Shown one piece after another: positions 1 to 64,000 of a DNA stretch of 64,000 nt. The notes beneath the pieces were generated by a model that ran no database searches, was not told where the DNA came from, and saw only the letters and a list, made by a program, of their open reading frames with translations. Position 1 is the stretch's first letter. Each line of letters begins with the position of its first letter. The DNA comes from Arenicellaceae bacterium. GTDB taxonomy: Bacteria; Pseudomonadota; Gammaproteobacteria; Arenicellales; Arenicellaceae. Location of the stretch: positions 1 to 64,000 of the forward strand of contig JAQWNC010000018.1 in the NCBI GenBank assembly GCA_029246505.1. The letters run 5' to 3'. The position numbers were made by a program, and so were the translations under genes.

Positions 1-2
1 CC

Positions 3-956
3 ATGCCGACTAGTTTGCCGGCGCTTCGTGAACGTGTTGAACGTAAATTAGAGCTGCTACTAACCAGCAGCTCTTGCGAACACTCACTTAATTACTCGAT
101 AAATAGTATAGAAAGTGCGCGCCCACTCTCTCCAACATTACTGGCAGCCATGCACTACTCCTGCATGGGTAGTGGAAAGCGTATGCGCGCGCAGTTGGTC
201 TACGGTGGCGGCCAGTGTACTCGCGCTGAATTAGATGCCTTGGATTTTCCAGCAGCTGCTATTGAGATGATGCATGCATATTCACTAGTACACGACGACC
301 TACCCGCAATGGATGACGATGCGCTGCGTCGCGGACGGCCTACATGCCATATACAGTTTGATGAAGCCACCGCAATTCTTGCTGGAGATGCCTTGCAAGC
401 TCAAGCATTGAACGCCGTTCTTGGTCTACCAGCAAGTTCTTTTCTGAGTTCCGATCAGCAATTATTAATTGGTCGCACCCTGTCCTCAGCAGCGGGTGCG
501 GAGGGAATGGTAGCAGGACAGATGTTAGACCTGGAAGCTGAAAATAACGCTGGTATAGATAATCAAATCAGCAATCTTTTGCGTTTACAGAATATACATA
601 AATCCAAAACTGGCGCGCTAATCAAAGCCTCCGTCCGGATGGGGGCACTATGTGCTGCACAATCACCTGATATCGAAGCACTAACGGCGCTAGATGTTTA
701 CGGAGAGAAGATCGGTTTGGCGTTTCAAGTGATTGACGACATTCTCGATATTGAGTCCAATACTAAAACTCTTGGGAAGCCGGTCGGCTCTGATCAAGGC
801 CTCAACAAACTCACCTATCCTGTGCTTCTTGGTCTTGAAGCATCAAGGCAACACGCCCGCGATTTGCATGACGAAGCCATAGAAAGCTTGTCTGCATTCA
901 GCGATAATAGCCTACTGGTTGAATTAGCCACCAAAGTAGTCGAACGCACGTATTAA
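3..956 (+). CDS. ispA: Farnesyl diphosphate synthase (polyprenyl synthetase family)
   Basis: Condenses IPP with DMAPP and GPP to make farnesyl diphosphate, the cytosolic precursor of quinone side chains and undecaprenyl phosphate. The 317-residue product has the family marks: a GKRMR substrate-binding segment near residue 58, the first Asp-rich motif DDLPAMDDD at about 98-106, the GKPVGSD-type segment, and the second Asp-rich motif IDDILD near 245. Length fits the short-chain synthases (about 300). The ATG lies two bases from the window edge, so an upstream start or an xseB neighbour cannot be checked. dxs follows after a 43-bp gap on the same strand, the usual isoprenoid pairing, which favours farnesyl over longer-chain synthase. 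Confidence 0.92.
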   Translation: MPTSLPALRERVERKLELLLTSSSCEHSLNYSINSIESARPLSPTLLAAMHYSCMGSGKRMRAQLVYGGGQCTRAELDALDFPAAAIEMMHAYSLVHDDLPAMDDDALRRGRPTCHIQFDEATAILAGDALQAQALNAVLGLPASSFLSSDQQLLIGRTLSSAAGAEGMVAGQMLDLEAENNAGIDNQISNLLRLQNIHKSKTGALIKASVRMGALCAAQSPDIEALTALDVYGEKIGLAFQVIDDILDIESNTKTLGKPVGSDQGLNKLTYPVLLGLEASRQHARDLHDEAIESLSAFSDNSLLVELATKVVERTY

Positions 957-999
957 TTCACTTGTCCTATCACGTAACTTTAAATATTGATAAGCAACA

Positions 1000-2892
1000 T
1001 TGAATAAACCTATCAGCACACATTTTGAACTGCTCTCGAAAATCAACTCACCCGCGGATCTAAGGAAACTTGAACAGGGAGATTTAAAGCAGGTCTGCGA
1101 AGAAACCCGTGGTTTTCTGATCGAAACTCTAGCGCGCGTCGGTGGTCACTTCGCTGCAGGACTAGGTGCGGTCGAGGTAACCGCCGCGTTGCACTACGTG
1201 TTCAATACCCCGAATGATCGCATCGTTTGGGATATCGGCCATCAGGCTTATCCACATAAAATTTTAACTGGACGGCGTGATCAATTGCACACTATTCGAA
1301 AACCAGATGGTTTATCCCCCTTTTTGAAGCGAGAAGAAAGTGTGTACGATACGTTCGGGGCTGGTCATTCTAGTACTTCTATCAGTGCTGCACTAGGTAT
1401 GGCTGTCGCGGCCGCCAGCCGTGGAGAAGATCGCGACGTAGTTGCCGTTATTGGCGATGGAGCGTTAACGGCTGGCATGGCTTACGAAGCGTTAAATAAT
1501 GCCGGCGATATGGATGCGAACTTACTGGTAATACTAAATGACAACGACATGTCAATTTCTCCAAACGTAGGGGCGCTTCGAAACTATCTAGCTCGACTGC
1601 TTTCGGGTAAGGCGTACACCGGTATACGCAAAGGTGCAAAAGGCGTGTTGCAAAACGTACCACCATTTCAGGATCTTGCACGCCGTTGGGAAGAGCATAT
1701 GAAGGGCATGGTAATGCCAGGCACATTATTCGAAGAGCTCGGTTTTTATTATATCGGCCCCGTAGACGGACATGACATCGACGCTTTGGTTAAAACCCTA
1801 CAAAACCTAAAGGCGCTGGACGGACCGCGTTTTCTGCACATTGTCACGCAAAAAGGCAAAGGCTTCGAACCTGCTGAAGGCGATCCACTGGCATACCATG
1901 GTGTTAGTCCCTTCAACCCCCAAACAGGCGAGATACAAGAATCGGTTAGTAAACGCACTTATACCCATGTATTCAGTGATTGGCTCTGCGATATGGCGGA
2001 AAAAGACACAAAACTAATGGGTATTACGCCAGCGATGCGTGAAGGTTCTGGTCTGGTTAAGTTTTCTCAACAGTATCCAGATCGATATTTCGACGTTGGT
2101 ATTGCCGAACAGCATGCTGTTACATTTGCTGCAGGCATCGCCTGCGAAGGTCTGAAACCGGTCGTTGCTATTTACTCAACTTTTCTGCAACGCGCGTATG
2201 ACCAATTAGTTCACGACGTTAGTGTTCAAAATCTAGATGTTACATTTGCAATAGACCGAGCCGGACTAGTCGGTGCAGATGGTGCGACACACGCGGGTTC
2301 GTTTGACTATTCCTTTATGCGATGCCTGCCAAACATGCTGATACTGGCCCCTAGCGACGAAGCTGAGTGTAGAAACATGCTTTACACAGCCTACCAGCAT
2401 CAGGGGCCGTCAAGTGTACGCTACCCACGTGGTAGTGGTACTGGTACAAAAGAAACAACTGAAATGACTGCTATACCTATTGGGCAAGGAGAGATAAGCA
2501 CCAAGGGTAATAACATTGCAATTTTAAGTTTTGGCGCCTTATTACCCGCTGCTTTAGGCGCCGCATTAAAATTAGGCGCGTCGGTTGCTAATATGCGGTT
2601 TATTAAGCCACTGGACGAACAACTTATTCTAGATTTAGCTAAAAATCATAGCCTGCTTATTACCTTAGAAGAGAATACTACCAATGGCGGTGCTGGCTCA
2701 GGTGTTAATGAATTCCTCGCAAGTCAGAGTATCACTACGCCGATTATCAATCTTGGCTTGCCCGACTCTTACATCGAACACGGCTTACAAACTGACATGC
2801 TTACGGCATGCGGGCTGGATGCTTCTGGTATTATAAAAAGCGCCCATACTGCATTACATAAGCACGGCATAAAACTAACTGGCGTTGCGTAA
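1000..2892 (+). CDS. dxs: 1-deoxy-D-xylulose-5-phosphate synthase
   Basis: First enzyme of the MEP isoprenoid pathway; a thiamine-diphosphate enzyme joining pyruvate and glyceraldehyde-3-phosphate. The 630-residue protein has full family length. The motifs [34 protein letters not shown] (ThDP/Mg site, about 151) and [11 protein letters not shown] (catalytic Glu near 370) are visible, with a transketolase C-terminal domain after that. The start is TTG at 1000: an in-frame TAA lies three codons upstream, there is no nearby ATG, and the N-terminus aligns with the family from here. It is convergent with the following SIMPL pseudogene, with four bases between them. With ispA it supplies the pathway completed by ispH at the far end of the window. 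Confidence 0.95.
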
Positions 2893-2896
2893 AAAC

Positions 2897-3619
2897 TTAA
2901 TCAGCCGAATAATTCTTCACTGTTGTAACAACCCGAACGTTTTTAATATGCGAGTTATTACTATCTCTATCTGAAACACTAAATTGCCCCTGACGCGCCA
3001 ACCTAATCTTACCTAACTCACTACTGGAATCTTCAGCAAACTTTTGTGCCACTGTCCGGGTATTGGTTATAGCTTGCTCAATCATTGCAGGTTTGGCTGC
3101 ATTTAGGTCTAAAAATAAATACTGGGTGTAATAATTGTAATCTGCTCCAGTTAATGGCATTCCTTCCCGGCCCAAGATATCCACACGCCCCATAGCTGAA
3201 CATACAACATCGACATTGCGGGAGTAAACCGTAACATTCTGATTGGCTGTGTAACGATATTTAATATTATCGGCAGCGCCATAATCGTTAGCGAAACTAT
3301 CAACAACCTGGACGATTGTAATACTGATTTCACTATCGGGTATACCTGAGGCGCGAAGAAAACCCATCATCGTCTTTCTATTTCGATCTACATCTATGTA
3401 AAGCTGTTCCAGATTATTACTAACCACCTAACTAAGGAATTGGCCAAATAACCATATTGGCGGGATACTCCTGTTCTACTAGACCCTTATCCAGCACCGT
3501 TCGTTCCATCGCACGATAGTTTAAAGCAGCATTCCCTGCGGTGACCCCAAAAGAATTAGCCCTATGACCAAGCCTATTGAAATTATTAGCGAAGACTTTT
3601 CCGATATTTCTCTACTCAG
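2897..3619 (-). pseudogene. SIMPL-domain (DUF541) periplasmic protein, frameshifted
   Basis: The intact 3' part (2897-3427) encodes about 176 residues typical of the C-terminal two thirds of SIMPL/DUF541 proteins (LGKIRLARQGQFSVSDRDSN, then KNVRVVTT). Upstream on the same strand the missing N-terminus can be read, but in other frames. About 3544-3600 gives a hydrophobic anchor SLIISIGLVIGLILLG. About 3430-3545 gives NYRAMERTVLDKGLVEQEYP followed by ANMVIWPI, which then hits TAG and must shift by one frame to enter SNNLEQLY. So at least two frameshifts and stops separate anchor, conserved core and C-terminus. The GTG at 3427 that could start the remaining frame follows a TAG directly and is probably not used. 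The order of pieces matches the intact family, which supports decay rather than coincidence. Confidence 0.8.
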
Positions 3620-3731
3620 CTATGCAAGTATTTAACGTGGCAACAGTTTAAGAGGTAAAAGTGGCATAGAAATACGTTTTTAACGATTTAGCCTGACAAT
3701 AATGTAATGAATGATTAGCCGGCCTAGCCCT

Positions 3732-5096
3732 TTAGTCATTAAAAACCTTGGCTAATACTTGCGAAAGATGAGATACAGGTTCGACAGATATTTTCGCTTT
3801 TGAACTACCCGACTTATTTGCCTCTGGAATAATAATTCGCTTAAAGCCCAGTTTCTCCGCTTCACGAATTCGCTCCAACCCACCCTGTACTGGCCGAACT
3901 TCGCCGGTTAGCCCCAACTCGCCAAATACTGCTAGATCCGCTGGAATAGTACGATCTCGAAAGCTAGATATCACAGCCAACAGCACTGCCAAATCTGCTG
4001 CTGGTTCATGTACCTTCACACCACCAACGACATTAACAAAAACATCTTGATCATACATTGACACACCTGCATGACGATTTAACACAGCGAGCAATATAGC
4101 CAGACGAGACGAGTCAAGTCCAACGCTCACTCTACGCGGATTACCTAGCGACGATTGGTCAACCAATGCCTGAACTTCAACCAGCAACGGACGCGTTCCC
4201 TCTCTGGCAACCAGAATAATACTACCAGGTGAATCTGGTTGGTATCGCTCTATGAACATCGCAGACGGGTTGGTTACTTCACGTAAGCCTGTGTCCGTCA
4301 TCGCGAACACACCTATTTCATTAACTGCTCCAAAACGATTTTTTATCGCTCGAATCAGTCTAAAACTACTAGAACGCTCGCCTTCAAAGTACAAAACCGT
4401 ATCAACCATATGCTCAAGCACTCGTGGCCCAGCAATGCTACCGTCTTTTGTTACATGTCCAACCAGAATCACGGTGGTATCGGTTTGCTTGGCAAAACGA
4501 ACCAGGCGAGCAGCGGTTTCGCGAACTTGAGCAACACTACCCGGCGCAGAGGTTAATTGATCTGTATATAGAGTTTGAATCGAATCGACAATTAGTAATT
4601 TAGGCTTATGACTTTGAGCTGTGGCCAATAATTGTTCGAGATTGTTATCAGTCAATAATCCAAGGTCTGTATCTTTTAACCCCATACGCTCAGAGCGCAT
4701 AGCTATTTGCTGCAAACTTTCTTCACCGGAAACATACAATGTAGGCAACATGGCAACCAAATTAGATGCGCACTGCAATAACAAAGTCGATTTCCCGATA
4801 CCGGGATCTCCTCCAATTAAAACAACTGAGCCTGGTACCAGACCACCACCCAAAACTCTATCAAGTTCGGATATACCGCACTCTATTCGTGAAACGTTTT
4901 CACTTTTTACATCATGAAGGCTAGTAATTTCACGCTGTGGCGTAAGGCCGCTAAAACGCGAAACATCCTTACCTGTCGCCGCCTGAATTTGTTCATGTAA
5001 GGTATTCCATTCACCGCAGCTTTGGCATTGACCCGTCCATTTGGGGTGCTCTCCAGCGCAAGCGTTACATACAAATACAGTTTTCTCTTTCGCCAT
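3732..5096 (-). CDS. radA: DNA repair protein RadA
   Basis: RecA-like ATPase that promotes branch migration in recombinational repair. The 454-residue protein is complete: a C4 zinc finger at the N-terminus (Cys10, 13, 24, 27), Walker A GGDPGIGKST near 94-103, the RadA-specific KNRFG motif near 251, and a Lon-protease-like C-terminal domain (GGVKVHEPAADLAVLLAV, GELGLTGEVRPV). It lies 111 bp downstream of dnaB on the same strand; many gammaproteobacteria have alr between the two, but it is absent here. Confidence 0.97.
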   Translation of the reverse strand: MAKEKTVFVCNACAGEHPKWTGQCQSCGEWNTLHEQIQAATGKDVSRFSGLTPQREITSLHDVKSENVSRIECGISELDRVLGGGLVPGSVVLIGGDPGIGKSTLLLQCASNLVAMLPTLYVSGEESLQQIAMRSERMGLKDTDLGLLTDNNLEQLLATAQSHKPKLLIVDSIQTLYTDQLTSAPGSVAQVRETAARLVRFAKQTDTTVILVGHVTKDGSIAGPRVLEHMVDTVLYFEGERSSSFRLIRAIKNRFGAVNEIGVFAMTDTGLREVTNPSAMFIERYQPDSPGSIILVAREGTRPLLVEVQALVDQSSLGNPRRVSVGLDSSRLAILLAVLNRHAGVSMYDQDVFVNVVGGVKVHEPAADLAVLLAVISSFRDRTIPADLAVFGELGLTGEVRPVQGGLERIREAEKLGFKRIIIPEANKSGSSKAKISVEPVSHLSQVLAKVFND

Positions 5097-5207
5097 TGCC
5101 TGAGCTGCCGTTAGTGTTACCGAAGGCCTAATCTTTGATATTTAAGTACCCCCGAAAAATTGTGGAACTATATGGGTTAATATGTAATTCTCACGTAACG
5201 GTACTTT

Positions 5208-6629
5208 CTAAAAACTATCAGAAAAACTGCTTCCTGCGTAGTTTTCAAATCGTGTGTACTCACCTAAAAAGGTTAGCCGAGTGGTGCCGATGGGTCCATT
5301 ACGTTGCTTACCAACAATTATTTCGGCTGTTCCTTTAGCATCCGAATCCTCATTATAGACTTCATCTCGATAAATAAAGATGATCAGATCAGCATCTTGT
5401 TCAATTGCTCCTGATTCACGCAAATCAGACATTATAGGCCGCTTATTTGGGCGTTGTTCCAAACTTCGATTCAACTGCGATAGTACAATAATCGGCACTG
5501 ACAGTTCTTTAGCCAGCGATTTAAGCGCCCTGGTGATAGCAGATATCTCCGTCGCCCGATTATCTGAATTCCCGTCGCCACCCTGCATTAGCTGAAGGTA
5601 ATCAATCATAATGGCGCCTAAGCCATTCTCCTGCTCAGATGCCAATCGTCTTGCACGAGAGCGAAGCTCAAGCGCGTTTAACGCTGGGGTATCATCTATA
5701 AATATTGGTTTACCTGAAAGCATAGTCACCACACTAGTCAAGCGTGGCCAGTCTTCATTACTCAAATTGCCGCTACGCAGCTTTTGCGCACTAACACGAC
5801 TTAAAGAAGCCAACATCCGAGTTGCCAATTGATTACCCGGCATTTCCATACTAAATACAGCTACCGGTTTATTTTGATCAATTGCAATGTGCTCAACAAG
5901 ATTCATCGCGAACGACGTTTTGCCCATAGAAGGGCGGCCGGCGACAACCACCAAATCAGCCTCTTGCAGCCCGGAAGTCATTTCATCCAAATCAGTAAAA
6001 CCAGTTGGCACTCCAGTTATCGAATCGCCACTTTCATGTAAAGCCTCTATACGATTTATTGATTCTGCCAGTAAAGGCCCAATACTCTGAAAGCCTTCTG
6101 AACCTCTCGATTCCTGACGTGCAATTTCAAATATTGCCTGCTCGGCAAGGTCTAATACCGCATCGGTTTCCAAGCCTTCCGGATTGTAAGCACTGCGACT
6201 AATATCGTTAGCGGTTTCTATTAATCGCCGCAACACAGCCCGATCACGGACGATTCTCGCGTACGGTAAGGCATTACCTGTATTCGGAGTATTCTTGGCA
6301 AGACTGCCTAAATAAGCCAAATCATTGCCTACGTTATCGCTACTTCCTTCAGCGGAAGTTGACATAGCTTCCGACACCGTCAGAACGTCAATAGGTTCAG
6401 CTCGCTCATAAAGAACCAGGATAGTTTCGTAGATTTTACGATGGTCTGCACGATAAAAATCCCTGGCTTCCACCTCGCCACTAACTTCATCAATCAATCG
6501 ATTATCAAGTAGTAGTGCCCCTAGTAATGATTGTTCAGCCTCTACTAACTGCGGAGGCATACGTAAGCTGTCCTCGTGAGTCCGACCGGGTTGGCCGCTA
6601 GCAGAAGTAATCGGAACAGGATCTATCAC
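5208..6629 (-). CDS. dnaB: Replicative DNA helicase DnaB
   Basis: Hexameric 5'-3' helicase that unwinds the replication fork. The 473 residues hold an N-terminal DnaB domain (PPQLVEAEQSLLGALLLD), a linker, and a RecA-fold C-terminal domain with Walker A AGRPSMGKTS near 228-238, Walker B MIDYLQLM, and the late motif VLSQLNRSLEQRPNKRP. The chosen start is GTG at 6629, which gives a 24-residue lead before MPPQLVEAEQ; the inner ATG is an alternative. No intein is seen. It follows rplI but is separated from it by a strong terminator, so it probably has its own promoter. Confidence 0.96.
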   Translation of the reverse strand: MIDPVPITSASGQPGRTHEDSLRMPPQLVEAEQSLLGALLLDNRLIDEVSGEVEARDFYRADHRKIYETILVLYERAEPIDVLTVSEAMSTSAEGSSDNVGNDLAYLGSLAKNTPNTGNALPYARIVRDRAVLRRLIETANDISRSAYNPEGLETDAVLDLAEQAIFEIARQESRGSEGFQSIGPLLAESINRIEALHESGDSITGVPTGFTDLDEMTSGLQEADLVVVAGRPSMGKTSFAMNLVEHIAIDQNKPVAVFSMEMPGNQLATRMLASLSRVSAQKLRSGNLSNEDWPRLTSVVTMLSGKPIFIDDTPALNALELRSRARRLASEQENGLGAIMIDYLQLMQGGDGNSDNRATEISAITRALKSLAKELSVPIIVLSQLNRSLEQRPNKRPIMSDLRESGAIEQDADLIIFIYRDEVYNEDSDAKGTAEIIVGKQRNGPIGTTRLTFLGEYTRFENYAGSSFSDSF

Positions 6630-6772
6630 GGTACGTGTTTTCTCACTTTAAAATAGAAATCGCGTGGATCAATAAGCATACCTCGCAACCCAAAACTTCG
6701 CCATGGGAATCGCCACGGATTTGTACGAAATTATAACTTGCCAAAAAACTTAGCCCCATGATGGCACACATT

Positions 6773-6809
6773 AAAAAAGCGCCCTAGGATTAACCTAAAG
6801 CGCTTTTTT
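6773..6809 (-). terminator. Rho-independent terminator after rplI
   Basis: A-tract plus GCGC (6773-6782) pairs with GCGC plus T-tract (6800-6809). An inner stem TAGG/CCTA (6785-6788 with 6794-6797) extends the hairpin. On the minus strand it ends the rpsF-rpsR-rplI transcript 75 bp past the rplI stop. The A/T symmetry means it could also act in the other direction. Confidence 0.88.
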
Positions 6810-6883
6810 GTTCAGTTTAATAAATACTACTAATTTTAGTCGACGAACTACCTATTAAAATTAATTAGGCGCAAGTTTGAATT

Positions 6884-7333
6884 CTAGGCTTCTGCAACAA
6901 CCTCAACGACAATATTAAACTGAATTTCTGAATGTACAGATAGTTGCACTTTTAATTCTCCAACCTCTTTGATTGGACCATCTGGCATACGTACTTCGGA
7001 TTTTTCTAATTCAAAACCTGCGGCGGTCATCGCGTCTACAATTTCTTGCACACCAACCGAACCAAAGAGCTTACCTTCTTCACTTGCGCGCTCGGCAATT
7101 ACAACTTTCTGACCTTCCATAGCATCTCGACGTAATTCAGCAGCACCCATCTTGCCAGCCGCTGCAGCTTCAAGGTCTTTACGACGCGCTTCAAATGCTT
7201 CTATGTTTGGCTCAGTCGCAACAGTCGCTTTACCTTGTGGAACAAGGTAGTTACGCGCGTAACCAGGCTTCACGTTTACTAATTGCCCGAGTTCTCCCAG
7301 GTTAGCAATTCTTTCAAGCAGAATAACTTGCAT
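6884..7333 (-). CDS. rplI: 50S ribosomal protein bL9
   Basis: Two-domain protein of the large subunit near the L1 stalk. The 149 residues match the family length. The N-terminal signature MQVILLERIANLGELGQLV followed by VKPGYARNYL is intact, a long charged helix connects to the C-terminal domain (GKLFGSVGVQEI). Last gene of the S6-S18-L9 operon, nine bases after rpsR. Confidence 0.97.
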   Translation of the reverse strand: MQVILLERIANLGELGQLVNVKPGYARNYLVPQGKATVATEPNIEAFEARRKDLEAAAAGKMGAAELRRDAMEGQKVVIAERASEEGKLFGSVGVQEIVDAMTAAGFELEKSEVRMPDGPIKEVGELKVQLSVHSEIQFNIVVEVVAEA

Positions 7334-7342
7334 ACTCGCCCC

Positions 7343-7603
7343 CTAATGACTATCGGTGTAAGGCAATAACGCTAAGAAACGAGCCCGCTTAACAGCGGTC
7401 GTTAATTGACGTTGAAAACGTGCCTTGGTGCCGGAATTACGACTGGCAATAATCTTGCCAGTGTCACCTATACAACCTTTTAGGATCGCGATGTCTTTGT
7501 AATCAATGTAAGTGAAATTTTCAGCTGTAAATTTACAAAATCGTTTTTTACGGCTCTGACGATTTCCACCTCTACGTGGTTTCTGTTTCTGTCGCTGTGC
7601 CAT
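7343..7603 (-). CDS. rpsR: 30S ribosomal protein bS18
   Basis: Binds 16S rRNA as a heterodimer with bS6. The 86-residue product has the conserved core [20 protein letters not shown] and [19 protein letters not shown], with a somewhat longer Arg/Lys-rich N-terminus ([20 protein letters not shown]) than the roughly 75-residue E. coli protein. Its ATG overlaps the rpsF stop codon by one base (TAATG), implying translational coupling with its partner. Confidence 0.96.
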
Positions 7604-8307
7604 TATTCTTTCACCTCATCTTTTTCTTTAGCTGAAGCCTTTTTAGCTGGAGCCTTTTTAGCTGGAGCCTTTTTAGCTGGAGCCTTTTTAGCTGGAGCCT
7701 TTTTAGCTGGAGCCTTTTTAGCTGGAGCCTTTTTAGCTGGAGCCTTTTTAGCTGGAGCCTTTTTAGCTGGGGCCTTTTTAGCTGGGGCCTTTTTAGCTGG
7801 AGCTTCTTCGGCTGGAGCTTCTTCGGCTGGAGCTTCTTCGGCTGGAGCTTCTTCGGCTAGAGCGTCCTTAGTAGCAGCTGCATCGGCCTCTGCTTGAGCG
7901 GCAGCACGTACTTCCTGAGCTTTACGCATCCGGGTTTCTTCAGCGGCGCGTTCAACAGCGCGTTCATCTTCGCGCTTACGCTCTTCTTCCACTTCAACCA
8001 TCATCTTGGAAACTTCGGTAACGGCAGAATTCTGCTTAATAATCAGGTTTCGTATTACAGCATCGTTGAAGCGAAATAAACTTTCCAGCTCTTTTCGAGC
8101 TTCGTCGGTTGCTTCAATATTCAGAAGTAAATAGTGTGCTTTATGAATTTTGTTAATCGGATATGCCAACTGACGTCGACCCCAATCTTCCTGACGGTGC
8201 ACTGTACCGCCTGCATCAGTGACTACAGCAGCATAACGCTCCAACATACCACTGACTTGCTCGCTCTGATCCGGATGAATCAGCAGCACTATTTCATAGT
8301 GTCTCAA
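7603..8307 (-). CDS. rpsF: 30S ribosomal protein bS6 with long repetitive tail
   Basis: bS6 pairs with bS18 on the 30S platform. The start is TTG at 8307, giving [18 protein letters not shown] from the first residue; a TAAGGAGA Shine-Dalgarno sits four bases upstream. A longer frame to 8340 would add eleven residues without family support. The product is about 234 residues, against the usual 95-140. The first 95 or so form the normal fold, then comes an Ala/Glu/Arg helix, then a tail of four EEAPA units, ten KKAPA units and one KKASA, ending KEKDEVKE. The tail switches from acidic to strongly basic and resembles histone H1/AlgP-like Lys-Ala-Pro repeats. Whether it is kept on the ribosome or binds nucleic acid is unknown. 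Confidence 0.93.
7636..7860 (-). repeat. 15-bp tandem repeat array inside rpsF
   Basis: Fifteen contiguous 15-bp units with no spacers. Eleven are AGCCTTTTTAGCTGG on the plus strand (7636-7800), two of them with a single A-to-G change. Four are AGCTTCTTCGGCTGG (7801-7860), with one base different at the end. They encode [10 protein letters not shown] and EEAPA. Near-identity at synonymous positions points to recent expansion or ongoing slippage. Confidence 0.95.
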
Positions 8308-8331
8308 TTTTATCTCCTTACGGATTAAACA

Positions 8332-8358
8332 GTTCCCCAACGAAATTGTCGGTGAAAC
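8332..8358 (-). promoter_or_regulatory. Candidate S6:S18 autoregulatory mRNA motif in rpsF leader
   Basis: On the minus strand GTTTC (8358-8354) can pair with GGAAC (8336-8332). Inside it an asymmetric loop containing CCG (8352-8350) leads to a short CAA/TTG stem closed by TTTCG. A CCG in an internal loop between two stems just before the rpsF start is the known layout of the S6:S18-binding leader, which mimics the 16S rRNA site. It lies 25-51 bases upstream of the TTG start. The fold is drawn by eye and was not computed. Confidence 0.5.
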
Positions 8359-8377
8359 AAGGAGTATCAGAACCTCT

Positions 8378-8397
8378 TGTTGGTAACATTACCAACA
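8378..8397 (-). promoter_or_regulatory. Perfect 9-bp inverted repeat in rpsF leader
   Basis: TGTTGGTAA and TTACCAACA flank a CA dinucleotide. It lies between the predicted rpsF promoter and the S6:S18-like motif, so it would be a hairpin in the 5' UTR or a protein-binding palindrome just downstream of the transcription start. No T-tract follows, so it is not a terminator. Confidence 0.5.
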
Positions 8398-8417
8398 CTA
8401 AACCCCGAAGCGGCGGG

Positions 8418-8446
8418 ATTCTACATAAACAAGGGCTAAACTGCAA
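8418..8446 (-). promoter_or_regulatory. Sigma70 promoter of the rpsF-rpsR-rplI operon
   Basis: Reading the minus strand, -35 TTGCAG (8446-8441), a 17-bp spacer and -10 TAGAAT (8423-8418), then a GC-rich start region CCCGCCGC typical of growth-rate-controlled ribosomal promoters. It gives a leader of about 105 bases to the rpsF TTG. Confidence 0.8.
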
Positions 8447-8556
8447 AACCGATTGACTCTTATTTCAGATATAATTGGTTATATTCAACGACTACTAATC
8501 AACTTGCCGCCGCCCCATGCTACATAAATTACTCGAATACGCGTTAATGACCGAAT

Positions 8557-9441
8557 TTAAGCTAACGCCTTCTTCATCGTCGAACCCATTTCCGACGGGC
8601 TTCTAGTAACATGTACACCGGCATCTTCAAGCGCTTCAATCTTAGCCTCTGCAGTACCCTTGCCGCCAGAAATAATCGCACCGGCGTGCCCCATTCGTTT
8701 TCCAGGTGGTGCGGTTATACCAGCGATAAAACCAACCACCGGCTTGCTCATATTATCTTTAATCCAAGCCGCACAATCTTCTTCATCACTACCACCAATT
8801 TCGCCACACATGATCACCGCTTCAGTTTTGGGATCATCATTAAACCATTGCATGACATCAAGGTGCTTGGCTCCATTAACTGGATCGCCGCCTATGCCAA
8901 TACAAGATGATTGGCCAAGGCCTAAAACAGTTAACTGATGCACAACCTCATAGGTTAATGTACCGGATCGAGAAATTACGCCAATTGGGCCTTTCTTGTG
9001 GATATAGCCAGGCATAATGCCAATTTTGATTTCATCCGGAGTAATCACGCCGGGACAATTTGGGCCGATCAACTTGGTGTTGCTATTCAGTTTGTTCATA
9101 CGGTCACGAGTTTTAATCATATCTCGCACCGGAATACCCTCAGTAATACAAATCACCACATCGATTTCGGCATCTACAGCTTCGTCGATCGCCGCAGCGG
9201 CAAACTTTGGAGGCACATAAATAACCGATACGTTTGCACCAGTTTCACATTTAGCTTCGGCCACCGTATCGTATACCGGCACACCTTCAACACTCTGCCC
9301 TGCCTTGCCCGGTGTTACGCCCGCCACAAAACAATCTTTGCCAAACGCGTAGTCCAAACATTGCGTCGTATGAAAATTACCGGTATTGCCGGTAATACCC
9401 TGGGTAATAACCCGAGAATCTTTATTTATTAAAATAGACAT
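8557..9441 (-). CDS. sucD: Succinyl-CoA synthetase (ADP/GDP-forming) alpha subunit
   Basis: TCA-cycle enzyme subunit that binds CoA and carries the phosphohistidine. The 294 residues have the full length, with N-terminal CoA-binding Rossmann fold ([14 protein letters not shown]), [17 protein letters not shown] and the active-site loop [18 protein letters not shown] with the phosphorylated His near 249. It follows sucC after 19 bp and they form a two-gene operon. sucAB is not in this window, so the operon is detached from the usual sdh-sucAB neighbours. Confidence 0.97.
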
Positions 9442-9460
9442 GGTTAATTCCTCTGGCCTC

Positions 9461-10624
9461 TCAAACTTTTGTCGCAGTGACTATTTTTTCGGCCGCATCC
9501 GCCATACTTCCAGCGGTGACCAGGTTTATTCTAGACGTTGCTAAAATTTCGCGCCCTCTTTTAACGTTTGTACCTTCAAGCCGAACCACTAGCGGTACAG
9601 ACAAATTCACTTCCTTAGCAGCAGCCACCAAACCCTCGGCAATTACGTCGCAGCGCATAATTCCACCGAAAATATTCACTAAAATGCCTTCTACTTTTGG
9701 ATTATCCAACATTATCTTGAATGCTTCGGTTACTTGCTCAGTGGTTGCGCCACCACCAACATCCAAAAAGTTAGCAGGTTCACCGCCATATAACTTAATG
9801 ATATCCATTGTCGCCATTGCCAAACCCGCGCCATTCACCAAACAGCCAATATTCCCATCAAGTGAGATGTAGCTCAGGTCCCAACGGGAAGCTTCAATTT
9901 CAGCTGGATCTTCCTCATCCAAATCACGATATGCGGTAATTTCAGGATGCCGAAACAAAGCATTGGAATCAAAATTTAATTTAGCATCCAATGCCAGCAC
10001 TTGATCATCACCAGTAACAATTAGTGGATTAATTTCTGCAAGTGAGCAATCTGTGTCCCAAAATGCTTGATACAAACCCTGTAAAAACAATACTGCTTGA
10101 TCAAGGCCTACTTCAGGAATACCAATCTTGACAGCTACATCTCTAGCATCATTGTCTTGTAGGCCCTCGACTGGATCTATAGCTACCTTAAATATTTTCT
10201 CGGGTGTTTCCGCGGCAACCTGTTCAATTTCCATACCGCCTTCAGAACTGGCCATCAAAACAACTTTCTGAGTAACTCTATCGACCACCATGCCAACGTA
10301 CAGCTCTTCCTTAATATCCGCACCTTCTTCAATGTAAAGGCGCTTTACTAATTTTCCTTCCGGGCCAGTCTGATGGGTAACTAAAGTCATACCCAAGATA
10401 GCATCAGCGTATTCGCGAACTTGCTCAATGCTGGTAGCAATCTTTACACCACCGCCTTTGCCACGACCACCAGCGTGAATCTGAGCTTTTACCACCCAAA
10501 CTTTGCCACCAAGTTGTTCAGCCGCTTGTACGGCCTCACCAACGCTAAAACAAGCAACACCGCGCGGCGTTGCTACACCGTATTTCCTCAGGATTTCTTT
10601 ACCCTGATACTCATGTACATTCAT
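9461..10624 (-). CDS. sucC: Succinyl-CoA synthetase beta subunit
   Basis: ATP-grasp subunit that binds the nucleotide and, with SucD, interconverts succinyl-CoA and succinate. The 387 residues open with [18 protein letters not shown] and show the ATP-grasp glycine loop [13 protein letters not shown], the Mg-binding AEINPLIV segment, and the C-terminal ligase domain ([28 protein letters not shown]). First gene of the pair. Confidence 0.97.
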
Positions 10625-10711
10625 AAAGAGGAACCTTGCTAATTGGCAGGAGTTTTCATCAGACGGATACGCGGCTCACCAAATACATAAACACGCAATT
10701 TTCGGAGGCGT

Positions 10712-10739
10712 ATCTTACCTATGCTGTACGCTAAATCAA
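10712..10739 (-). promoter_or_regulatory. Candidate promoter of sucCD
   Basis: Minus strand: TTGATT (10739-10734), 16-bp spacer, TAAGAT (10717-10712), about 88 bases before the sucC ATG. A second TATAAT-like box upstream lacks a good -35. Assigned by eye only. Confidence 0.42.
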
Positions 10740-10809
10740 AGCCGGATTATAGATAAAGTTGGTTTAGACGATAACTTTAAACATGGCTAGAAGTGCCAAT
10801 TTTAATTAA

Positions 10810-11553
10810 CTAATGAGTAAGCGCATAAACCATATAATTCACGCCTAAACGAAAAGCATCAGTCGCTGGGCCTATTGGGGTACCGGGAAGATCAAACCAA
10901 TCCCAGAAATTCGCCAAATCATTATTGTGCCCAGCAACCATTACCACATCACCAGCATCATTAAATAGTGCGTAATAGGTTGTATACCCTCCAGATACAT
11001 AATCGTCCATAGCGTGCAGATCATCGAGCTCGTATTGAGCCCGAAAAATAGGGTGACTAATATCAAGAGCAACCCAGCTTTTATTAGGGAATGCCCGTTG
11101 TACCTGGCCCTGCATATTTGCAAGCTGCTGAGGGCCGTCAAAGTCGTCTAACAAAACAAACCCTCCACGATTAACATATTCTCGAAGGTTTTCGACTTCC
11201 TGCTCGGAAAGTTCCATTTCGCCAGGCTCAGATACATACGCGAAAGGGTAATCAAACACGTTTTCATCACCAAGATCAATCCACAAATAAGACATTCGAT
11301 CTATATCAATACCGGTTGCCTCCTGGATAAACTGATTCAAATTTTGATCCGAACTTGGATAATTATGCGCCCAACCAAAACCACCAACCCAACCGTTATT
11401 ACCAAATTTCCAACGCGCTACGACGATCTCAGTACTCGGAGGTATATTCTGTTCAGTATTCCAACGGCCACCTCCGCCAAAACGCTGAGCCATTGCTGTC
11501 ATTGAGGCCAGAGCGGTATATGCTAATAAAAACCAAATGATTGCCTTACGCAT
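10810..11553 (-). CDS. DUF4159 periplasmic protein
   Basis: Role unknown; last gene of the MoxR/VWA cluster. The 247 residues begin with a clear signal peptide (MRKAIIWFLLAYTALASMTAMAQ) followed by a Gly/Arg-rich mature N-terminus. The rest matches the DUF4159 pattern, a glutamine-amidotransferase-like fold: WIDLGDENVFDYPFAYVSEP, LREYVNRGGFVLLDDFDGP, SHPIFRAQY. No catalytic Cys triad is seen, so it is probably a binding domain. It follows the DUF4175 gene by 29 bp and is likely cotranscribed; DUF4159 proteins are commonly found beside MoxR-DUF58-VWA sets. Confidence 0.8.
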   Translation of the reverse strand: MRKAIIWFLLAYTALASMTAMAQRFGGGGRWNTEQNIPPSTEIVVARWKFGNNGWVGGFGWAHNYPSSDQNLNQFIQEATGIDIDRMSYLWIDLGDENVFDYPFAYVSEPGEMELSEQEVENLREYVNRGGFVLLDDFDGPQQLANMQGQVQRAFPNKSWVALDISHPIFRAQYELDDLHAMDDYVSGGYTTYYALFNDAGDVVMVAGHNNDLANFWDWFDLPGTPIGPATDAFRLGVNYMVYALTH

Positions 11554-11582
11554 ATTTATCTCACTGTTAGGCTTGGGTTCTA

Positions 11583-14500
11583 CTATTGTATTTCGGATTC
11601 TGCAGCATCGCTCCCCGCACTTAAAAGACGATAATAGTTAGCGACTGCATCCTTATACTCATTCGGGATTTCCTGAACTCGCTCATTACGCGTAAGGACT
11701 TGCTGCGCATCTAGCCCTTGCGCAATTTTTTGCTCCAATTGCTCGAGCAGCGCCAGTGTTCTACTGAGCTCTACAATCGAATTCTGATCACCTAAAACAA
11801 CATCATTCTGAAGCTGTCGAACTAAATTCTGAATTTCACCTACGTCGCCCTCAGATACACCTCTATCTCTCAAACCACCAATAACACCTCCGATGCCACT
11901 GGCTAGCTGGCCTAACTCACGGTTAGCGGCCTCTGCAGACTCTCTGTCAAAGGTGCGTGCGTCGGCCCAATATCCCCGAGTTGGTAAACCTTCTGTACGG
12001 CCCTGCTCCCCACCTCCACCCCACTGGGCCCCTGTAGCCTGCCCTGGCGCTGAGCCTGTCTCCTGTTGCCCAGAACTAGCTAGGCCGCCCTCACCTGGCG
12101 CCCCTGTCACCTGATCATCCAGGTTCGTTTGCTCTCGCATACCTGAATTACCCGAGCCTGTCTCAGCCTCGGACTGACTACCCTCTACCAATTCTCGGAT
12201 TTCATCGCGGCTAGCCTGAAGATCGGCTAATGTTTGATCAAACTGATCAAGCTCACGGTCAGCCTGATTATACATCTGGCGAGCTAAATCCAGCCGCTCT
12301 CTTAACTCACGCAAACTGCTAGTCACAATACTTTCGCTATTAGCGATATATAATGTAGCACCCTGATTCATATAAGCCGCGGCGCGATCTAACTGACTGG
12401 TTATTTCTGATTCTCTCAGTGCTTGATCTGCTGCCTCCAATGCTCTAGCGACACCAGGTGACTCACGTTTGACTTGGCTAGCCGCTCTCTGCATTTCATC
12501 GTTCAGAGTTTGTAAGCGACCCAGCATATCGCGCTTGATCGAACCGAACTCGGTATGTTCTTCATACGTGAAAGGATCGGAGATACGATCGGTTCCTGCC
12601 GGCATTTCAGCAACCGCCTTTCGAATGCCAGCCATCAATTCATCTTCAAGTGCACGTTGGTCGGTGTACAGCTCTGCTGCATCACGGGCCATATCATCAA
12701 AACCCTGAGCGATTGCTTCATTTTGGCCCTGCTCCATTCTTTCACCAGCGCCTTCCAACTGACGCTGTGCTTCAGCGGCTGCCCGTGCCAGGTCGGTCGT
12801 ATCGCCTCCTTGCATAGCCTTACTAACCCGGTCCATTGCATCAAGAGCGCTTTCAAGTCGACGATTTAACTCGTCCTGTTGAGGACTATTAGGCTGACCG
12901 TTATCGGAATCTGCTAATTCTGACTGACTGCCGGATTGACCGCTTTGCCCCGGCTGCCCGGTCTGGCCTGATTGTCCGGGTTGACCTTGCTGTCCCGCTT
13001 GACCTTGTTGTCCTGACTGGCCCTGCTGGCCATTTGATGGCTGCTGTGCCATATCAGTCAAACGTTCGCGCAATTCCTCGGTTTCCCTACGCAGTAATTC
13101 TTGTTGCCAACGTTGTTCCTCCATTGGAGTTGAGGTATTCCCCAGGTTCTCTGCCAACCGCTCTTGCCGACGTGCTAATTCAGCAAGTTCATCCATTACG
13201 TTTTCAGTTTCTTCGCTAGCTGCTTCCGGTGTTGCCCGCTCACCAGTTTCGTAACGGTTTTGCTCGAGATCCATTTCCAGCTCAAACATCTCAGCCAAAT
13301 CCGCACCTGCTTGTCCTCCCCCCATCCCGCCAGAACCCGGGTTAGACATGCTCACCTGAATATCATTAAATACAGCGTCTGCACGCAATAAATGCTGTAA
13401 CGCGGTTTGTTCAGGTTGAATCGCCTTCTCTAAATCAATTTCAGCCAGGCGCTCACTTGCAGGCGTCATCGCATCTATCGCCTTTTCCAAATGTTTGGTA
13501 TAGGTCTTGACCCGCGGATCAGAAGTTAATTGACGCGAAGTCGCGGTTTCAATCAAAGATTGCGCTTCTTCCGCCAAAGATGCCTGCAAGCCAGAAAGTA
13601 AAAGTGAGTTATCCGTTACCCGCCCATCAAATTCAGGGTTATTGGAAAAAGCCGAGTCTGCTTCAGTTTGTTCCCGAAGCAGATTCCAGGTAGAAACTAT
13701 AATCTCTCGTTGACGCTGGGAAATTTCCTGTTCGCTAGCTCCCTGTTGCCCACCCCCCATACCTCCACCCGCTTGTTGCGACTGGGAAAAACGTCGATCA
13801 AACGGTTGAACCTCGACAAAAAACATATCAGTTTGCGCTTGCTGAGACCGATCTTTAACTACAGCGTAATAAGAGATCAAATCACCAGCTACCAATCCAG
13901 TTACTATGCCCTTGGGCATGTCAGCTCCTGTCTCAGGTTCAAGTGCACTGTCGATATCAACGAAACCTTCTTCCAATGGCATAACAACAGGGGGCATAAC
14001 AGTAGTAGTCGATGCTGGAGACAATTGTTCGGTTGAATCACCCATATCCTCCAGATAAAACAAATACTCAACATTTATTTTATTTTGATCAGCAGGTAGG
14101 CTGACGGACTCCCACTCGCCACCATTAACAGAATACTTAAGCTCCATATTAACCAGACGAAAATCATCCTCGGCTACTATCTCGATAGTCACTTCTTCGA
14201 TGTTGCTTGCCCGCCAGTCACGCCCAGGCCGAACAAATTTAATTTCAGGCTTCTTGTCACCAGCCACAGTAATGAAGTAATCATCACTTAAACGTACTTG
14301 CTCGCCACCTAGCAAAGCAGCAATGTAATACTTTCCATCAGCTTCAATTTCAAAATCAGTAAATGCTGAGGAGGCTGCTATTAGTAGGTTTTGTGAGTTC
14401 CCGTTAAGAATCACCTCGCCACTAGGAATTGGAGAATCCAACACAACCTCCAAGTCGATGCGGGTACCTGGTATAGCTTGTATATCACCCCCCTGCTCTT

Positions 14501-15404
14501 TTAATTCCGGGTCTAGACCTGTCCATTCAGGATAGTTATAAGTCAGTTTAAGGTTTTTTATACCAGGCAAATCGACCACATCGACTTGATATTCCGGGGT
14601 TCTAACCCCTAAAGCTGAAACGTAATAACTCATCGGTTCGCGCACAGAGAAAAAAGTAAAATCGTAAGCGCTGGAAACCTCAGAGTCGTCACTACTGGAA
14701 ATCAGCATTGGAGTCATCGCTACTTCTCGCCACTCCCCACCGACATTTTGCACATGTAATGTCGCAGAATCTGGTTCAAAACCACTAATACTGACCTCAA
14801 TATTTAACCGCCCACCCCGTCTTATCAATTCATCACCGGGAGTTACACTAATAACTTGAGGCGGCAACAATCCGTCAACAGCCCACCCGGCAAATAAATG
14901 CTGCAAACTAAAATTAAATAAGCCAGGGCCGGCAAATAATAGCCACAATGCTGCAATTAGCGCCAACACACTAATGCCAATTGGTATACCAATTTGTTTG
15001 CTCGGTATGGTGTCTTCAACCGAATTCTTTGTAGCAATCTGCAGTGCGTCTTCAGCCAATAATGTACGCATTGGATTTGCCGAACCTATAGTACTGTAGG
15101 TATGTATGCGCCCCTCGAACTGTGCAACACGTGACTCTAGGTCGTTATCCGCACTGTCTGAAACCCAACGCATCGGCAGTCGAATAAAAGCATATACACC
15201 CAAGGCTAGCAATGAGATTAAAGCAATTCTAGCCGGCCAAACTACCGTATCTGCAAAACCCGAACGTATCGCAATATATGCAAGGGCTACCGAGACCCCC
15301 AATGCAAAAACAGCCCACAGAGCCAAACCTCCGACCAAAGTGCGCTTACGCAGTCGGGCTCTAAATTCAGCCAAATAGTTATCGAGTCTTTCGGAAGCAT
15401 TCAT
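11583..15404 (-). CDS. Giant DUF4175 membrane protein
   Basis: A 1273-residue protein of unknown function. Two N-terminal membrane helices (about residues 22-46 and 50-72) and a third near 140-162 precede a large extracytoplasmic part with beta-rich domains (about 180-500). The C-terminal half is helical and charged, with long coiled coils. About residues 790-835 form a Gln/Gly low-complexity stretch of GQ(S/A/P)GQ units. The layout fits the DUF4175 family, whose members sit with MoxR, DUF58 and BatA-type genes. It probably acts as a periplasmic scaffold or sensor anchored in the inner membrane. The gene is 73 bp after the BatA-like gene and 29 bp before DUF4159. Confidence 0.78.
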   Translation of the reverse strand: MNASERLDNYLAEFRARLRKRTLVGGLALWAVFALGVSVALAYIAIRSGFADTVVWPARIALISLLALGVYAFIRLPMRWVSDSADNDLESRVAQFEGRIHTYSTIGSANPMRTLLAEDALQIATKNSVEDTIPSKQIGIPIGISVLALIAALWLLFAGPGLFNFSLQHLFAGWAVDGLLPPQVISVTPGDELIRRGGRLNIEVSISGFEPDSATLHVQNVGGEWREVAMTPMLISSSDDSEVSSAYDFTFFSVREPMSYYVSALGVRTPEYQVDVVDLPGIKNLKLTYNYPEWTGLDPELKEQGGDIQAIPGTRIDLEVVLDSPIPSGEVILNGNSQNLLIAASSAFTDFEIEADGKYYIAALLGGEQVRLSDDYFITVAGDKKPEIKFVRPGRDWRASNIEEVTIEIVAEDDFRLVNMELKYSVNGGEWESVSLPADQNKINVEYLFYLEDMGDSTEQLSPASTTTVMPPVVMPLEEGFVDIDSALEPETGADMPKGIVTGLVAGDLISYYAVVKDRSQQAQTDMFFVEVQPFDRRFSQSQQAGGGMGGGQQGASEQEISQRQREIIVSTWNLLREQTEADSAFSNNPEFDGRVTDNSLLLSGLQASLAEEAQSLIETATSRQLTSDPRVKTYTKHLEKAIDAMTPASERLAEIDLEKAIQPEQTALQHLLRADAVFNDIQVSMSNPGSGGMGGGQAGADLAEMFELEMDLEQNRYETGERATPEAASEETENVMDELAELARRQERLAENLGNTSTPMEEQRWQQELLRRETEELRERLTDMAQQPSNGQQGQSGQQGQAGQQGQPGQSGQTGQPGQSGQSGSQSELADSDNGQPNSPQQDELNRRLESALDAMDRVSKAMQGGDTTDLARAAAEAQRQLEGAGERMEQGQNEAIAQGFDDMARDAAELYTDQRALEDELMAGIRKAVAEMPAGTDRISDPFTYEEHTEFGSIKRDMLGRLQTLNDEMQRAASQVKRESPGVARALEAADQALRESEITSQLDRAAAYMNQGATLYIANSESIVTSSLRELRERLDLARQMYNQADRELDQFDQTLADLQASRDEIRELVEGSQSEAETGSGNSGMREQTNLDDQVTGAPGEGGLASSGQQETGSAPGQATGAQWGGGGEQGRTEGLPTRGYWADARTFDRESAEAANRELGQLASGIGGVIGGLRDRGVSEGDVGEIQNLVRQLQNDVVLGDQNSIVELSRTLALLEQLEQKIAQGLDAQQVLTRNERVQEIPNEYKDAVANYYRLLSAGSDAAESEIQ

Positions 15405-15477
15405 AATAAATAACCTCTGCGCTTAATATAGCCCTAACACGCAACTATAGTACTGTATTTCAAAAAGCCACAAAACT

Positions 15478-17574
15478 TCACGTATTAGTACCCTGCGACT
15501 CGAGTAATTGAGCTCGCCGCAAATAAAAGGTTGAAAGCAAAGACTCAGTTAGTAGTAAGAATAACGCTAACATAACTAAAATACGCCAAAGCTCTATAAC
15601 CGGCTTACTATCATTTTTCAAGCCACTCTCAGATTCCTTAAATTTTACGTTTTCAATAGTTTCAGCCTGCCCGCTTACCGCGGCAACCCACTGTTCAAGG
15701 TATTCCTCAGACAAGGAGCTGGTATCTGATTCGGCTGGCGCAATGTTCACGCCGACAAGGCTCTGTCCGCTAGCGTTATGAAGCTCATAAAAGCCTGTGT
15801 GAATCAGCTGCCTTTGGCTTAAGTTTGAAGTACTACCCAACTCGACCAGGGTCTCTCCAAAAGGGTTAATAATTTGCCCAGCGGTGCTTTGCTCACCTTG
15901 CTGTATACCGACCCCTGAGAGCTCATCATCGTACAAGTATTCGCCTGCCAATTTCTGTATCGTGACTGCTTCTCGTTGTGATAAATAGTTTGCCGCCTGA
16001 CCAATTAAACCAACGAACAGAGGTTTGACTGGAATATTATTCCATTCATTATCCAAGCTAGTAGTTAATACTACTAGGCGCCCTCGACCTACTCGTTGCT
16101 CAAATAGTAAAGGTTCACCGTTACTCAACCAAGCCAGAACCCGATCTGACTCATTGGCTTCGATAGATAGGCTTTGGCTGATCGAAATATCTACCCATCC
16201 TTTTAAACCATCAAGAATCGGATGACTGGATTCAACCCGGGAAACACCTAAAAAATTCTGCTGGGCAATGGCCAATGAAGTATCAGCATCATCTGGCACC
16301 GAATGCCCACTTAGGGGCACTTGGGTTAATCCCAGCGTACGCTCCCCGGCCGCGGCAAACACCGCACCACCGGCCTGTAAAAACCTTACGAGCTCTTCCT
16401 CTAGTGCTTGGGGTATTAGCCCTATATCATCGATCAATACCCAGTTATAACGCTCTAATGTCCGTGGATCAAAATTATCGACCATAACTGGCTCTACTGT
16501 CCAGTTCGCAGCCGTTTGACTATTTCCAGGGGCACCGACGGTGCGCAAGGCAGTACTCATGTACGTTACCGATCGCGAATAAGGATTTACCGTTATGAGT
16601 GGAACCGGTTCCGGCGGAGACCGATCAACGGCGTAATTGAAGTGGTTATCAACTTCTAATGTATCGGGCTGTAATAAGCTGGCGCGTACGCGATTTATTT
16701 CAGGCTTAAACTGGATCCCATCAAATATTACGATTGCACGGCCGGACGGCAAAACATCAATGGATTGCTCTACAATTTCTTCATCATTCACCACTAATGT
16801 AATCGCTCGAGACTGCTGGTCAGATTGATAACCTTTGATGCCAACACGAACCTGATCACCATCGGTATCTATAAACTCAATCAACCAATTTGCAGAGTTT
16901 TCCGATCTCTCAGGATAAAAAGCTAATTCAACATTAGCATTTGCTGGCAGTTCGGGAATTAGCTTTGCAAACTGCCGAGGCATACCAGATTGCTGTAAAT
17001 CACTGAACAGATGAATTTTGTGGTCAAACCAGTCATCTGGAAATCGACTGCTTAAACCGGACATCATCACACCGTAATCAAGCTTAAATCGACTGACCTC
17101 GATATCGTCAATCGCTGCTATTAGAGTATTCGGCTCAAGGCTCGGGCCGGCAATGCTGCGTAACTGGTTGTCTGCCAAAAATAATTGAGCTTGATCACCC
17201 CTTTTCATTGATCGAACAAAGTCCTTCGCCGCCTGCTTTACGTTATCCAACTTATCGGCACCACTCATTGATGCCGAGACATCAATCACTAACAAATGGT
17301 TAACTGCTCCTTGGCTATACACAGATATAGAGTCTTGATCCATAAATGGTCGGGCAAACGCAAATACAATCGCAAGCAACAGCAAAATACGCAATATCAT
17401 TAATATTAGGTAGCGCAGTTGTTTCCGAACGTGTTCGCGTTTCTGTGTTGGAGAAAGCAACATCGCAGAAGCAAATTCCTGTTGATCTGGTGTTACAGTA
17501 CTTAAACGATGTAAAAAATACGGCAAGGCCGCCAAAACTGCGCCTAAAGCAAATAGTGGTGCAAGAAGACCCAT
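15478..17574 (-). CDS. BatA-like VWA membrane protein
   Basis: The 698 residues start with the aerotolerance-regulator N-terminal membrane segment (MGLLAPLFALGAVLAALPYFLHRLS; residues 1-22 hydrophobic), a second helix near 59-77, then a von Willebrand A domain with MIDAS DVSASMSG near 99. A later part resembles a class I amidotransferase-like fold (EEELVRFLQAGGAVFAAAGE) and a last membrane helix lies near 667-685 (RILVMLALFLLLTESLLS). This is the architecture of BatA/BatB-type proteins next to MoxR ATPases. It likely binds metal and ligand on the periplasmic side. It begins 16 bp after the DUF58 gene. Confidence 0.82.
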   Translation of the reverse strand: MGLLAPLFALGAVLAALPYFLHRLSTVTPDQQEFASAMLLSPTQKREHVRKQLRYLILMILRILLLLAIVFAFARPFMDQDSISVYSQGAVNHLLVIDVSASMSGADKLDNVKQAAKDFVRSMKRGDQAQLFLADNQLRSIAGPSLEPNTLIAAIDDIEVSRFKLDYGVMMSGLSSRFPDDWFDHKIHLFSDLQQSGMPRQFAKLIPELPANANVELAFYPERSENSANWLIEFIDTDGDQVRVGIKGYQSDQQSRAITLVVNDEEIVEQSIDVLPSGRAIVIFDGIQFKPEINRVRASLLQPDTLEVDNHFNYAVDRSPPEPVPLITVNPYSRSVTYMSTALRTVGAPGNSQTAANWTVEPVMVDNFDPRTLERYNWVLIDDIGLIPQALEEELVRFLQAGGAVFAAAGERTLGLTQVPLSGHSVPDDADTSLAIAQQNFLGVSRVESSHPILDGLKGWVDISISQSLSIEANESDRVLAWLSNGEPLLFEQRVGRGRLVVLTTSLDNEWNNIPVKPLFVGLIGQAANYLSQREAVTIQKLAGEYLYDDELSGVGIQQGEQSTAGQIINPFGETLVELGSTSNLSQRQLIHTGFYELHNASGQSLVGVNIAPAESDTSSLSEEYLEQWVAAVSGQAETIENVKFKESESGLKNDSKPVIELWRILVMLALFLLLTESLLSTFYLRRAQLLESQGTNT

Positions 17575-17590
17575 AATCTATAGCAGTAGC

Positions 17591-18505
17591 TTAGCTGCGC
17601 CTCGTACGAAAGCGCAGATAACCATTTAAACCCTGGTTAAGTGGCTCTGTTGTCTGCATTAACACATGATCTGCTCGTACAGCCGCTGCCGCATTTTCTA
17701 GTGAGGCAATATGCTGTTGCATCTTTATTGGATACTGTTTTTGCATGTATTCGCGTGAAACTTCAACGACCTGACCCGTTTCAGCGTCTTTTAATGGCCC
17801 CGGTTGTTTAATTTCAGGTTTAATCTCTGCCGGATCCATAATCTGGAACATCATAATATCCTGCCCCTGAAAAGCTAACGGACGAACCGACTGCAATAAG
17901 CTTTCATAATCACAATAAAAATCCGAAATCACTGCAACCATACCCTTTTTGATACCCAACGCTCCAATTTGTGTCGCAGGTTCTTCAAATACAGTACCGC
18001 GTTCCGCGACCACTTTATCCAAGCAATGCAAGATTACTTGCAACTGACCAGACCGACTTGAAGGCGGGCGATAGTCTCTAACCTGCTCATCGAAAACCAT
18101 CAACCCTACCGCATCATTTTGCTTGGATGCCATATACGCCAAACTCGCAGCCAGATAGTTTGCGTATTGCATCTTACTTACCGTTGACTGTTCTGATTGA
18201 TACCCCATTGAGGCACTACTATCCAACAAAATCATTAATGGTGAATTGGTCTCGCCGCGGAAACGCTTAATGTATGTCCGTTCACTCCTGGCATATACGT
18301 TCCAGTCGATATATCGGGGATCATCACCCTCGGTATACGGTTTATATTCAGCGAATTCCTGACTAAACCCAAACCTAGGAGAACGATGCAATCCAACCAT
18401 TACCCCATCCACAACCGTACGCGCGACTAGTTCCAAATTTGACAAACTCGATAATACTGCCGGGTCTAATAATCGTTGCATCGGGTTTGCTTTAGGTGCA
18501 GGCAT
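17591..18505 (-). CDS. DUF58 (VWA-like) protein
   Basis: A 304-residue cytosolic protein with the DUF58 signature GDDPRYIDWNVYARSERTYI followed by a VWA-like fold with MIDAS LDSSASMGYQ near 92 and VISDFY. DUF58 proteins are partners of MoxR ATPases. No membrane helix is present. It lies 10 bp downstream of moxR and 16 bp before the BatA-like gene, so all three are almost certainly one transcript. Confidence 0.88.
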   Translation of the reverse strand: MPAPKANPMQRLLDPAVLSSLSNLELVARTVVDGVMVGLHRSPRFGFSQEFAEYKPYTEGDDPRYIDWNVYARSERTYIKRFRGETNSPLMILLDSSASMGYQSEQSTVSKMQYANYLAASLAYMASKQNDAVGLMVFDEQVRDYRPPSSRSGQLQVILHCLDKVVAERGTVFEEPATQIGALGIKKGMVAVISDFYCDYESLLQSVRPLAFQGQDIMMFQIMDPAEIKPEIKQPGPLKDAETGQVVEVSREYMQKQYPIKMQQHIASLENAAAAVRADHVLMQTTEPLNQGLNGYLRFRTRRS

Positions 18506-18515
18506 AAAATCTAGA

Positions 18516-19640
18516 CTAGTTTGCCAATCGGGTATTAATCATATCGTTCAGAATATCATCAACACTGACCCCGTCAGATTCGGCGAAATAGTTAGCCAAT
18601 ACGCGATGCCTTAACACCGGCAATACCTGAGACTTCAAATCATCGGTAGTCACGTGGTACCGCCCCTCTAACAAAGCGCGCGCTTTAGCTGCCAAGGTAA
18701 GAAACATTGTTGCCCGCACACTGGCACCAAATTTGACGTACTTTTTAACCATACTTGATGCCAGTTCATCGTCAGGTCTGGTTGCTCTTACCAAATCTAC
18801 AGCGTGTCGATTAACCTCCTCGGATACCGGCACCTGTCGAACCAACCATTGAAACTTAAGTATTTCTTCCTGGTTAGTGCACGCTTCAATCTTGGGCAGG
18901 TTAACGCGATTGGTATAGCGATTAACCACACCAAGCTCGTCATCAGCAGACAAATAATCCAGCATCACATTGAATAAAAATCGATCCAACTGTGCCTCAG
19001 GTAATGGATAAGTCCCTTCTAGTTCAATCGGATTCTGAGTCGCAAGGACAAAGAACGGTTTATCCAGCTGATGATTATTACCACGCACAGTAACGGTTTG
19101 TTCCTGCATCGCCTCCAGCAACGCGGCTTGGGTCTTTGGTGGCGTTCTATTGATTTCATCCGCCAACACGACGTTTGCAAATAGCGGGCCTGGCACAAAC
19201 TTCCATTGTCGGCCATCGGGGCCCTCGTCAACAATATCAGTGCCGGTAATATCCGTTGGCATTAAGTCCGGGGTAAACTGGATACGCTTAAAACTCAACC
19301 CGAGAGCTTCCGCAATGGTCCTTACCAGTAATGTTTTTGCCGTGCCAGGCATACCAGTAATCAGGCAATGCCCGCCAACCAGCAAGGTTACCAACAAATG
19401 TTCAACAACTTCTTGCTGGCCAACAACTGCCTTGCCCACTTGCTCTCGAATCCCCGCCATACGCTGAGTAAACAACGCAACTAATTCACGAGTTTCTTCC
19501 TCAGACATCTTATCTAACGATTTTGGCCTAGTACTCTTTACCGTACTATTTTTTGCCTTGGCACTTTTCTCTTTAGTAGCGGTTTCCTTAGCACTTGGTG
19601 CCGCTTCAGTACTTGCGGGGGTATCTTCCAATTTAGTCAT
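18516..19640 (-). CDS. MoxR-family AAA+ ATPase
   Basis: A putative chaperone ATPase that works with VWA proteins. The AAA_3 core has Walker A GMPGTAKT near 137, Walker B VVLADEINR near 200, sensor 1 FVLATQNPIELEGTYPLPEA and an Arg-finger-bearing LDRFLF segment, followed by the AAA lid. The 374 residues are longer than usual because of an N-terminal Lys/Ser/Thr/Ala-rich disordered lead of about 45 residues (from MTKLEDTPASTEAAPSAKE). It heads the moxR-DUF58-BatA-DUF4175-DUF4159 run; a 108-bp gap with a possible promoter separates it from the upstream TPR gene. Confidence 0.92.
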   Translation of the reverse strand: MTKLEDTPASTEAAPSAKETATKEKSAKAKNSTVKSTRPKSLDKMSEEETRELVALFTQRMAGIREQVGKAVVGQQEVVEHLLVTLLVGGHCLITGMPGTAKTLLVRTIAEALGLSFKRIQFTPDLMPTDITGTDIVDEGPDGRQWKFVPGPLFANVVLADEINRTPPKTQAALLEAMQEQTVTVRGNNHQLDKPFFVLATQNPIELEGTYPLPEAQLDRFLFNVMLDYLSADDELGVVNRYTNRVNLPKIEACTNQEEILKFQWLVRQVPVSEEVNRHAVDLVRATRPDDELASSMVKKYVKFGASVRATMFLTLAAKARALLEGRYHVTTDDLKSQVLPVLRHRVLANYFAESDGVSVDDILNDMINTRLAN

Positions 19641-19679
19641 TTCTGAGTCCTGGTTACTAATCTAATTTCAATTACTGGG

Positions 19680-19706
19680 ATTATGCTATCTATTTAAACT
19701 GGTCAA
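19680..19706 (-). promoter_or_regulatory. Candidate internal promoter before moxR
   Basis: Minus strand: TTGACC (19706-19701), 15-bp spacer, CATAAT (19685-19680), 40 bases before the MoxR ATG. Both boxes match at five of six positions, but the spacer is short. It lies in the only sizeable gap of the cluster. Confidence 0.38.
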
Positions 19707-19748
19707 TAAAGCTGTAATTTTAGGTTTTTTCCACTTATTCATTGTCAA

Positions 19749-22037
19749 CTATTCAGCGCTATAGCTAAGTATCGACTTAAGCAGCTTCTGTGCTGGGCGA
19801 TAATGCGGCGCCAGATCCAAAGCAGTTAACGTGTTACTCCGACTCTGCTCGATATCCCCTGTGTGGTAAAGCGCATTAGCCATTCTGTAATATGCCCCCG
19901 CTTTGTCAAGCGGATCAAGCGCAAGCGCGACCTGATATTCTATTAATGCTTCTTCGGCGCGGGATTGCTGCAACAGAATATCACCCAATAAAAAATGCAA
20001 CTCCAAATCAAATGGGGTAACCAAAAGCTGGCTTTGTAGCACCTTGATAGCATCATCCAAACGCTGTTGATCGTTTAAGTATGTAGCTAGCTCAAGTAAC
20101 GCCGAAGCTTCATACCCACCGCCGCGCCAAAAAGTTTCTAGTGTGGCCATTTGAGTCGCAACATCTTCTTTACCAGCCAGCGCTTCGGCCTTAACCAAAT
20201 AGGGGCTATCGACTTCAACATAACCAGGCATCATATCTATCGCTTGCTGCGCATTTTCCAATGCATCATCCCATTCCATGTTAGTTAGTGATTTTGCAGC
20301 CGCCTCGCGTAGCGCGTTCCAATCATCCAACTGTTCGATTTGTGCACCGTACTCTTGCTGAAAATACTCAAAAAATTGCTTATCAAATTCGTCGACTGCT
20401 AATTCCAGCGCTTGAGCAACTACCTGAGTAGTAGTTGCGCCTTCCGCATAGTTATTCAACATATCGACCAGATTACTAAAGCCAAATTCTCGTCTAACAA
20501 ATTCACATATTAGACCTGCCTGCATATATGACACGATCACCTGATTCGGATACTCGGGTTGCACAAAACCACGATCCAACTCGGCAATGGGCAAAAATTT
20601 CTGTATTTGTAGCGACTTTAGAACGTGCAAAGGTATTCGAACTGCATTTAACGGGCCGGTATTCCACTCTTCAAATACCGAAATACCCTCACTAAACCAG
20701 CGAGGAATGTTGTGTTTGCTAGCCTCTAAGGTGAATATATGAGCTACTTCATGCCATAGAGTTGTGCCCCAGTGATAATCTTCACCGGCTTGTGCGTTCG
20801 GAGAGTCCATCGCGACTACGTAACCAAAAGCAACTCCGAGCAGCGCGGTACCCGGCATGCCGAGAGCCCGTACGATAAAATCATCATGATTCGGATAAAT
20901 TTCAATCGCCGCAGTCTGCTTTAACTTAAATTCATAACGTTCACTAAATATTTCTATAGCTTTAAGCGCTAAGCTACTTGCGTAAGGCGAGAGTATGTCC
21001 CTCTCCTCGGTATCAAGGCGCAAACTTAGCTCTGGTAATAGCCGCTCTTCAGCACTCTCAGGATAGTTAATTACCGAAAAGGTATCGTAATAATCTAGTA
21101 GCCGCAGTGAATTTACTAACTCTGGATTAAACGGATCTCCAGCGTAGGCAAGCTCGTAGTGCTCCCTTGCCAAAGTCGGGCGATTTTGACGTAAATGGTT
21201 CGCAGCCAACGACAAATGTGCCTCCCAATGATCAGCTTGCACATCAACCGCACGCTGATAATATTCACCGGTTTCGTCATAACGAAACGTAATCATATAA
21301 AAATACGCCGGGATGGCAAAAGCATCACCGTAAGCCGGATTAATTCCTAATGCCTGGTCAATCCATTCGTTTGGATCTTGTCTGGTTCTAACTGCTTTAC
21401 CCGCCCGCATCGCATATACGCCCAACATCAGTGCGCTGTCACCACTATCAGATGAAATCTCTTCCGCGGTATCAAGCAAGTTTTCTGCTCGCTCAATCTC
21501 TTCTCGTTTTAAAGCAATATTTGCTAATACAAGCGTCGCTTTAGCGCGCACTCCAGTAGGCGCATCACTATCATCCACCAGCTGTGTGATTTGCTCTACT
21601 GCCTGATTTTCACCACTTGCCAACAGTATTTCTGCAACCGCTAACTTTGCATATGAATTTTCGGGTTCCAGTTTCAAAGCGTCTGTATAAAGATTTAGCG
21701 CTTCCTGGCTTTGGTAAGTATCTGCATAAAGCGCGCCCCAACGAACGAGGATGATGCTATTAGAGGGCTCAACCTTGGCCGCATCCTGGAAAATACTGTT
21801 AGCTGATTGTCGGTCCCCTAACGCCCAAAACGCTTCCGCCTGAACATGCAAAGATAGATTTGAGTTCAACAATCTCTTGTAGCAGGCATCAGCCTCACTA
21901 GTATCGCCCGACCAGTAAAGCTTTTCACATTTTAGTAAGTTCGTATCTTTAAGCGCACCATAGTGATATTCACGCGCCTGTGCATCAGCAAAAAACAGCA
22001 GTGTGACTAATAAACCCAAAACTGGCTTATTCAACAT
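19749..22037 (-). CDS. TPR protein with gluzincin (peptidase MA-like) domain
   Basis: Predicted exported metalloprotease with TPR arms. The preferred start is ATG 22037, which gives signal peptide MLNKPVLGLLVTLLFFADAQA and has a GAGG Shine-Dalgarno; an ATG nine codons upstream is possible. The 762 residues contain N-terminal TPR repeats (about 60-300), a central peptidase_MA_2-like domain with HEVAHIFTLEA (HExxH) and the downstream Glu helix RWFSEGISVFEEW, then more TPRs to the C-terminus. With the neighbouring caspase-like protein lacking its Cys, this may be the only active protease in the cluster. It overlaps the end of the caspase-like gene by 11 bp, showing tight coupling. Substrate unknown. 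Confidence 0.8.
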   Translation of the reverse strand: MLNKPVLGLLVTLLFFADAQAREYHYGALKDTNLLKCEKLYWSGDTSEADACYKRLLNSNLSLHVQAEAFWALGDRQSANSIFQDAAKVEPSNSIILVRWGALYADTYQSQEALNLYTDALKLEPENSYAKLAVAEILLASGENQAVEQITQLVDDSDAPTGVRAKATLVLANIALKREEIERAENLLDTAEEISSDSGDSALMLGVYAMRAGKAVRTRQDPNEWIDQALGINPAYGDAFAIPAYFYMITFRYDETGEYYQRAVDVQADHWEAHLSLAANHLRQNRPTLAREHYELAYAGDPFNPELVNSLRLLDYYDTFSVINYPESAEERLLPELSLRLDTEERDILSPYASSLALKAIEIFSERYEFKLKQTAAIEIYPNHDDFIVRALGMPGTALLGVAFGYVVAMDSPNAQAGEDYHWGTTLWHEVAHIFTLEASKHNIPRWFSEGISVFEEWNTGPLNAVRIPLHVLKSLQIQKFLPIAELDRGFVQPEYPNQVIVSYMQAGLICEFVRREFGFSNLVDMLNNYAEGATTTQVVAQALELAVDEFDKQFFEYFQQEYGAQIEQLDDWNALREAAAKSLTNMEWDDALENAQQAIDMMPGYVEVDSPYLVKAEALAGKEDVATQMATLETFWRGGGYEASALLELATYLNDQQRLDDAIKVLQSQLLVTPFDLELHFLLGDILLQQSRAEEALIEYQVALALDPLDKAGAYYRMANALYHTGDIEQSRSNTLTALDLAPHYRPAQKLLKSILSYSAE

Positions 22038-22956
22038 CGCCACCCTCAAGTAATTCAATTTCATCCTGAATCGAAATTAATTCGAGCATTAGCGATTGAA
22101 ACACTAACTGGTAATCCCCATCACTCATACCAATACGTTGTAGCCTTAAGCTCTCAACGTCACGATCAATCTGATCGCGTTCTTCCATTAATCGTGATAA
22201 TTCTGGACTGCGCTCAAAACTCTCTGCACTCCCAAGATTGGCCAGAGTCATTCGAGCAGCAAGCTGAGCATTACTAGAATCGTTTAGCTGAGCATGCTCG
22301 GTAGCTAACAAGCCTTCCTCATCATAAAAATCAATAGTCGCTCGCTCGGCATGATCAAAAGCTTCTTGTAAGCTAATTTTTTGATTCTTATCCAGATCAG
22401 CGCCCGGATCGACTAATGCTCGCGCAAAGAATCGCCCAAACCGTGTTGCATTTCGTTCGTTGCCATTTTTGGTTGCAGTTAGCAGTGTCGTTGATTCGTC
22501 GCTTAATATCTCCAATAAAGCCCCACTGCTACTACTGGTATTAATAAGCACCTTGGTCTGCACCTCAAGTCGATCTAAATTTTGCTGAAGATCTGCCGCT
22601 GTAAGGTCAGGCCCAGATATATTAAACTTATATTCTTGACCATCGAAGGTTCCGTGGCCCACCAATATAATTAGTACGGAATCTGTTTCCTCTGAGGTCG
22701 ACGCTACCGTATCGAACCAGGCTACAAAAGCTTCTCGGCGTGCCTCAGCAGCTCGAAAAATTATGAGATTAGTATCATCGACTACGCCTTTAAGTGACTC
22801 GCCGATCAAATCTACCTGCTCATCAAATTGACGCTGATACCACGCCTCTCCACCTAGCCCCTGAACAAGCAAAGCGTATGTATCGGCAGCTACTGCATGA
22901 GGTATTAAAATTATTGTAACTCCGCTAACCAGGCATCTTAATTGTCTCCAGCTCAT
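22027..22956 (-). CDS. Caspase-like (C13-type) protein without catalytic Cys
   Basis: A 309-residue exported protein. The start is ATG 22956, overlapping the upstream VWA stop by four bases (ATGA). The signal peptide is MSWRQLRCLVSGVTIILIPHAVAA. The mature part follows the C13/caspase hemoglobinase fold: SVLIILVGHGTFDGQEYKFN carries the catalytic-type His. The strand that should end in the Cys nucleophile reads VLINTSSSSGALLE, with Ser where Cys is expected, then TATKNGNERNATRFGRFFARAL as in the family. A canonical EF-hand loop DLDKNQKISLQE follows, then a C-terminal coiled coil. I infer a pseudo-protease used as a binding or scaffold subunit; a Ser-based activity cannot be excluded. Confidence 0.75.
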   Translation of the reverse strand: MSWRQLRCLVSGVTIILIPHAVAADTYALLVQGLGGEAWYQRQFDEQVDLIGESLKGVVDDTNLIIFRAAEARREAFVAWFDTVASTSEETDSVLIILVGHGTFDGQEYKFNISGPDLTAADLQQNLDRLEVQTKVLINTSSSSGALLEILSDESTTLLTATKNGNERNATRFGRFFARALVDPGADLDKNQKISLQEAFDHAERATIDFYDEEGLLATEHAQLNDSSNAQLAARMTLANLGSAESFERSPELSRLMEERDQIDRDVESLRLQRIGMSDGDYQLVFQSLMLELISIQDEIELLEGGDVE

Positions 22957-25199
22957 ATGTGCCCCCAACGACGACGCAACAACCATTCGGCTAGTTTCAG
23001 AGCCACTAGTAGCACAAGCCACAAAGGCAAATTCCAAAGAGGCAAAATCGTAGCTTGGGTAATGCCAGATCGTGACCGGGCAACCGCATTTGGTAATTCA
23101 GAAAGATCGTCAGCGTTCCAATATCGGCCACCCGTCTGCTCCGCCAATATTGTTAGCTGTGATTGATCTTGACGAATATTGAAAAACTCCGAACGACTAT
23201 CTATAACTTGTATCGCAGTTTGTGCCGAGTCCAATGCTTCGCCATCACGACTGGCGATCGCATCCATATAGATCACACCCGCAGAAGAACTTTCGAAGTT
23301 AGCTTCATACACGCCCGGTTCTCCGTAGGACGGAATTAACTCTACCCGCCGATTGATACCTTCACTACCAATGCCTTCGAGCAAGGTAGTTAATCGAATA
23401 TCTGTCATCGGGCTGTAATCGGCGCTCTTCAACTCAGCACGAATATGCACCTGATTTGCAATTTGTTCGGCGTGTAAATCAAATCTGGTTGGTGCGACGG
23501 CGACCAATGCACGAATTGTTTGACGCCAAAACGTCTCATGTCGAAGATCAGCGGCCGGCAAACCCATCTGCCAACGCCAGGTACCACTTGTCGCTAATAC
23601 CATTGTTTTCCCCAATCCGTAAGGCTGCGATACTAGTAGCGGCAAAGTTTGGGTATTACCATCTATCGAAACCTGAGCGTTCAACAGGGTACTTGCGGCT
23701 GGTTTTAACTCCCCAATAGTTTGGTAATCGCTCAACTCTGGTAACTCAGACCAAAGTCGCATATTTTCTTGGGCGTTATCGGCCAGTTTTAAACTAACCA
23801 ACATTGCACCGACCGGTGTCATCGAAACGCGAGCTTTATCTCGTACAAATATTTCTGTTTCACTATCTAGTGTAACTGGCAGGCTATCACCAACAATCGA
23901 ATGGTCCCAACCACCCGCAGCAAGGCCCTTACGACCGGCTATCATCAATAAGGATCCCCCGCGTTCACTGACAAAATCATGAATCATCTGTTGTTGCTCA
24001 CTAGTGAATCTGGGCGCTTCAACACTACCTATCAAAATAGCATCGTAATCATACAGCTCATCCTTAGTTAGTGGAAAGCCGCTGTCTAGCTGTACCTCAT
24101 CCTGAATACCCTGCCGAAAAAATTTATTATCGCTAACCCATAATAAGCTGATTAAATTAACTACTGGATCATCATCAAATGCCCTGCGTAAAAATTTGTA
24201 TTCCCATCGCGGCTCACCTTCTGCGTACAAAACTTTGTACCGTCGTTCAACAACCTCTATCAATTGGTTAACGTGATTATTCTCGACGTTTATTTCTTGC
24301 TCCAATCGATCCAAACGAAAATCAATATCACGATAACCATCTTCCAGTAATTCAAACTCTATTGAGGTCACCGTGACATCACTTTCAGGATCTAGCACAA
24401 TCTCCTGAGAGGCCAAATATTGATCGCCATCGTAAACCTTTAGGCGCGCCAACCCGGGAGCATCGTGCCTAATACGGATGGATGCAGAGATCACACTGTT
24501 AGGGAGTACAGTTACGGGCAGATCTAATCGTTCAATCTCCAGATCTTCTACAATTTCTGTACGACCAATACCAACCGTGTGAACGGGTATGTTGTAATCA
24601 GCAATTTCATTCAATAGTTCTTCACTAACACCGCCGTTAGAGTCAGAACCATCAGAAAAAACTATAATCGCTGTAAGAGAATCTGATCTGGCTTGCTCCA
24701 ACACACTAATTACCGACGTCGCCAATTGAGTCTCTTTACCCGGAGGAGGAAGAAATTCAAGTCCATCAAGCATCTGAGCATCGTTGGAAAAAGACCACAG
24801 CTGCGAGCTATATATATCGCGTAGTGTTTTTATAGCACTATCATCAAAAATAGCTTTGGCCTGATCAATTCTGGAAGCACCCTGATTCAAATAATCCATA
24901 CTGGCAGACGTATCAAGCATAAACGCTACACTATTTTGCTCTGCAACCAACTGCTCCATACGTAATGATGGTTTCCAAAGCAATAGCAAGAGACCAGTGA
25001 TAACGAACCACTGTAGGCATGCTATACACAAGGTTTTTCCAACACCCCAGGTACGCTGAGATACAAGTAACCAGGCAAAAACCAGGATGAATGTTACTGG
25101 CAAAGCTATTAATAGCCAATCAATTGGCCATTCGGTATCAAATATACGTTCGGCTTCTTGCCAGGTCGACAGCGGGTATCTAAACCAAAGCTCAAACAT
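22953..25199 (-). CDS. VWA-domain membrane protein with amidotransferase-like domain
   Basis: A 748-residue protein that is first in the MoxR/VWA cluster. Two membrane helices (about 31-47 and 58-78) precede a VWA domain with MIDAS FMLDTSASMDYL near 93 and VFSDGSDSNGG. A second part resembles a class I amidotransferase fold (YDAILIGSVEAPRFTSEQQQ, GGSLLMIAGRKGLAAGGW), and a C-terminal helix (PLWNLPLWLVLLVALKLAEW) near 720-740 re-enters the membrane. This is the same overall plan as the BatA-like protein downstream, so the cluster has two paralogous VWA/GAT anchors. The ATGA overlap with the caspase-like gene shows translational coupling. Confidence 0.82.
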   Translation of the reverse strand: MFELWFRYPLSTWQEAERIFDTEWPIDWLLIALPVTFILVFAWLLVSQRTWGVGKTLCIACLQWFVITGLLLLLWKPSLRMEQLVAEQNSVAFMLDTSASMDYLNQGASRIDQAKAIFDDSAIKTLRDIYSSQLWSFSNDAQMLDGLEFLPPPGKETQLATSVISVLEQARSDSLTAIIVFSDGSDSNGGVSEELLNEIADYNIPVHTVGIGRTEIVEDLEIERLDLPVTVLPNSVISASIRIRHDAPGLARLKVYDGDQYLASQEIVLDPESDVTVTSIEFELLEDGYRDIDFRLDRLEQEINVENNHVNQLIEVVERRYKVLYAEGEPRWEYKFLRRAFDDDPVVNLISLLWVSDNKFFRQGIQDEVQLDSGFPLTKDELYDYDAILIGSVEAPRFTSEQQQMIHDFVSERGGSLLMIAGRKGLAAGGWDHSIVGDSLPVTLDSETEIFVRDKARVSMTPVGAMLVSLKLADNAQENMRLWSELPELSDYQTIGELKPAASTLLNAQVSIDGNTQTLPLLVSQPYGLGKTMVLATSGTWRWQMGLPAADLRHETFWRQTIRALVAVAPTRFDLHAEQIANQVHIRAELKSADYSPMTDIRLTTLLEGIGSEGINRRVELIPSYGEPGVYEANFESSSAGVIYMDAIASRDGEALDSAQTAIQVIDSRSEFFNIRQDQSQLTILAEQTGGRYWNADDLSELPNAVARSRSGITQATILPLWNLPLWLVLLVALKLAEWLLRRRWGHI

Positions 25200-25231
25200 T
25201 CGACACTGCCTTAATTAACCGTGTATGGACT

Positions 25232-25259
25232 AATATAGGTTTGTGCATACTATTTGCAG
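25232..25259 (-). promoter_or_regulatory. Candidate promoter of the VWA/MoxR cluster
   Basis: Minus strand: CTGCAA (25259-25254), 16-bp spacer, TATATT (25237-25232), 33 bases before the VWA start codon. Assigned by eye. Confidence 0.4.
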
Positions 25260-25819
25260 TCCACGTATACATGAGTGTGTGCAATGAAATTAGCAACCGC
25301 AAAGGTATCCTTCCTAAAAACAAAAAAGTTAATCAAGACTCACTGCAACCAGTAAATACTCGTAAAATTCCCTTACATACTAGCGCAATATTCTTACAAT
25401 TATAAACAGTATGTACAAATCTACACACGCTCGGAAACAAACTGTTAACGTAATGGTTTACTGCTTGCCTATGGATACTTCACCGCTTCCACATAGGCGT
25501 TTTCAAACTCTCACTCATACAAATTAAGCTTACCTAGATTTAAAATTCCAGTCCCCTCAGATTAAAAGAATCATTGCATCCATACGTTAAGGTTGGTGTT
25601 ATGAAAAAACGGGCTAGATGATTTTCCTCAAATGGCCGTTATATAATCAAAGCGGTCAGTCGTAATGTTATAGATAATGTGCCCTTCAAGGCGTTGGTAT
25701 GTCATTTAACAGACGTTTAAAGGTTGAATCGGTGCCAATAGGAATTCTCGGGTTAACACGAATTGATAATAAGCGATTAGTAAGTATCTGGCATTAATGC
25801 GCTGTGGAGGGAAGCTGGA
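25260..25819. other. AT-rich intergenic region
   Basis: About 560 bp between divergent genes with no coding signal I can support. It holds one inverted repeat, GCCTATG (25467-25473) with CATAGGC (25492-25498), followed by GTTTT. A GGAGGG Shine-Dalgarno (25805-25810) serves the downstream plus-strand gene. Confidence 0.5.
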
Positions 25820-26821
25820 ATGGGAAACAATATATCGATTGTATGCGGGTTTGCGGTCGCTCTCGCAACGGTGCCAGCGATAGCGCACCACTCTCGGGCT
25901 AACTTTTCCGACACAATCGTCGTGTTCGAAGCTGAAGTCACGCGTTGGGAATGGGTCAATCCTCATGTCTATGCCTATGTCGAAGCGCCAAGCGTGGGCG
26001 GTATTATGACCGAATGGGAAGTTGAGATGCAGTCTACTATGGGATTGGTGCGGCGCGGCTGGAACCCGGATTCACTCGCTATTGGCGATGTTATTACAAT
26101 TCGTGCTAATCCTGATCGAAACTCCGAACGTAAACTATTATTCGGTATTACCTATACGAAAGCTGACGGCAGCACGCTGTCATCGCAAGGTCCGGCCCGT
26201 GGGCCAGCTGACGACGTACCGCCTGCCGAGAGTTTGGTAGGTGTTTGGTCGAACGCGAGTTGGAGGGGTGCTGGGCCACGTGACAGGGCGGCCACGCATT
26301 TGCCGTTAACGGAGAAGGCTCTGGCGGCAACTGTCGAATACAGCGAGAGGCACAACCCGATGGCGCAATGCATATTTGGAATGCCACCTGGCAATATGGG
26401 CGGGCCATATTTGCACGAAGTTGAGATCCTCGACGAAGTGATTCTTCTAAACATGGAGTATAACGAGGTTACCCGTACGGTCTATATGGATGGCCGCGAG
26501 CATCCGGTGAATCCCACGCCGAGTAATCAGGGTCACTCCATCGGCTGGTGGGAAGGGGACACGCTTGTCGTCGATACCGTTGGGTTCGCAGAACACCGTT
26601 GGGGCAACGGTCGCGGTATTCCTTCTGGCATGCAGCGGCATTCGGTCGAGCGGCTGACTCTGAGTGAAAGCGGTAGGAACGTACAGATCGAATACACAAT
26701 AGAAGACCCGGAGTATCTGACGGAGCCAGTGACGGGTTCGGTTAGTTGGGCTCATGCCCCTGACATGCGAATGCTGCCGAACACCTGTGATCCAGAGGTT
26801 GCGGCCCGAGTTCTCAACTGA
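25820..26821 (+). CDS. DUF6152-type periplasmic protein
   Basis: A 333-residue protein of unknown function. A signal peptide (MGNNISIVCGFAVALATVPAIA, then HHSRANF) is followed by a small beta domain (about 25-105) with WEWVNPHVYAYVEAP, typical of DUF6152. The C-terminal half has HSIGWWEGDTLVVDTVGF, a segment often seen in environmental proteobacterial proteins of the same group. GGAGGG eight bases before the ATG supports the start. The gene is visibly richer in G+C than its flanks and uses more GC-ending codons, suggesting transfer. It stands alone between two long non-coding stretches near tRNA-Ser. Confidence 0.72.
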   Translation: MGNNISIVCGFAVALATVPAIAHHSRANFSDTIVVFEAEVTRWEWVNPHVYAYVEAPSVGGIMTEWEVEMQSTMGLVRRGWNPDSLAIGDVITIRANPDRNSERKLLFGITYTKADGSTLSSQGPARGPADDVPPAESLVGVWSNASWRGAGPRDRAATHLPLTEKALAATVEYSERHNPMAQCIFGMPPGNMGGPYLHEVEILDEVILLNMEYNEVTRTVYMDGREHPVNPTPSNQGHSIGWWEGDTLVVDTVGFAEHRWGNGRGIPSGMQRHSVERLTLSESGRNVQIEYTIEDPEYLTEPVTGSVSWAHAPDMRMLPNTCDPEVAARVLN

Positions 26822-27432
26822 TTGCTATAAGGGTCAATGACCGCTATGGGCAATAAGCGGACATTTACCGTTTCGAACTTGAAATCCAGAACCTGATAAA
26901 ACCTTACATTTGTAGACTCCCTTATTGATCGGCAGTAAGTATGAGAAGGGGGTACCACCCCCTTCTCGAATAGGAACCGTTTTTGCCCCCACCCCCTCAT
27001 TAAATTAACCCCCCTGAAGCCTGAAATGAAGCCATTTAGGGCTGGTCTCAGGCCTATCTAAATCAAATAAGGTACCCTACCAGTACCGCACTAGAGTTCT
27101 GAAAAAGGGGCAATTTGATCAATTATCAGAGCAGGCTATCTGACCAATGCGACGTACGAATACATGTTATATGTTAGTCGTATAAATAACATGCCAAAAC
27201 TCTAGGTTTCTTATCCTAAACCCTTATCTTAGGTGGTTAGAATACAGGTGGGTAATAGCACTCGTGTTAATACCCCACAAGGGGGTGCCCACCCCTATTC
27301 TTAGTCAAAATCTCGCTTAGATGGCGAAGAGGAGCTAAGGGCTAGCGTGAGTAATATGGTGGGTAGAATGGGGGGTATACGATGCATGCTGCGAAAACTA
27401 TTGTTATAAATCAATAGTTTGCGTAGATGTAG
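26822..27432. other. Non-coding stretch between DUF6152 gene and tRNA-Ser
   Basis: About 610 bp with no gene I can support. It contains a strong hairpin at 26943-26967 and several runs of G or C (around 26990-27015 and 27280-27297). Together with the GC-shifted gene it looks like an accessory patch next to a tRNA, but I found no copy of the tRNA 3' end and no integrase trace. Confidence 0.5.
26943..26967. terminator. Strong hairpin downstream of DUF6152 gene
   Basis: GAGAAGGGGGT and ACCCCCTTCTC pair perfectly over 11 bp around a three-base loop. A short T-run (GTTTTTG) comes about a dozen bases later, so it may terminate the plus-strand gene that ended 122 bp upstream, though the T-run is not adjacent. 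Confidence 0.5.
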
Positions 27433-27522
27433 TGGCGGAGAGGGAGGGATTCGAACCCCCGGACGGTTTAACCCGTCAACGGTTTTCAAGACCGCCGCTT
27501 TAAGCCGCTCAGCCACCTCTCC
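27433..27522 (-). tRNA. tRNA-Ser (anticodon UGA)
   Basis: A 90-nt class II tRNA. Acceptor arms GGAGAGG and CCTCTCC pair fully; the 3' GCCA is encoded. The D-arm GGCTGAGCGGC, anticodon loop CTTGAAA with TGA, a long variable arm (GACGGGTTAAACCGTC) and the TTCGAAT T-loop are all present. The long variable arm and TGA anticodon identify serine. Confidence 0.97.
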
Positions 27523-27536
27523 GATTCGAGCGCGAG

Positions 27537-27563
27537 AATATATGACTCCCAAGCGCAATTCAA
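27537..27563 (-). promoter_or_regulatory. Candidate tRNA-Ser promoter
   Basis: Minus strand: TTGAAT (27563-27558), 15-bp spacer, TATATT (27542-27537), then a GC-rich discriminator CTCGCGC typical of stable-RNA promoters, 15 bases before the tRNA. Confidence 0.42.
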
Positions 27564-27670
27564 TATAGAAAACAAATATTCGACAATTTACGCTTGCTAG
27601 AGCTTTCTATCATTTTACGATAAGCTAAAACAATATTATGGCTATATTCACAGCCCAACGTGAGGAATGT

Positions 27671-29050
27671 ATGAGTGGAATTGAGGTGTTGGTGATTACA
27701 GCTCATTCCACCACAAGCGAGGCAGTACTGAGCCCATGGGATGATGGGATAGTACACGTATCAAGCTCCACAATGGAAGGGATGCGACTTCTCGATAATG
27801 CTTCCGTAGACGTTGTCGCGCTCGATTTCAACGGTGAAATTGATAACCTTGAATTTGCACTGAGCGATATAAGAGATCTGACGCCAACTGCTGCATTAAT
27901 CGTATTGTGCGAAAAAGAGCAGGTTAAGGAAATAAGCGAATCTGAAATTAGCGCCTCAATTTTTCGAATCCTACCCAAGCCACTAGTGATAAGCCAGTCA
28001 CAATCAGCATTTAATTCAGCTTATTCCCACCACCTGGAACTCGAAGCCCGCCAAGCGTCAGGTGAGAATCTAGCGATACCACTTGCGCTAGAAGAGCAAC
28101 CATCGCAACTTAAATACCTGTTCTTTCTATGCTTGATCACGTTCGTAGCCTGGTTCATATATGACATGTTTAATGAAGCAGACGATCGCGAGCATCTGGC
28201 GGAAGTTATGATTAAAAATCCACAAAACCGTAGCTTAGAGATGAGCAGTGAAGTGGATGATCAATTGGAGCAGCTATATCGCCAAGCTCAAAAATCAGCT
28301 AATGCTCTTCAGCTACAAAGTGCAGCGATTTTATACGACCAAATACTGAAATTTGATGCCTATGATGAGGATGCACTTACAGGTCATGAGTCAATTAAAG
28401 AGCTACTAACTGAGCGTGTAGAAATTGCAATTAGTAATAACAATCTCCTTGATGCTCAAATCCAACTAGATGAGTTAACCAAGCTTTACCCTGACCACAG
28501 TCTAATCACCGATTTATCAGCAAAGCTACTGCAACGTAACCAATTGACTCCTGTGCTTCTACCAGCAAATAGCGCGATAGATTCGGCTACTAAAATTACT
28601 AGCGCCAATAGTGTTAGTAACAATATTGAAAACCAGATGGCATCCCTATCGGACTCACTAGACCAAACCATGCTTATAACATCTCGAAGCATCGTTAACG
28701 ATTCTAGTATCATGCCGAGTACCGTAGAAATTCAATCGCCCGCTGCACCAAACTGGGTGTCCGTGATAGCCGCTTCAAGTAAGATCATCCCAGCCGTCAA
28801 AATTTCTGGTAGCAACCCTAAATACCCAAAAAATGCTGAACGTCGAGGTATCGAAGGCCTCGTGGAACTTGAATTTACTATAACTCGAATGGGTCAAGTC
28901 ACTTCAGTGTCTATTACACGGACCAATCCTGAAGGTATTTTTGACGAAGCTGCAATTACTGCTGTATTAAGCTGGCGGTATCAACCTCGCCTTATTGACA
29001 GCCAACCGGTAAGCGAACGGAAACAAGTTAGATTAAGCTTTAGGCTTTAG
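27671..29050 (+). CDS. Receiver-like / TPR / TonB-C fusion protein
   Basis: Predicted energy-transducer-like membrane protein. The start ATG 27671 is preferred (GAGGA five bases upstream); an ATG at 27638 would add eleven residues. From this start: residues 1-125 resemble a degenerate receiver domain (VDVVALDF, AALIVLCEKE, FRILPKPL). A membrane helix lies near 146-162 (YLFFLCLITFVAWFIYDMF). A helical TPR-like segment follows (about 190-290), then a Ser/Asn-rich linker. The last 85 residues are a TonB C-terminal domain (NPKYPKNAERRGIEGLVELE and ILSWRYQP-type VLSWRYQPRL). The receiver half would be cytosolic and the TonB domain periplasmic. No ExbB/ExbD genes are nearby. Confidence 0.75.
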   Translation: MSGIEVLVITAHSTTSEAVLSPWDDGIVHVSSSTMEGMRLLDNASVDVVALDFNGEIDNLEFALSDIRDLTPTAALIVLCEKEQVKEISESEISASIFRILPKPLVISQSQSAFNSAYSHHLELEARQASGENLAIPLALEEQPSQLKYLFFLCLITFVAWFIYDMFNEADDREHLAEVMIKNPQNRSLEMSSEVDDQLEQLYRQAQKSANALQLQSAAILYDQILKFDAYDEDALTGHESIKELLTERVEIAISNNNLLDAQIQLDELTKLYPDHSLITDLSAKLLQRNQLTPVLLPANSAIDSATKITSANSVSNNIENQMASLSDSLDQTMLITSRSIVNDSSIMPSTVEIQSPAAPNWVSVIAASSKIIPAVKISGSNPKYPKNAERRGIEGLVELEFTITRMGQVTSVSITRTNPEGIFDEAAITAVLSWRYQPRLIDSQPVSERKQVRLSFRL

Positions 29051-29310
29051 GCTTTAGTAATCGATGTTTTTGAAGTGTGAAAACCAGTAAACCAAAGTAT
29101 AAAAATAACCAAAAAACCAGCAAAAGCAATTCGCTCGCTAACGATGCCAACACTAATTGCATCAGCTGCTGCCAAACCAACGCCTGACAATAACAATATA
29201 ACGATAAGTGCACGGTTTACCGACCCGTTAGTGAAATGCAAAATTCTATGATGGTAATGATTTCGGTCTGCTTGAAAGGCAGATAAACTACGAATTAGTC
29301 GACCGGTTGT
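29047..29310 (-). pseudogene. C-terminal remnant of WecA-type sugar-phosphate transferase
   Basis: An open frame without a credible start ends at 29047. It reads RSLSAFQADRNHYHHRIL near 29242-29292, the family's HHxx motif (SPFxADRxHLHHRLL in intact polyprenyl-phosphate GlcNAc-1-P transferases), followed by the last two membrane helices. Everything N-terminal to this motif is missing: the frame meets TAA at 29311-29313 and overlaps a truncated asnB start. Its stop overlaps the 3' end of the convergent TonB-like gene by four bases. Confidence 0.72.
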
Positions 29311-29351
29311 TTACCCTCAGCATAGTTATAAATTGCGGAAATCCCGCACAT
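29295..29351 (-). pseudogene. 5' remnant of asparagine synthetase (class II amidotransferase)
   Basis: Eighteen codons, MCGISAIYNYAEGKQPVD, then TAA. A Met-Cys-Gly-Ile start with this context is the class II glutamine amidotransferase N-terminus of AsnB-type enzymes, where Cys2 is the nucleophile. GAGAGGAA seven bases upstream is a good Shine-Dalgarno. It begins 21 bp after the galE stop, so it was probably the next gene of the operon. The rest has been deleted up to the wecA-type 3' end. Confidence 0.7.
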
Positions 29352-29372
29352 AACTAATTCCTCTCTACTAGG

Positions 29373-30362
29373 CTAACATGAACGATCAGCTCTAGCGGCC
29401 CAAGCTAGCGCTGTGCCTACAATATCTTTAAGTTGGTGGTATTCAGGCTCCCAGGCCAACTTATCACAAGCTTCCTGTGCATCTGCAACCAATACTGGGG
29501 GGTCACCAGCCCGCCGACCAGCTAATTTGTAGGGTACTTTCTTACCCGAAATCTGCTCAACCATATGAATGATTTCGAATACAGAATGGCCTTGTCCATT
29601 GCCAAGATTATAGACCGTAAAGTTGGCTAAGTTCTCGATATTCTCCAATGCTAAAACGTGCGCATTGGCCAAATCAGTCACATGAATATAGTCGCGAATG
29701 CAACTACCATCTCGCGTATCGTAATCGCTGCCATAGACATCTAGATGAGTTAGCTCGCCACGCATAGCGCTTATTACGTTAGGTATTAGATGTGTTTCTG
29801 GCTCATGCATTTCGCCAAGCTCTAATTCGGGATCAGCTCCGGCAGCATTAAAGTACCTAAGCACACACGCTCTCATTCCGTAAGCATCCGCGTAATCCTT
29901 TAGAACTTGCTCAATCACCAATTTGCTCCGACCGTAAGGATTAATCGGGCGTTGCGGATGCTCTACTGAAATTGGCACCACATCAGGAATACCATAAGTT
30001 GCACAAGTGCTGGAGAAAATGATTTTACTCACTGCTGCGGCTCGCATTGATCCAAGCAAAGAAAGCGTACCGCCTACGTTGTTTCTATAATATTTTTCCG
30101 GATTCTCAACAGATTCGCCAACATAAGCGAATGCAGCAAAATGTAGGACACTTTCTATTTTATGTTCCTCGAAAACTCTTGTAATCCGAGCCTGATCTTC
30201 TAATTCTCCAATAATTAGCGGACCCCATTTCACCGCATCTTTATTCCCATACACCAAATTATCATAGACAATTGGTGAATAGCCTTGTGCGGCTAATTGT
30301 TTGCAGGTATGGCTACCAATATAGCCGGCCCCGCCGGTCACAAGCACTTTTGGTTTCGGCAT
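29373..30362 (-). CDS. galE: UDP-glucose 4-epimerase
   Basis: Interconverts UDP-glucose and UDP-galactose for surface polysaccharides. A 329-residue extended SDR: NAD motif TGGAGYIGSH near 8-17, catalytic STCATYG with the Ser/Thr, YGRSK (Tyr-x3-Lys) near 143-147, and substrate loop RYFNAAGADPE. It lies 18 bp after the UDP-glucuronate decarboxylase gene, in what remains of a polysaccharide operon. Confidence 0.93.
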   Translation of the reverse strand: MPKPKVLVTGGAGYIGSHTCKQLAAQGYSPIVYDNLVYGNKDAVKWGPLIIGELEDQARITRVFEEHKIESVLHFAAFAYVGESVENPEKYYRNNVGGTLSLLGSMRAAAVSKIIFSSTCATYGIPDVVPISVEHPQRPINPYGRSKLVIEQVLKDYADAYGMRACVLRYFNAAGADPELELGEMHEPETHLIPNVISAMRGELTHLDVYGSDYDTRDGSCIRDYIHVTDLANAHVLALENIENLANFTVYNLGNGQGHSVFEIIHMVEQISGKKVPYKLAGRRAGDPPVLVADAQEACDKLAWEPEYHQLKDIVGTALAWAARADRSC

Positions 30363-30380
30363 AATAAAATCTTATGTGCG

Positions 30381-31322
30381 TTAAGTCGAAAGCCGTTCAT
30401 CAAAATATGCGATAGTTTTTTCGAGGCCCTCTCGCAACTTAATTTCCGGTACCCACCCGATATTATCTTTCGCAATGCTGATATCTGGCCGCCGTTGCTT
30501 TGGATCATCTCCGGGAAGAGGTTCCCTGACAATTTCAGAATTTGAACCGGTAAGCTCAATAACTAACTCAGCGAGTTCAAGTATCGTAAATTCAACTGGA
30601 TTACCCGCGTTCATTGGGCCAGTAAACTCGGCTGGAGAACTCATCAAGCCCATCATTGCCTCTATCAAATCATCAACATAACAAAATGAACGTGTCTGAC
30701 TACCGTCCCCATAAACCGTTATTAGTTCGCCTTGTAGCGCCTGCACGATAAAGTTTGAAACTACTCGGCCATCCTTAGGATGCATTCTCGGACCGTATGT
30801 ATTAAAAATTCTCAGAACCTTTATTTCTAATTGGTGCTGACGATGGTAGTCGAAAAAAAGTGTTTCAGCACAGCGTTTGCCTTCGTCATAGCATGAACGA
30901 ATTCCAATCGGGTTTACATGCCCCCAATATTCTTCGCGTTGCGGATGCATCTTTGGATCACCGTACACCTCACTTGTTGAAGCCTGCAATATCCGTGCGC
31001 CTAACCGCTTAGCCAATCCAAGCATATTAATTGCTCCGTGCACACTGGTTTTTGTTGTTTGTACGGGGTCATATTGATAGTGAACAGGTGATGCTGGGCA
31101 GGCCAAGTTATAAATCTCGTCGACTTCAACATAAAGAGGCCAAGTTACATCGTGGCGTAATATTTCAAACGAAGGATTTTTCAATAAATGCGCTATATTT
31201 TGTTTGGAACCGGTAAAGTAGTTATCAACACATAGAACGTCTCGCCCTTGCGCAACTAACCGCTCACATAAGTGTGAGCCTAGAAATCCTGCCCCTCCTG
31301 TCACTAATACTTTTTTCTGCAT
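30381..31322 (-). CDS. UDP-glucuronate decarboxylase (UDP-xylose synthase)
   Basis: Extended SDR that converts UDP-glucuronate to UDP-xylose via a 4-keto intermediate. From ATG 31322 the product is 313 residues: [51 protein letters not shown] (Tyr-x3-Lys) and [12 protein letters not shown], all characteristic of the UXS branch rather than epimerases. A GTG 21 bases upstream could add seven residues but the ATG matches family N-termini. It is followed after 18 bp by galE. Confidence 0.88.
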
Positions 31323-31437
31323 TAATTCTTTAGACACGCGCACTTTTACTCTTTCTATTAATCTCGGTCGAGACTATACCTAAAGCAAGGAAGACATAGA
31401 AGTAAACTGATATCGCTGATTGATGTAGGTGAACTTC

Positions 31438-31578
31438 TCAAACAGAATGCACAGATAGTGTTCCAATAACGGCGACGCATAGGATGCACATCTTGCGAGC
31501 ATAGCTACTACTTGTTGTTTTCGTTTTTCGCAATACGGCGCACACCACAACAATGATTGGCGATACCAATAGGATCAA
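31438..31578 (-). CDS. Possible small two-helix membrane protein
   Basis: A short frame not obvious as a gene. From TTG 31578 it encodes 46 residues: a hydrophobic run LILLVSPIIVVVCAVL, a basic/Ser hinge RKTKTTSSSYARK, and a second hydrophobic run CILCVAVIGTLSVHSV. A strong Shine-Dalgarno GAGGAGG (31596-31590) lies 11 bases upstream; an ATT at 31584 would be nearer. It sits between the Wza-like gene and the UXS gene on the same strand. I recognise no family. The strong ribosome site is the main reason to list it. Confidence 0.33.
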   Translation of the reverse strand: MILLVSPIIVVVCAVLRKTKTTSSSYARKMCILCVAVIGTLSVHSV

Positions 31579-31715
31579 CCTAATTATTACCTCCTCAATA
31601 AATAAATATAAGTATTTACTATGCGCCTGATGTAGCGGCCATTACAGAAATCAGCTGGTCGATAAAGCTCAAAATTAGCAAAAAACCCGCTTACGCCAAC
31701 CCCCATAGCCAATTA

Positions 31716-32951
31716 TCATATGCGATTAGGAGAAGCGCCTGCCAAATAAATAATGTCGCCCGGCATTACCTGGGTTTCGCTATCCAAACTCAATTGATTT
31801 TGGATCAACTGATTCTCGCGCGTCACGCTTACACCAGCAAACACTGCGCTTTGTGATGCCCCACCTGCCAGGGCTATAGCTTTTGCGACGGTTAGGCCCT
31901 CTGTAAAAGAGTAGGCACCGGGACTCTCCACTCCACCTCGAACATATATGGGACGGTAGCTATTAACTAGTACCGTTACCTCAGCATCTTTAACATACCC
32001 TCCAGACAAACTCGCTTCCATGGCATTAGCTATCTGGTCAGTTGTTTTGCCCGCGAACTGCACCGAGCCGATTAATTGGAAAGAAAGTATGCCGTTTGTA
32101 GGAATTATAGTATCGGTAACAGATAGATCCGGTTCGCCAAAAACTGATACCGATACCGTATCACCCGCTGCAAGACGATAGGTAGTTTCTAAATCTAGTA
32201 TTCCGCCGCTTCTAGGCCTAAGCTGTGTAGCTACTCTGGGCTGACTAACTGCTCCACGAGATTGAGTAGTACTAGGCGAAGCATTAACAGCCTTATTTGC
32301 AAGCGGCGCATTTCTGGATAAACTGCTGCCGGAAGAAATGCTACCTGATCTGGAGGAAGGAGTGCTAGAACTCGCGGTGGAATCCGCTAAACGAATTGAA
32401 TTCACGGGCTGCTGTGGAGCATATCCATCTAATTCGGCAATTGCAGAAGTATCAATATAGGCACGAATTGATGACGGCCCCTGAATACGTACCCATCCAT
32501 TAGAACGCGCCAACACTGGCGCACGATAGCCTTTCCGTAGCATACCAAGCACGCTCAAATCGGATTCCCGTCCCGGCAAACTTCTGGCCCGCAGTGCCTC
32601 CGCTGTAACTTCGACCTGCCAACCCAAGGTTTTTAAATAAACTGCACTAGCCCAAACAGGAAAACCATTAGCAACAAGTACCTCTGTCCGCTCTTTTTGA
32701 ACGTCGATTATTTCGATTTGTTCTCCAGTCTGGAGAATGGTAATTCGATTTCCTATCAGATCGCTTAACACGGTACTTGCAGACAACGTTATCAAGTCGT
32801 CCGCCAACGGCGCAGCAGCTAAACTTAGTGCAAACAAGCCACCAATAAACCCCGTCGAGACACCGATAAACCAGCGCAGAATACCAGCGGGGTGGGTATT
32901 AAAATTATTTTCTGATAAAAGAAGATTATTTTTAAACAACAGCTTACGCAA
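31716..32951 (-). CDS. SH3-domain / Wza-like polysaccharide export protein
   Basis: Outer-membrane-type polysaccharide export factor fused to an SH3 domain. The 411 residues have an N-terminal hydrophobic segment (about 25-48, ending SLAAAPLADD), a bacterial SH3-like part with two repeats (about 60-175), a Ser-rich linker (about 190-235), then the Poly_export domain (TYRLAAGDTVSVSVFGEPDLSV) and a SLBB domain (YVRGGVESPGAYSFTEGLTV). There is no lipobox Cys near the signal segment, unlike Wza. Together with UXS, galE and the asnB/wecA scraps it marks a polysaccharide locus; no Wzc kinase or glycosyltransferase is here. Confidence 0.83.
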   Translation of the reverse strand: MRKLLFKNNLLLSENNFNTHPAGILRWFIGVSTGFIGGLFALSLAAAPLADDLITLSASTVLSDLIGNRITILQTGEQIEIIDVQKERTEVLVANGFPVWASAVYLKTLGWQVEVTAEALRARSLPGRESDLSVLGMLRKGYRAPVLARSNGWVRIQGPSSIRAYIDTSAIAELDGYAPQQPVNSIRLADSTASSSTPSSRSGSISSGSSLSRNAPLANKAVNASPSTTQSRGAVSQPRVATQLRPRSGGILDLETTYRLAAGDTVSVSVFGEPDLSVTDTIIPTNGILSFQLIGSVQFAGKTTDQIANAMEASLSGGYVKDAEVTVLVNSYRPIYVRGGVESPGAYSFTEGLTVAKAIALAGGASQSAVFAGVSVTRENQLIQNQLSLDSETQVMPGDIIYLAGASPNRI

Positions 32952-33277
32952 CCTATATTAGTAGCGATCTAGTTGTACGTTACTATACAACAGCTTTAGA
33001 AATCGCGCAGGTTTTAGTATTGCTCGTTAATGATTCATTAATAGCAAACTGTAGCCAAGTCTAAACAATATTTTTACTGATACATCCCTCTAAAATCAGA
33101 GGATAATGTTATCTGAAGAAATAGCCATTCATACGATCTGTAAAACTATTATTGTCTTTAAACGATTTAAATTAATATCTCCACGGGGAATGCTTGGGCA
33201 AAAGCACAGGTTACCCAAATCCAAAGCCACGACACAGATTGCGTTCTAATCAGTTATTTCACATTAAATATCGTGCT
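32952..33277. other. AT-rich intergenic region
   Basis: 326 bp between the serS stop and the Wza-like start codon. I see no gene and no clear hairpin terminator. It presumably contains the promoter of the Wza-like gene, but no convincing pair of boxes was found. Confidence 0.4.
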
Positions 33278-34552
33278 TTACAGGCGAGTAATTCGCTCAC
33301 AATCACCCATATAACCTCTCAACACTTTAGGAATAACCACGTCACCAGTTTCTGTCTGATTATTTTCAATAATTGCCAGTAAGGTCCGTCCAACCGCCAA
33401 ACCCGAACCGTTTACAGTGTGCAGCAAACGTGGCTTCTCTCCTTCAACCTTAAACCTTGCTTGCATACGTCGAGCCTGAAATGTATCAAAGCTACTACAC
33501 GACGATATTTCCCGATAACATTTCTGGCTAGGTAACCACACCTCCAGATCATATGTTCGATTCGCGGAAAAGCCTAAATCACCCTTACACAAAGCGACTA
33601 CTCGGTAGGGCAATCCAAGCAACTGCAAAATATGCTCTGCATGCCCCGTGAGTTCTTCGAAGGCCTCAGCGGAGTTGTCCGGATGAACAAGCTGCACCAG
33701 CTCTACTTTTTCAAATTGGTGCTGCCGAATCATCCCGCGGGTATCACGACCATAACTCCCCGCTTCGCGTCGAAAACAAGGGGTATGTGCCACCATCTTA
33801 ATAGGCAGTTCCTCAACGTTTACTATTTCGCCACGATATATGTTGGTCAGAGGCACTTCGGCGGTTGGAATAAGGAAAAAGTTATCTTCAGTCATACAAA
33901 ACTGGTCTTCTTCAAATTTTGGAAGCTGACCAGTACCAAATAGACTGTCTCGATTTACCATATAAGGAACATAAGTTTCGCTGTACCCGTGCTGATCGGT
34001 ATGAACATCTAACATAAACTGAATAAGCGCCCGGTGCAGACGAGCCAGCAAGCCCCTAAGAACAACAAATCGACTACCCGTTATTTTAGCTGCTGTCTCA
34101 AAATCCATCTGCCGCAAGGCATTACCAAGATCAACATGATCGGAGACCTCAAAATCAAAGTCTTTAAATTCACCCCAGGCCCGCAACTCGATATTTTCAT
34201 CTTCGCTAAGACCATCAGGAACACCATCAGCTGGAATATTAGGTATTTCCTCCAACAATTTATCCAAAGCTAACTGAATTGAATCCAGCTCCTGTTCTGC
34301 AACCGCAAGCTGATCACCCAAACCTACCACTTCGGCTAATACGGGAGCAGCATCTTCACCTGCGGACTTTAATTGACCAATTTTCTTTGACTGCTGGTTA
34401 CGCAAAGCGCGCACGGTTTCAACTTGTACTTGCAACGATTTCCGTTGCGACTCAAGCTGTTGAAACGACTGCACATCAAACGTATAACCACGGCTTAATA
34501 ACGCCGTTGCAACGCTCCCTAAATCTGACCTTAATAACTGCGGATCCAACAT
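33278..34552 (-). CDS. serS: Seryl-tRNA synthetase
   Basis: Class II aminoacyl-tRNA synthetase charging tRNA-Ser (one such tRNA lies at 27.4 kb). The 424 residues contain the N-terminal coiled-coil arm (about 30-105), motif 2 ([20 protein letters not shown]) and motif 3 ([19 protein letters not shown]). Full length. It closes the ftsK-lolA-crcB-serS run; the usual rarA gene is absent from this run. Confidence 0.97.
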
Positions 34553-34583
34553 TATTATTTACCCAACACCTTAACCACCAAAA

Positions 34584-34967
34584 TTAAACAAAACGAACCA
34601 ATTGCATTCCAGCCACACACATCAACATGCATAGTAATACAGATAAACACACGTACATCAAAGCTTCGCCCCAGTTACCCGATTGAAGCAGCAGAACGGT
34701 CTCAAGAGAAAATGCAGAGAAAGTAGTAAACCCTCCCAATAAGCCCGATATCAACCAAAACTGTAACTCAACTGTATCGCTGGAACGATTTGCAAAAAAC
34801 TGCGCAAGCACACCAATCAATAAGGCCCCAAAACAATTGACCAGCATAGTTGACCAAGGCATTGGTATCCCAAGGGTTCGTATGGAAAATTGACCCAGAG
34901 TGAAGCGACATAAAACGCCTACGCCACCAGCGCATGCCAGAATCAAATAAAATTTCAAGCTCATCAA
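34584..34967 (-). CDS. crcB: Fluoride exporter CrcB/FluC
   Basis: Small dual-topology channel that expels fluoride across the inner membrane. The 127 residues have four hydrophobic helices and the family motif GGFTTFSAFSLE (about 76-87), plus the conserved N in LVNCFGALLIG. It lies 31 bp before serS and 21 bp after lolA, the position it has in pseudomonads. No fluoride riboswitch was seen in the short upstream gap. Confidence 0.92.
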   Translation of the reverse strand: MMSLKFYLILACAGGVGVLCRFTLGQFSIRTLGIPMPWSTMLVNCFGALLIGVLAQFFANRSSDTVELQFWLISGLLGGFTTFSAFSLETVLLLQSGNWGEALMYVCLSVLLCMLMCVAGMQLVRFV

Positions 34968-34988
34968 ACAGTTAGGCTAGAAGTATAA

Positions 34989-35648
34989 CTAGTCATAAAA
35001 CACGTCAACATTTGCTAGTGGTTTAAACTCAAATATAGATGCACTAACCTCGGTGTTTATTTCGACTTGATCAAATTGGATAATCGTTTTTTGACCTAAC
35101 AAATCTTCCATCCGTAATACCAGCAAAAGCTGATCAGAAAAACCAAGTTCTAAATATTCGTACCCCGCATCTTCAGCCAACGGCCTCAGCGCAACCCAAT
35201 CGATAACACCTCCACCAGATTCAACGGCAGAAACCTCGTATAAATTTTGAAGATTTACACCGTCCATCAGCAACGCTACCGACGGTGACTGATCAAGCGC
35301 TACGCTCAGGTTTCTGATAGTTAACTGCTCCAAGTCTTTATCGTAAACATAAACATTCTCACCATTAGAAATAATTTTCTGCTCAGTATCTTCATAATCC
35401 CAACGAAACTTATCTGGTCTCAATAGCCAAAAATATCCAGCATTCCGGTTGACCAACTGGCCAGTATCATCATTAGTAATCTGAGTAAATCGCGCCTTCA
35501 TGGTCTGACTGTTTCGCACAAATTCATCAACCATATCGGTTGCCGATTTATTTTCCTGGCCCATCGCAGGCCAACCAAACAGCACGCATACGCTAGCAAC
35601 AATAAATTGCTTTTTAAACTCAAGCGCCGACGAAACCCAGCCAGGCAT
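34989..35648 (-). CDS. lolA: Outer-membrane lipoprotein carrier LolA
   Basis: Periplasmic chaperone that ferries lipoproteins from LolCDE to LolB. The 219-residue precursor has a signal peptide with a rather long polar lead (MPGWVSSALEFKKQFIVASV then CVLFGWPAMGQ). The mature domain matches LolA: MKARFTQITNDDTGQLVNRN, FRWDYEDTEQKIISNGENVY, VYDKDLEQLTIR. It starts two bases after the ftsK stop, so it is coupled to ftsK. Confidence 0.93.
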   Translation of the reverse strand: MPGWVSSALEFKKQFIVASVCVLFGWPAMGQENKSATDMVDEFVRNSQTMKARFTQITNDDTGQLVNRNAGYFWLLRPDKFRWDYEDTEQKIISNGENVYVYDKDLEQLTIRNLSVALDQSPSVALLMDGVNLQNLYEVSAVESGGGVIDWVALRPLAEDAGYEYLELGFSDQLLLVLRMEDLLGQKTIIQFDQVEINTEVSASIFEFKPLANVDVFYD

Positions 35649-35650
35649 AG

Positions 35651-37960
35651 CTAATCTTCCACCGGTGGTGGCGCAATCACTTGTCGCTTACCAGATTCAT
35701 CCACTGGCGTAACCACTCCCGCAGCCTCCATTGTTTCGACCATACGAGCCGCACGGTTATATCCTACCCGCAAATGGCGTTGGACTGCAGAAATCGATGC
35801 TCTACGAGTTCGCGTAATCAACTCCACCGCTTGATCGTACACGGGATCATCTTCATCACTCACCGAACCTTCTGCTCGCAATGCAATCGGTAGCAAGTCA
35901 CTGGCGTTTTTCGGCCCGGTAATAACCTCTTCTATATAATCGGTACTGGCATCTTTCTTTAAGTAGGCAACAACCTCATGCACCTCTTCGTCAGAAACAA
36001 AACTTCCATGAACTCTTTCTGGCAGGCTGGATCCAGGTGGAACATACAGCATATCGCCATGCCCCAATAATTGCTCTGCCCCCATCTGATCAATAATTGT
36101 GCGTGAATCGATTTTGGATGAAACCTGAAAAGCAATGCGTGTTGGAATATTAGCTTTTAACAAGCCAGTTATTACATCAACTGAAGGCCTTTGGGTAGCC
36201 AAAATCAAGTGAACCCCGGAAGCTCGACCTTTTTGCGCAAGACGGGTAATTAACTCCTCGACCTTTTTGCCAACCACCATCATCAGGTCCGCTAACTCAT
36301 CAATCACCAAGACCAGATATGGCAATGGCTCTAATTCTTCAGCCACTTGGCCATCCTTAACTAGTGGATCTAGAATTGGGCTACCAGCATCGATTGCCGC
36401 ATTTAATTTCTTATTGAACCCTGAAATATTGCGCACACCTAATTCAGACATCAGCTTGTAGCGCCTCTCCATTTCCACAATACTCCAACGCAACGCGTTA
36501 GCCGCATCGTTCATATCAGTAACTACCGGAGACAGCAAATGCGGAATGCCATCATAGACCGACAATTCGAGCATTTTGGGGTCGATCATAATTATACGTA
36601 CATCGCTAGCACTACTTTTGTACAAAATACTTAAAATAAGCGCGTTAATACATACTGATTTACCCGAGCCAGTCGTTCCCGCAATAAGCACATGCGGCAT
36701 CTTGCACAAATCTACGATAACCGTATCGCCACCAATATCTTTACCTAAAACTAGTGCTAATGGAGTATTTGCACGATCGTATTCGGGCGAACCTAGACCT
36801 TCAATCAGTTTAACGATCTCTTTCGACTCATTCGGGATTTCAATACCTATAAATGATTTACCAGGTATATTTTCAACCACTCGCACACTAATCACTGACA
36901 TTGCTCGAGCAAGATCTCGAGCTAAACTGGTAATCTGGGAAGCCTTTACTCCTGGCGCGGGCGTGGCTTCAAAGCGAGTAATCACGGGGCCAGGATGTAC
37001 TGCTACAACCACGACTTCGATATTAAAGTCTGCCAGCTTTTTCTCCAACAACCGCGACATGCTTTGTAACTCATCTTGAGAAAACCCAATCTCCGATTTG
37101 CCGGGCTTGTCCAATAAAGATAGCGGCGGTAGAAGCTTGGAGCCGCTTTGTATATTCTCAAACAAGGACGGCTGTCTTTCGCGCTCTTCACGCTTACTAA
37201 TTACTGGTTCGTTTTTGATCCGTGGTTTTATTTTTGGTGGCTTTTTACTTTCCAGCTTTTTACGCAGGTCAGCAACGCTAAACTCGCGCTTCCTTTTCGC
37301 CTCTACCCCAACAGCCCGATCAGCAATAGCTACTCTTCGGCTTTGGAACCAATCAAAAAGTGCAAAAAATCGGTCACCAGTATAATCCATAAATTTTAAC
37401 CAGGAAAACCCTGCAAAATATGTAAATCCGGCTAAAAACATAGTCATCAAAAATAACGAGCTACCAACTGCACCAAATGCTCCTGAAAAAACCCCACCGA
37501 CCCAATCACCTAAGTAACCTCCGGGGTTAAACGGATCATCCGCAGAAAGTCGAGTAAAATGCCTGGCTTCGAGCCCACAAGCACCAAGCACAGTCATTAA
37601 CAAACCGACCGCAACAATCACCCGCTCAATATAGCCTAATGGTTTTTTTTGCCGGCGGCCTAAAAAAATCTTCATCCCGAGGCCTGCGATCAAAAATGGA
37701 ATTAGTAAAGATACCCTACCAAACAGATGAAGCAAAAGGTCTGCCAACCAGGCTCCGGTACTGCCGCCCGTGTTATTAATCTGCGCATCTGGACCGCTAT
37801 GCGACCAACCTGGATCCTGAGCCGTATAACTAGTCAACGACAAAAATAGATAAATTGCGACTGCTGAAAACACCAGCATAATAGCCTCACCGCTAAGCTC
37901 CTTAAATTTTTCAGAAACGTAGGATGTGTTACTTTTTTTCGATCTGCGGGCCTGCGTCAT
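35651..37960 (-). CDS. ftsK: DNA translocase FtsK
   Basis: Septal DNA pump that aligns chromosome dimers for XerCD resolution; xerD lies 2 kb away. The 769 residues have four N-terminal membrane helices (to about residue 200), a short linker, the alpha/beta motor with Walker A GTTGSGKSVCINA near 428 and Walker B LVLVIDELADLMM, and the winged-helix gamma domain (SISAVQRHLRVGYNRAARMV). The linker is short compared with the 1300-residue E. coli protein and resembles the SpoIIIE-size forms of many gammaproteobacteria. Confidence 0.96.
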   Translation of the reverse strand: MTQARRSKKSNTSYVSEKFKELSGEAIMLVFSAVAIYLFLSLTSYTAQDPGWSHSGPDAQINNTGGSTGAWLADLLLHLFGRVSLLIPFLIAGLGMKIFLGRRQKKPLGYIERVIVAVGLLMTVLGACGLEARHFTRLSADDPFNPGGYLGDWVGGVFSGAFGAVGSSLFLMTMFLAGFTYFAGFSWLKFMDYTGDRFFALFDWFQSRRVAIADRAVGVEAKRKREFSVADLRKKLESKKPPKIKPRIKNEPVISKREERERQPSLFENIQSGSKLLPPLSLLDKPGKSEIGFSQDELQSMSRLLEKKLADFNIEVVVVAVHPGPVITRFEATPAPGVKASQITSLARDLARAMSVISVRVVENIPGKSFIGIEIPNESKEIVKLIEGLGSPEYDRANTPLALVLGKDIGGDTVIVDLCKMPHVLIAGTTGSGKSVCINALILSILYKSSASDVRIIMIDPKMLELSVYDGIPHLLSPVVTDMNDAANALRWSIVEMERRYKLMSELGVRNISGFNKKLNAAIDAGSPILDPLVKDGQVAEELEPLPYLVLVIDELADLMMVVGKKVEELITRLAQKGRASGVHLILATQRPSVDVITGLLKANIPTRIAFQVSSKIDSRTIIDQMGAEQLLGHGDMLYVPPGSSLPERVHGSFVSDEEVHEVVAYLKKDASTDYIEEVITGPKNASDLLPIALRAEGSVSDEDDPVYDQAVELITRTRRASISAVQRHLRVGYNRAARMVETMEAAGVVTPVDESGKRQVIAPPPVED

Positions 37961-38128
37961 GAGCTTACTGACTTGCTGCTGCGGGTTAATCTGCGATTCT
38001 AGCCTGAAGTGGGCACTAGGGGAACGTTAAGCCCAATTATATATTGAACAAATAAATACCAATTCCTGACCGAACTAATACAAACAATCAAGTGAGGTAG
38101 CTAATCGCTATGGGTTTAATCCAAGCAT

Positions 38129-38157
38129 TTGCCAATTGAGCATCACTGAACTAAGAT
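38129..38157 (+). promoter_or_regulatory. Candidate promoter of the Smr gene
   Basis: TTGCCA (38129-38134), 17-bp spacer, TAAGAT (38152-38157), 24 bases before the ATG. No good Shine-Dalgarno follows. Confidence 0.5.
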
Positions 38158-38181
38158 TTCATATATCAACGGTCATTCTCT

Positions 38182-38709
38182 ATGAATAAGAAATTAAACA
38201 GTACTGAGTTCTCCAGGCTACTTTCAGGCGTTAAGCCACTGCGTAACGGACGTATAAAACCTCACCGACCTCTAATTAAGCCGATCCCCACCCAGCGTAT
38301 AGCAGATGATCAGTCAGTGCTGGACCAACTTCTAGTTTCCGACCCAGAGGAGGCAAGCTTTCTTAGCGGTGATGAGCTCACCTACCTAAAAACTGGTTAT
38401 CCTCAAAAAATACTTAAGCAGTTGCGACGAGGCAAATACTCAATTGAAGATGAACTTGACTTACATGGACTAACCCTGGAACAAGCTAACACTCAAGTAC
38501 GAAATTTTATTTCAGATTGTAAACATTATAACTTTGGAACAGTTCGCGTTATTCATGGAAAAGGCTTAAGTTCGCCAGGCCGTGAACCCGTACTCAAGCG
38601 CCATATTCTTGGCTGGTTAAAAAATATTAATGCAGTTATCGCAGTTAGCTCTGCGACACCCCGCGATGGCGGTACCGGGGCAATATACGTACTATTAAAC
38701 CGAAAATAA
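38182..38709 (+). CDS. Smr-domain nuclease-like protein
   Basis: A 175-residue protein of the SmrA/SmrB group. The Smr domain (about 88-175) has the DELDLHGLTLEQA and VRVIHGKGLSSPG motifs (DxHG and HGxG) expected of the endonuclease fold; E. coli SmrB cleaves mRNA at collided ribosomes, but which paralogue this is cannot be decided here. The N-terminal 80 residues are basic and probably disordered. It is transcribed away from ftsK, with the MCE-type lipoprotein gene 89 bp downstream. Confidence 0.85.
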   Translation: MNKKLNSTEFSRLLSGVKPLRNGRIKPHRPLIKPIPTQRIADDQSVLDQLLVSDPEEASFLSGDELTYLKTGYPQKILKQLRRGKYSIEDELDLHGLTLEQANTQVRNFISDCKHYNFGTVRVIHGKGLSSPGREPVLKRHILGWLKNINAVIAVSSATPRDGGTGAIYVLLNRK

Positions 38710-38798
38710 TAGCCCAATATAATAGTCGGTAGTGCGATATATACATGGCGTATGGCTTAAGCTTGAAAGTGAATTAATCACTGCGAATATATCTCACC

Positions 38799-39509
38799 AT
38801 GCGAACTCCTAATACTCATGCTACATATTTCGTTATGGCAGTCATCACTTTGATTGTAACGGCTTGCAACAATAACGATACCGTTACCACAACACTAGGG
38901 GCGGACGTAACGGTTACCCTGGAAGATTCTGTCTACTTTCAAGGTAATAGCATTGGGGTAATCACAAACATCACCCATAGCGATTTAGGAACACAGTTAC
39001 AAATCTCATTGAATGACGATGCTATATTGCAGTTAAGTAGTGATGCAGTAGTTATTGAAAATTCGTTTAAACCAAACACACAAATAGAAATTCACAATGG
39101 CATAGCTAATTCAGGGTCCCCTCCAATAGGTAGCGACATCAAAGGTATACACAATATGGTGCAATTTGGAGTCTGGCGCTTAGGTAACGCTGCTCGTATA
39201 GGAGGTTTTTCACTAGATAAATACGTCAGACAATTCACCGAATATGTGAATAGTGATAATTTTAATGATCAGCAAGTAGACATTAACGAAACCATCCAGC
39301 AAAGCACCGAATTAGGCAAACAAGCGCTCAACCAGTTCGGGAATGAGGCCGGAAAAGGCATCCAACAGTTGCAGGAAATGGAAGCTGACCTGGTATTAGC
39401 CGGCGAACAAATTGGCTCTAAACTAGAAACTATTACCAAAGAACTGGAAAGGTCTGGCGAAGAAATATTTCAGGCGTTCGAGAAACTAATCGAACAATTA
39501 ACCGAGTAA
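38799..39509 (+). CDS. MCE/MlaD-like lipoprotein
   Basis: A 236-residue exported lipoprotein: signal segment FVMAVITLIVTAC with a lipobox Cys near 23. Residues about 40-110 follow the MCE pattern (VYFQGNSIGVITNITHSDLG, then a conserved Ser/Asp and IEIHNG), as in phospholipid- or sterol-binding MlaD domains, here as a single copy. The C-terminal half is a charged coiled coil (about 165-235). No MlaE/MlaF partners are nearby. The frame stays open beyond the TAA (see next entry), so the protein may once have been longer. Confidence 0.68.
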   Translation: MRTPNTHATYFVMAVITLIVTACNNNDTVTTTLGADVTVTLEDSVYFQGNSIGVITNITHSDLGTQLQISLNDDAILQLSSDAVVIENSFKPNTQIEIHNGIANSGSPPIGSDIKGIHNMVQFGVWRLGNAARIGGFSLDKYVRQFTEYVNSDNFNDQQVDINETIQQSTELGKQALNQFGNEAGKGIQQLQEMEADLVLAGEQIGSKLETITKELERSGEEIFQAFEKLIEQLTE

Positions 39510-39728
39510 GGCCAGAAGAATTTAACCGATAAAGCTGCTGGCGTGAATATTTCGCTCGCCTTGCTTCAAGGATTAAATGGTAGCCTGGAAGAAAGCCAGT
39601 CTGTTAACGTCGATACCAGCGGTCCCATTAATCCCGATAGCGAACCTACAAAAGGCGATGGCCAACCTACAATTGAGCCTTTAACCCCACGATTCACGGC
39701 TATGCCAACCGGCTTATTCAGCCCATAA
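39510..39728 (+). other. Open in-frame continuation after the MCE lipoprotein stop
   Basis: After TAA 39507-39509 the same reading frame stays open for 72 codons: GQKNLTDKAAGVNISLALLQ, then a Pro/Ser-rich tail ending MPTGLFSP. It has protein-like composition and a Gly/Pro/Thr-rich C-terminus typical of a disordered tail. A GTG at 39543 could start a 61-residue protein, but no Shine-Dalgarno is visible. A nonsense mutation splitting a roughly 309-residue gene is the simplest reading; chance is not excluded. Confidence 0.35.
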
Positions 39729-39919
39729 TAAGTATTGGGCCAATTCTATCTGCTCAATTATGACTATTCGTAAATAATATTTGAATCAATAGGCTAGGCA
39801 GGGCACGCTTACGAAGCAAAAGCGACCAGGAAAACTCAATCATGGAGATGAAAATCGCGTTGAAACGGTTGTAACCATACTCACTCCCCGATGACCGTGC
39901 GCGTGTTTGTTTTAATTTG

Positions 39920-40840
39920 TTAACCACGAGGATGATGTCGCGCGTGCATGCTTTGCAAACGCTCGCGTGCAACATGAGTATATATTTGCGTAGTAGACAA
40001 ATCGGCGTGGCCGAGCAGTAGTTGAACCGAACGCAAGTCGGCACCGTGATTTAGCAGATGTGTCGCAAATGCGTGCCGTAGCGTATGCGGTGATAGACTG
40101 GCGCTTAACCCCGCTAATTTGGCATAGCGTTTTATTGCATACCAAAAGGTTTGACGGGTCATAGCCACCCCACGATTGCTTACGAACACTGCGAAACTAG
40201 ATCGTTGACCAAGAATTTCACCACGCCCACTCTCTAGGTAACCGGCTATTTTATCAAGCGCCATTTCGCCAAGTGGCACTAAGCGTTCCTTATTCCCTTT
40301 CCCAATAACTCGAACCAAACCAACCTGAAGATTGATCTGGTCTAATCCGATGCTCACCAATTCAGATACACGCAGACCAGTTGCATATAGTAGCTCTAGC
40401 ATCGCTCGATCGCGTTTTCCCATCGCGGTTGTTTCATCAGGGCTGGCGAGCAACGCTTCTACATCGCTCTCAGATAGAGATTTGGGTAATGATCTACCGA
40501 GTTTAGGCGATGACAGATTTACCGTTGGATCCTGGTCACAGACTCCTTCGCGCACCAAATAACGATAAAAACGACGTAATGTTGACAGCGTTCTTGCTGT
40601 AGACGAACTTTTAACACCACGTGCGTAGCAATCTGCCAAAAACCTTTGAACTTCAACATCTCGTGCTTGAACTAGGGTTACTGCCCGATTGAAATCGACT
40701 TCAGAGCCAGAATTAAAACCTGCAAATTGCTTTAAATCTGAACGATAAGCACTCAAGGTGTTTTTTGATAATCCATATTCCAACCACATGGAATCAACGA
40801 AACGATCAATAATCTCAGAATCATTACTAACTATAGTCAT
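39920..40840 (-). CDS. xerD: Tyrosine recombinase XerD
   Basis: Site-specific recombinase acting with XerC at dif to resolve chromosome dimers. The 306 residues have the SAM-like N-terminal core-binding domain (LEYGLSKNTLSAYRSDLKQF) and the catalytic domain with Arg in TGLRVSEL, HTLRHAFATHLL (His-x2-Arg), LGHADLS and the nucleophile Tyr in TQIYTHV. Chosen as XerD over XerC by the C-terminus (RERLQSMHARHHPRG) and its position beside the rpsP-rplS operon. No phage genes are adjacent. Confidence 0.92.
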   Translation of the reverse strand: MTIVSNDSEIIDRFVDSMWLEYGLSKNTLSAYRSDLKQFAGFNSGSEVDFNRAVTLVQARDVEVQRFLADCYARGVKSSSTARTLSTLRRFYRYLVREGVCDQDPTVNLSSPKLGRSLPKSLSESDVEALLASPDETTAMGKRDRAMLELLYATGLRVSELVSIGLDQINLQVGLVRVIGKGNKERLVPLGEMALDKIAGYLESGRGEILGQRSSFAVFVSNRGVAMTRQTFWYAIKRYAKLAGLSASLSPHTLRHAFATHLLNHGADLRSVQLLLGHADLSTTQIYTHVARERLQSMHARHHPRG

Positions 40841-41334
40841 AGAAATACTATCAAAAAGTGCTTAACACTAAGTTAATTAATGGTGTGTGCAAAGTACCCA
40901 TACGAATAAATATTCTATCAGTGATTTACCAAATAAGTTGCAATGTAAAAACTAAAGTCATCTCGCAACATAAGATTGCAAATGCGTAATTACCTTAGCT
41001 TCATCGATTTGGAATAATTCGACTATTTTATAAGGAGATGATTACCCCACAACAACCTCAATATCTTAAACTGGTCTTTACAGCACTTTTGCCAACAAGA
41101 TACGTAAGGCTATGTTTGCCCTGCCTTTTTCCTAATGCTCCCGAACTCGCAACTTAAGCACATCGCCTAACTACCCGACTATCTCAGAACCTGATGCACC
41201 TGGAATTACCTTAAGTTTAATTTTCAATTACTAATTACAATTGTAAGTTTACGTAAAAGCTCAGATCGAAAAAAGACAATAAAAAGCCCAGGCAATACCC
41301 AGGCTTTTTACTAATGTCTAAATATAAATTTGAA
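40841..41334. other. Intergenic region between rplS and xerD
   Basis: About 490 bp. The only clear element is the rplS terminator at 41281-41309. The rest is AT-rich without a supported gene; relatives often carry further genes here, so decay is possible but I could not read any remnant. Confidence 0.5.
41281..41309 (-). terminator. Rho-independent terminator after rplS
   Basis: AAAAAGCC (41281-41288) pairs with GGCTTTTT (41302-41309), with GG/CC pairs inside. On the minus strand it lies 26 bp past the rplS stop and ends the rpsP-rimM-trmD-rplS operon. Confidence 0.87.
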
Positions 41335-41682
41335 CTAATTCAACTTCTCTCGAATTCGAGCAGAACGTCCAGCACGCTCACGCAAGTAATACAATTTAGC
41401 GCGTCGTACAGCACCGCGACGTTTTACTTCAATCGACGAAATTTGTGGGCTATGGGTTTGAAACACGCGCTCCACGCCCTCACCATAAGAAATCTTTCGC
41501 ACCGTAAACGCAGAATTTAAACCACGATTACGCTTAGCAATTACAACACCTTCAAATGCTTGCAACCGCTCGCGGGTACCTTCTCTTACTCGAACTTGCA
41601 CTAAAACTGTATCTCCTGGCCCAAACGTAGGCACATCAGTTTTCATTTGTTCTTGTTCAAGTTGGTCAATAATATTCGTCAT
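41335..41682 (-). CDS. rplS: 50S ribosomal protein bL19
   Basis: Large-subunit protein at the 30S interface. The 115 residues have the signature [20 protein letters not shown] and [19 protein letters not shown], full length. Last gene of the rpsP operon; a 107-bp gap separates it from trmD, and GGAGAAA precedes the ATG. Confidence 0.97.
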
Positions 41683-41789
41683 TGTATTTCTCCAAGCTCT
41701 TAAAGCTTTGCCCTATGCCTCTCGACGGTGAGCTTAAATATCCTGTTTTGGGTAATGTTTAAATTTATGTCTTGTTACTCTACTTTAAA

Positions 41790-42524
41790 TCAATCTTTTT
41801 TATTGAGTAAATCAGGGCGTTTTATCTCGGTCGCAATCAATGATTGCTCACGCCGCCACTGCTCAATCGCTCCATGGTCACCACTCAATAAGACTTCTGG
41901 CACAGCCATACCACTATATTCTTCTGGCCGAGTGTAGTGCGGGCAATCTAGCAAACCGTCAATTTGTTCAGAGAATGAATCCTGATTTACCGATTCACTA
42001 TTCCCCAAACTACCCGGCACTAACCGAACCAACGCATCCACCACCGCCATCGCTGCTATCTCACCGCCGGACAAAACATAGTCACCTATCGACCATTCTT
42101 CATCCACCTCGGCATCCAACAAGCGCTGATCCACTCCCTCGTATCTACCGCATAAGAGAATTATGTTCTCAGATAAAGCAGCACCAAGCAGTGTTTGGTT
42201 TACTTTGCGCCCCTGCGGACTCAAGTAAACCACTTTAGCCCGATAATTATTATTATCAAACCCACCACGAAACTCACGAATCGCAGCAATGGTTGTTGCC
42301 AAGGGTTTGGCCATCATCAACATTCCCGGACCCCCACCATAAGGACGATCATCTACCGTTTTATGCTTGTCCTCAGTGAAGTCTCGAGGGTTCCACACTC
42401 GAAAATCAATATTGCTATTTGCTCGACCTGGTAACTTACCAGCCGATAAAGCTCTACCAACAACACCGTGTTCCGTTAACGCGAAAAACATGTCGGGAAG
42501 CACGGAAATAACATCAATATTCAA
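41790..42524 (-). CDS. trmD: tRNA (guanine-N1)-methyltransferase
   Basis: Makes m1G37 next to the anticodon, preventing frameshifts. The 244-residue SPOUT enzyme has the knot motifs [23 protein letters not shown] and [11 protein letters not shown], which form the deep trefoil AdoMet site. It follows rimM after 22 bp in the standard operon. Confidence 0.97.
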
Positions 42525-42546
42525 ACTAATACCTTAACGTACTGCC

Positions 42547-43092
42547 CTAAAATTCTGGATCCCAGTCCACCCGCATACTTTTAGTAGGCAAATCAACTTC
42601 GATCACTACTTGATCAATATACGGTAGCAGATATTCAACTAGCTCCTCTGAATCAGGCGACTTTCTTTGCACCACCAGCACATCGTTGGCACCAGTTTCA
42701 AGCAAGTGATCCACTATACCCAAAACCTCACCTTCAAGAGTTACTACTTCCAAACCTACCAATTGGCGCCAATAATACTCGCCATCTAACAAAACCGGCA
42801 TATCTTGCAATGGGATCAAAATGAGAAACCCTTGCAAACTTTCAGCCAGATCACGATTATCAACACCTTTTAGTGTTGCAACCATACTCTGACCTTGTTT
42901 TTTACACTGAACGACCTCGTAGTGCTGATTTACACCACTGGCCGATTGCAGTATCCAATTTTTATATTGAGCTATTCCTTCGCGTTCTCGCGTATAAGAA
43001 TAAACTTTAACCGCCCCTCGCACACCCCAAACTCCCGAGACCTTGCCGAGCTCGATAGCTTCAGCGGTTTCGCCGGAGTGCGAGGCAGACAT
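42547..43092 (-). CDS. rimM: 16S rRNA processing protein RimM
   Basis: Assembly factor for the 30S head that binds uS19. The 181 residues have the N-terminal domain (LGKVSGVWGVRGAVKVYSYT) and the PRC-barrel C-terminal domain (YYWRQLVGLEVVTLEGEVLG, ETGANDVLVV, LLPYIDQVVIEVD). Starts one base after the rpsP stop. Confidence 0.95.
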   Translation of the reverse strand: MSASHSGETAEAIELGKVSGVWGVRGAVKVYSYTREREGIAQYKNWILQSASGVNQHYEVVQCKKQGQSMVATLKGVDNRDLAESLQGFLILIPLQDMPVLLDGEYYWRQLVGLEVVTLEGEVLGIVDHLLETGANDVLVVQRKSPDSEELVEYLLPYIDQVVIEVDLPTKSMRVDWDPEF

Positions 43093-43093
43093 G

Positions 43094-43339
43094 CTATGCG
43101 ACAGCAGATTCCTTAATCAGCTTCTTGACGCGCTCAGATGCCTGCGCACCCAGACCTAACCAGTGATCTACACGATCTTGCTCAAGGCGCAATCGTTCTT
43201 CACCACCAGTTGCTCTAGGATTAAAAAACCCTACCCGCTCGATAAACCGGCTGGTTGTTGCGCGTCGCTGGTCAGCAACCACAATGGCGTAGAAAGGGCG
43301 TTTTTTGGCGCCGTGACGTGCCAATCGAATTCTTACCAT
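43094..43339 (-). CDS. rpsP: 30S ribosomal protein bS16
   Basis: Small-subunit protein; first gene of rpsP-rimM-trmD-rplS. The 81 residues begin [20 protein letters not shown] and include [11 protein letters not shown], the family core, at normal length. Its promoter should lie within 43340-43460, but I could not assign boxes with confidence. Confidence 0.97.
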
Positions 43340-43711
43340 ACTGCTCTACCTTAATCGTTTAAATTTATGTCGACCCACGGGACTTAACTATTATTAGTTA
43401 AAAATTTGACAGGGCTTTGAAGGGGCGCGATTGTATCCCCTATATCTCCTAAATTAAAGCCCGATTTAGGACAATTTTTTGTATTGGGATCAATCCGCTA
43501 AGACGCATAAAACGCTCGTCTTAGCCGATTTGTAAAAACAACTGAATGTAAACCACTAAAAAGCGTTATTCCGACTCAGATCTCCGACGACTATCATATG
43601 GAAAATTGCTGCCGAAGCATCTATAAATAGTCAGCTAAGTTTAAAACGATCGGTATTTCAGAACAGAGCTAATAGTAATAAAGACATGATTAGACATCAA
43701 AGTACAAAGCA
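43340..43711. other. Intergenic region upstream of rpsP
   Basis: 372 bp without a supported gene. It contains the inverted repeat TCCTAAAT (43447-43454) and ATTTAGGA (43464-43471) around a nine-base loop, followed on the plus strand by a six-T run. That looks like a terminator in the plus direction, where no gene needs one, so it could instead be an operator. The rpsP promoter should also lie here. Confidence 0.45.
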
Positions 43712-46036
43712 CTAGAACCTCAGTGTATGGCCAATTTTCATAGTCGCGGATTCGCCGACCCGCTCAAAACCTCTTACAGCTTGATCGATCCAACCACCGT
43801 TATAGATAATATAAAATTCTGAGCCGGCTCTTGGAATCCACTGTAAACGACTGTTTACACCCAATAATTCTGACTGGTTATCGTATTGAGCAGTCGTAAT
43901 CCAGGCCCACTCAGAGTTAAAGGCTATATTTGTCCGTAGCCGAAGTAACTGCGTATTAAAGTTACCTTCAGGGAGATCAATTTTATTGTATTCGTATTCA
44001 AATACAGCAGTGAAATTTTTATAAGACTGCCAAGTAATCGACGCATTTACAGTACTACGATCTCCACTAAAAAAACCGCCATTTTCTAAACGCAGGTTCG
44101 CAGCCAATGCACGATAACCACCCGTCTTAAAATCTACTCCATAACGCTGGTAATAATAGTCCCCTACTGGAATAGTTACTTCGTTGGTAATTCGAAATGG
44201 TTTGCTTAAAACTTCGCGATTATCAGTAATGAGTATAAATGCCTCATCACCAGTTTGATTCTCAACCTTAAACAATCTGAATTCCAACTGTTCAGACGCT
44301 AAATCTCCCTCAATATTAGAAACGCGAAACCCTTTAAATTGATTCTCAAAGGAACGTAGCCATGACCCAGCGGAAAATCTCTTAGTGTGTCCAATCACTA
44401 TGTTGTTTTGTTTAATTCCGGTACGATTAACAAAACCTAACGCCGGAAAAAAATTCTTACCGATCTCCGTGTACCCAACACCCCCCCCGAAGCCTACTCG
44501 ATTAGGCGATGACAGTCGGGCTCCCCAGGCGAAGTCCTCGCCTTCCAATCCGCCAGTATTCGATTGCTGATACCAAGCCTGTCCTTGAATCGTTACGTTG
44601 TCAAAACTTCGAGTATTAAGATAGTTAAAATCGGTACCGACGACACTATTGCTTTCGTCTGAATTTGGATTTCCGGATGTAGCAATCGCACCAATGGTCG
44701 ATTGTCCCAGCACGTTGGCAGACACTCGACCTACAAATAGATCGCTATCATTAACAACTCGACCTCCCTCGGACACAAAATCTGAATTCCCCCCTTGCTT
44801 TACGGCAAGCACACCGACATTCCAAGGACCGACTCTCCCCGTCAACTTGCCACCAGCTTCAACATCAACTTGCTCGCTGTTAGGGCCAATCCCAATTCGT
44901 CTAGAAAAAAACGGTTTAGCATTTCTATTAATTCCACCAAATTCAAAAATATCCGCTTCCTGTAAAAAGAATCTGCGCTGCTCGGGGAAAAATAAATTAA
45001 AGCGAGTAAGCTGTACCTGCCGAGCGTCTACGTCAGTCGCTGAGAAATCGCTATTAAAGGTTAAGGCCGCTGTTAAATTAGGCGTCATTTTATAAAAGAC
45101 GTCCAAGGTAGGATCCAGCTCCGTTACACTAGTGGACGGATTATAGGCTTTGCGATTTGTCACGGTAAATCCCGGGATCAAATCTAAACCCAGACCCTGC
45201 TCCAAATCAGAAAACCCTTGCGCCGATCCAAAGTTACTAGGATCGACGCTGCGATTGTACGAAGTCCACGCTATGCTCTCTTTTTTAGTCATTACATCGC
45301 GATATAAGCTGATACCCCAGGTAGCGGAATTTGGATCAAAAGAAATAGTTTTATACGGTATTGCTATCTCTCCGAACCAGCCATAATCCGTCGCCGTTGC
45401 GCTGGAAAACCAAATACTTGTCCAGTCCCAATTTAGGTTTCTGACATTTTCAACGATAGCTTCCGACCGGATTCCATTTGCATTTATCTGGAAAAGATAG
45501 CCATTTCGACCATCATTAAATGGGTTGATATAGATACGAAACTTATCATCGAACTGTAAGTTTGCGTTTTGTATCATCTGATTAGCAGTGATATCGTCTA
45601 AATCATCGTAATACAACATTCCGGAAACATACAAAAAGTTTTCATCATACAGCACTCGAATGACCGTCTTTTCGGACGGTGCCGCATATTCAATGGGATT
45701 TACCTGATGAAAGTCTACTATAGCAGGAGCAGTACTCCATACCTCATCCATGACGCCGTCAATCTTCGGTGGGATTACCGTTCTAACCATCTGTAGAGTC
45801 TTGCCCTGCCCGGACTGGATATCTACATCTCGCCTACTCTGTACCGCAGCTAGGTCGCTACCAACTATGCCGTCAATAGTTGATGCAACCTCGGTTGGAG
45901 GGTCATCAAAGTGCTTGTTCACGAGGTCAACCTGAACCTTTGGTGTTATGGTCCAGCCAGCTGCTTGTGCTTGCAGAGATCCCGTTAGACTGACCAGTAG
46001 AAGACAAGGCACGGCAGACTTAGTCCAAAATTTCAA
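43712..46036 (-). CDS. DUF5916 outer-membrane protein with CBM9-like domain
   Basis: From TTG 46036 the product is 774 residues with a good signal peptide (LKFWTKSAVPCLLLVSLTGS then LQAQA). The frame is open to 46240, but the extra 68 residues lack a signal and look non-coding; no clear Shine-Dalgarno decides the start. After the signal, about 60-240 is a carbohydrate-binding family 9-like domain (PPKIDGVMDEVWSTAPAI, ENFLYVSGMLYYDD, DDKFRIYINPF). The remainder is a beta-barrel-like DUF5916 region (FFPEQRRFFLQEADIFEFGG) ending in a hydrophobic terminal strand with Phe (MKIGHTLRF), typical of BAM substrates. Substrate unknown; stands alone. Confidence 0.78.
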   Translation of the reverse strand: MKFWTKSAVPCLLLVSLTGSLQAQAAGWTITPKVQVDLVNKHFDDPPTEVASTIDGIVGSDLAAVQSRRDVDIQSGQGKTLQMVRTVIPPKIDGVMDEVWSTAPAIVDFHQVNPIEYAAPSEKTVIRVLYDENFLYVSGMLYYDDLDDITANQMIQNANLQFDDKFRIYINPFNDGRNGYLFQINANGIRSEAIVENVRNLNWDWTSIWFSSATATDYGWFGEIAIPYKTISFDPNSATWGISLYRDVMTKKESIAWTSYNRSVDPSNFGSAQGFSDLEQGLGLDLIPGFTVTNRKAYNPSTSVTELDPTLDVFYKMTPNLTAALTFNSDFSATDVDARQVQLTRFNLFFPEQRRFFLQEADIFEFGGINRNAKPFFSRRIGIGPNSEQVDVEAGGKLTGRVGPWNVGVLAVKQGGNSDFVSEGGRVVNDSDLFVGRVSANVLGQSTIGAIATSGNPNSDESNSVVGTDFNYLNTRSFDNVTIQGQAWYQQSNTGGLEGEDFAWGARLSSPNRVGFGGGVGYTEIGKNFFPALGFVNRTGIKQNNIVIGHTKRFSAGSWLRSFENQFKGFRVSNIEGDLASEQLEFRLFKVENQTGDEAFILITDNREVLSKPFRITNEVTIPVGDYYYQRYGVDFKTGGYRALAANLRLENGGFFSGDRSTVNASITWQSYKNFTAVFEYEYNKIDLPEGNFNTQLLRLRTNIAFNSEWAWITTAQYDNQSELLGVNSRLQWIPRAGSEFYIIYNGGWIDQAVRGFERVGESATMKIGHTLRF

Positions 46037-46494
46037 ACCTAGTCTATCATCGGAACTGCTTCGTTCGCCCTGTCGTAATATATTGACGATAAGATTTTCT
46101 TTATTTCGATAATAGAGTCGCGCAGCAACATACAAATTGTTTGAGTCATAACTGCGATAGTATAGAAACACAAGAACAATCGATAGGCCTCTCTTACATA
46201 TCATGTGCAGAAATGTATTTATGATTAAGGACAACATCACTTCTCAAAATTCACCCATTTATTTATATATAAGAACGGCATTTTGTGCTTGGTATTTCAA
46301 CTAATCTATATAGTGAATTAGCATACTGAATTAGCACTTAGTAAATCCGCTCAAAGTTGAACATCGACACCACAGCCACTCAAGTGAAAAAAACACTATG
46401 TTACATACAACATGTCACCATCTTGCGTGCCTGGAACTATAACTAAATATCGATATCTGCTTGTCGAATACTCTCAGCTATATGGGAATATATT
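46037..46494. other. Region between ffh and the DUF5916 gene
   Basis: About 460 bp if the TTG start of the DUF5916 gene is right. The part next to that gene is open in the same frame but has weak coding character. No terminator for ffh is obvious; note ffh is transcribed toward this region on the minus strand. Confidence 0.35.
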
Positions 46495-47859
46495 TTAAAG
46501 CGGCATCCCTGGCGGCATCTTATTGCCAGCCCCCATAGCTCGCATCATTTTTGCCATGCCTCCTTTCTTACCCATCTTCTTCATCATCTTCTGCATTTGG
46601 GTAAATTGTTTTAGCAGACGATTCACATCCTGAACTTGCGTGCCAGAGCCCATTGCAATGCGTCGCTTGCGTGAACCTTTGAGAATAGCCGGAAACGACT
46701 TTTCTTTTGCAGTCATAGAACTAATAATCGCAATATTTTTATTCAGCTCACCGCCCATGCCGCCCATCATTTGCTGTGGTATTCGGTCCATACCGGGAAG
46801 CTTCTGCATCAAGTTGTCTAATCCACCCATATTATTCATTTGTTGGATTTGTTCACTGTAATCATCAAGGTCAAAGCCCTTACCCGATTTGAGCTTCCGG
46901 GCCAACTGATCCGCCTTGTTGATGTCTACCTTATCCTCTGCTTCCTCGATGAGTGTAAGTACGTCACCCATCCCCAAAATACGAGAGGCGACACGATCAG
47001 GATGAAACGGCTCCAAGCCATCTAATTTCTCTCCAATCCCAAGAAACTTAATCGGCTTACCGGTCACATGGCGAATCGAAAGTGCAGCACCACCACGCGC
47101 ATCACCATCAGTTTTAGTTAGCACTATCCCGGTAAGCGGCAATGCCTCGCCAAACGCTTTGGCACTATTAATTGCATCTTGTCCAGTCATGCTATCCGCC
47201 ACAAATAACGTTTCGACTGGATCAACCGCTTTATGCAGTTGTTGAATCTCGCTCATCAGTTCCGCATCAACATGCAACCGACCAGCGGTATCTATCATCA
47301 GCACATCGACTACATTATTGCGGGCAGCCTGTAGCGCACCTGTGACGATTTCGACCGGTGATTGCGAAGGCTCACTGGGATGAAACTGGCACCCTACCGA
47401 CTCAGATAAGATTTTAAGCTGTTCGATAGCCGCCGGTCGATACACATCGGCGCTCACTACCATCACCTTCTTACCTTCTTTTTCCATTAGTCGCTTGGCA
47501 AGCTTGGCAACGGTTGTGGTTTTACCCGCACCCTGTAAACCTGCAATCATTACTACTGCTGGCGGGCGCTGCGACAAATCGAGAGCATCGTTGGCTTCGC
47601 CCATCACCGTGACCAACTCTTGGTTAACGATTTTAATCAGCTGCTGACCGGGCGATAGGCTAGCGGCCACGTCTTCGCCAATCGCACGTTGCCTAACCTG
47701 CTTAATGAAATCTTTGGCTACGGGCAAAGCCACATCAGCTTCTAGCAACGCTATTCGGACTTCACGCAACGCTTCAGAGATATTCTCTTCAGTCAGACGA
47801 GCCTGGCCTCGCACCCGCTTCATCGTAGATCTCAAACGATCACTTAATTGTTCAAACAT
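46495..47859 (-). CDS. ffh: Signal recognition particle protein Ffh
   Basis: GTPase that, with 4.5S RNA, targets inner-membrane proteins to FtsY/SecYEG. The 454 residues have the N domain, G domain with GLQGAGKTTTVAKLA near 105, DTAGR, TKTDGDARGG, and the Met-rich M domain (MQKMMKKMGKKGGMAKMM). Full length. Divergent from ypjD with 72 bp between the two starts. Confidence 0.97.
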   Translation of the reverse strand: MFEQLSDRLRSTMKRVRGQARLTEENISEALREVRIALLEADVALPVAKDFIKQVRQRAIGEDVAASLSPGQQLIKIVNQELVTVMGEANDALDLSQRPPAVVMIAGLQGAGKTTTVAKLAKRLMEKEGKKVMVVSADVYRPAAIEQLKILSESVGCQFHPSEPSQSPVEIVTGALQAARNNVVDVLMIDTAGRLHVDAELMSEIQQLHKAVDPVETLFVADSMTGQDAINSAKAFGEALPLTGIVLTKTDGDARGGAALSIRHVTGKPIKFLGIGEKLDGLEPFHPDRVASRILGMGDVLTLIEEAEDKVDINKADQLARKLKSGKGFDLDDYSEQIQQMNNMGGLDNLMQKLPGMDRIPQQMMGGMGGELNKNIAIISSMTAKEKSFPAILKGSRKRRIAMGSGTQVQDVNRLLKQFTQMQKMMKKMGKKGGMAKMMRAMGAGNKMPPGMPL

Positions 47860-47896
47860 AGTTGGTTAAATATTCCGGAAAATATGAATTAATGAG

Positions 47897-47924
47897 TTGA
47901 TAGCTCTGCCTCAAAGGTTAGAAT
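47897..47924 (+). promoter_or_regulatory. Promoter of ypjD, possibly giving a leaderless mRNA
   Basis: TTGATA (47897-47902), 16-bp spacer, TAGAAT (47919-47924). The ATG at 47932 begins eight bases after the -10, so transcription would start at or next to the initiation codon. No Shine-Dalgarno is seen. Confidence 0.62.
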
Positions 47925-47931
47925 TGATGAC

Positions 47932-48738
47932 ATGAGCGCAACCCTAATTATACTGCTTTCTGCTGCGTTATACTTGGTAGCTGGAATATTAGCGGCCCAA
48001 AATTCGAATTCGATGAGTAGCGGATTATCTTCCTCGCGGATTGCCTTATGCGTAGCATTTATACTCAATGCTTATGTAATTCGTCAGGCTTATACCACTG
48101 GCGAATTGAATTTTAGCATTTCGTCAGGCTTGTATTGGATTACTATAATTACCGCACTAGTGTATTTCTTATCTACCCTGGCCATGCCCATTCGGCGAGT
48201 CGGTAAATTCTTACTGCCAACCTGTGGAGCCTGTTTAGTGATCGGTCTAATATTGAATCCTGGAACAACCGGTTCAATACCTTCCGAGTACCGCTCAAAT
48301 GCCGCATTCACCAGCCACATTGTGGTTTCCTTATTCGCCTATGCTGTATTTGCGTTAGCATCTTTTCAGGCTCTGTTACTTACCACGCAAGAAAAAAAAT
48401 TAACTCAGGCCGATAAAGATTCTATTCTGGACAGGCTGCCGCCACTGCAAACTATGGAGATCATACTGTTTCGGTTATTAGTTGTTGGTTTCGTATTATT
48501 AAGCGCAACTTTGGTAAGTGGTGTAGTTTTTAGCCAATCTATCTTCGGACAACCCTTTAGCTTCACGCACCACATCGTGCTCACCTCAATGGCATGGATT
48601 GTTTTTGCGATATTACTATGGGGCCATTACCAACGGGGGTGGCGCGGCCGACAAGCAGCACGCTGGACACTTGCCGGATTTAGTCTGTTGGTATTAGGGT
48701 ACTTTGGAACTAAAGTGGTTCAAGCATTGATAGGCTGA
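47932..48738 (+). CDS. ypjD: CcsA/HemX-like inner-membrane protein YpjD
   Basis: A 268-residue protein of the cytochrome c assembly (CcsA/ResC/HemX) superfamily with eight predicted membrane helices. Conserved His residues are present in AFTSHIVVSLFAYAVFALAS (about 125) and FTHHIVLTSMAWIVFAI (about 210), as in heme-handling members. Location beside ffh matches E. coli ypjD, whose function is not established. Starts eight bases after the promoter -10 box. Confidence 0.85.
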   Translation: MSATLIILLSAALYLVAGILAAQNSNSMSSGLSSSRIALCVAFILNAYVIRQAYTTGELNFSISSGLYWITIITALVYFLSTLAMPIRRVGKFLLPTCGACLVIGLILNPGTTGSIPSEYRSNAAFTSHIVVSLFAYAVFALASFQALLLTTQEKKLTQADKDSILDRLPPLQTMEIILFRLLVVGFVLLSATLVSGVVFSQSIFGQPFSFTHHIVLTSMAWIVFAILLWGHYQRGWRGRQAARWTLAGFSLLVLGYFGTKVVQALIG

Positions 48739-48972
48739 ATCAATCGAGCGCACGATACTAGTGCCTCATTAAGATGACCCATGCACATTTTATGAATGAT
48801 GGCCGGTTTTACTTGCCTCCATTTTAAAAAACGTATATTTTCCGTATTCGTCGAAAATGGTTTGAGAATTATAAGCTCCTCTGAAGCGCAGTTTGAGCTT
48901 TCAAAGGGCAATGCCCGTAAACTTATTCTACCCCCCCACAATTATTAACCCCTTGAATTAAAGAGCGTATTT

Positions 48973-50310
48973 ATGGAAACCCTAATTTGGAACACCGAAA
49001 TGATGGTGTCAGGACTTATCTTGGCAGTTACCTTTATCGGAATTTTTACTGAAGGGATACACGGCATTCATCGCGTAAAATTTGCCCTTGGTGGTGCCGG
49101 TGTCATGATTCTCGTAGGCCAGTATTACGGCTTTTATAATCCCGAGCTGGCCATCGAAGCCATCGACTGGAACGTAGTATTCCTGCTGGGTGCGATGATG
49201 ACTATTGTAGCCATCATGATTCCAACCGGTGGTTTTCAGGCCTTAGCCTATAAAATTGCTGATTACAGCAAAGGGCGTTTATTTATGCTAATGGCGCTAA
49301 TGGGTACCCTGGTGACCGTGCTTTCTCTGTTGCTGGATAACGTCACCACGGTAGTAATATTTGGGCCGTTAATCATTCTCATCTGTCAGTCACTTAAAGT
49401 GAGCGCCATTCCATTTTTGCTAGCAACAGCATTACTGTCTGATACCGGAGGCGTAGCAACGCTCGTTGGGGACCCACCCAATTTGATGATTGGTTCGGCG
49501 GCAGATATTGATTTCAATACATTTTTCAAGCACATGGGCGGCATTGTTTTTGTCGCGTGGATTGCCACTTTGTTTTTTCTCAAAACCCTGTTTAAAAAAG
49601 AGCTCGCTGTTAAACCGGTACTTCCCGATTTCTCCGATCGTGAGGAAATAACAGATCCCCGCACATGGCATGCCAGCCTGATCATACTTGGCCTAATGGT
49701 TGTTGGTTTTATTATGCATAATGCCCTGCACTGGGAACCCTGGTTTGTTGCCGGCATCGGCCTTACCCTACTCGTGTTCGCAGGTAAAGGTGTGGACTTG
49801 GACGATCATTTTGCAGAAATAGAGTTGACTCTATTAATGTTTTTTATGTCTCTGTTTATCCTGGTGGGGGGAGTAGAAAATAGCCACTTTCTCGCGTACC
49901 TAGGTCAATTTATTGTTCCTTTTGTGCAGTCAGATCTGCTAGTTGCAACCATCATGCTAATGTGGATGGCGGCTGTCCTTTCTGCTGCAATTGACAATAT
50001 TCCTTTTACCGCAGCCATGATCCCAATTATTCTCGGAATGGAAACACAGGGAATCAACGTCTCTTCTTTATGGTGGGCGCTTGCTGCAGGTGTGGGTATG
50101 GGTGGTAACGGGACCCACTTGGGATCTACCGCCAACGTATTCATCGTAACCATTTCTGAAAAAATGGCGAAGGATGCAGGTGACCCAAGCCTAGCGATTA
50201 CACCTGGCCTGTGGTTCAAAAAAGGCCTTCCAGTAATGTTGCTAACCCTTACTATCTGTTCGATTATCATGGTTGCGTTCTTCCCTTTCTTCGAGAATTC
50301 TGGCGTCTAG
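48973..50310 (+). CDS. ArsB/NhaD-type ion transporter permease
   Basis: A 445-residue inner-membrane transporter with about eleven hydrophobic helices. Two inverted-repeat re-entrant motifs are visible: DNVTTVVIFGPL with TGGVATLVGDPPNLMIGS in the first half and DNIPFTAAMIPII with GGNGTHLGSTANVFIV in the second. This places it in the ion transporter superfamily (ArsB, NhaD, P protein, SLC13). Na+/H+ antiport, arsenite or anion transport cannot be told apart here; no ars genes are near. Confidence 0.85.
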   Translation: METLIWNTEMMVSGLILAVTFIGIFTEGIHGIHRVKFALGGAGVMILVGQYYGFYNPELAIEAIDWNVVFLLGAMMTIVAIMIPTGGFQALAYKIADYSKGRLFMLMALMGTLVTVLSLLLDNVTTVVIFGPLIILICQSLKVSAIPFLLATALLSDTGGVATLVGDPPNLMIGSAADIDFNTFFKHMGGIVFVAWIATLFFLKTLFKKELAVKPVLPDFSDREEITDPRTWHASLIILGLMVVGFIMHNALHWEPWFVAGIGLTLLVFAGKGVDLDDHFAEIELTLLMFFMSLFILVGGVENSHFLAYLGQFIVPFVQSDLLVATIMLMWMAAVLSAAIDNIPFTAAMIPIILGMETQGINVSSLWWALAAGVGMGGNGTHLGSTANVFIVTISEKMAKDAGDPSLAITPGLWFKKGLPVMLLTLTICSIIMVAFFPFFENSGV

Positions 50311-50348
50311 TACAGCAATGGTTATCGAGCATTAAATAAGGATATCTA

Positions 50349-51470
50349 TCAAAGCAAAAAGTCAGCAATTGCCAATAAACAGCTCCCACCTAACTCGCTT
50401 GCTCGACCGGGTGACCACCCGAACTCAGAGTCCGGTGTGATCGCACTATCTTTGAACGGCATTTCTAATGTCATGGCGGGGCAACCAAAGTTCGCGGCAA
50501 CGTAATTACTACAAAAAGTTAAATTTGCATTTCCTGATGTATTCGGAGGATAACCGTGATCGGATTGAAAATCCGGACTATATATTTTTAATAATTGTTT
50601 AAACTTTTCCAGTTTTATCTGCCTCTCATCATTCCAGCCTGGTACACCTTCCGTACCCGCTATGAAATTATATGGCAGTGCTTCATCACCGTGGACGTCA
50701 AGGCAAAAATCCACTCCAATCGAATGCATTTTCTTCCGTACCAAATAAACTTCGGGGCTGCGCTCCAAACTTGGATTTAGCCACTCCCGATTAAGATTGG
50801 CACCAACCGCGTTTGTGCGTAAATGACCTCGAAAGCTACCATCTGGATTCATATTTGGCACCACATGCACTATTGAGCCCTCAAGTAAAACCTTGGCGGC
50901 ATTACTATTCTCATCTATCAATTCCGATAAAAAGCCCTCCATCCACCATTGCGCCATAGTTTCGCCAGGGTGTTGACGGGCTATAGTCCAAATATTTAGC
51001 TTACCAGGGTCCGGATCACCGATATGTAAAAGATCAATATCCCTACCATCAATAGTTCTACCCAGCATTTCAAGCTGGATATTTTCATTCTGAACCATGC
51101 GACTAATCAAACTGGCATGCCGTTCTTGTGAATAAGGAGCAAAATATGCAATATAAATCGCATCTCTTTCAGGGCTGCATTTGATCTCAAGAACGCCTTG
51201 CGAATAATTGGTTTCAATCCTCCGCCAGCATCGACCAGTGCTGGAACAGACCGCTTGATAGTCTTCCCAACCTCTTGGGTAAGCCGCCCCCTCAGCATTC
51301 ATTATCTTGAATCGGCACGGCTCCCCTTTTGCGCCTGTCACGCGGAAATAGAACCACTGGTAAAAATCCGATTGGTTATCCTTACGGATCTCTAGCTGAA
51401 TATCAGTAGGATCATTACTATCCAGAACTTTGATGTTACCGCCATCAAACTGACTTGAGACTTGAATCAC
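50349..51470 (-). CDS. M14-family zinc carboxypeptidase (CCP-like)
   Basis: A 373-residue cytosolic peptidase of the M14D (cytosolic carboxypeptidase-like) group. An N-terminal beta-sandwich (about 1-115, YQWFYFRVTGAKG) precedes the catalytic domain: zinc ligands in ARQHPGETMAQWW (His-x2-Glu), RTNAVGANLNREW, the third ligand in LDVHGDEALPYNF and catalytic Glu in TLEMPF. Bacterial members may trim glutamate tails or C-termini; bS6 is a Glu-tailed protein in some bacteria, so that link is only a guess. It starts with GTG overlapping the tadA stop by four bases (GTGA), so the two are cotranscribed. Confidence 0.88.
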   Translation of the reverse strand: MIQVSSQFDGGNIKVLDSNDPTDIQLEIRKDNQSDFYQWFYFRVTGAKGEPCRFKIMNAEGAAYPRGWEDYQAVCSSTGRCWRRIETNYSQGVLEIKCSPERDAIYIAYFAPYSQERHASLISRMVQNENIQLEMLGRTIDGRDIDLLHIGDPDPGKLNIWTIARQHPGETMAQWWMEGFLSELIDENSNAAKVLLEGSIVHVVPNMNPDGSFRGHLRTNAVGANLNREWLNPSLERSPEVYLVRKKMHSIGVDFCLDVHGDEALPYNFIAGTEGVPGWNDERQIKLEKFKQLLKIYSPDFQSDHGYPPNTSGNANLTFCSNYVAANFGCPAMTLEMPFKDSAITPDSEFGWSPGRASELGGSCLLAIADFLL

Positions 51471-51937
51471 TCGCTACCACCTCGCTTGGCTCTAAAAAAA
51501 TTTCGGAGCACAGTCGAGCATTCCTCTTGCAATACGCCCATGGAAATTTCGCATTGATGATTCAACTTATTATGCCTGAGTATATTCATAATACTCCCTG
51601 CTGCTCCAGTACGCAGGTCACTGGCGCCAATCACCACCCGCTCAACCCGCGCATGAATAATCGCTCCGGCACACATTGCACATGGCTCTAAGGTCACATA
51701 GAGCGTCGTTCCAGGGAGGCGGTAATTGGCACGCTGCTGCCCGGCATCACGTAGCGCCTGAATCTCTGCGTGGGCAGTTGCATCGTGGCTAACAATTGAA
51801 GAGTTAGAGCCCTCACCCAAAATCAAATCCTCAGCTACCAAAAGCGCACCAACCGGCACCTCGCCCCCATCAGCAGCCGACTGTGCCAACTCTAGCGCTC
51901 GGTACATCCAACGATTATCAGTCTCAGAGTCGTTCAT
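51467..51937 (-). CDS. tadA: tRNA-specific adenosine deaminase TadA
   Basis: Converts A34 to inosine in tRNA-Arg(ACG). The 156 residues have the deaminase zinc motif: HAEIQALRDA (His-Ala-Glu) near 52 and PCAMCAGAI (Cys-x2-Cys) near 83. In relatives tadA is next to guaA; here a 1-kb insertion lies between them. Confidence 0.95.
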   Translation of the reverse strand: MNDSETDNRWMYRALELAQSAADGGEVPVGALLVAEDLILGEGSNSSIVSHDATAHAEIQALRDAGQQRANYRLPGTTLYVTLEPCAMCAGAIIHARVERVVIGASDLRTGAAGSIMNILRHNKLNHQCEISMGVLQEECSTVLRNFFRAKRGGSE

Positions 51938-52012
51938 GACGGGGCCATATCAAATCTTAGGCTTAACCAGTAGCTTACGCGCGACATCAAGCAATCAGAA
52001 ACGTTTGAATAC

Positions 52013-52023
52013 TATTCCCACTC
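52013..52023. repeat. Distal copy of the guaA 3'-end direct repeat (putative att)
   Basis: TATTCCCACTC, identical to 53059-53069 inside the guaA terminus and in the same orientation. It marks the far border of a roughly 1.05-kb AT-rich segment carrying only the HNH gene. Confidence 0.6.
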
Positions 52024-52031
52024 AGCAAAAC

Positions 52032-52090
52032 GATGCCCTGAAACCCTTGATACAAAGGCATCTAAAAAAAGTTTGTACCTAGTTTGTATC
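52032..52090. repeat. Cluster of TTTGTATC-type repeats (putative integrase arm sites)
   Basis: TTTGTACC (52072-52079) and TTTGTATC (52083-52090) are direct repeats 11 bp apart, and GATACAAA (52049-52056) is an inverted copy. An outer GATGCC/GGCATC pair (52032-52037, 52057-52062) surrounds the inverted copy. Short repeats at helical spacing next to a putative att core look like tyrosine-integrase arm sites; the outer pair could also terminate the HNH transcript. Confidence 0.42.
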
Positions 52091-53024
52091 ATTTTTTAAT
52101 CAAACTTTTTAACTTTATCAAATCACTAGAATCTTCAAGTCTATGAATCATCCTATGACAATTAGCACATAAGACTGCGAAGTCTTGTTCTGTAATTTTC
52201 CTTGATTCCCCTTTTTTCAATTCTGAAATAGGTATCAAATGATGTGCCTCAATGTAGTCCTTGCCCAATTCACCATAAACTTTTTGAAAATCAAACTCGC
52301 ATCCTTGACAAATAAAACCCAGTTTCTTTTTAATTTTTTTAATTTGAGAACTGCTAGGTCTCTCAATAAGAGAATGGACCTTCTTTCTGTATGTTTCTTG
52401 TATGGATACTTCTTCATCTTTTTGCTCAGTTATAGAAAAATTATCACTGTCTCTTCCACCTCTAAAAAATAAAGTTTCATAAGCATCTAACATTTTGTGA
52501 AGATCTCTAATTAATAATTCTTCTGTTGGCAAATTGGTTGAGTCATATTCAATATGATAAACATGACCATTTCTATAATTCAGTCGACCATTTATTTCTA
52601 TCTCGGGAATTGAAGATGAAAATGATTCTGAAAATTCAGGAATTTTCATTCTCATAATTTCAGACTGTTTATCTAGATTTATATTGGAATGTTTTCCAAA
52701 TTCTTTTTCTGCTTCTTGAAAACTTTGTGCTAACCCGAAGATGATTTTATTTGATGTGTTTGGAATTAAATAAACTGGGTAATAACCCTGACTTGCTCTA
52801 TCAGTAATAGATAGATTGTAGATTGCTACCCAAGGAATATCTGCCCACTGACCTCTTCCTGCCGAACCTTCTACTTTGTAATCAGTTAAATGATCAGGTA
52901 GATAACCTTCTAAAATCTTTTTTCCCTCATTTCTAATAGATATTGCTGTTGGATGATCTCTGTAAATTTTAGGAACACCATAAGAGAGTTTTAAAGAGGT
53001 ATTTTCAAGAAAATCTCTTAACAT
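52089..53024 (-). CDS. McrB-N (DUF3578) / HNH restriction endonuclease
   Basis: Likely a modification-dependent (type IV-like) restriction enzyme. The 311 residues have an N-terminal MrcB-like DUF3578 domain (about 15-190; GRGQWADIPWVAIYNLSITD, YYPVYLIP) and a C-terminal HNH nuclease: CQGCEFDF (zinc Cys pair), EAHHLIPISEL (catalytic His), VLCANCHRMIH (second pair). No methyltransferase is adjacent, which fits type IV action. The gene is visibly more AT-rich than guaA and tadA. It begins 33 bp after the guaA stop on the same strand and may ride on the guaBA transcript; only a weak purine-rich ribosome site precedes the ATG. Confidence 0.85.
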   Translation of the reverse strand: MLRDFLENTSLKLSYGVPKIYRDHPTAISIRNEGKKILEGYLPDHLTDYKVEGSAGRGQWADIPWVAIYNLSITDRASQGYYPVYLIPNTSNKIIFGLAQSFQEAEKEFGKHSNINLDKQSEIMRMKIPEFSESFSSSIPEIEINGRLNYRNGHVYHIEYDSTNLPTEELLIRDLHKMLDAYETLFFRGGRDSDNFSITEQKDEEVSIQETYRKKVHSLIERPSSSQIKKIKKKLGFICQGCEFDFQKVYGELGKDYIEAHHLIPISELKKGESRKITEQDFAVLCANCHRMIHRLEDSSDLIKLKSLIKK

Positions 53025-53057
53025 AGAATTTCTTTTAAGTTATTGATTTTATTCACT

Positions 53058-54626
53058 TTATTCCCACTCTATGGTGGCTGGTGGTTTACCAGAAATATCG
53101 TATACCACTCGGGATATGCCCCTGACCTCATTAATGATTCGATTAGATATATGGCCGAGTATTTCATATGGTATATGGGCCCATGTGGCGGTCATAAAAT
53201 CTATGGTTTCGACGGCACGTAAAGAAACCACCCACTCATAAGCACGTTGATCACCCACTACACCTACCGACTTGACCGGTAGAAAAACTGCAAATGCTTG
53301 CGAAGTTTTCTGATACCAATCGTTTGCGTAAAGCTCTTCCATAAATATCGCATCAGCCTCTCGCAAAACGTCGGCGTACTCCTTCTTTACTTCTCCCAAT
53401 ATACGCACACCTAAGCCGGGGCCTGGAAATGGATGCCTATAAACCATTTTTTCGGGTAACCCAAGTTCGACTCCAATCTTACGCACTTCATCCTTAAAGA
53501 GTTCTCGCAGTGGCTCAAGTAATTTGAGTTCCATACCATCGGGTAAACCACCTACGTTATGGTGTGACTTGATAATTTCGGCCTTACCGATGCGTGACGC
53601 AGCCGATTCGATGACGTCGGGATAAATAGTCCCCTGGGCCAACCATTTAGCATCTTTAATTTTTCTGGACTCTTCCTCGAAAATTTCGACAAACACTCCA
53701 CCAATAATCTTGCGCTTGCGTTCCGGATCTGAAACTCCTGCTAGTGCCAATAAGAATCGATTTTCGGCATTAACACGAATAACTTTTACACCCATATGTT
53801 CTGCAAAAGCTTCCATCACCTGATCGCCTTCGTTTAGACGTAACAATCCGTTGTCCACGAAAATACAGGTTAGCTGCTCCCCGATTGCCTTGTGCAACAT
53901 AGCAGCAACGACGGAAGAATCGACCCCCCCCGACAAGCCAAGAATCACATGATCATTTCCGACCTGCTCACGCACACTAGAAATAGAGGCATCGATAATA
54001 TTACCCGCATTCCAATCAGCCGCACAGCCGCACACATCCAGAACAAAGCGCCCAAAAACCTTATCACCATGTTGAGTGTGGGTGACCTCAGGATGGAATT
54101 GCAAGCCATAAAAATGACGTTTCGTATCAGCTATCGCGGCAAGTGGCGCATTTCTAGAACGGCCCACAATTTCAAAACCATCTGGTAATGTACTTACCCT
54201 ATCTCCATGGCTCATCCAGACTTCCAATTCGCCTAGCTCGAGCACCCCTTTGCCATCTCCGTCATTAAACACGTCTACTTTGGCATAACCATACTCACGC
54301 TCATTAGACGTCTCGACTTCTCCTCCAAGCATGCCTGTCATGCATTGCATACCGTAGCAAATACCAAGCACGGGTAATCCCATATCGAATAAACCAGATG
54401 GCGTTCGAGGTGGAGTTTCGTCGGTCATCGAGTTTGGGCCGCCAGATAAAATTATCCCCGAAGGCGAGAACTCAGCAATTTCTTCAACCGTATGATCATA
54501 AGCCCAAAGCTCACAATACACTCCCAGTTCGCGTACACGACGCGCAATCAGTTGGGTGTATTGGGAACCGAAATCCAATATAAGGATTCGATCCTTATGC
54601 AGATGGCTTTGCATGACACTAGTCAT
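53058..54626 (-). CDS. guaA: GMP synthase (glutamine-hydrolysing)
   Basis: Aminates XMP to GMP. The 522 residues contain a class I glutamine amidotransferase domain (nucleophile Cys in [11 protein letters not shown] near 90, HPEVTHT His/Glu), an ATP pyrophosphatase domain ([15 protein letters not shown]) and the dimerisation domain ending KPPATIEWE. Follows guaB by eight bases. Its last codons contain the direct-repeat copy and it remains full length, as expected when an element integrates at a 3' end. Confidence 0.97.
53059..53069. repeat. Proximal direct repeat in guaA 3' end (putative att)
   Basis: TATTCCCACTC covering the guaA stop and last three codons. The guaA 3' end is a known insertion site for genomic islands in several gammaproteobacteria. 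Confidence 0.6.
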
Positions 54627-54634
54627 TATCGGGC

Positions 54635-56126
<1,492 letters not shown>

Positions 56127-56469
56127 TATAAAAGGCGCCTCAATATTGATAATACGAAGCCTTTTTACATGCCGATGCTATAGCCTAGTTGACTTCAGAA
56201 GATTTAATCAACCAAACTTCAATATAGGCTATGACTACATTGTACTCGCCTACTATGTAGTCTATAAACGCGAGATTAAGCCAGGTTACAACGGAGCAAG
56301 TTCCACGATCTGTTTTACAATTTCCAGATATCATCAAGTAAAGTTATAGTATTCCGGAATACCCCTAAAAAAAACCTTTATTGACCAACATTCTCACTTG
56401 GCTGACACTATAGAAAGGGAGCCAAATAAAACAGAGTAAACTGGAAGGATGTAAGCTCAAAAAGAACCT
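56127..56469. other. Intergenic region between divergent guaB and CcdA-like genes
   Basis: 343 bp. An A-rich arm AAAAGGC (56130-56136) and GCCTTTT (56159-56165) enclose an inner palindrome TCAATATTGA (56140-56149), directly upstream of the guaB -35. It may be an operator or a two-part terminator. The rest is AT-rich with no gene seen. Confidence 0.45.
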
Positions 56470-57849
56470 ATGCAGTTAACACAAACCAAAAGTATTAGCA
56501 TTACGATTGCAAGTGCTGTCATATTGGCCGCACTCGCTTTTTCCTGGTTAATCTTTCCTTACTACTTTGATGGCAAGGGAATGTTGTTTGATACTGGCGA
56601 AGAAGTGCGTAGCGAAAGGTACATGCAACAAAACATGATCACCCAGTATCTGAGCCGGTATATATTCTTCCCGGGGGGCATCGAAGTTCAAGGATTATAT
56701 GCGTCGGATGAGTATTTCGAGTTTGCTGACCGTAGCGGAACTATAGAAGCTTATCGGCCTGACCTGTATATTATTTTCTTTATCACAGAAGATGTGCATA
56801 CCGGTTACTTGCCTCGTGGAATGCCCGAAGCACTGCTCGACATTGATGGTAAGAAATACCAAGCAGTCAGCGTCGAAGGTCCTGAATGGGTCGAACATCA
56901 CCGAAGCACCATCATTAAATTCCCAAAATTTACTGATCAAGGCGAGCCGGTCATTAAAGCTGACTCAACCAGCGCAGCACTGGAACTTACGCATTCGTGG
57001 GACCGAGATCGAATTGTAAATAATGAAATAGTACCCGTAATTGCGAGTTATGTATGGGAACTACCATTAAATGTTCCGGAGAGCATGAAATCCAGAGACA
57101 CTTTTACTAGTGCAATGGTCATGTCACTATCCGCCGGGCTTCTATCATCTGTTCTTACGCCATGCTTGATTCAACTTGTATTGCTATTTTTTGCAACCCT
57201 TGGCGGAATGAGCGCCAAAGAAGTCACCAGCTGTGGTGCGATAACTCCTGATGTGCGCAAAAAAGTACTGTTCGCAGCCAGCTGCTTTGTTGCCGGATAC
57301 GTCGCTTTATTTATAGTATTCGGTGCCTTGGTTGGCTACGCAGGTAAAGAAGCACAAATATTCTTTGCGGCATATACTCGACCAGTCGGGATTGGCTCGG
57401 GGGTCATCGTTATCACATTTGGTTTATGGCTAGCCATTCGATCGCGCGCACCGCTGATTTGTAAGCTCCCGGGCGCCAGTATTATTGAAAATGCCGAATC
57501 CAAAGGGGTACTTGGCACAGTAATCACAGCCATCGCATTTAGCCTGGGCTGCATGTCGTGTTTTGGTGGTGCTATAATTGGCACATTGTTTATATACGTA
57601 GGTGCGCTTGGAAGTGTATCTGCAGGTGCCACAGTAATGGGGATTTTCGCTGCAGGAGTAGCAATCCCTTTTCTACTATCGGCTATTTTCTTTACCCGCA
57701 TGCAATCACTATTTGGATTTGTCGCAAAACATACCCGCACCATCGGCACGTTAAGCGCGTTGGTGTTTATTGCTTTTGGCATCCTATTGATTACCGACAA
57801 ATTCCATGTCGTTAGTGACGCTATATACCCATACCTAGGGCTCAGCTAA
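56470..57849 (+). CDS. CcdA/DsbD-type thiol-electron transporter with periplasmic domain
   Basis: The 459 residues have one N-terminal helix (about 9-30), a soluble periplasmic region of about 180 residues (35-215), then six membrane helices of the CcdA/DsbD-beta type. The two redox Cys positions are visible in LSSVLTPCLIQLVLLFFATL near 235 and in LGCMSCFGGAIIG near 360; the latter holds two Cys. It would pass electrons from cytosolic thioredoxin to a periplasmic acceptor. The periplasmic domain is not the usual DsbD-alpha and I do not recognise it. First of a tight three-gene operon. Confidence 0.78.
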   Translation: MQLTQTKSISITIASAVILAALAFSWLIFPYYFDGKGMLFDTGEEVRSERYMQQNMITQYLSRYIFFPGGIEVQGLYASDEYFEFADRSGTIEAYRPDLYIIFFITEDVHTGYLPRGMPEALLDIDGKKYQAVSVEGPEWVEHHRSTIIKFPKFTDQGEPVIKADSTSAALELTHSWDRDRIVNNEIVPVIASYVWELPLNVPESMKSRDTFTSAMVMSLSAGLLSSVLTPCLIQLVLLFFATLGGMSAKEVTSCGAITPDVRKKVLFAASCFVAGYVALFIVFGALVGYAGKEAQIFFAAYTRPVGIGSGVIVITFGLWLAIRSRAPLICKLPGASIIENAESKGVLGTVITAIAFSLGCMSCFGGAIIGTLFIYVGALGSVSAGATVMGIFAAGVAIPFLLSAIFFTRMQSLFGFVAKHTRTIGTLSALVFIAFGILLITDKFHVVSDAIYPYLGLS

Positions 57850-57855
57850 AGCTTA

Positions 57856-59037
57856 ATGCGCATCAGAACATCGCTTAAGGCCATTATCTTGTTGGCCTGC
57901 ACAACTACTATGTCACCGAGCTGGGCATTTTTTGACCTCTTTAGTAGTAATTCAATAGCCGCCGGCAGTCGATACGCCTTCATTCCAAGTAAAACCGAGG
58001 CGCGCATAGTCGTCATTGATACCCAAAGTGACAAGCTAGCTGCTGAACTCGAACTGAATGACATAGCGAACCAATTGGTAATTTCAGATTCGCTTGATAT
58101 GTTGGTAGCAACGCATTCTGACAGCAGTATCCTTAGCCTGTTAAATCTGGAAACGCAGCAATCACTGCCTTCGTTAGATATTGGCATGATCGCAGACACC
58201 GGCTTACTACACCCGCATGATCAAATTATGGCGTTTGGTAATACGCAAGGGCAGGTTTCAGTATGGGATATGCAGGCTCCCAAAAAGATGTTTCAAGTTG
58301 ATGGCCTGAGTAACGCAGTTAATCTGACTTTTAGCGTCGACGGAGCACGTTTGTTTGTCGTAGAGCCAGAGCATCGGAGAATCTCTGTTATTGAGTTAAA
58401 TGCGCGTGCAATAATTGCTGAAATAGGAATCCCAAAACGAGCTCGGAATGATATTAATCAGAGCGAGCTAATAGAAGTAAAATTAGAGATTAGCTCTATA
58501 AGCCGCTCGGCAGATGGCCATACCGGGTTTTTATCAATCACATCCGAGAACACGGTAGTGGTGCTGGATTTACGAAAACTTGAGGTCAAACAAACCATTG
58601 CAGTTGATGCTGAACCCGTGCGCCCTTTCAGCACGGCCGACAACCGGTACGTACTTATTCCACACCGAGCAGCTGAATCTATTTACGTACTGGATGCCCT
58701 TAGCCTAAATATAAGAGGCAATATTAAAACTGGATTACCTGCACGAGAACTAAACACCGGTTGGCTGGATACCGTTGCTTTTGTGATGTCTGCCAATAGT
58801 GAACAGATTGCCGTAGTTGATTTGGAAAAACTTGCTCTGGAACGAACTATCACTTTATCTGGTAACCCTGATAGTGGCATGGTTACTTCAGACTCGAAGC
58901 GGCTTTATACGGCACTTATAGATACTAATAGAGTAGCAAGGATAGATGTCAGGAGCCGTGAAGTACTAGAAATTAGTAGCAATACCAATGGCCTATCAAA
59001 TATTGAGATTGCCGTTTCAAACAATATTTGCCACTAA
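57856..59037 (+). CDS. Periplasmic YVTN/WD40-like beta-propeller protein
   Basis: A 393-residue protein with signal peptide (MRIRTSLKAIILLACTTTMS then PSWA). The mature part is a series of blade-like repeats, each with a V-x-D or L-D pattern (IVVIDTQSDKLAAELEL, SVWDMQAPKKMFQV, ISVIELNARAIIAEIGI, VVVLDLRKLEVKQTI, IAVVDLEKLALERTI, VARIDVRSREVLEI), fitting a seven-bladed YVTN propeller. No catalytic residues or heme motif are seen. Lies six bases after the CcdA-like gene and three bases before the SCO gene. Possibly a docking or copper-binding partner. Confidence 0.75.
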   Translation: MRIRTSLKAIILLACTTTMSPSWAFFDLFSSNSIAAGSRYAFIPSKTEARIVVIDTQSDKLAAELELNDIANQLVISDSLDMLVATHSDSSILSLLNLETQQSLPSLDIGMIADTGLLHPHDQIMAFGNTQGQVSVWDMQAPKKMFQVDGLSNAVNLTFSVDGARLFVVEPEHRRISVIELNARAIIAEIGIPKRARNDINQSELIEVKLEISSISRSADGHTGFLSITSENTVVVLDLRKLEVKQTIAVDAEPVRPFSTADNRYVLIPHRAAESIYVLDALSLNIRGNIKTGLPARELNTGWLDTVAFVMSANSEQIAVVDLEKLALERTITLSGNPDSGMVTSDSKRLYTALIDTNRVARIDVRSREVLEISSNTNGLSNIEIAVSNNICH

Positions 59038-59040
59038 ATC

Positions 59041-59697
59041 ATGGTTAGAGTAGTCACTATACATTTTTCAACCGCAGGTTTACTAGTCTGGCTATCGCTT
59101 ATATCACTAAGCTGCCTAGCGTCAGATCAAACTACTATAGACGGCACGGTTTCGAGCCCGCAAGATATGAACGCACTCGATATTCCTCTAGTGTCTGAAA
59201 CCGGTTCAACTGTATCCATCAATAGTTTTAAGGCACCCATAAGGTTAGTCTTTTTTGGGTTCACATATTGCCCAGATATTTGTCCTTTAACATTGCACAA
59301 AGTCGCCAGTGCACTGCGGTTACTAAACCGGCCTGTTGGGGATGTTGACGTTATATTCATCTCCGTAGACCCCAAACGGGATACACCGGAAATCCTGGCT
59401 CGATATACCGATGCTTTCCACGAACAGATTGCTGGACTTTCAGATAACGTTAATCAACTACAGGTAATTACCCAACATTTTCGCACTACTTTTGGGTACA
59501 ACTTGGCCACCGCTACTGGAGACAAACCGCTACCAATCGATGAGTACAATGCACTACCTGTTGATTCAAGCTATATCCCTTACCACTCATCGCAGATTTA
59601 TGTGTTGAACCTGAACGGCGAGATTGTAGATTTAATAGGTTTAGGAAGTGATGCAGAGTTAATCGCTCAGACAATAGAGAATGCTATCAACCTATAA
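59041..59697 (+). CDS. SCO1/SenC-family copper/thiol protein
   Basis: A 218-residue exported thioredoxin-fold protein. A signal or anchor segment (about 6-26) is followed by FFGFTYCPDICPLTLHKVAS, with the Cys-x3-Cys copper pair near 79-83, then VDPKRDTPE and the third copper ligand His near 181 (YIPYHSSQIYVLN). SCO proteins load or reduce CuA of cytochrome oxidase; no oxidase genes are here. Its position after a CcdA-like electron donor suggests the pair works together. Confidence 0.88.
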   Translation: MVRVVTIHFSTAGLLVWLSLISLSCLASDQTTIDGTVSSPQDMNALDIPLVSETGSTVSINSFKAPIRLVFFGFTYCPDICPLTLHKVASALRLLNRPVGDVDVIFISVDPKRDTPEILARYTDAFHEQIAGLSDNVNQLQVITQHFRTTFGYNLATATGDKPLPIDEYNALPVDSSYIPYHSSQIYVLNLNGEIVDLIGLGSDAELIAQTIENAINL

Positions 59698-59952
59698 AGC
59701 TGGACCCAAGAATCGTTTCGACTCGATTAAGCACTCGCGTGCTGCATTGCTCCAATCAGCCCCGGTTCGATACAACCAATATCACTAACCTTAGCCATGG
59801 CAGTGCCTCACTCCTCCAAAGCCAACTGCTGCTCCCTACCATCTAGCCCAGTAATTAGCACGCCTGATCTAAAAAATTGCGGCGAATAGTTCTTCGTATT
59901 TAAGAGTTACCGCCAATACTATTTATGTTGCCCATGCAACCCGCTGGCACAA
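59698..59952. other. Gap between convergent SCO and ispH genes
   Basis: 255 bp. A 23-codon minus-strand frame at 59727-59798 follows a purine-rich GGAGGAG, but is too short to call. No hairpin terminator is evident. Confidence 0.35.
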
Positions 59953-60879
59953 CTAGCTCGTACGAAGTTCAAGAGGCAAACTAAATGAAACATCCTCGTT
60001 CGGGCCATCAGCTTCGCTAGCAGACTCACCGCCCCAAGTTTCAAGTTGCTCAATTACTCGCCGAACAAGTAACTCAGGAGCTGAAGCCCCTGCGGTTACG
60101 CCTACGGTTGAACAACCTTTGAGCCATGATTGCTGAATCTCTTCAGGGCCATCAATTAAATAGGCAGGAATGCCATGCTGGGCAGCTAGCTCGCGCAAAC
60201 GATTTGAATTAGAGCTAGCTATTGATCCTACAACCAACATCAAGTCGACTGTTAGAGCCAACCGACGCACAGCATCTTGCCGATTCTGCGTCGCATAGCA
60301 AATATCGTCTTTGCGCGGCCCCTGAATACTTGGAAAGCGTTCCCGCAGAGCAGCTATCACTTTTGCCGTATCGTCCACTGATAAAGTTGTCTGCGTCACG
60401 TAGGCTAAGTTATCCGGATTACCAACATTCAAGGAAGCAATATCCTCTGGAGTTTCTACCAGGTACATGCCTTCGTCCGCTTGCCCCATAGTACCTTCAA
60501 CTTCAGGATGGCCAGCGTGCCCGATCAGGACCACATCAACACCCGCTGCGCGATAACGCTTGACCTCAATATGAACTTTAGTTACCAGAGGACATGTTGC
60601 ATCAAATACCTGCAACTCCCTCAAACTCCCCTCTTTTCGTACTGCTCTAGATACGCCATGGGCACTAAAAATAACGGTAGCGTCATCAGGCACCTGTGCT
60701 AATTCATCGACAAAAATAGCACCTTTATTTTTAAGATCGTTAACTACAAATTTATTATGTACAACTTCATGTCGAACATATATTGGTGCGCCATATTGCT
60801 CCAATGTACGTTCGACAATTTCAATTGCACGGTCTACACCGGCACAAAAACCACGCGGATTTGCCAATATTATTTTCAT
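59953..60879 (-). CDS. ispH: 4-hydroxy-3-methylbut-2-enyl diphosphate reductase
   Basis: Last enzyme of the MEP pathway, a [4Fe-4S] reductase giving IPP and DMAPP. The 308 residues contain the three cluster Cys: [13 protein letters not shown] (Cys12), [12 protein letters not shown] (near 95) and [11 protein letters not shown] (near 197), plus [10 protein letters not shown]. Lies 15 bp after lspA in the usual ileS-lspA-ispH order. No fkpB is between, as in many relatives. Complements ispA and dxs at the window start. Confidence 0.97.
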
Positions 60880-60894
60880 ACTATTATACGCCTG

Positions 60895-61392
60895 CTACTC
60901 ACTAGGTTCAGTACTGGCTTTTACGCCTGGCAATAACCCAAAAGCATCTATGATAAGAATTGCTGCTCCTATACAAATAGCAATATCCGCAATATTAAAA
61001 TGCGGCCAGTGGTAATCTTGATAGAACCAATGTACAAAATCAATCACCTTTCCGTACATCAATCGATCGATTAAATTTCCAATCGCTCCGCCAAGAACGC
61101 AGGCATAGGCTACACCTAATAACCATTCTTGTTGTTCAAGTTGTTTAATTAAAATCACTAAAAATCCGCTTACAAGCAATGCTATTGCGGCAAAAAATAC
61201 GGTTTGCCAACCGCCCGCATTATTGAGCAACCCGAAGGCTGCGCCGCTATTGTAAACCAATGAAAAATCGAACCAGGAAGTAATCGATATTACTTCCCTG
61301 CTACTTAGCGCTTGTTCAGCCCATACTTTAGAAGACTTATCAGCGGCTACAATTACCCCAGATAGTGCCACATACTTTACCCAATTAGGCAT
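60895..61392 (-). CDS. lspA: Lipoprotein signal peptidase
   Basis: Inner-membrane aspartyl protease cleaving before the lipobox Cys. The start ATG 61392 gives 165 residues beginning MPNWVKYVALSGVIVAADKS; it overlaps the ileS stop by eight bases. A longer frame upstream lies within ileS and is not used. Four membrane helices and the catalytic Asp motifs GGAIGNLIDRL and VIDFVHWFYQDYHWPHFNIAD are present. Confidence 0.96.
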   Translation of the reverse strand: MPNWVKYVALSGVIVAADKSSKVWAEQALSSREVISITSWFDFSLVYNSGAAFGLLNNAGGWQTVFFAAIALLVSGFLVILIKQLEQQEWLLGVAYACVLGGAIGNLIDRLMYGKVIDFVHWFYQDYHWPHFNIADIAICIGAAILIIDAFGLLPGVKASTEPSE

Positions 61393-64000
61393 AACGCCGG
61401 TCCTCACCTTGCCCATCAATATTTTTAACGCAGCGTGCACATAACGTAGGGTGTTGCTCAATGCTGGACACGGAATCACTACGGTGCCAGCAACGCTGAC
61501 ACTTTTCATTCGGCGATACTTCCACCCTGATTTTCAGACCGGATATTTCTGTGTCTCGTGCACTAGCACTGGCCGCACTCAACAATTTAATATCAGCCCC
61601 GGACGTCATGAGCACGAATTTAAGCTCTGCACCTAAATTGGCTAGTAAGGTATGAAGCTTGTCATCGCAATACAACGTCGCATGTGCATCCAAAGCCCCT
61701 CGAATTTCTCCAGCAGCACGCACACGCTCGAGTTCCTTACCCACTTCACTTCGTACACTAAGAATCGACTCCCATATACCATCATTCAGCTCCGCAAGCG
61801 GAGCATCAGGTGTTGGTAGAAACTCGTACCACTCTGCTAAAAACACAGAATCCTCTCTGTCACCCAACATATGACCCCAAATTTCTTCCGCGGTAAAACT
61901 AAGTATTGGAGCAAGCCATCTAACCAAGGCCTCAAGAATATGATGCATGGCAGTTTGAGCCGACAAGCGAGCACGTGAATCCGCCGGTGTGGTATACAAA
62001 CGGTCTTTCAAAACGTCCAGGTAAAAGCCCCCCATATCAACCACACAAAACTGATGCAGAGCTTGGTATATACGGTGAAAGCGGTACTCCTGATATGCTA
62101 ATTGAATTTCGGCTTGTAAGGCGGCAGTTCGCCGTAACGCCCACTGGTCAAGCGAGATCAAGTCTTGATATGGCAACGATTCATCAACACTAAAACCCTC
62201 TAGATTCCCCAGAAAGTATCTCGCAGTATTTCTAATTCTTCGATAGGAATCACCTACCCGCTTAATAACTTCTTCGGAAATAGTCATTTCCGAGCGATAA
62301 TCGGTTGCCGCCACTAGCAGCCGAAGCACATCTGCACCTAGCGTATTAATAATCTCTTGAGGCGCTATGGTATTACCCACAGATTTCGACATTTTTCGGC
62401 CATCTTTATCAACGGTAAAGCCATGCGTTAACACCGCTTTATAAGGCGCCTTTCCCGTCATTGCTACGGCGGTTAATAAACTTGATTGAAACCATCCACG
62501 ATGCTGATCAGACCCTTCAAAATACAAATCAGCCGGACTCTGTAAATCTTCCGTGGTCCGCAATACTGTATCGTGCGTCACCCCAGAATCAAACCATACG
62601 TCCAGCGTATCTGAGACTTTTTCGTATTTATCTGCATCTGCACCGAGCAGCTCGACATTTTTCAAGTCAAACCAGGCTTGGATACCTTGTTGTTCGATTT
62701 TTTGAGCGACCTTCTCAATTAAATCCGGTGTGTCAGGATGCAATTCTCCAGTCTCTTTGGAGGTATAAAGAGCAATAGGTACACCCCAATTACGCTGACG
62801 GGAAACACACCAATCAGGACGATTCTCAACCATCCCCTGTATGCGAGCCTTACCCCATTCGGGCATCCACTCAACATTTTCAATTTCTGCCATGGCGCCA
62901 GCACGTAATCCATTAATCTCCATACCTATAAACCATTGCGCCGTAGCCCTGAAAATAATCGGTGACTTATGTCGCCAACAATGCGGATAACTGTGCAAAT
63001 ACTCCTCGGCCGCGAGCAGCACCTGTCTGTCTCTTAATAACTCAACAACGTTTGAATTCGCCTTGAATACGAACTGGCCAGCAAAATGCTCTGTAGACTT
63101 CAGAAACACACCTTCCGGGCCAACAGGATTAGTTACCGGCAATTCATAACGCTTACCGACCTGAAAATCATCAGCACCATGGGCAGGTGCGGTATGCACT
63201 GCACCTGTACCAGCCTCAGTCGTCACATGGTCGCCCAATATAACTGGCACTAGCCGATCATTGAAAGGGTGCTTTAGCAACAGGCCTTCAAGTTCAGACC
63301 CTGGCAAACGTTTTAATACAGTTGCATCATCGGCAAGCCCATATCGCTCCAATGCGGGTTCGCGTAAAGCATCCGCCAACACTAACAGGCCTTTACTCGT
63401 TTTCACCAAAGCATATTCAAGCTCTGGATTCAGACAAACGGCCTCGTTTGCCGGTAATGTCCAAGGAGTCGTTGTCCAGATCACGAAGGTCGCGTCATCA
63501 CAATCAGATTCTGACAAACCCGTTTTTGCGGCAAATTCCTTTGTATCTGCAGTGAATGCAACATCGATCGCGGGAGATGTTTTATCCTGATGTTCAACTT
63601 CAGCCTCAGCCAAAGCTGAGCGACAATCGGTACACCAATGCACCGGCATCAAACCATGATAAAGATGCCCGCCAGCGGCAATTTTACCGAGTGCACGAAC
63701 AATATTTGCCTCGGTTTCAAAGTTCATTGTCAAATATGGCTTATCCCAATCGCCAAAAATTCCTAGCCGGATAAAATCTGCCTTTTGTCCTTCGACTTGT
63801 TTAGCTGCATAACTCCTGCACAAAGCACGAAATTCGTCTTTACTAACTTTTACACCAGCTTTTCCATGCTTCTTCTCAACTTGATGTTCAATCGGTAATC
63901 CGTGGCAATCCCAAACCGGCACGTATGGCGCATCCATTCCCCCCATAGTTTGCGATTTGACGATGACGTCTTTAATAATCTTGTTAACCGCATGTCCAAT
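61385..64000 (-). CDS. ileS: Isoleucyl-tRNA synthetase (3' part; runs off window)
   Basis: Class I synthetase. The last 871 residues are visible and the frame continues past the window edge; the true start and most of the first 65 or so residues are missing. The visible N-terminus reads IGHAVNKIIKD, the end of the HIGH-motif region. The editing domain, the KMSKS motif (DGRKMSKSVGN, near 62390), the anticodon-binding domain and the C-terminal zinc site (CQRCWHRSDSV, LCARCVKNI) are all present, giving the bacterial type with a normal length of about 935 residues. Confidence 0.97.
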   Translation of the reverse strand: MGHAVNKIIKDVIVKSQTMGGMDAPYVPVWDCHGLPIEHQVEKKHGKAGVKVSKDEFRALCRSYAAKQVEGQKADFIRLGIFGDWDKPYLTMNFETEANIVRALGKIAAGGHLYHGLMPVHWCTDCRSALAEAEVEHQDKTSPAIDVAFTADTKEFAAKTGLSESDCDDATFVIWTTTPWTLPANEAVCLNPELEYALVKTSKGLLVLADALREPALERYGLADDATVLKRLPGSELEGLLLKHPFNDRLVPVILGDHVTTEAGTGAVHTAPAHGADDFQVGKRYELPVTNPVGPEGVFLKSTEHFAGQFVFKANSNVVELLRDRQVLLAAEEYLHSYPHCWRHKSPIIFRATAQWFIGMEINGLRAGAMAEIENVEWMPEWGKARIQGMVENRPDWCVSRQRNWGVPIALYTSKETGELHPDTPDLIEKVAQKIEQQGIQAWFDLKNVELLGADADKYEKVSDTLDVWFDSGVTHDTVLRTTEDLQSPADLYFEGSDQHRGWFQSSLLTAVAMTGKAPYKAVLTHGFTVDKDGRKMSKSVGNTIAPQEIINTLGADVLRLLVAATDYRSEMTISEEVIKRVGDSYRRIRNTARYFLGNLEGFSVDESLPYQDLISLDQWALRRTAALQAEIQLAYQEYRFHRIYQALHQFCVVDMGGFYLDVLKDRLYTTPADSRARLSAQTAMHHILEALVRWLAPILSFTAEEIWGHMLGDREDSVFLAEWYEFLPTPDAPLAELNDGIWESILSVRSEVGKELERVRAAGEIRGALDAHATLYCDDKLHTLLANLGAELKFVLMTSGADIKLLSAASASARDTEISGLKIRVEVSPNEKCQRCWHRSDSVSSIEQHPTLCARCVKNIDGQGEDRRYA

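Follow-up and report, generated by a model that had tools for sequence, protein, structure and literature searches.

A three-gene operon in the 64,000-nucleotide stretch of DNA analysed here (the window) places an exported beta-propeller between a CcdA-like membrane protein and an SCO copper chaperone, and the propeller ends in a Cys-His pair that is conserved in distant relatives, a feature not recorded in the initial annotation. From sequence comparisons we judge it about an even call that the operon encodes a module for periplasmic copper maturation that supplies its own reductant and that a caa3-type oxidase is its most likely client in this genus, with the propeller likely acting as a copper carrier or scaffold.

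The operon and its three proteins

The features of the operon are as follows.

56470..57849, + strand: CcdA-like membrane protein, 459 residues
56572..57084, + strand: periplasmic domain of the CcdA-like protein, about residues 35-205, with three conserved histidines
57856..59037, + strand: exported YncE-like beta-propeller, 393 residues, ending ...SNNICH
59041..59697, + strand: SCO1/SenC copper chaperone, 218 residues, with C77-x3-C81 and H182 conserved

The three open reading frames, all on the + strand, have the coordinates and the spacing given in the initial annotation, 6 bases between the first two and 3 between the last two. All three recur in the same order in a second species of the genus (protein identities of 84.5, 72.0 and 58.1%), even though the left flank differs between the two species. 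This recurrence, together with a pN of only 0.09-0.27 against saturated synonymous sites (pS 0.77-0.83), argues that the reading frames are genuine and not chance, and because of that saturation we give no dN/dS ratio. A scan for promoters and terminators was uninformative (8 promoter-like sites for 8.7 expected, 6 terminator-like sites for 3.5 expected). Read by eye, the listed open reading frames of the window include neither an oxidase nor a nitrous-oxide reductase nor a c-type cytochrome, in agreement with the initial annotation; a cytochrome-c-assembly-family protein is encoded at 47932-48738, 7.7 kb upstream of the triad (PF01578, 102.7 bits).

The CcdA-like protein consists of one N-terminal transmembrane helix, a cysteine-free periplasmic domain and a CcdA/DsbD_TM core. 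The DsbD_TM model (PF02683) covers residues 215-417 at 24.1 bits, just below the Pfam cut-off of 27.1; in a six-frame search the score was 27.0, or 27.5 with the in-frame neighbours of the protein, and homologues fell on either side of the same cut-off (43.9 bits in G529, 21.1 in G020). Across an alignment of four sequences, in which the other three are 85, 51 and 39% identical to the window protein, the core residues C232, C331, C361 and C364 are invariant; C232, C361 and C364 fall in core helices one and four, where hydrophobic windows lie. With the protein alone as query the best PDB match was the CcdA structure 5vkv, and the four-row profile matched no other entry. In the periplasmic domain E107, H110, H143, H144 and R145 are invariant, and there are no cysteines; the histidines, too, had gone unremarked in the initial annotation. 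DsbD has a thiol-bearing N-terminal periplasmic domain and a C-terminal thioredoxin domain. The window protein is not a DsbD, since it lacks the C-terminal thioredoxin domain, its C-terminus lying 17 residues past the last hydrophobic window; its first cysteine is residue 232.

AlphaFold modelled the periplasmic domain as a beta-sandwich at low confidence (mean pLDDT 34.5 with two alignment rows, 47.8 with four). The best VIA-align matches to this low-confidence model were 3fbq (Z 7.8, rmsd 3.7, 109 aligned residues), 3uc2 (Z 7.2) and 5tuh (Z 7.0), followed by immunoglobulin domains at Z 6.5 and lower, and the best Foldseek match had an E value of 0.12. This comparison proved uninformative, and the absence of a family from these lists means little.

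That the middle gene encodes a propeller, as first annotated, is borne out by Pfam profiles, which returned propeller families only. In all seven aligned propellers, the other six being 15-70% identical to that of the window, Cys-His forms the last two residues; these account for two of the six invariant columns of the alignment, and the C-terminal cysteine is the only one beyond residue 19 in every sequence. In the window propeller C392 is the sole cysteine outside the presumed signal peptide. Seven other propeller-like reading frames in the loci examined lack the Cys-His ending. The Cytochrom_D1 model (PF02239) is marginally above its cut-off on the window propeller (26.4 bits against 25.5) over only 105 residues, and three unrelated propeller models outscore it (27.2 to 47.6 bits), each below its own cut-off. 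By NCBIfam NF038015 the propeller is not AztD (17.1 bits against a cut-off of 400), nor is it a lactonase-type nitrous-oxide reductase, reaching 36.6 bits against 700 on NF052460 (L-NosZ, clade III).

The third gene had been called an SCO copper chaperone, and SCO1-SenC (PF02630) confirms this at 103 bits against a cut-off of 22.8. The CxxxC motif and distal histidine are complete, C77, C81 and H182 being invariant in seven aligned SCO sequences.

Distribution and gene neighbourhoods

We found the complete triad in one genus only, in both of its genomes examined (G000, that of the window, and G020). Of the 109 genomes sampled from the order, 2 carry the full-length CcdA-like gene; the corresponding figures are 2 of 398 for the phylum (G000 and G529 among the matches listed) and 2 of 315 for the family of G529. 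The N-terminal domain of the CcdA-like protein was matched in 1 of 369 genomes of the class (G000). G529 and G863, from another class, carry the full-length gene with its own periplasmic domain, and in all four genomes that have this gene the next one encodes a propeller ending in Cys-His. CcdA-like matches in 175 of the 398 phylum genomes, and those on plasmids, are not counted as family members: among the phylum matches listed, none but the full-length ones of G000 and G529 begins before model position 167, and most of those that begin at 167-172 are interrupted by stop codons. One core-only match (G1298, 93.9 bits) turned out to be a short CcdA of the ordinary type, with soxY nearby. The survey of the G529 family and the search that yielded G1298 kept matches at an E value of 1e-25 or better only, so weaker CcdA-like relatives would escape both. 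No CcdA-like match on plasmids covered 80% of the query, and 43 pattern stretches on viral contigs held no relative.

A second pair of SCO and Cys-His propeller genes, with no thiol reductant alongside, is found elsewhere in G000 and also in G020, where the propeller is cut by the contig end. On the Photobacterium megaplasmid pDA100 a run of genes encodes PCuAC, two cytochromes, a Cys-His propeller, an SCO protein, a thioredoxin-like protein with the sequence WCPPC, and a cytochrome c. DsbE/TlpA models come closest to the thioredoxin-like protein, which scores below their cut-offs (43.5 bits against 123 and 30.7 against 230). The reductant differs from that of the triad; the logic is the same. 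SCO and propeller genes meet at three kinds of locus (the triad, the second locus of the genus, and Photobacterium), and propeller and thiol reductant at five loci (CcdA-like in four genomes, thioredoxin-like in Photobacterium). Neither SCO, CcdA-like protein nor thiol reductant is annotated beside the Cys-His propeller of Ca. Manganitrophus, and no SCO gene accompanies the CcdA-like and propeller pair in the stretches read from G529 and G863, the latter ending with its contig.

The initial annotation had staked its proposal on the three genes not being rarely together. On that criterion the outcome is mixed: the complete set was seen in a single genus and the CcdA-like gene is itself uncommon, but pairs within the triad recur. 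Its proposal of periplasmic redox or copper maturation continues to be the best reading, given these recurring neighbourhoods, though no reductant lies by the propeller at the second locus or in Ca. Manganitrophus. Among the matches listed from titles and the beginnings of abstracts in the open-licence PMC literature, no paper dealt with an SCO/CcdA/propeller set.

Candidate clients and alternative readings

The initial annotation named no client, and that stands: the one COX1 of the window's genome, its single haem-copper oxidase, is on another contig than the triad. This oxidase is of an unusual caa3 type with a CuA ligand motif (assigned by eye), its COX1 scores 450 bits against 539-556 in 13 of 16 genomes of the family, and no Cox11 was found in the genome. 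We regard it as the best candidate for the client in this genus, with evidence both ways. A narrower reading, in which the operon is an assembly kit for this replaced oxidase alone (CuA and/or CuB) and substitutes for Cox11 in the genus, seems to us rather doubtful. It would fit the atypical score of the single COX1 and the distribution of Cox11, which was not found in G000 or G020 and is present in 21 of the 26 genomes searched, and a passage of PMC9145763 gives SCO and thiol reduction as requirements of CuA assembly. However, Cox11 was also not found in G010, G026 and G075, all of which lack a full-length CcdA-like gene; G152 has the same oxidase (72.6% COX1) together with its MCO module, and apparently belongs to the class sample, where no genome other than G000 matched the N-terminal domain; G000 contains a separate SCO and PCuAC pair; and G020 (88% complete) has three further, weaker COX1 matches.

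Two other clients were rejected. The MCO/cupredoxin module beside the oxidase was dismissed as the constant client because G529 and G863 have no cupredoxin match. Similarity of the propeller, and the third genes in G529 and G863, had raised the suspicion of a lactonase-type nitrous-oxide reductase, which we discard because nothing in G000, G020, G529 or G152 reached the NF052460 cut-off. The best match in G529 (140 bits) belongs to an ordinary nitrous-oxide reductase with nos_propeller domains and an adjoining NosD, on another replicon and not at the CcdA-like and propeller locus.

Periplasmic thiol or peroxide defence, with the CcdA-like protein feeding SCO as a thioredoxin-like reductase or sensor and a metal-free propeller that is structural or lactonase-like, is improbable. 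According to a passage of PMC9145763, SCO is folded like thioredoxin and might itself reduce thiols, and the propeller matches generic propeller models only; set against this are the complete copper ligands of SCO, the PCuAC gene within the Photobacterium run and the invariant Cys-His C-terminus, which would not be expected of a structural propeller.

Cys-His is also the second half of the haem-c motif. That the tail is a single-cysteine haem-c site (or that the propeller handles apo-cytochrome c), with the operon serving cytochrome-c or haem maturation and the CcdA-like protein keeping the cysteine reduced, is the least probable reading. In its favour, the Photobacterium propeller has c-type cytochromes on its flanks, the gene that follows in G529 encodes a protein matching cytochrome c weakly and below the cut-off, Cytochrom_D1 and the upstream cytochrome-c-assembly-family gene point the same way, and in B. 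subtilis CcdA takes part in making cytochrome c (PMC9145763). Against it, none of the seven propellers has CxxCH, or any cysteine past residue 19 other than the C-terminal one, unrelated propeller models outscore Cytochrom_D1, and the recurrent partner is SCO, a copper protein.

The copper-maturation module itself is favoured by the triad order, kept despite the differing left flank, by the Cys-His propeller that comes next in all four genomes with the full-length CcdA-like gene, by the SCO and Cys-His propeller pair at the second locus, by the Photobacterium run and by the invariant C-terminus of the seven propellers. Against it count the SCO and PCuAC pair of G000, which could serve the oxidase alone; the case of G152; the second pair without an adjacent reductant and the Ca. 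Manganitrophus propeller without SCO or CcdA-like genes; the sub-cut-off DsbD_TM score and poor periplasmic-domain model (mean pLDDT 47.8); and G529 and G863, which have no cupredoxin match and, over the stretches covered, no SCO gene next to the pair.

Proposed mechanism and comparison with known systems

For the copper-maturation module we infer from the CcdA family that electrons would pass from cytoplasmic thioredoxin through the transmembrane cysteines of the CcdA-like protein, whose thiol-free periplasmic domain may bind copper or dock partners through its conserved histidines. These electrons would hold both the CxxxC motif of SCO and the lone cysteine at the propeller's C-terminus in the reduced state, enabling copper binding; SCO and propeller could then exchange copper, the propeller serving as carrier or scaffold via its free Cys-His tail, before delivery to a copper enzyme on the periplasmic side, a client that may differ in other bacteria.

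Tentatively, and with more doubt than belief, we suggest that Cys-His propellers form a previously unrecognized family of metallochaperones or scaffolds of the periplasm, present in at least Pseudomonadota and Nitrospirota, which with SCO and an interchangeable reductant (the new histidine-bearing CcdA-like protein, or a DsbE/TlpA-like one) make up a separate copper (or haem) loading route that replaces Cox11-dependent oxidase assembly in the genus. Beyond a handful of model bacteria, copper delivery to CuA, CuB and other periplasmic sites, and the reductant of the chaperones, are incompletely understood. A compact, testable system would be offered by a propeller with a conserved metal-ligand-like C-terminus beside SCO together with a histidine-bearing CcdA variant, and the set may explain how oxidases mature where Cox11 or TlpA is missing from its usual position.

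The triad resembles the TlpA-SCO-PCuAC pathway of CuA assembly in Bradyrhizobium, as outlined in a passage of PMC9145763, in combining a thiol reductant with SCO; the same paper has both SCO and CoxB reduced by TlpA, with CcdA as a possible reductant of SCO. In contrast to that outline, the triad has no TlpA gene and adds a propeller, and its CcdA-like protein may act directly. The CcdA-like protein shares with CcdA/DsbD (PF02683) a transmembrane core with cysteine motifs in a TPC helix and an LGCMxC helix, but has an extra cysteine-free, histidine-bearing N-terminal periplasmic domain and the additional invariant C331. Unlike the usual SCO1/SenC/PrrC proteins, the window SCO sits with propeller and CcdA-like genes and not with oxidase or PCuAC genes, and the linker that leads up to its ligand histidine exceeds in length those of the genome's other SCO proteins, a trait partly shared by the Photobacterium SCO. 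The propeller has a general similarity to YncE and PQQ-associated propellers (42.7 bits on NF052280, 71 on TIGR03866), far below their cut-offs (400 and 287.3). AztD, a zinc metallochaperone, is described in part of PMC6689063 as a periplasmic propeller able to pass metal to a partner, which is the role proposed here; the window propeller differs from it in its C-terminal Cys-His and in falling far below the NF038015 cut-off.

Organization and conservation of the triad

The three genes occupy the following positions in the window, separated by 6 and then 3 bases.

56470–57849, + strand: CcdA-like membrane protein (459 aa); Pfam DsbD_TM at residues 215–417, 24.1 bits (cut-off 27.1, not reached)
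57856–59037, + strand: YncE-like propeller (393 aa); Pfam propeller models only
59041–59697, + strand: SCO protein (218 aa); Pfam SCO1-SenC, 103 bits

These coordinates and family matches, sub-cut-off for DsbD_TM, reproduce the gene set of the initial annotation, and the top PDB sequence match of the CcdA-like protein is CcdA (5vkv). When the window ORF list was inspected by eye, none was recognized as an oxidase, a nitrous-oxide reductase or a c-type cytochrome, as had been claimed, with the qualification that a cytochrome-c-assembly-family protein (PF01578, 47932–48738) is encoded 7.7 kb upstream of the triad, next to an ffh-like gene. Elsewhere in the window, a ribosomal protein S6 ORF (PF01250, 7603–8340) carries a long C-terminal APAKK-repeat tail resembling histone H1-like HC2 (39.8 bits, slightly below cut-off), and an ORF beside guaA (52089–53024) that combines an MrcB-like N-terminal domain with an HNH endonuclease domain is possibly a solitary restriction gene.

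The triad is a real, conserved and uncommon operon. All three genes are present in identical order in G020, the second genome of the window's genus, with the right flank (ispH, lspA, ileS) in common apart from one additional gene in G020; since this order persists despite a different left flank, the triad has been retained as a block. Between the two genomes protein identity is 84.5% (CcdA-like), 72.0% (propeller) and 58.1% (SCO); synonymous sites are saturated and pN is low (0.092, 0.185 and 0.271 in gene order; 0.111 for ispH, 0.083 for cox1 and 0.070 for mdh). A genome-contig scan using two 7-residue patterns, which more distant relatives would escape, matched one MAG only, isolate SI074_bin90, presumably from Saanich Inlet, on the contig of G020.

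The CcdA-like protein was matched in 13 of 109 genomes of the order but at full length only in the two of the window's genus, the remaining matches covering the CcdA core alone. Among 369 genomes of the class, a model of the N-terminal domain of this protein matched just one, the window's own (G000), and a full-length model matched 2 of 398 phylum genomes over its full length, G000 and G529. With matches listed at E 1e-25 or better, a search of 315 genomes from the family of G529 contributed G863, and one of 308 genomes from the class of G529 yielded no further full-length gene; G529 and G863 belong to a different class, which we take to be Alphaproteobacteria. As the samples overlap and were evenly drawn, the gene is rare but scattered. 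On the reservation that the three genes might seldom occur together the result is mixed: the complete triad was found only in the window's genus, but gene pairs within it recur.

Conserved residues of the CcdA-like protein and propeller

The three other full-length CcdA-like homologues are 85, 51 and 39% identical to the window protein. Invariant residues in the four sequences comprise C232, C331, C361 and C364 in the membrane part and E107, H110, H143, H144 and R145 in the periplasmic domain. The N-terminal domain of DsbD is a thiol carrier, whereas no cysteine precedes the TM core in any of the four proteins, which sets them apart from DsbD. Structure prediction of the periplasmic region, as proposed initially, gave from a four-row alignment a putative β-sandwich at residues 65–197, with 10-residue blocks reaching pLDDT 83 but an overall mean of 47.8. 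The top structure comparisons (3fbq, 3uc2 and 5tuh; Z 7.8 to 7.0) were closely followed by immunoglobulin domains, all at Z <8, and nothing about function follows from fold comparison with this low-confidence model.

The gene directly 3' of the CcdA-like gene encodes an exported propeller ending in Cys-His in all four genomes. This tail is the most interesting point of the operon and is directly testable. G000 also carries another SCO gene, whose 3' end is overlapped by the gene of a paralogous propeller that likewise terminates in Cys-His (coordinates from the first start codon).

L048 5849–6616: second SCO
L048 6561–7766: paralogous Cys-His propeller

The G020 copy of this paralogue is truncated by a contig end. 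An SCO + PCuAC pair lies at L048 12320–13442, ~5 kb from the second SCO/propeller pair (5849–7766).

A homology-based plasmid search, in which the ending was not a criterion, matched 5 records with the window propeller and 14 with that of G863 (best 12 listed). Among the matches listed, the alignment extends to the last query residue in 4 of 17 records, one from Photobacterium sp. DA100 and the others from three plasmids of Ca. Manganitrophus. Cys-His endings were confirmed in the copy from Photobacterium and in both Manganitrophus copies examined, one of which is annotated as two ORFs. Alignment of the window propeller with six others revealed six invariant columns, including C392 and H393. 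None of the seven contains a CxxCH motif, and each has a single cysteine past residue 19, at the penultimate position. Seven further propeller-like ORFs in the fetched loci (same profile, E 0.01 or better), among which two pairs each seem to represent one gene shared by G000 and G020, served as a control and lack the ending; the profile was built from the seven Cys-His propellers and is therefore not an independent test, unlike the plasmid matches. Across the non-plasmid loci, 6 of 536 distinct ORFs of at least 200 aa end in Cys-His; five are propellers of this set and the sixth is an antisense frame.

Gene neighborhoods of the propeller

Comparison of neighborhoods identifies the propeller as the shared part; it has a thiol reductant as a neighbor at five loci and SCO at loci of three kinds. 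The window's genus has CcdA-like, propeller, SCO in the triad and SCO, propeller at its second locus, with no thiol reductant beside the latter pair. In Photobacterium the run is porin, PCuAC, NapC/NirT-type cytochrome, cytochrome c with Lcl domain, propeller, SCO, thioredoxin-like protein and cytochrome c; the thioredoxin-like protein contains WCPPC and is nearest to DsbE/TlpA models, below their cut-offs. This unannotated run (pDA100, L115:2080–8376) resembles a respiratory branch equipped with a copper kit of its own. The replacement of the CcdA-like protein by a thioredoxin-like protein argues that the first gene of the triad provides reducing power. TlpA is reported to reduce SCO and CoxB, and CcdA possibly to reduce SCO (PMC9145763).

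In G529 the order is CcdA-like, propeller, a 589-aa protein and a PhnDCE-type ABC transporter.

L096:12385–14154: 589-aa protein; one CxxCH near the N-terminus, weak cytochrome-c match, propeller-like C-terminal part

No curated family matched this protein above its own cut-off. The transporter (L096:14723–17214) lies 3' of the CcdA-like and propeller genes; PhnDCE-type proteins 27–40% identical to it precede SCO-PCuAC-SCO on a Martelella plasmid (L119:1387–5621). G863 has CcdA-like, propeller and a protein truncated by the contig end, and Manganitrophus has porin and propeller, with neither SCO nor CcdA-like annotated alongside.

Candidate client and proposed mechanism

The initial annotation assigned no client, and a haem-copper oxidase of G000 stays a candidate.

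L029:7460–16873 (contig C11): unusual caa3-type haem-copper oxidase cluster

Its COX1, the only one in G000, scores 450 bits; 13 of 16 family genomes have one at 539–556 bits. Its neighbors are a CuA subunit with two cytochrome-c stretches, two COX3-family subunits and ctaB, the last recognized by eye. The cluster further contains a cupredoxin, a multicopper oxidase and a 196-aa protein that matches no Pfam family, and these three are again found together in some other gammaproteobacteria: the cupredoxin occurs in 11 of 368 other genomes of the class (one match spanning 38 residues only), and among 10 loci examined from nine of these genomes the multicopper oxidase lies nearby in 8 and the 196-aa protein in 6. 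Cox11 is present in 21 of 26 genomes, but Cox11/CtaG (PF04442) was not found in G010, G026 or G075, nor in G000 or G020, though the last two both carry the unusual oxidase; G020 is 88% complete and has three more, weaker COX1 matches. This fits a change of oxidase and assembly factors together in the window's genus. The oxidase is nevertheless a candidate rather than a result, because G152 has the same oxidase (COX1 72.6%) and cupredoxin/multicopper oxidase module and, by its handle number within the 369-genome sample, is unmatched by the N-terminal domain model; because G529 and G863 lack a cupredoxin match; and because a separate SCO + PCuAC pair is present in G000.

The proposed role in periplasmic redox or copper maturation survives in part: the most plausible reading of the triad is a variant module for copper maturation. 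What the sequences show is the gene order, the recurrent pairs and the conservation of the SCO ligands, the TM cysteines, the histidines of the cysteine-free periplasmic domain and the Cys-His tail. In the proposed mechanism, electrons would pass through the CcdA-like core, while SCO and the propeller tail would carry copper, exchange it with each other and hand it to a client. That a propeller in the periplasm can pass on a metal has a precedent in AztD (PMC6689063), but the window propeller is no AztD.
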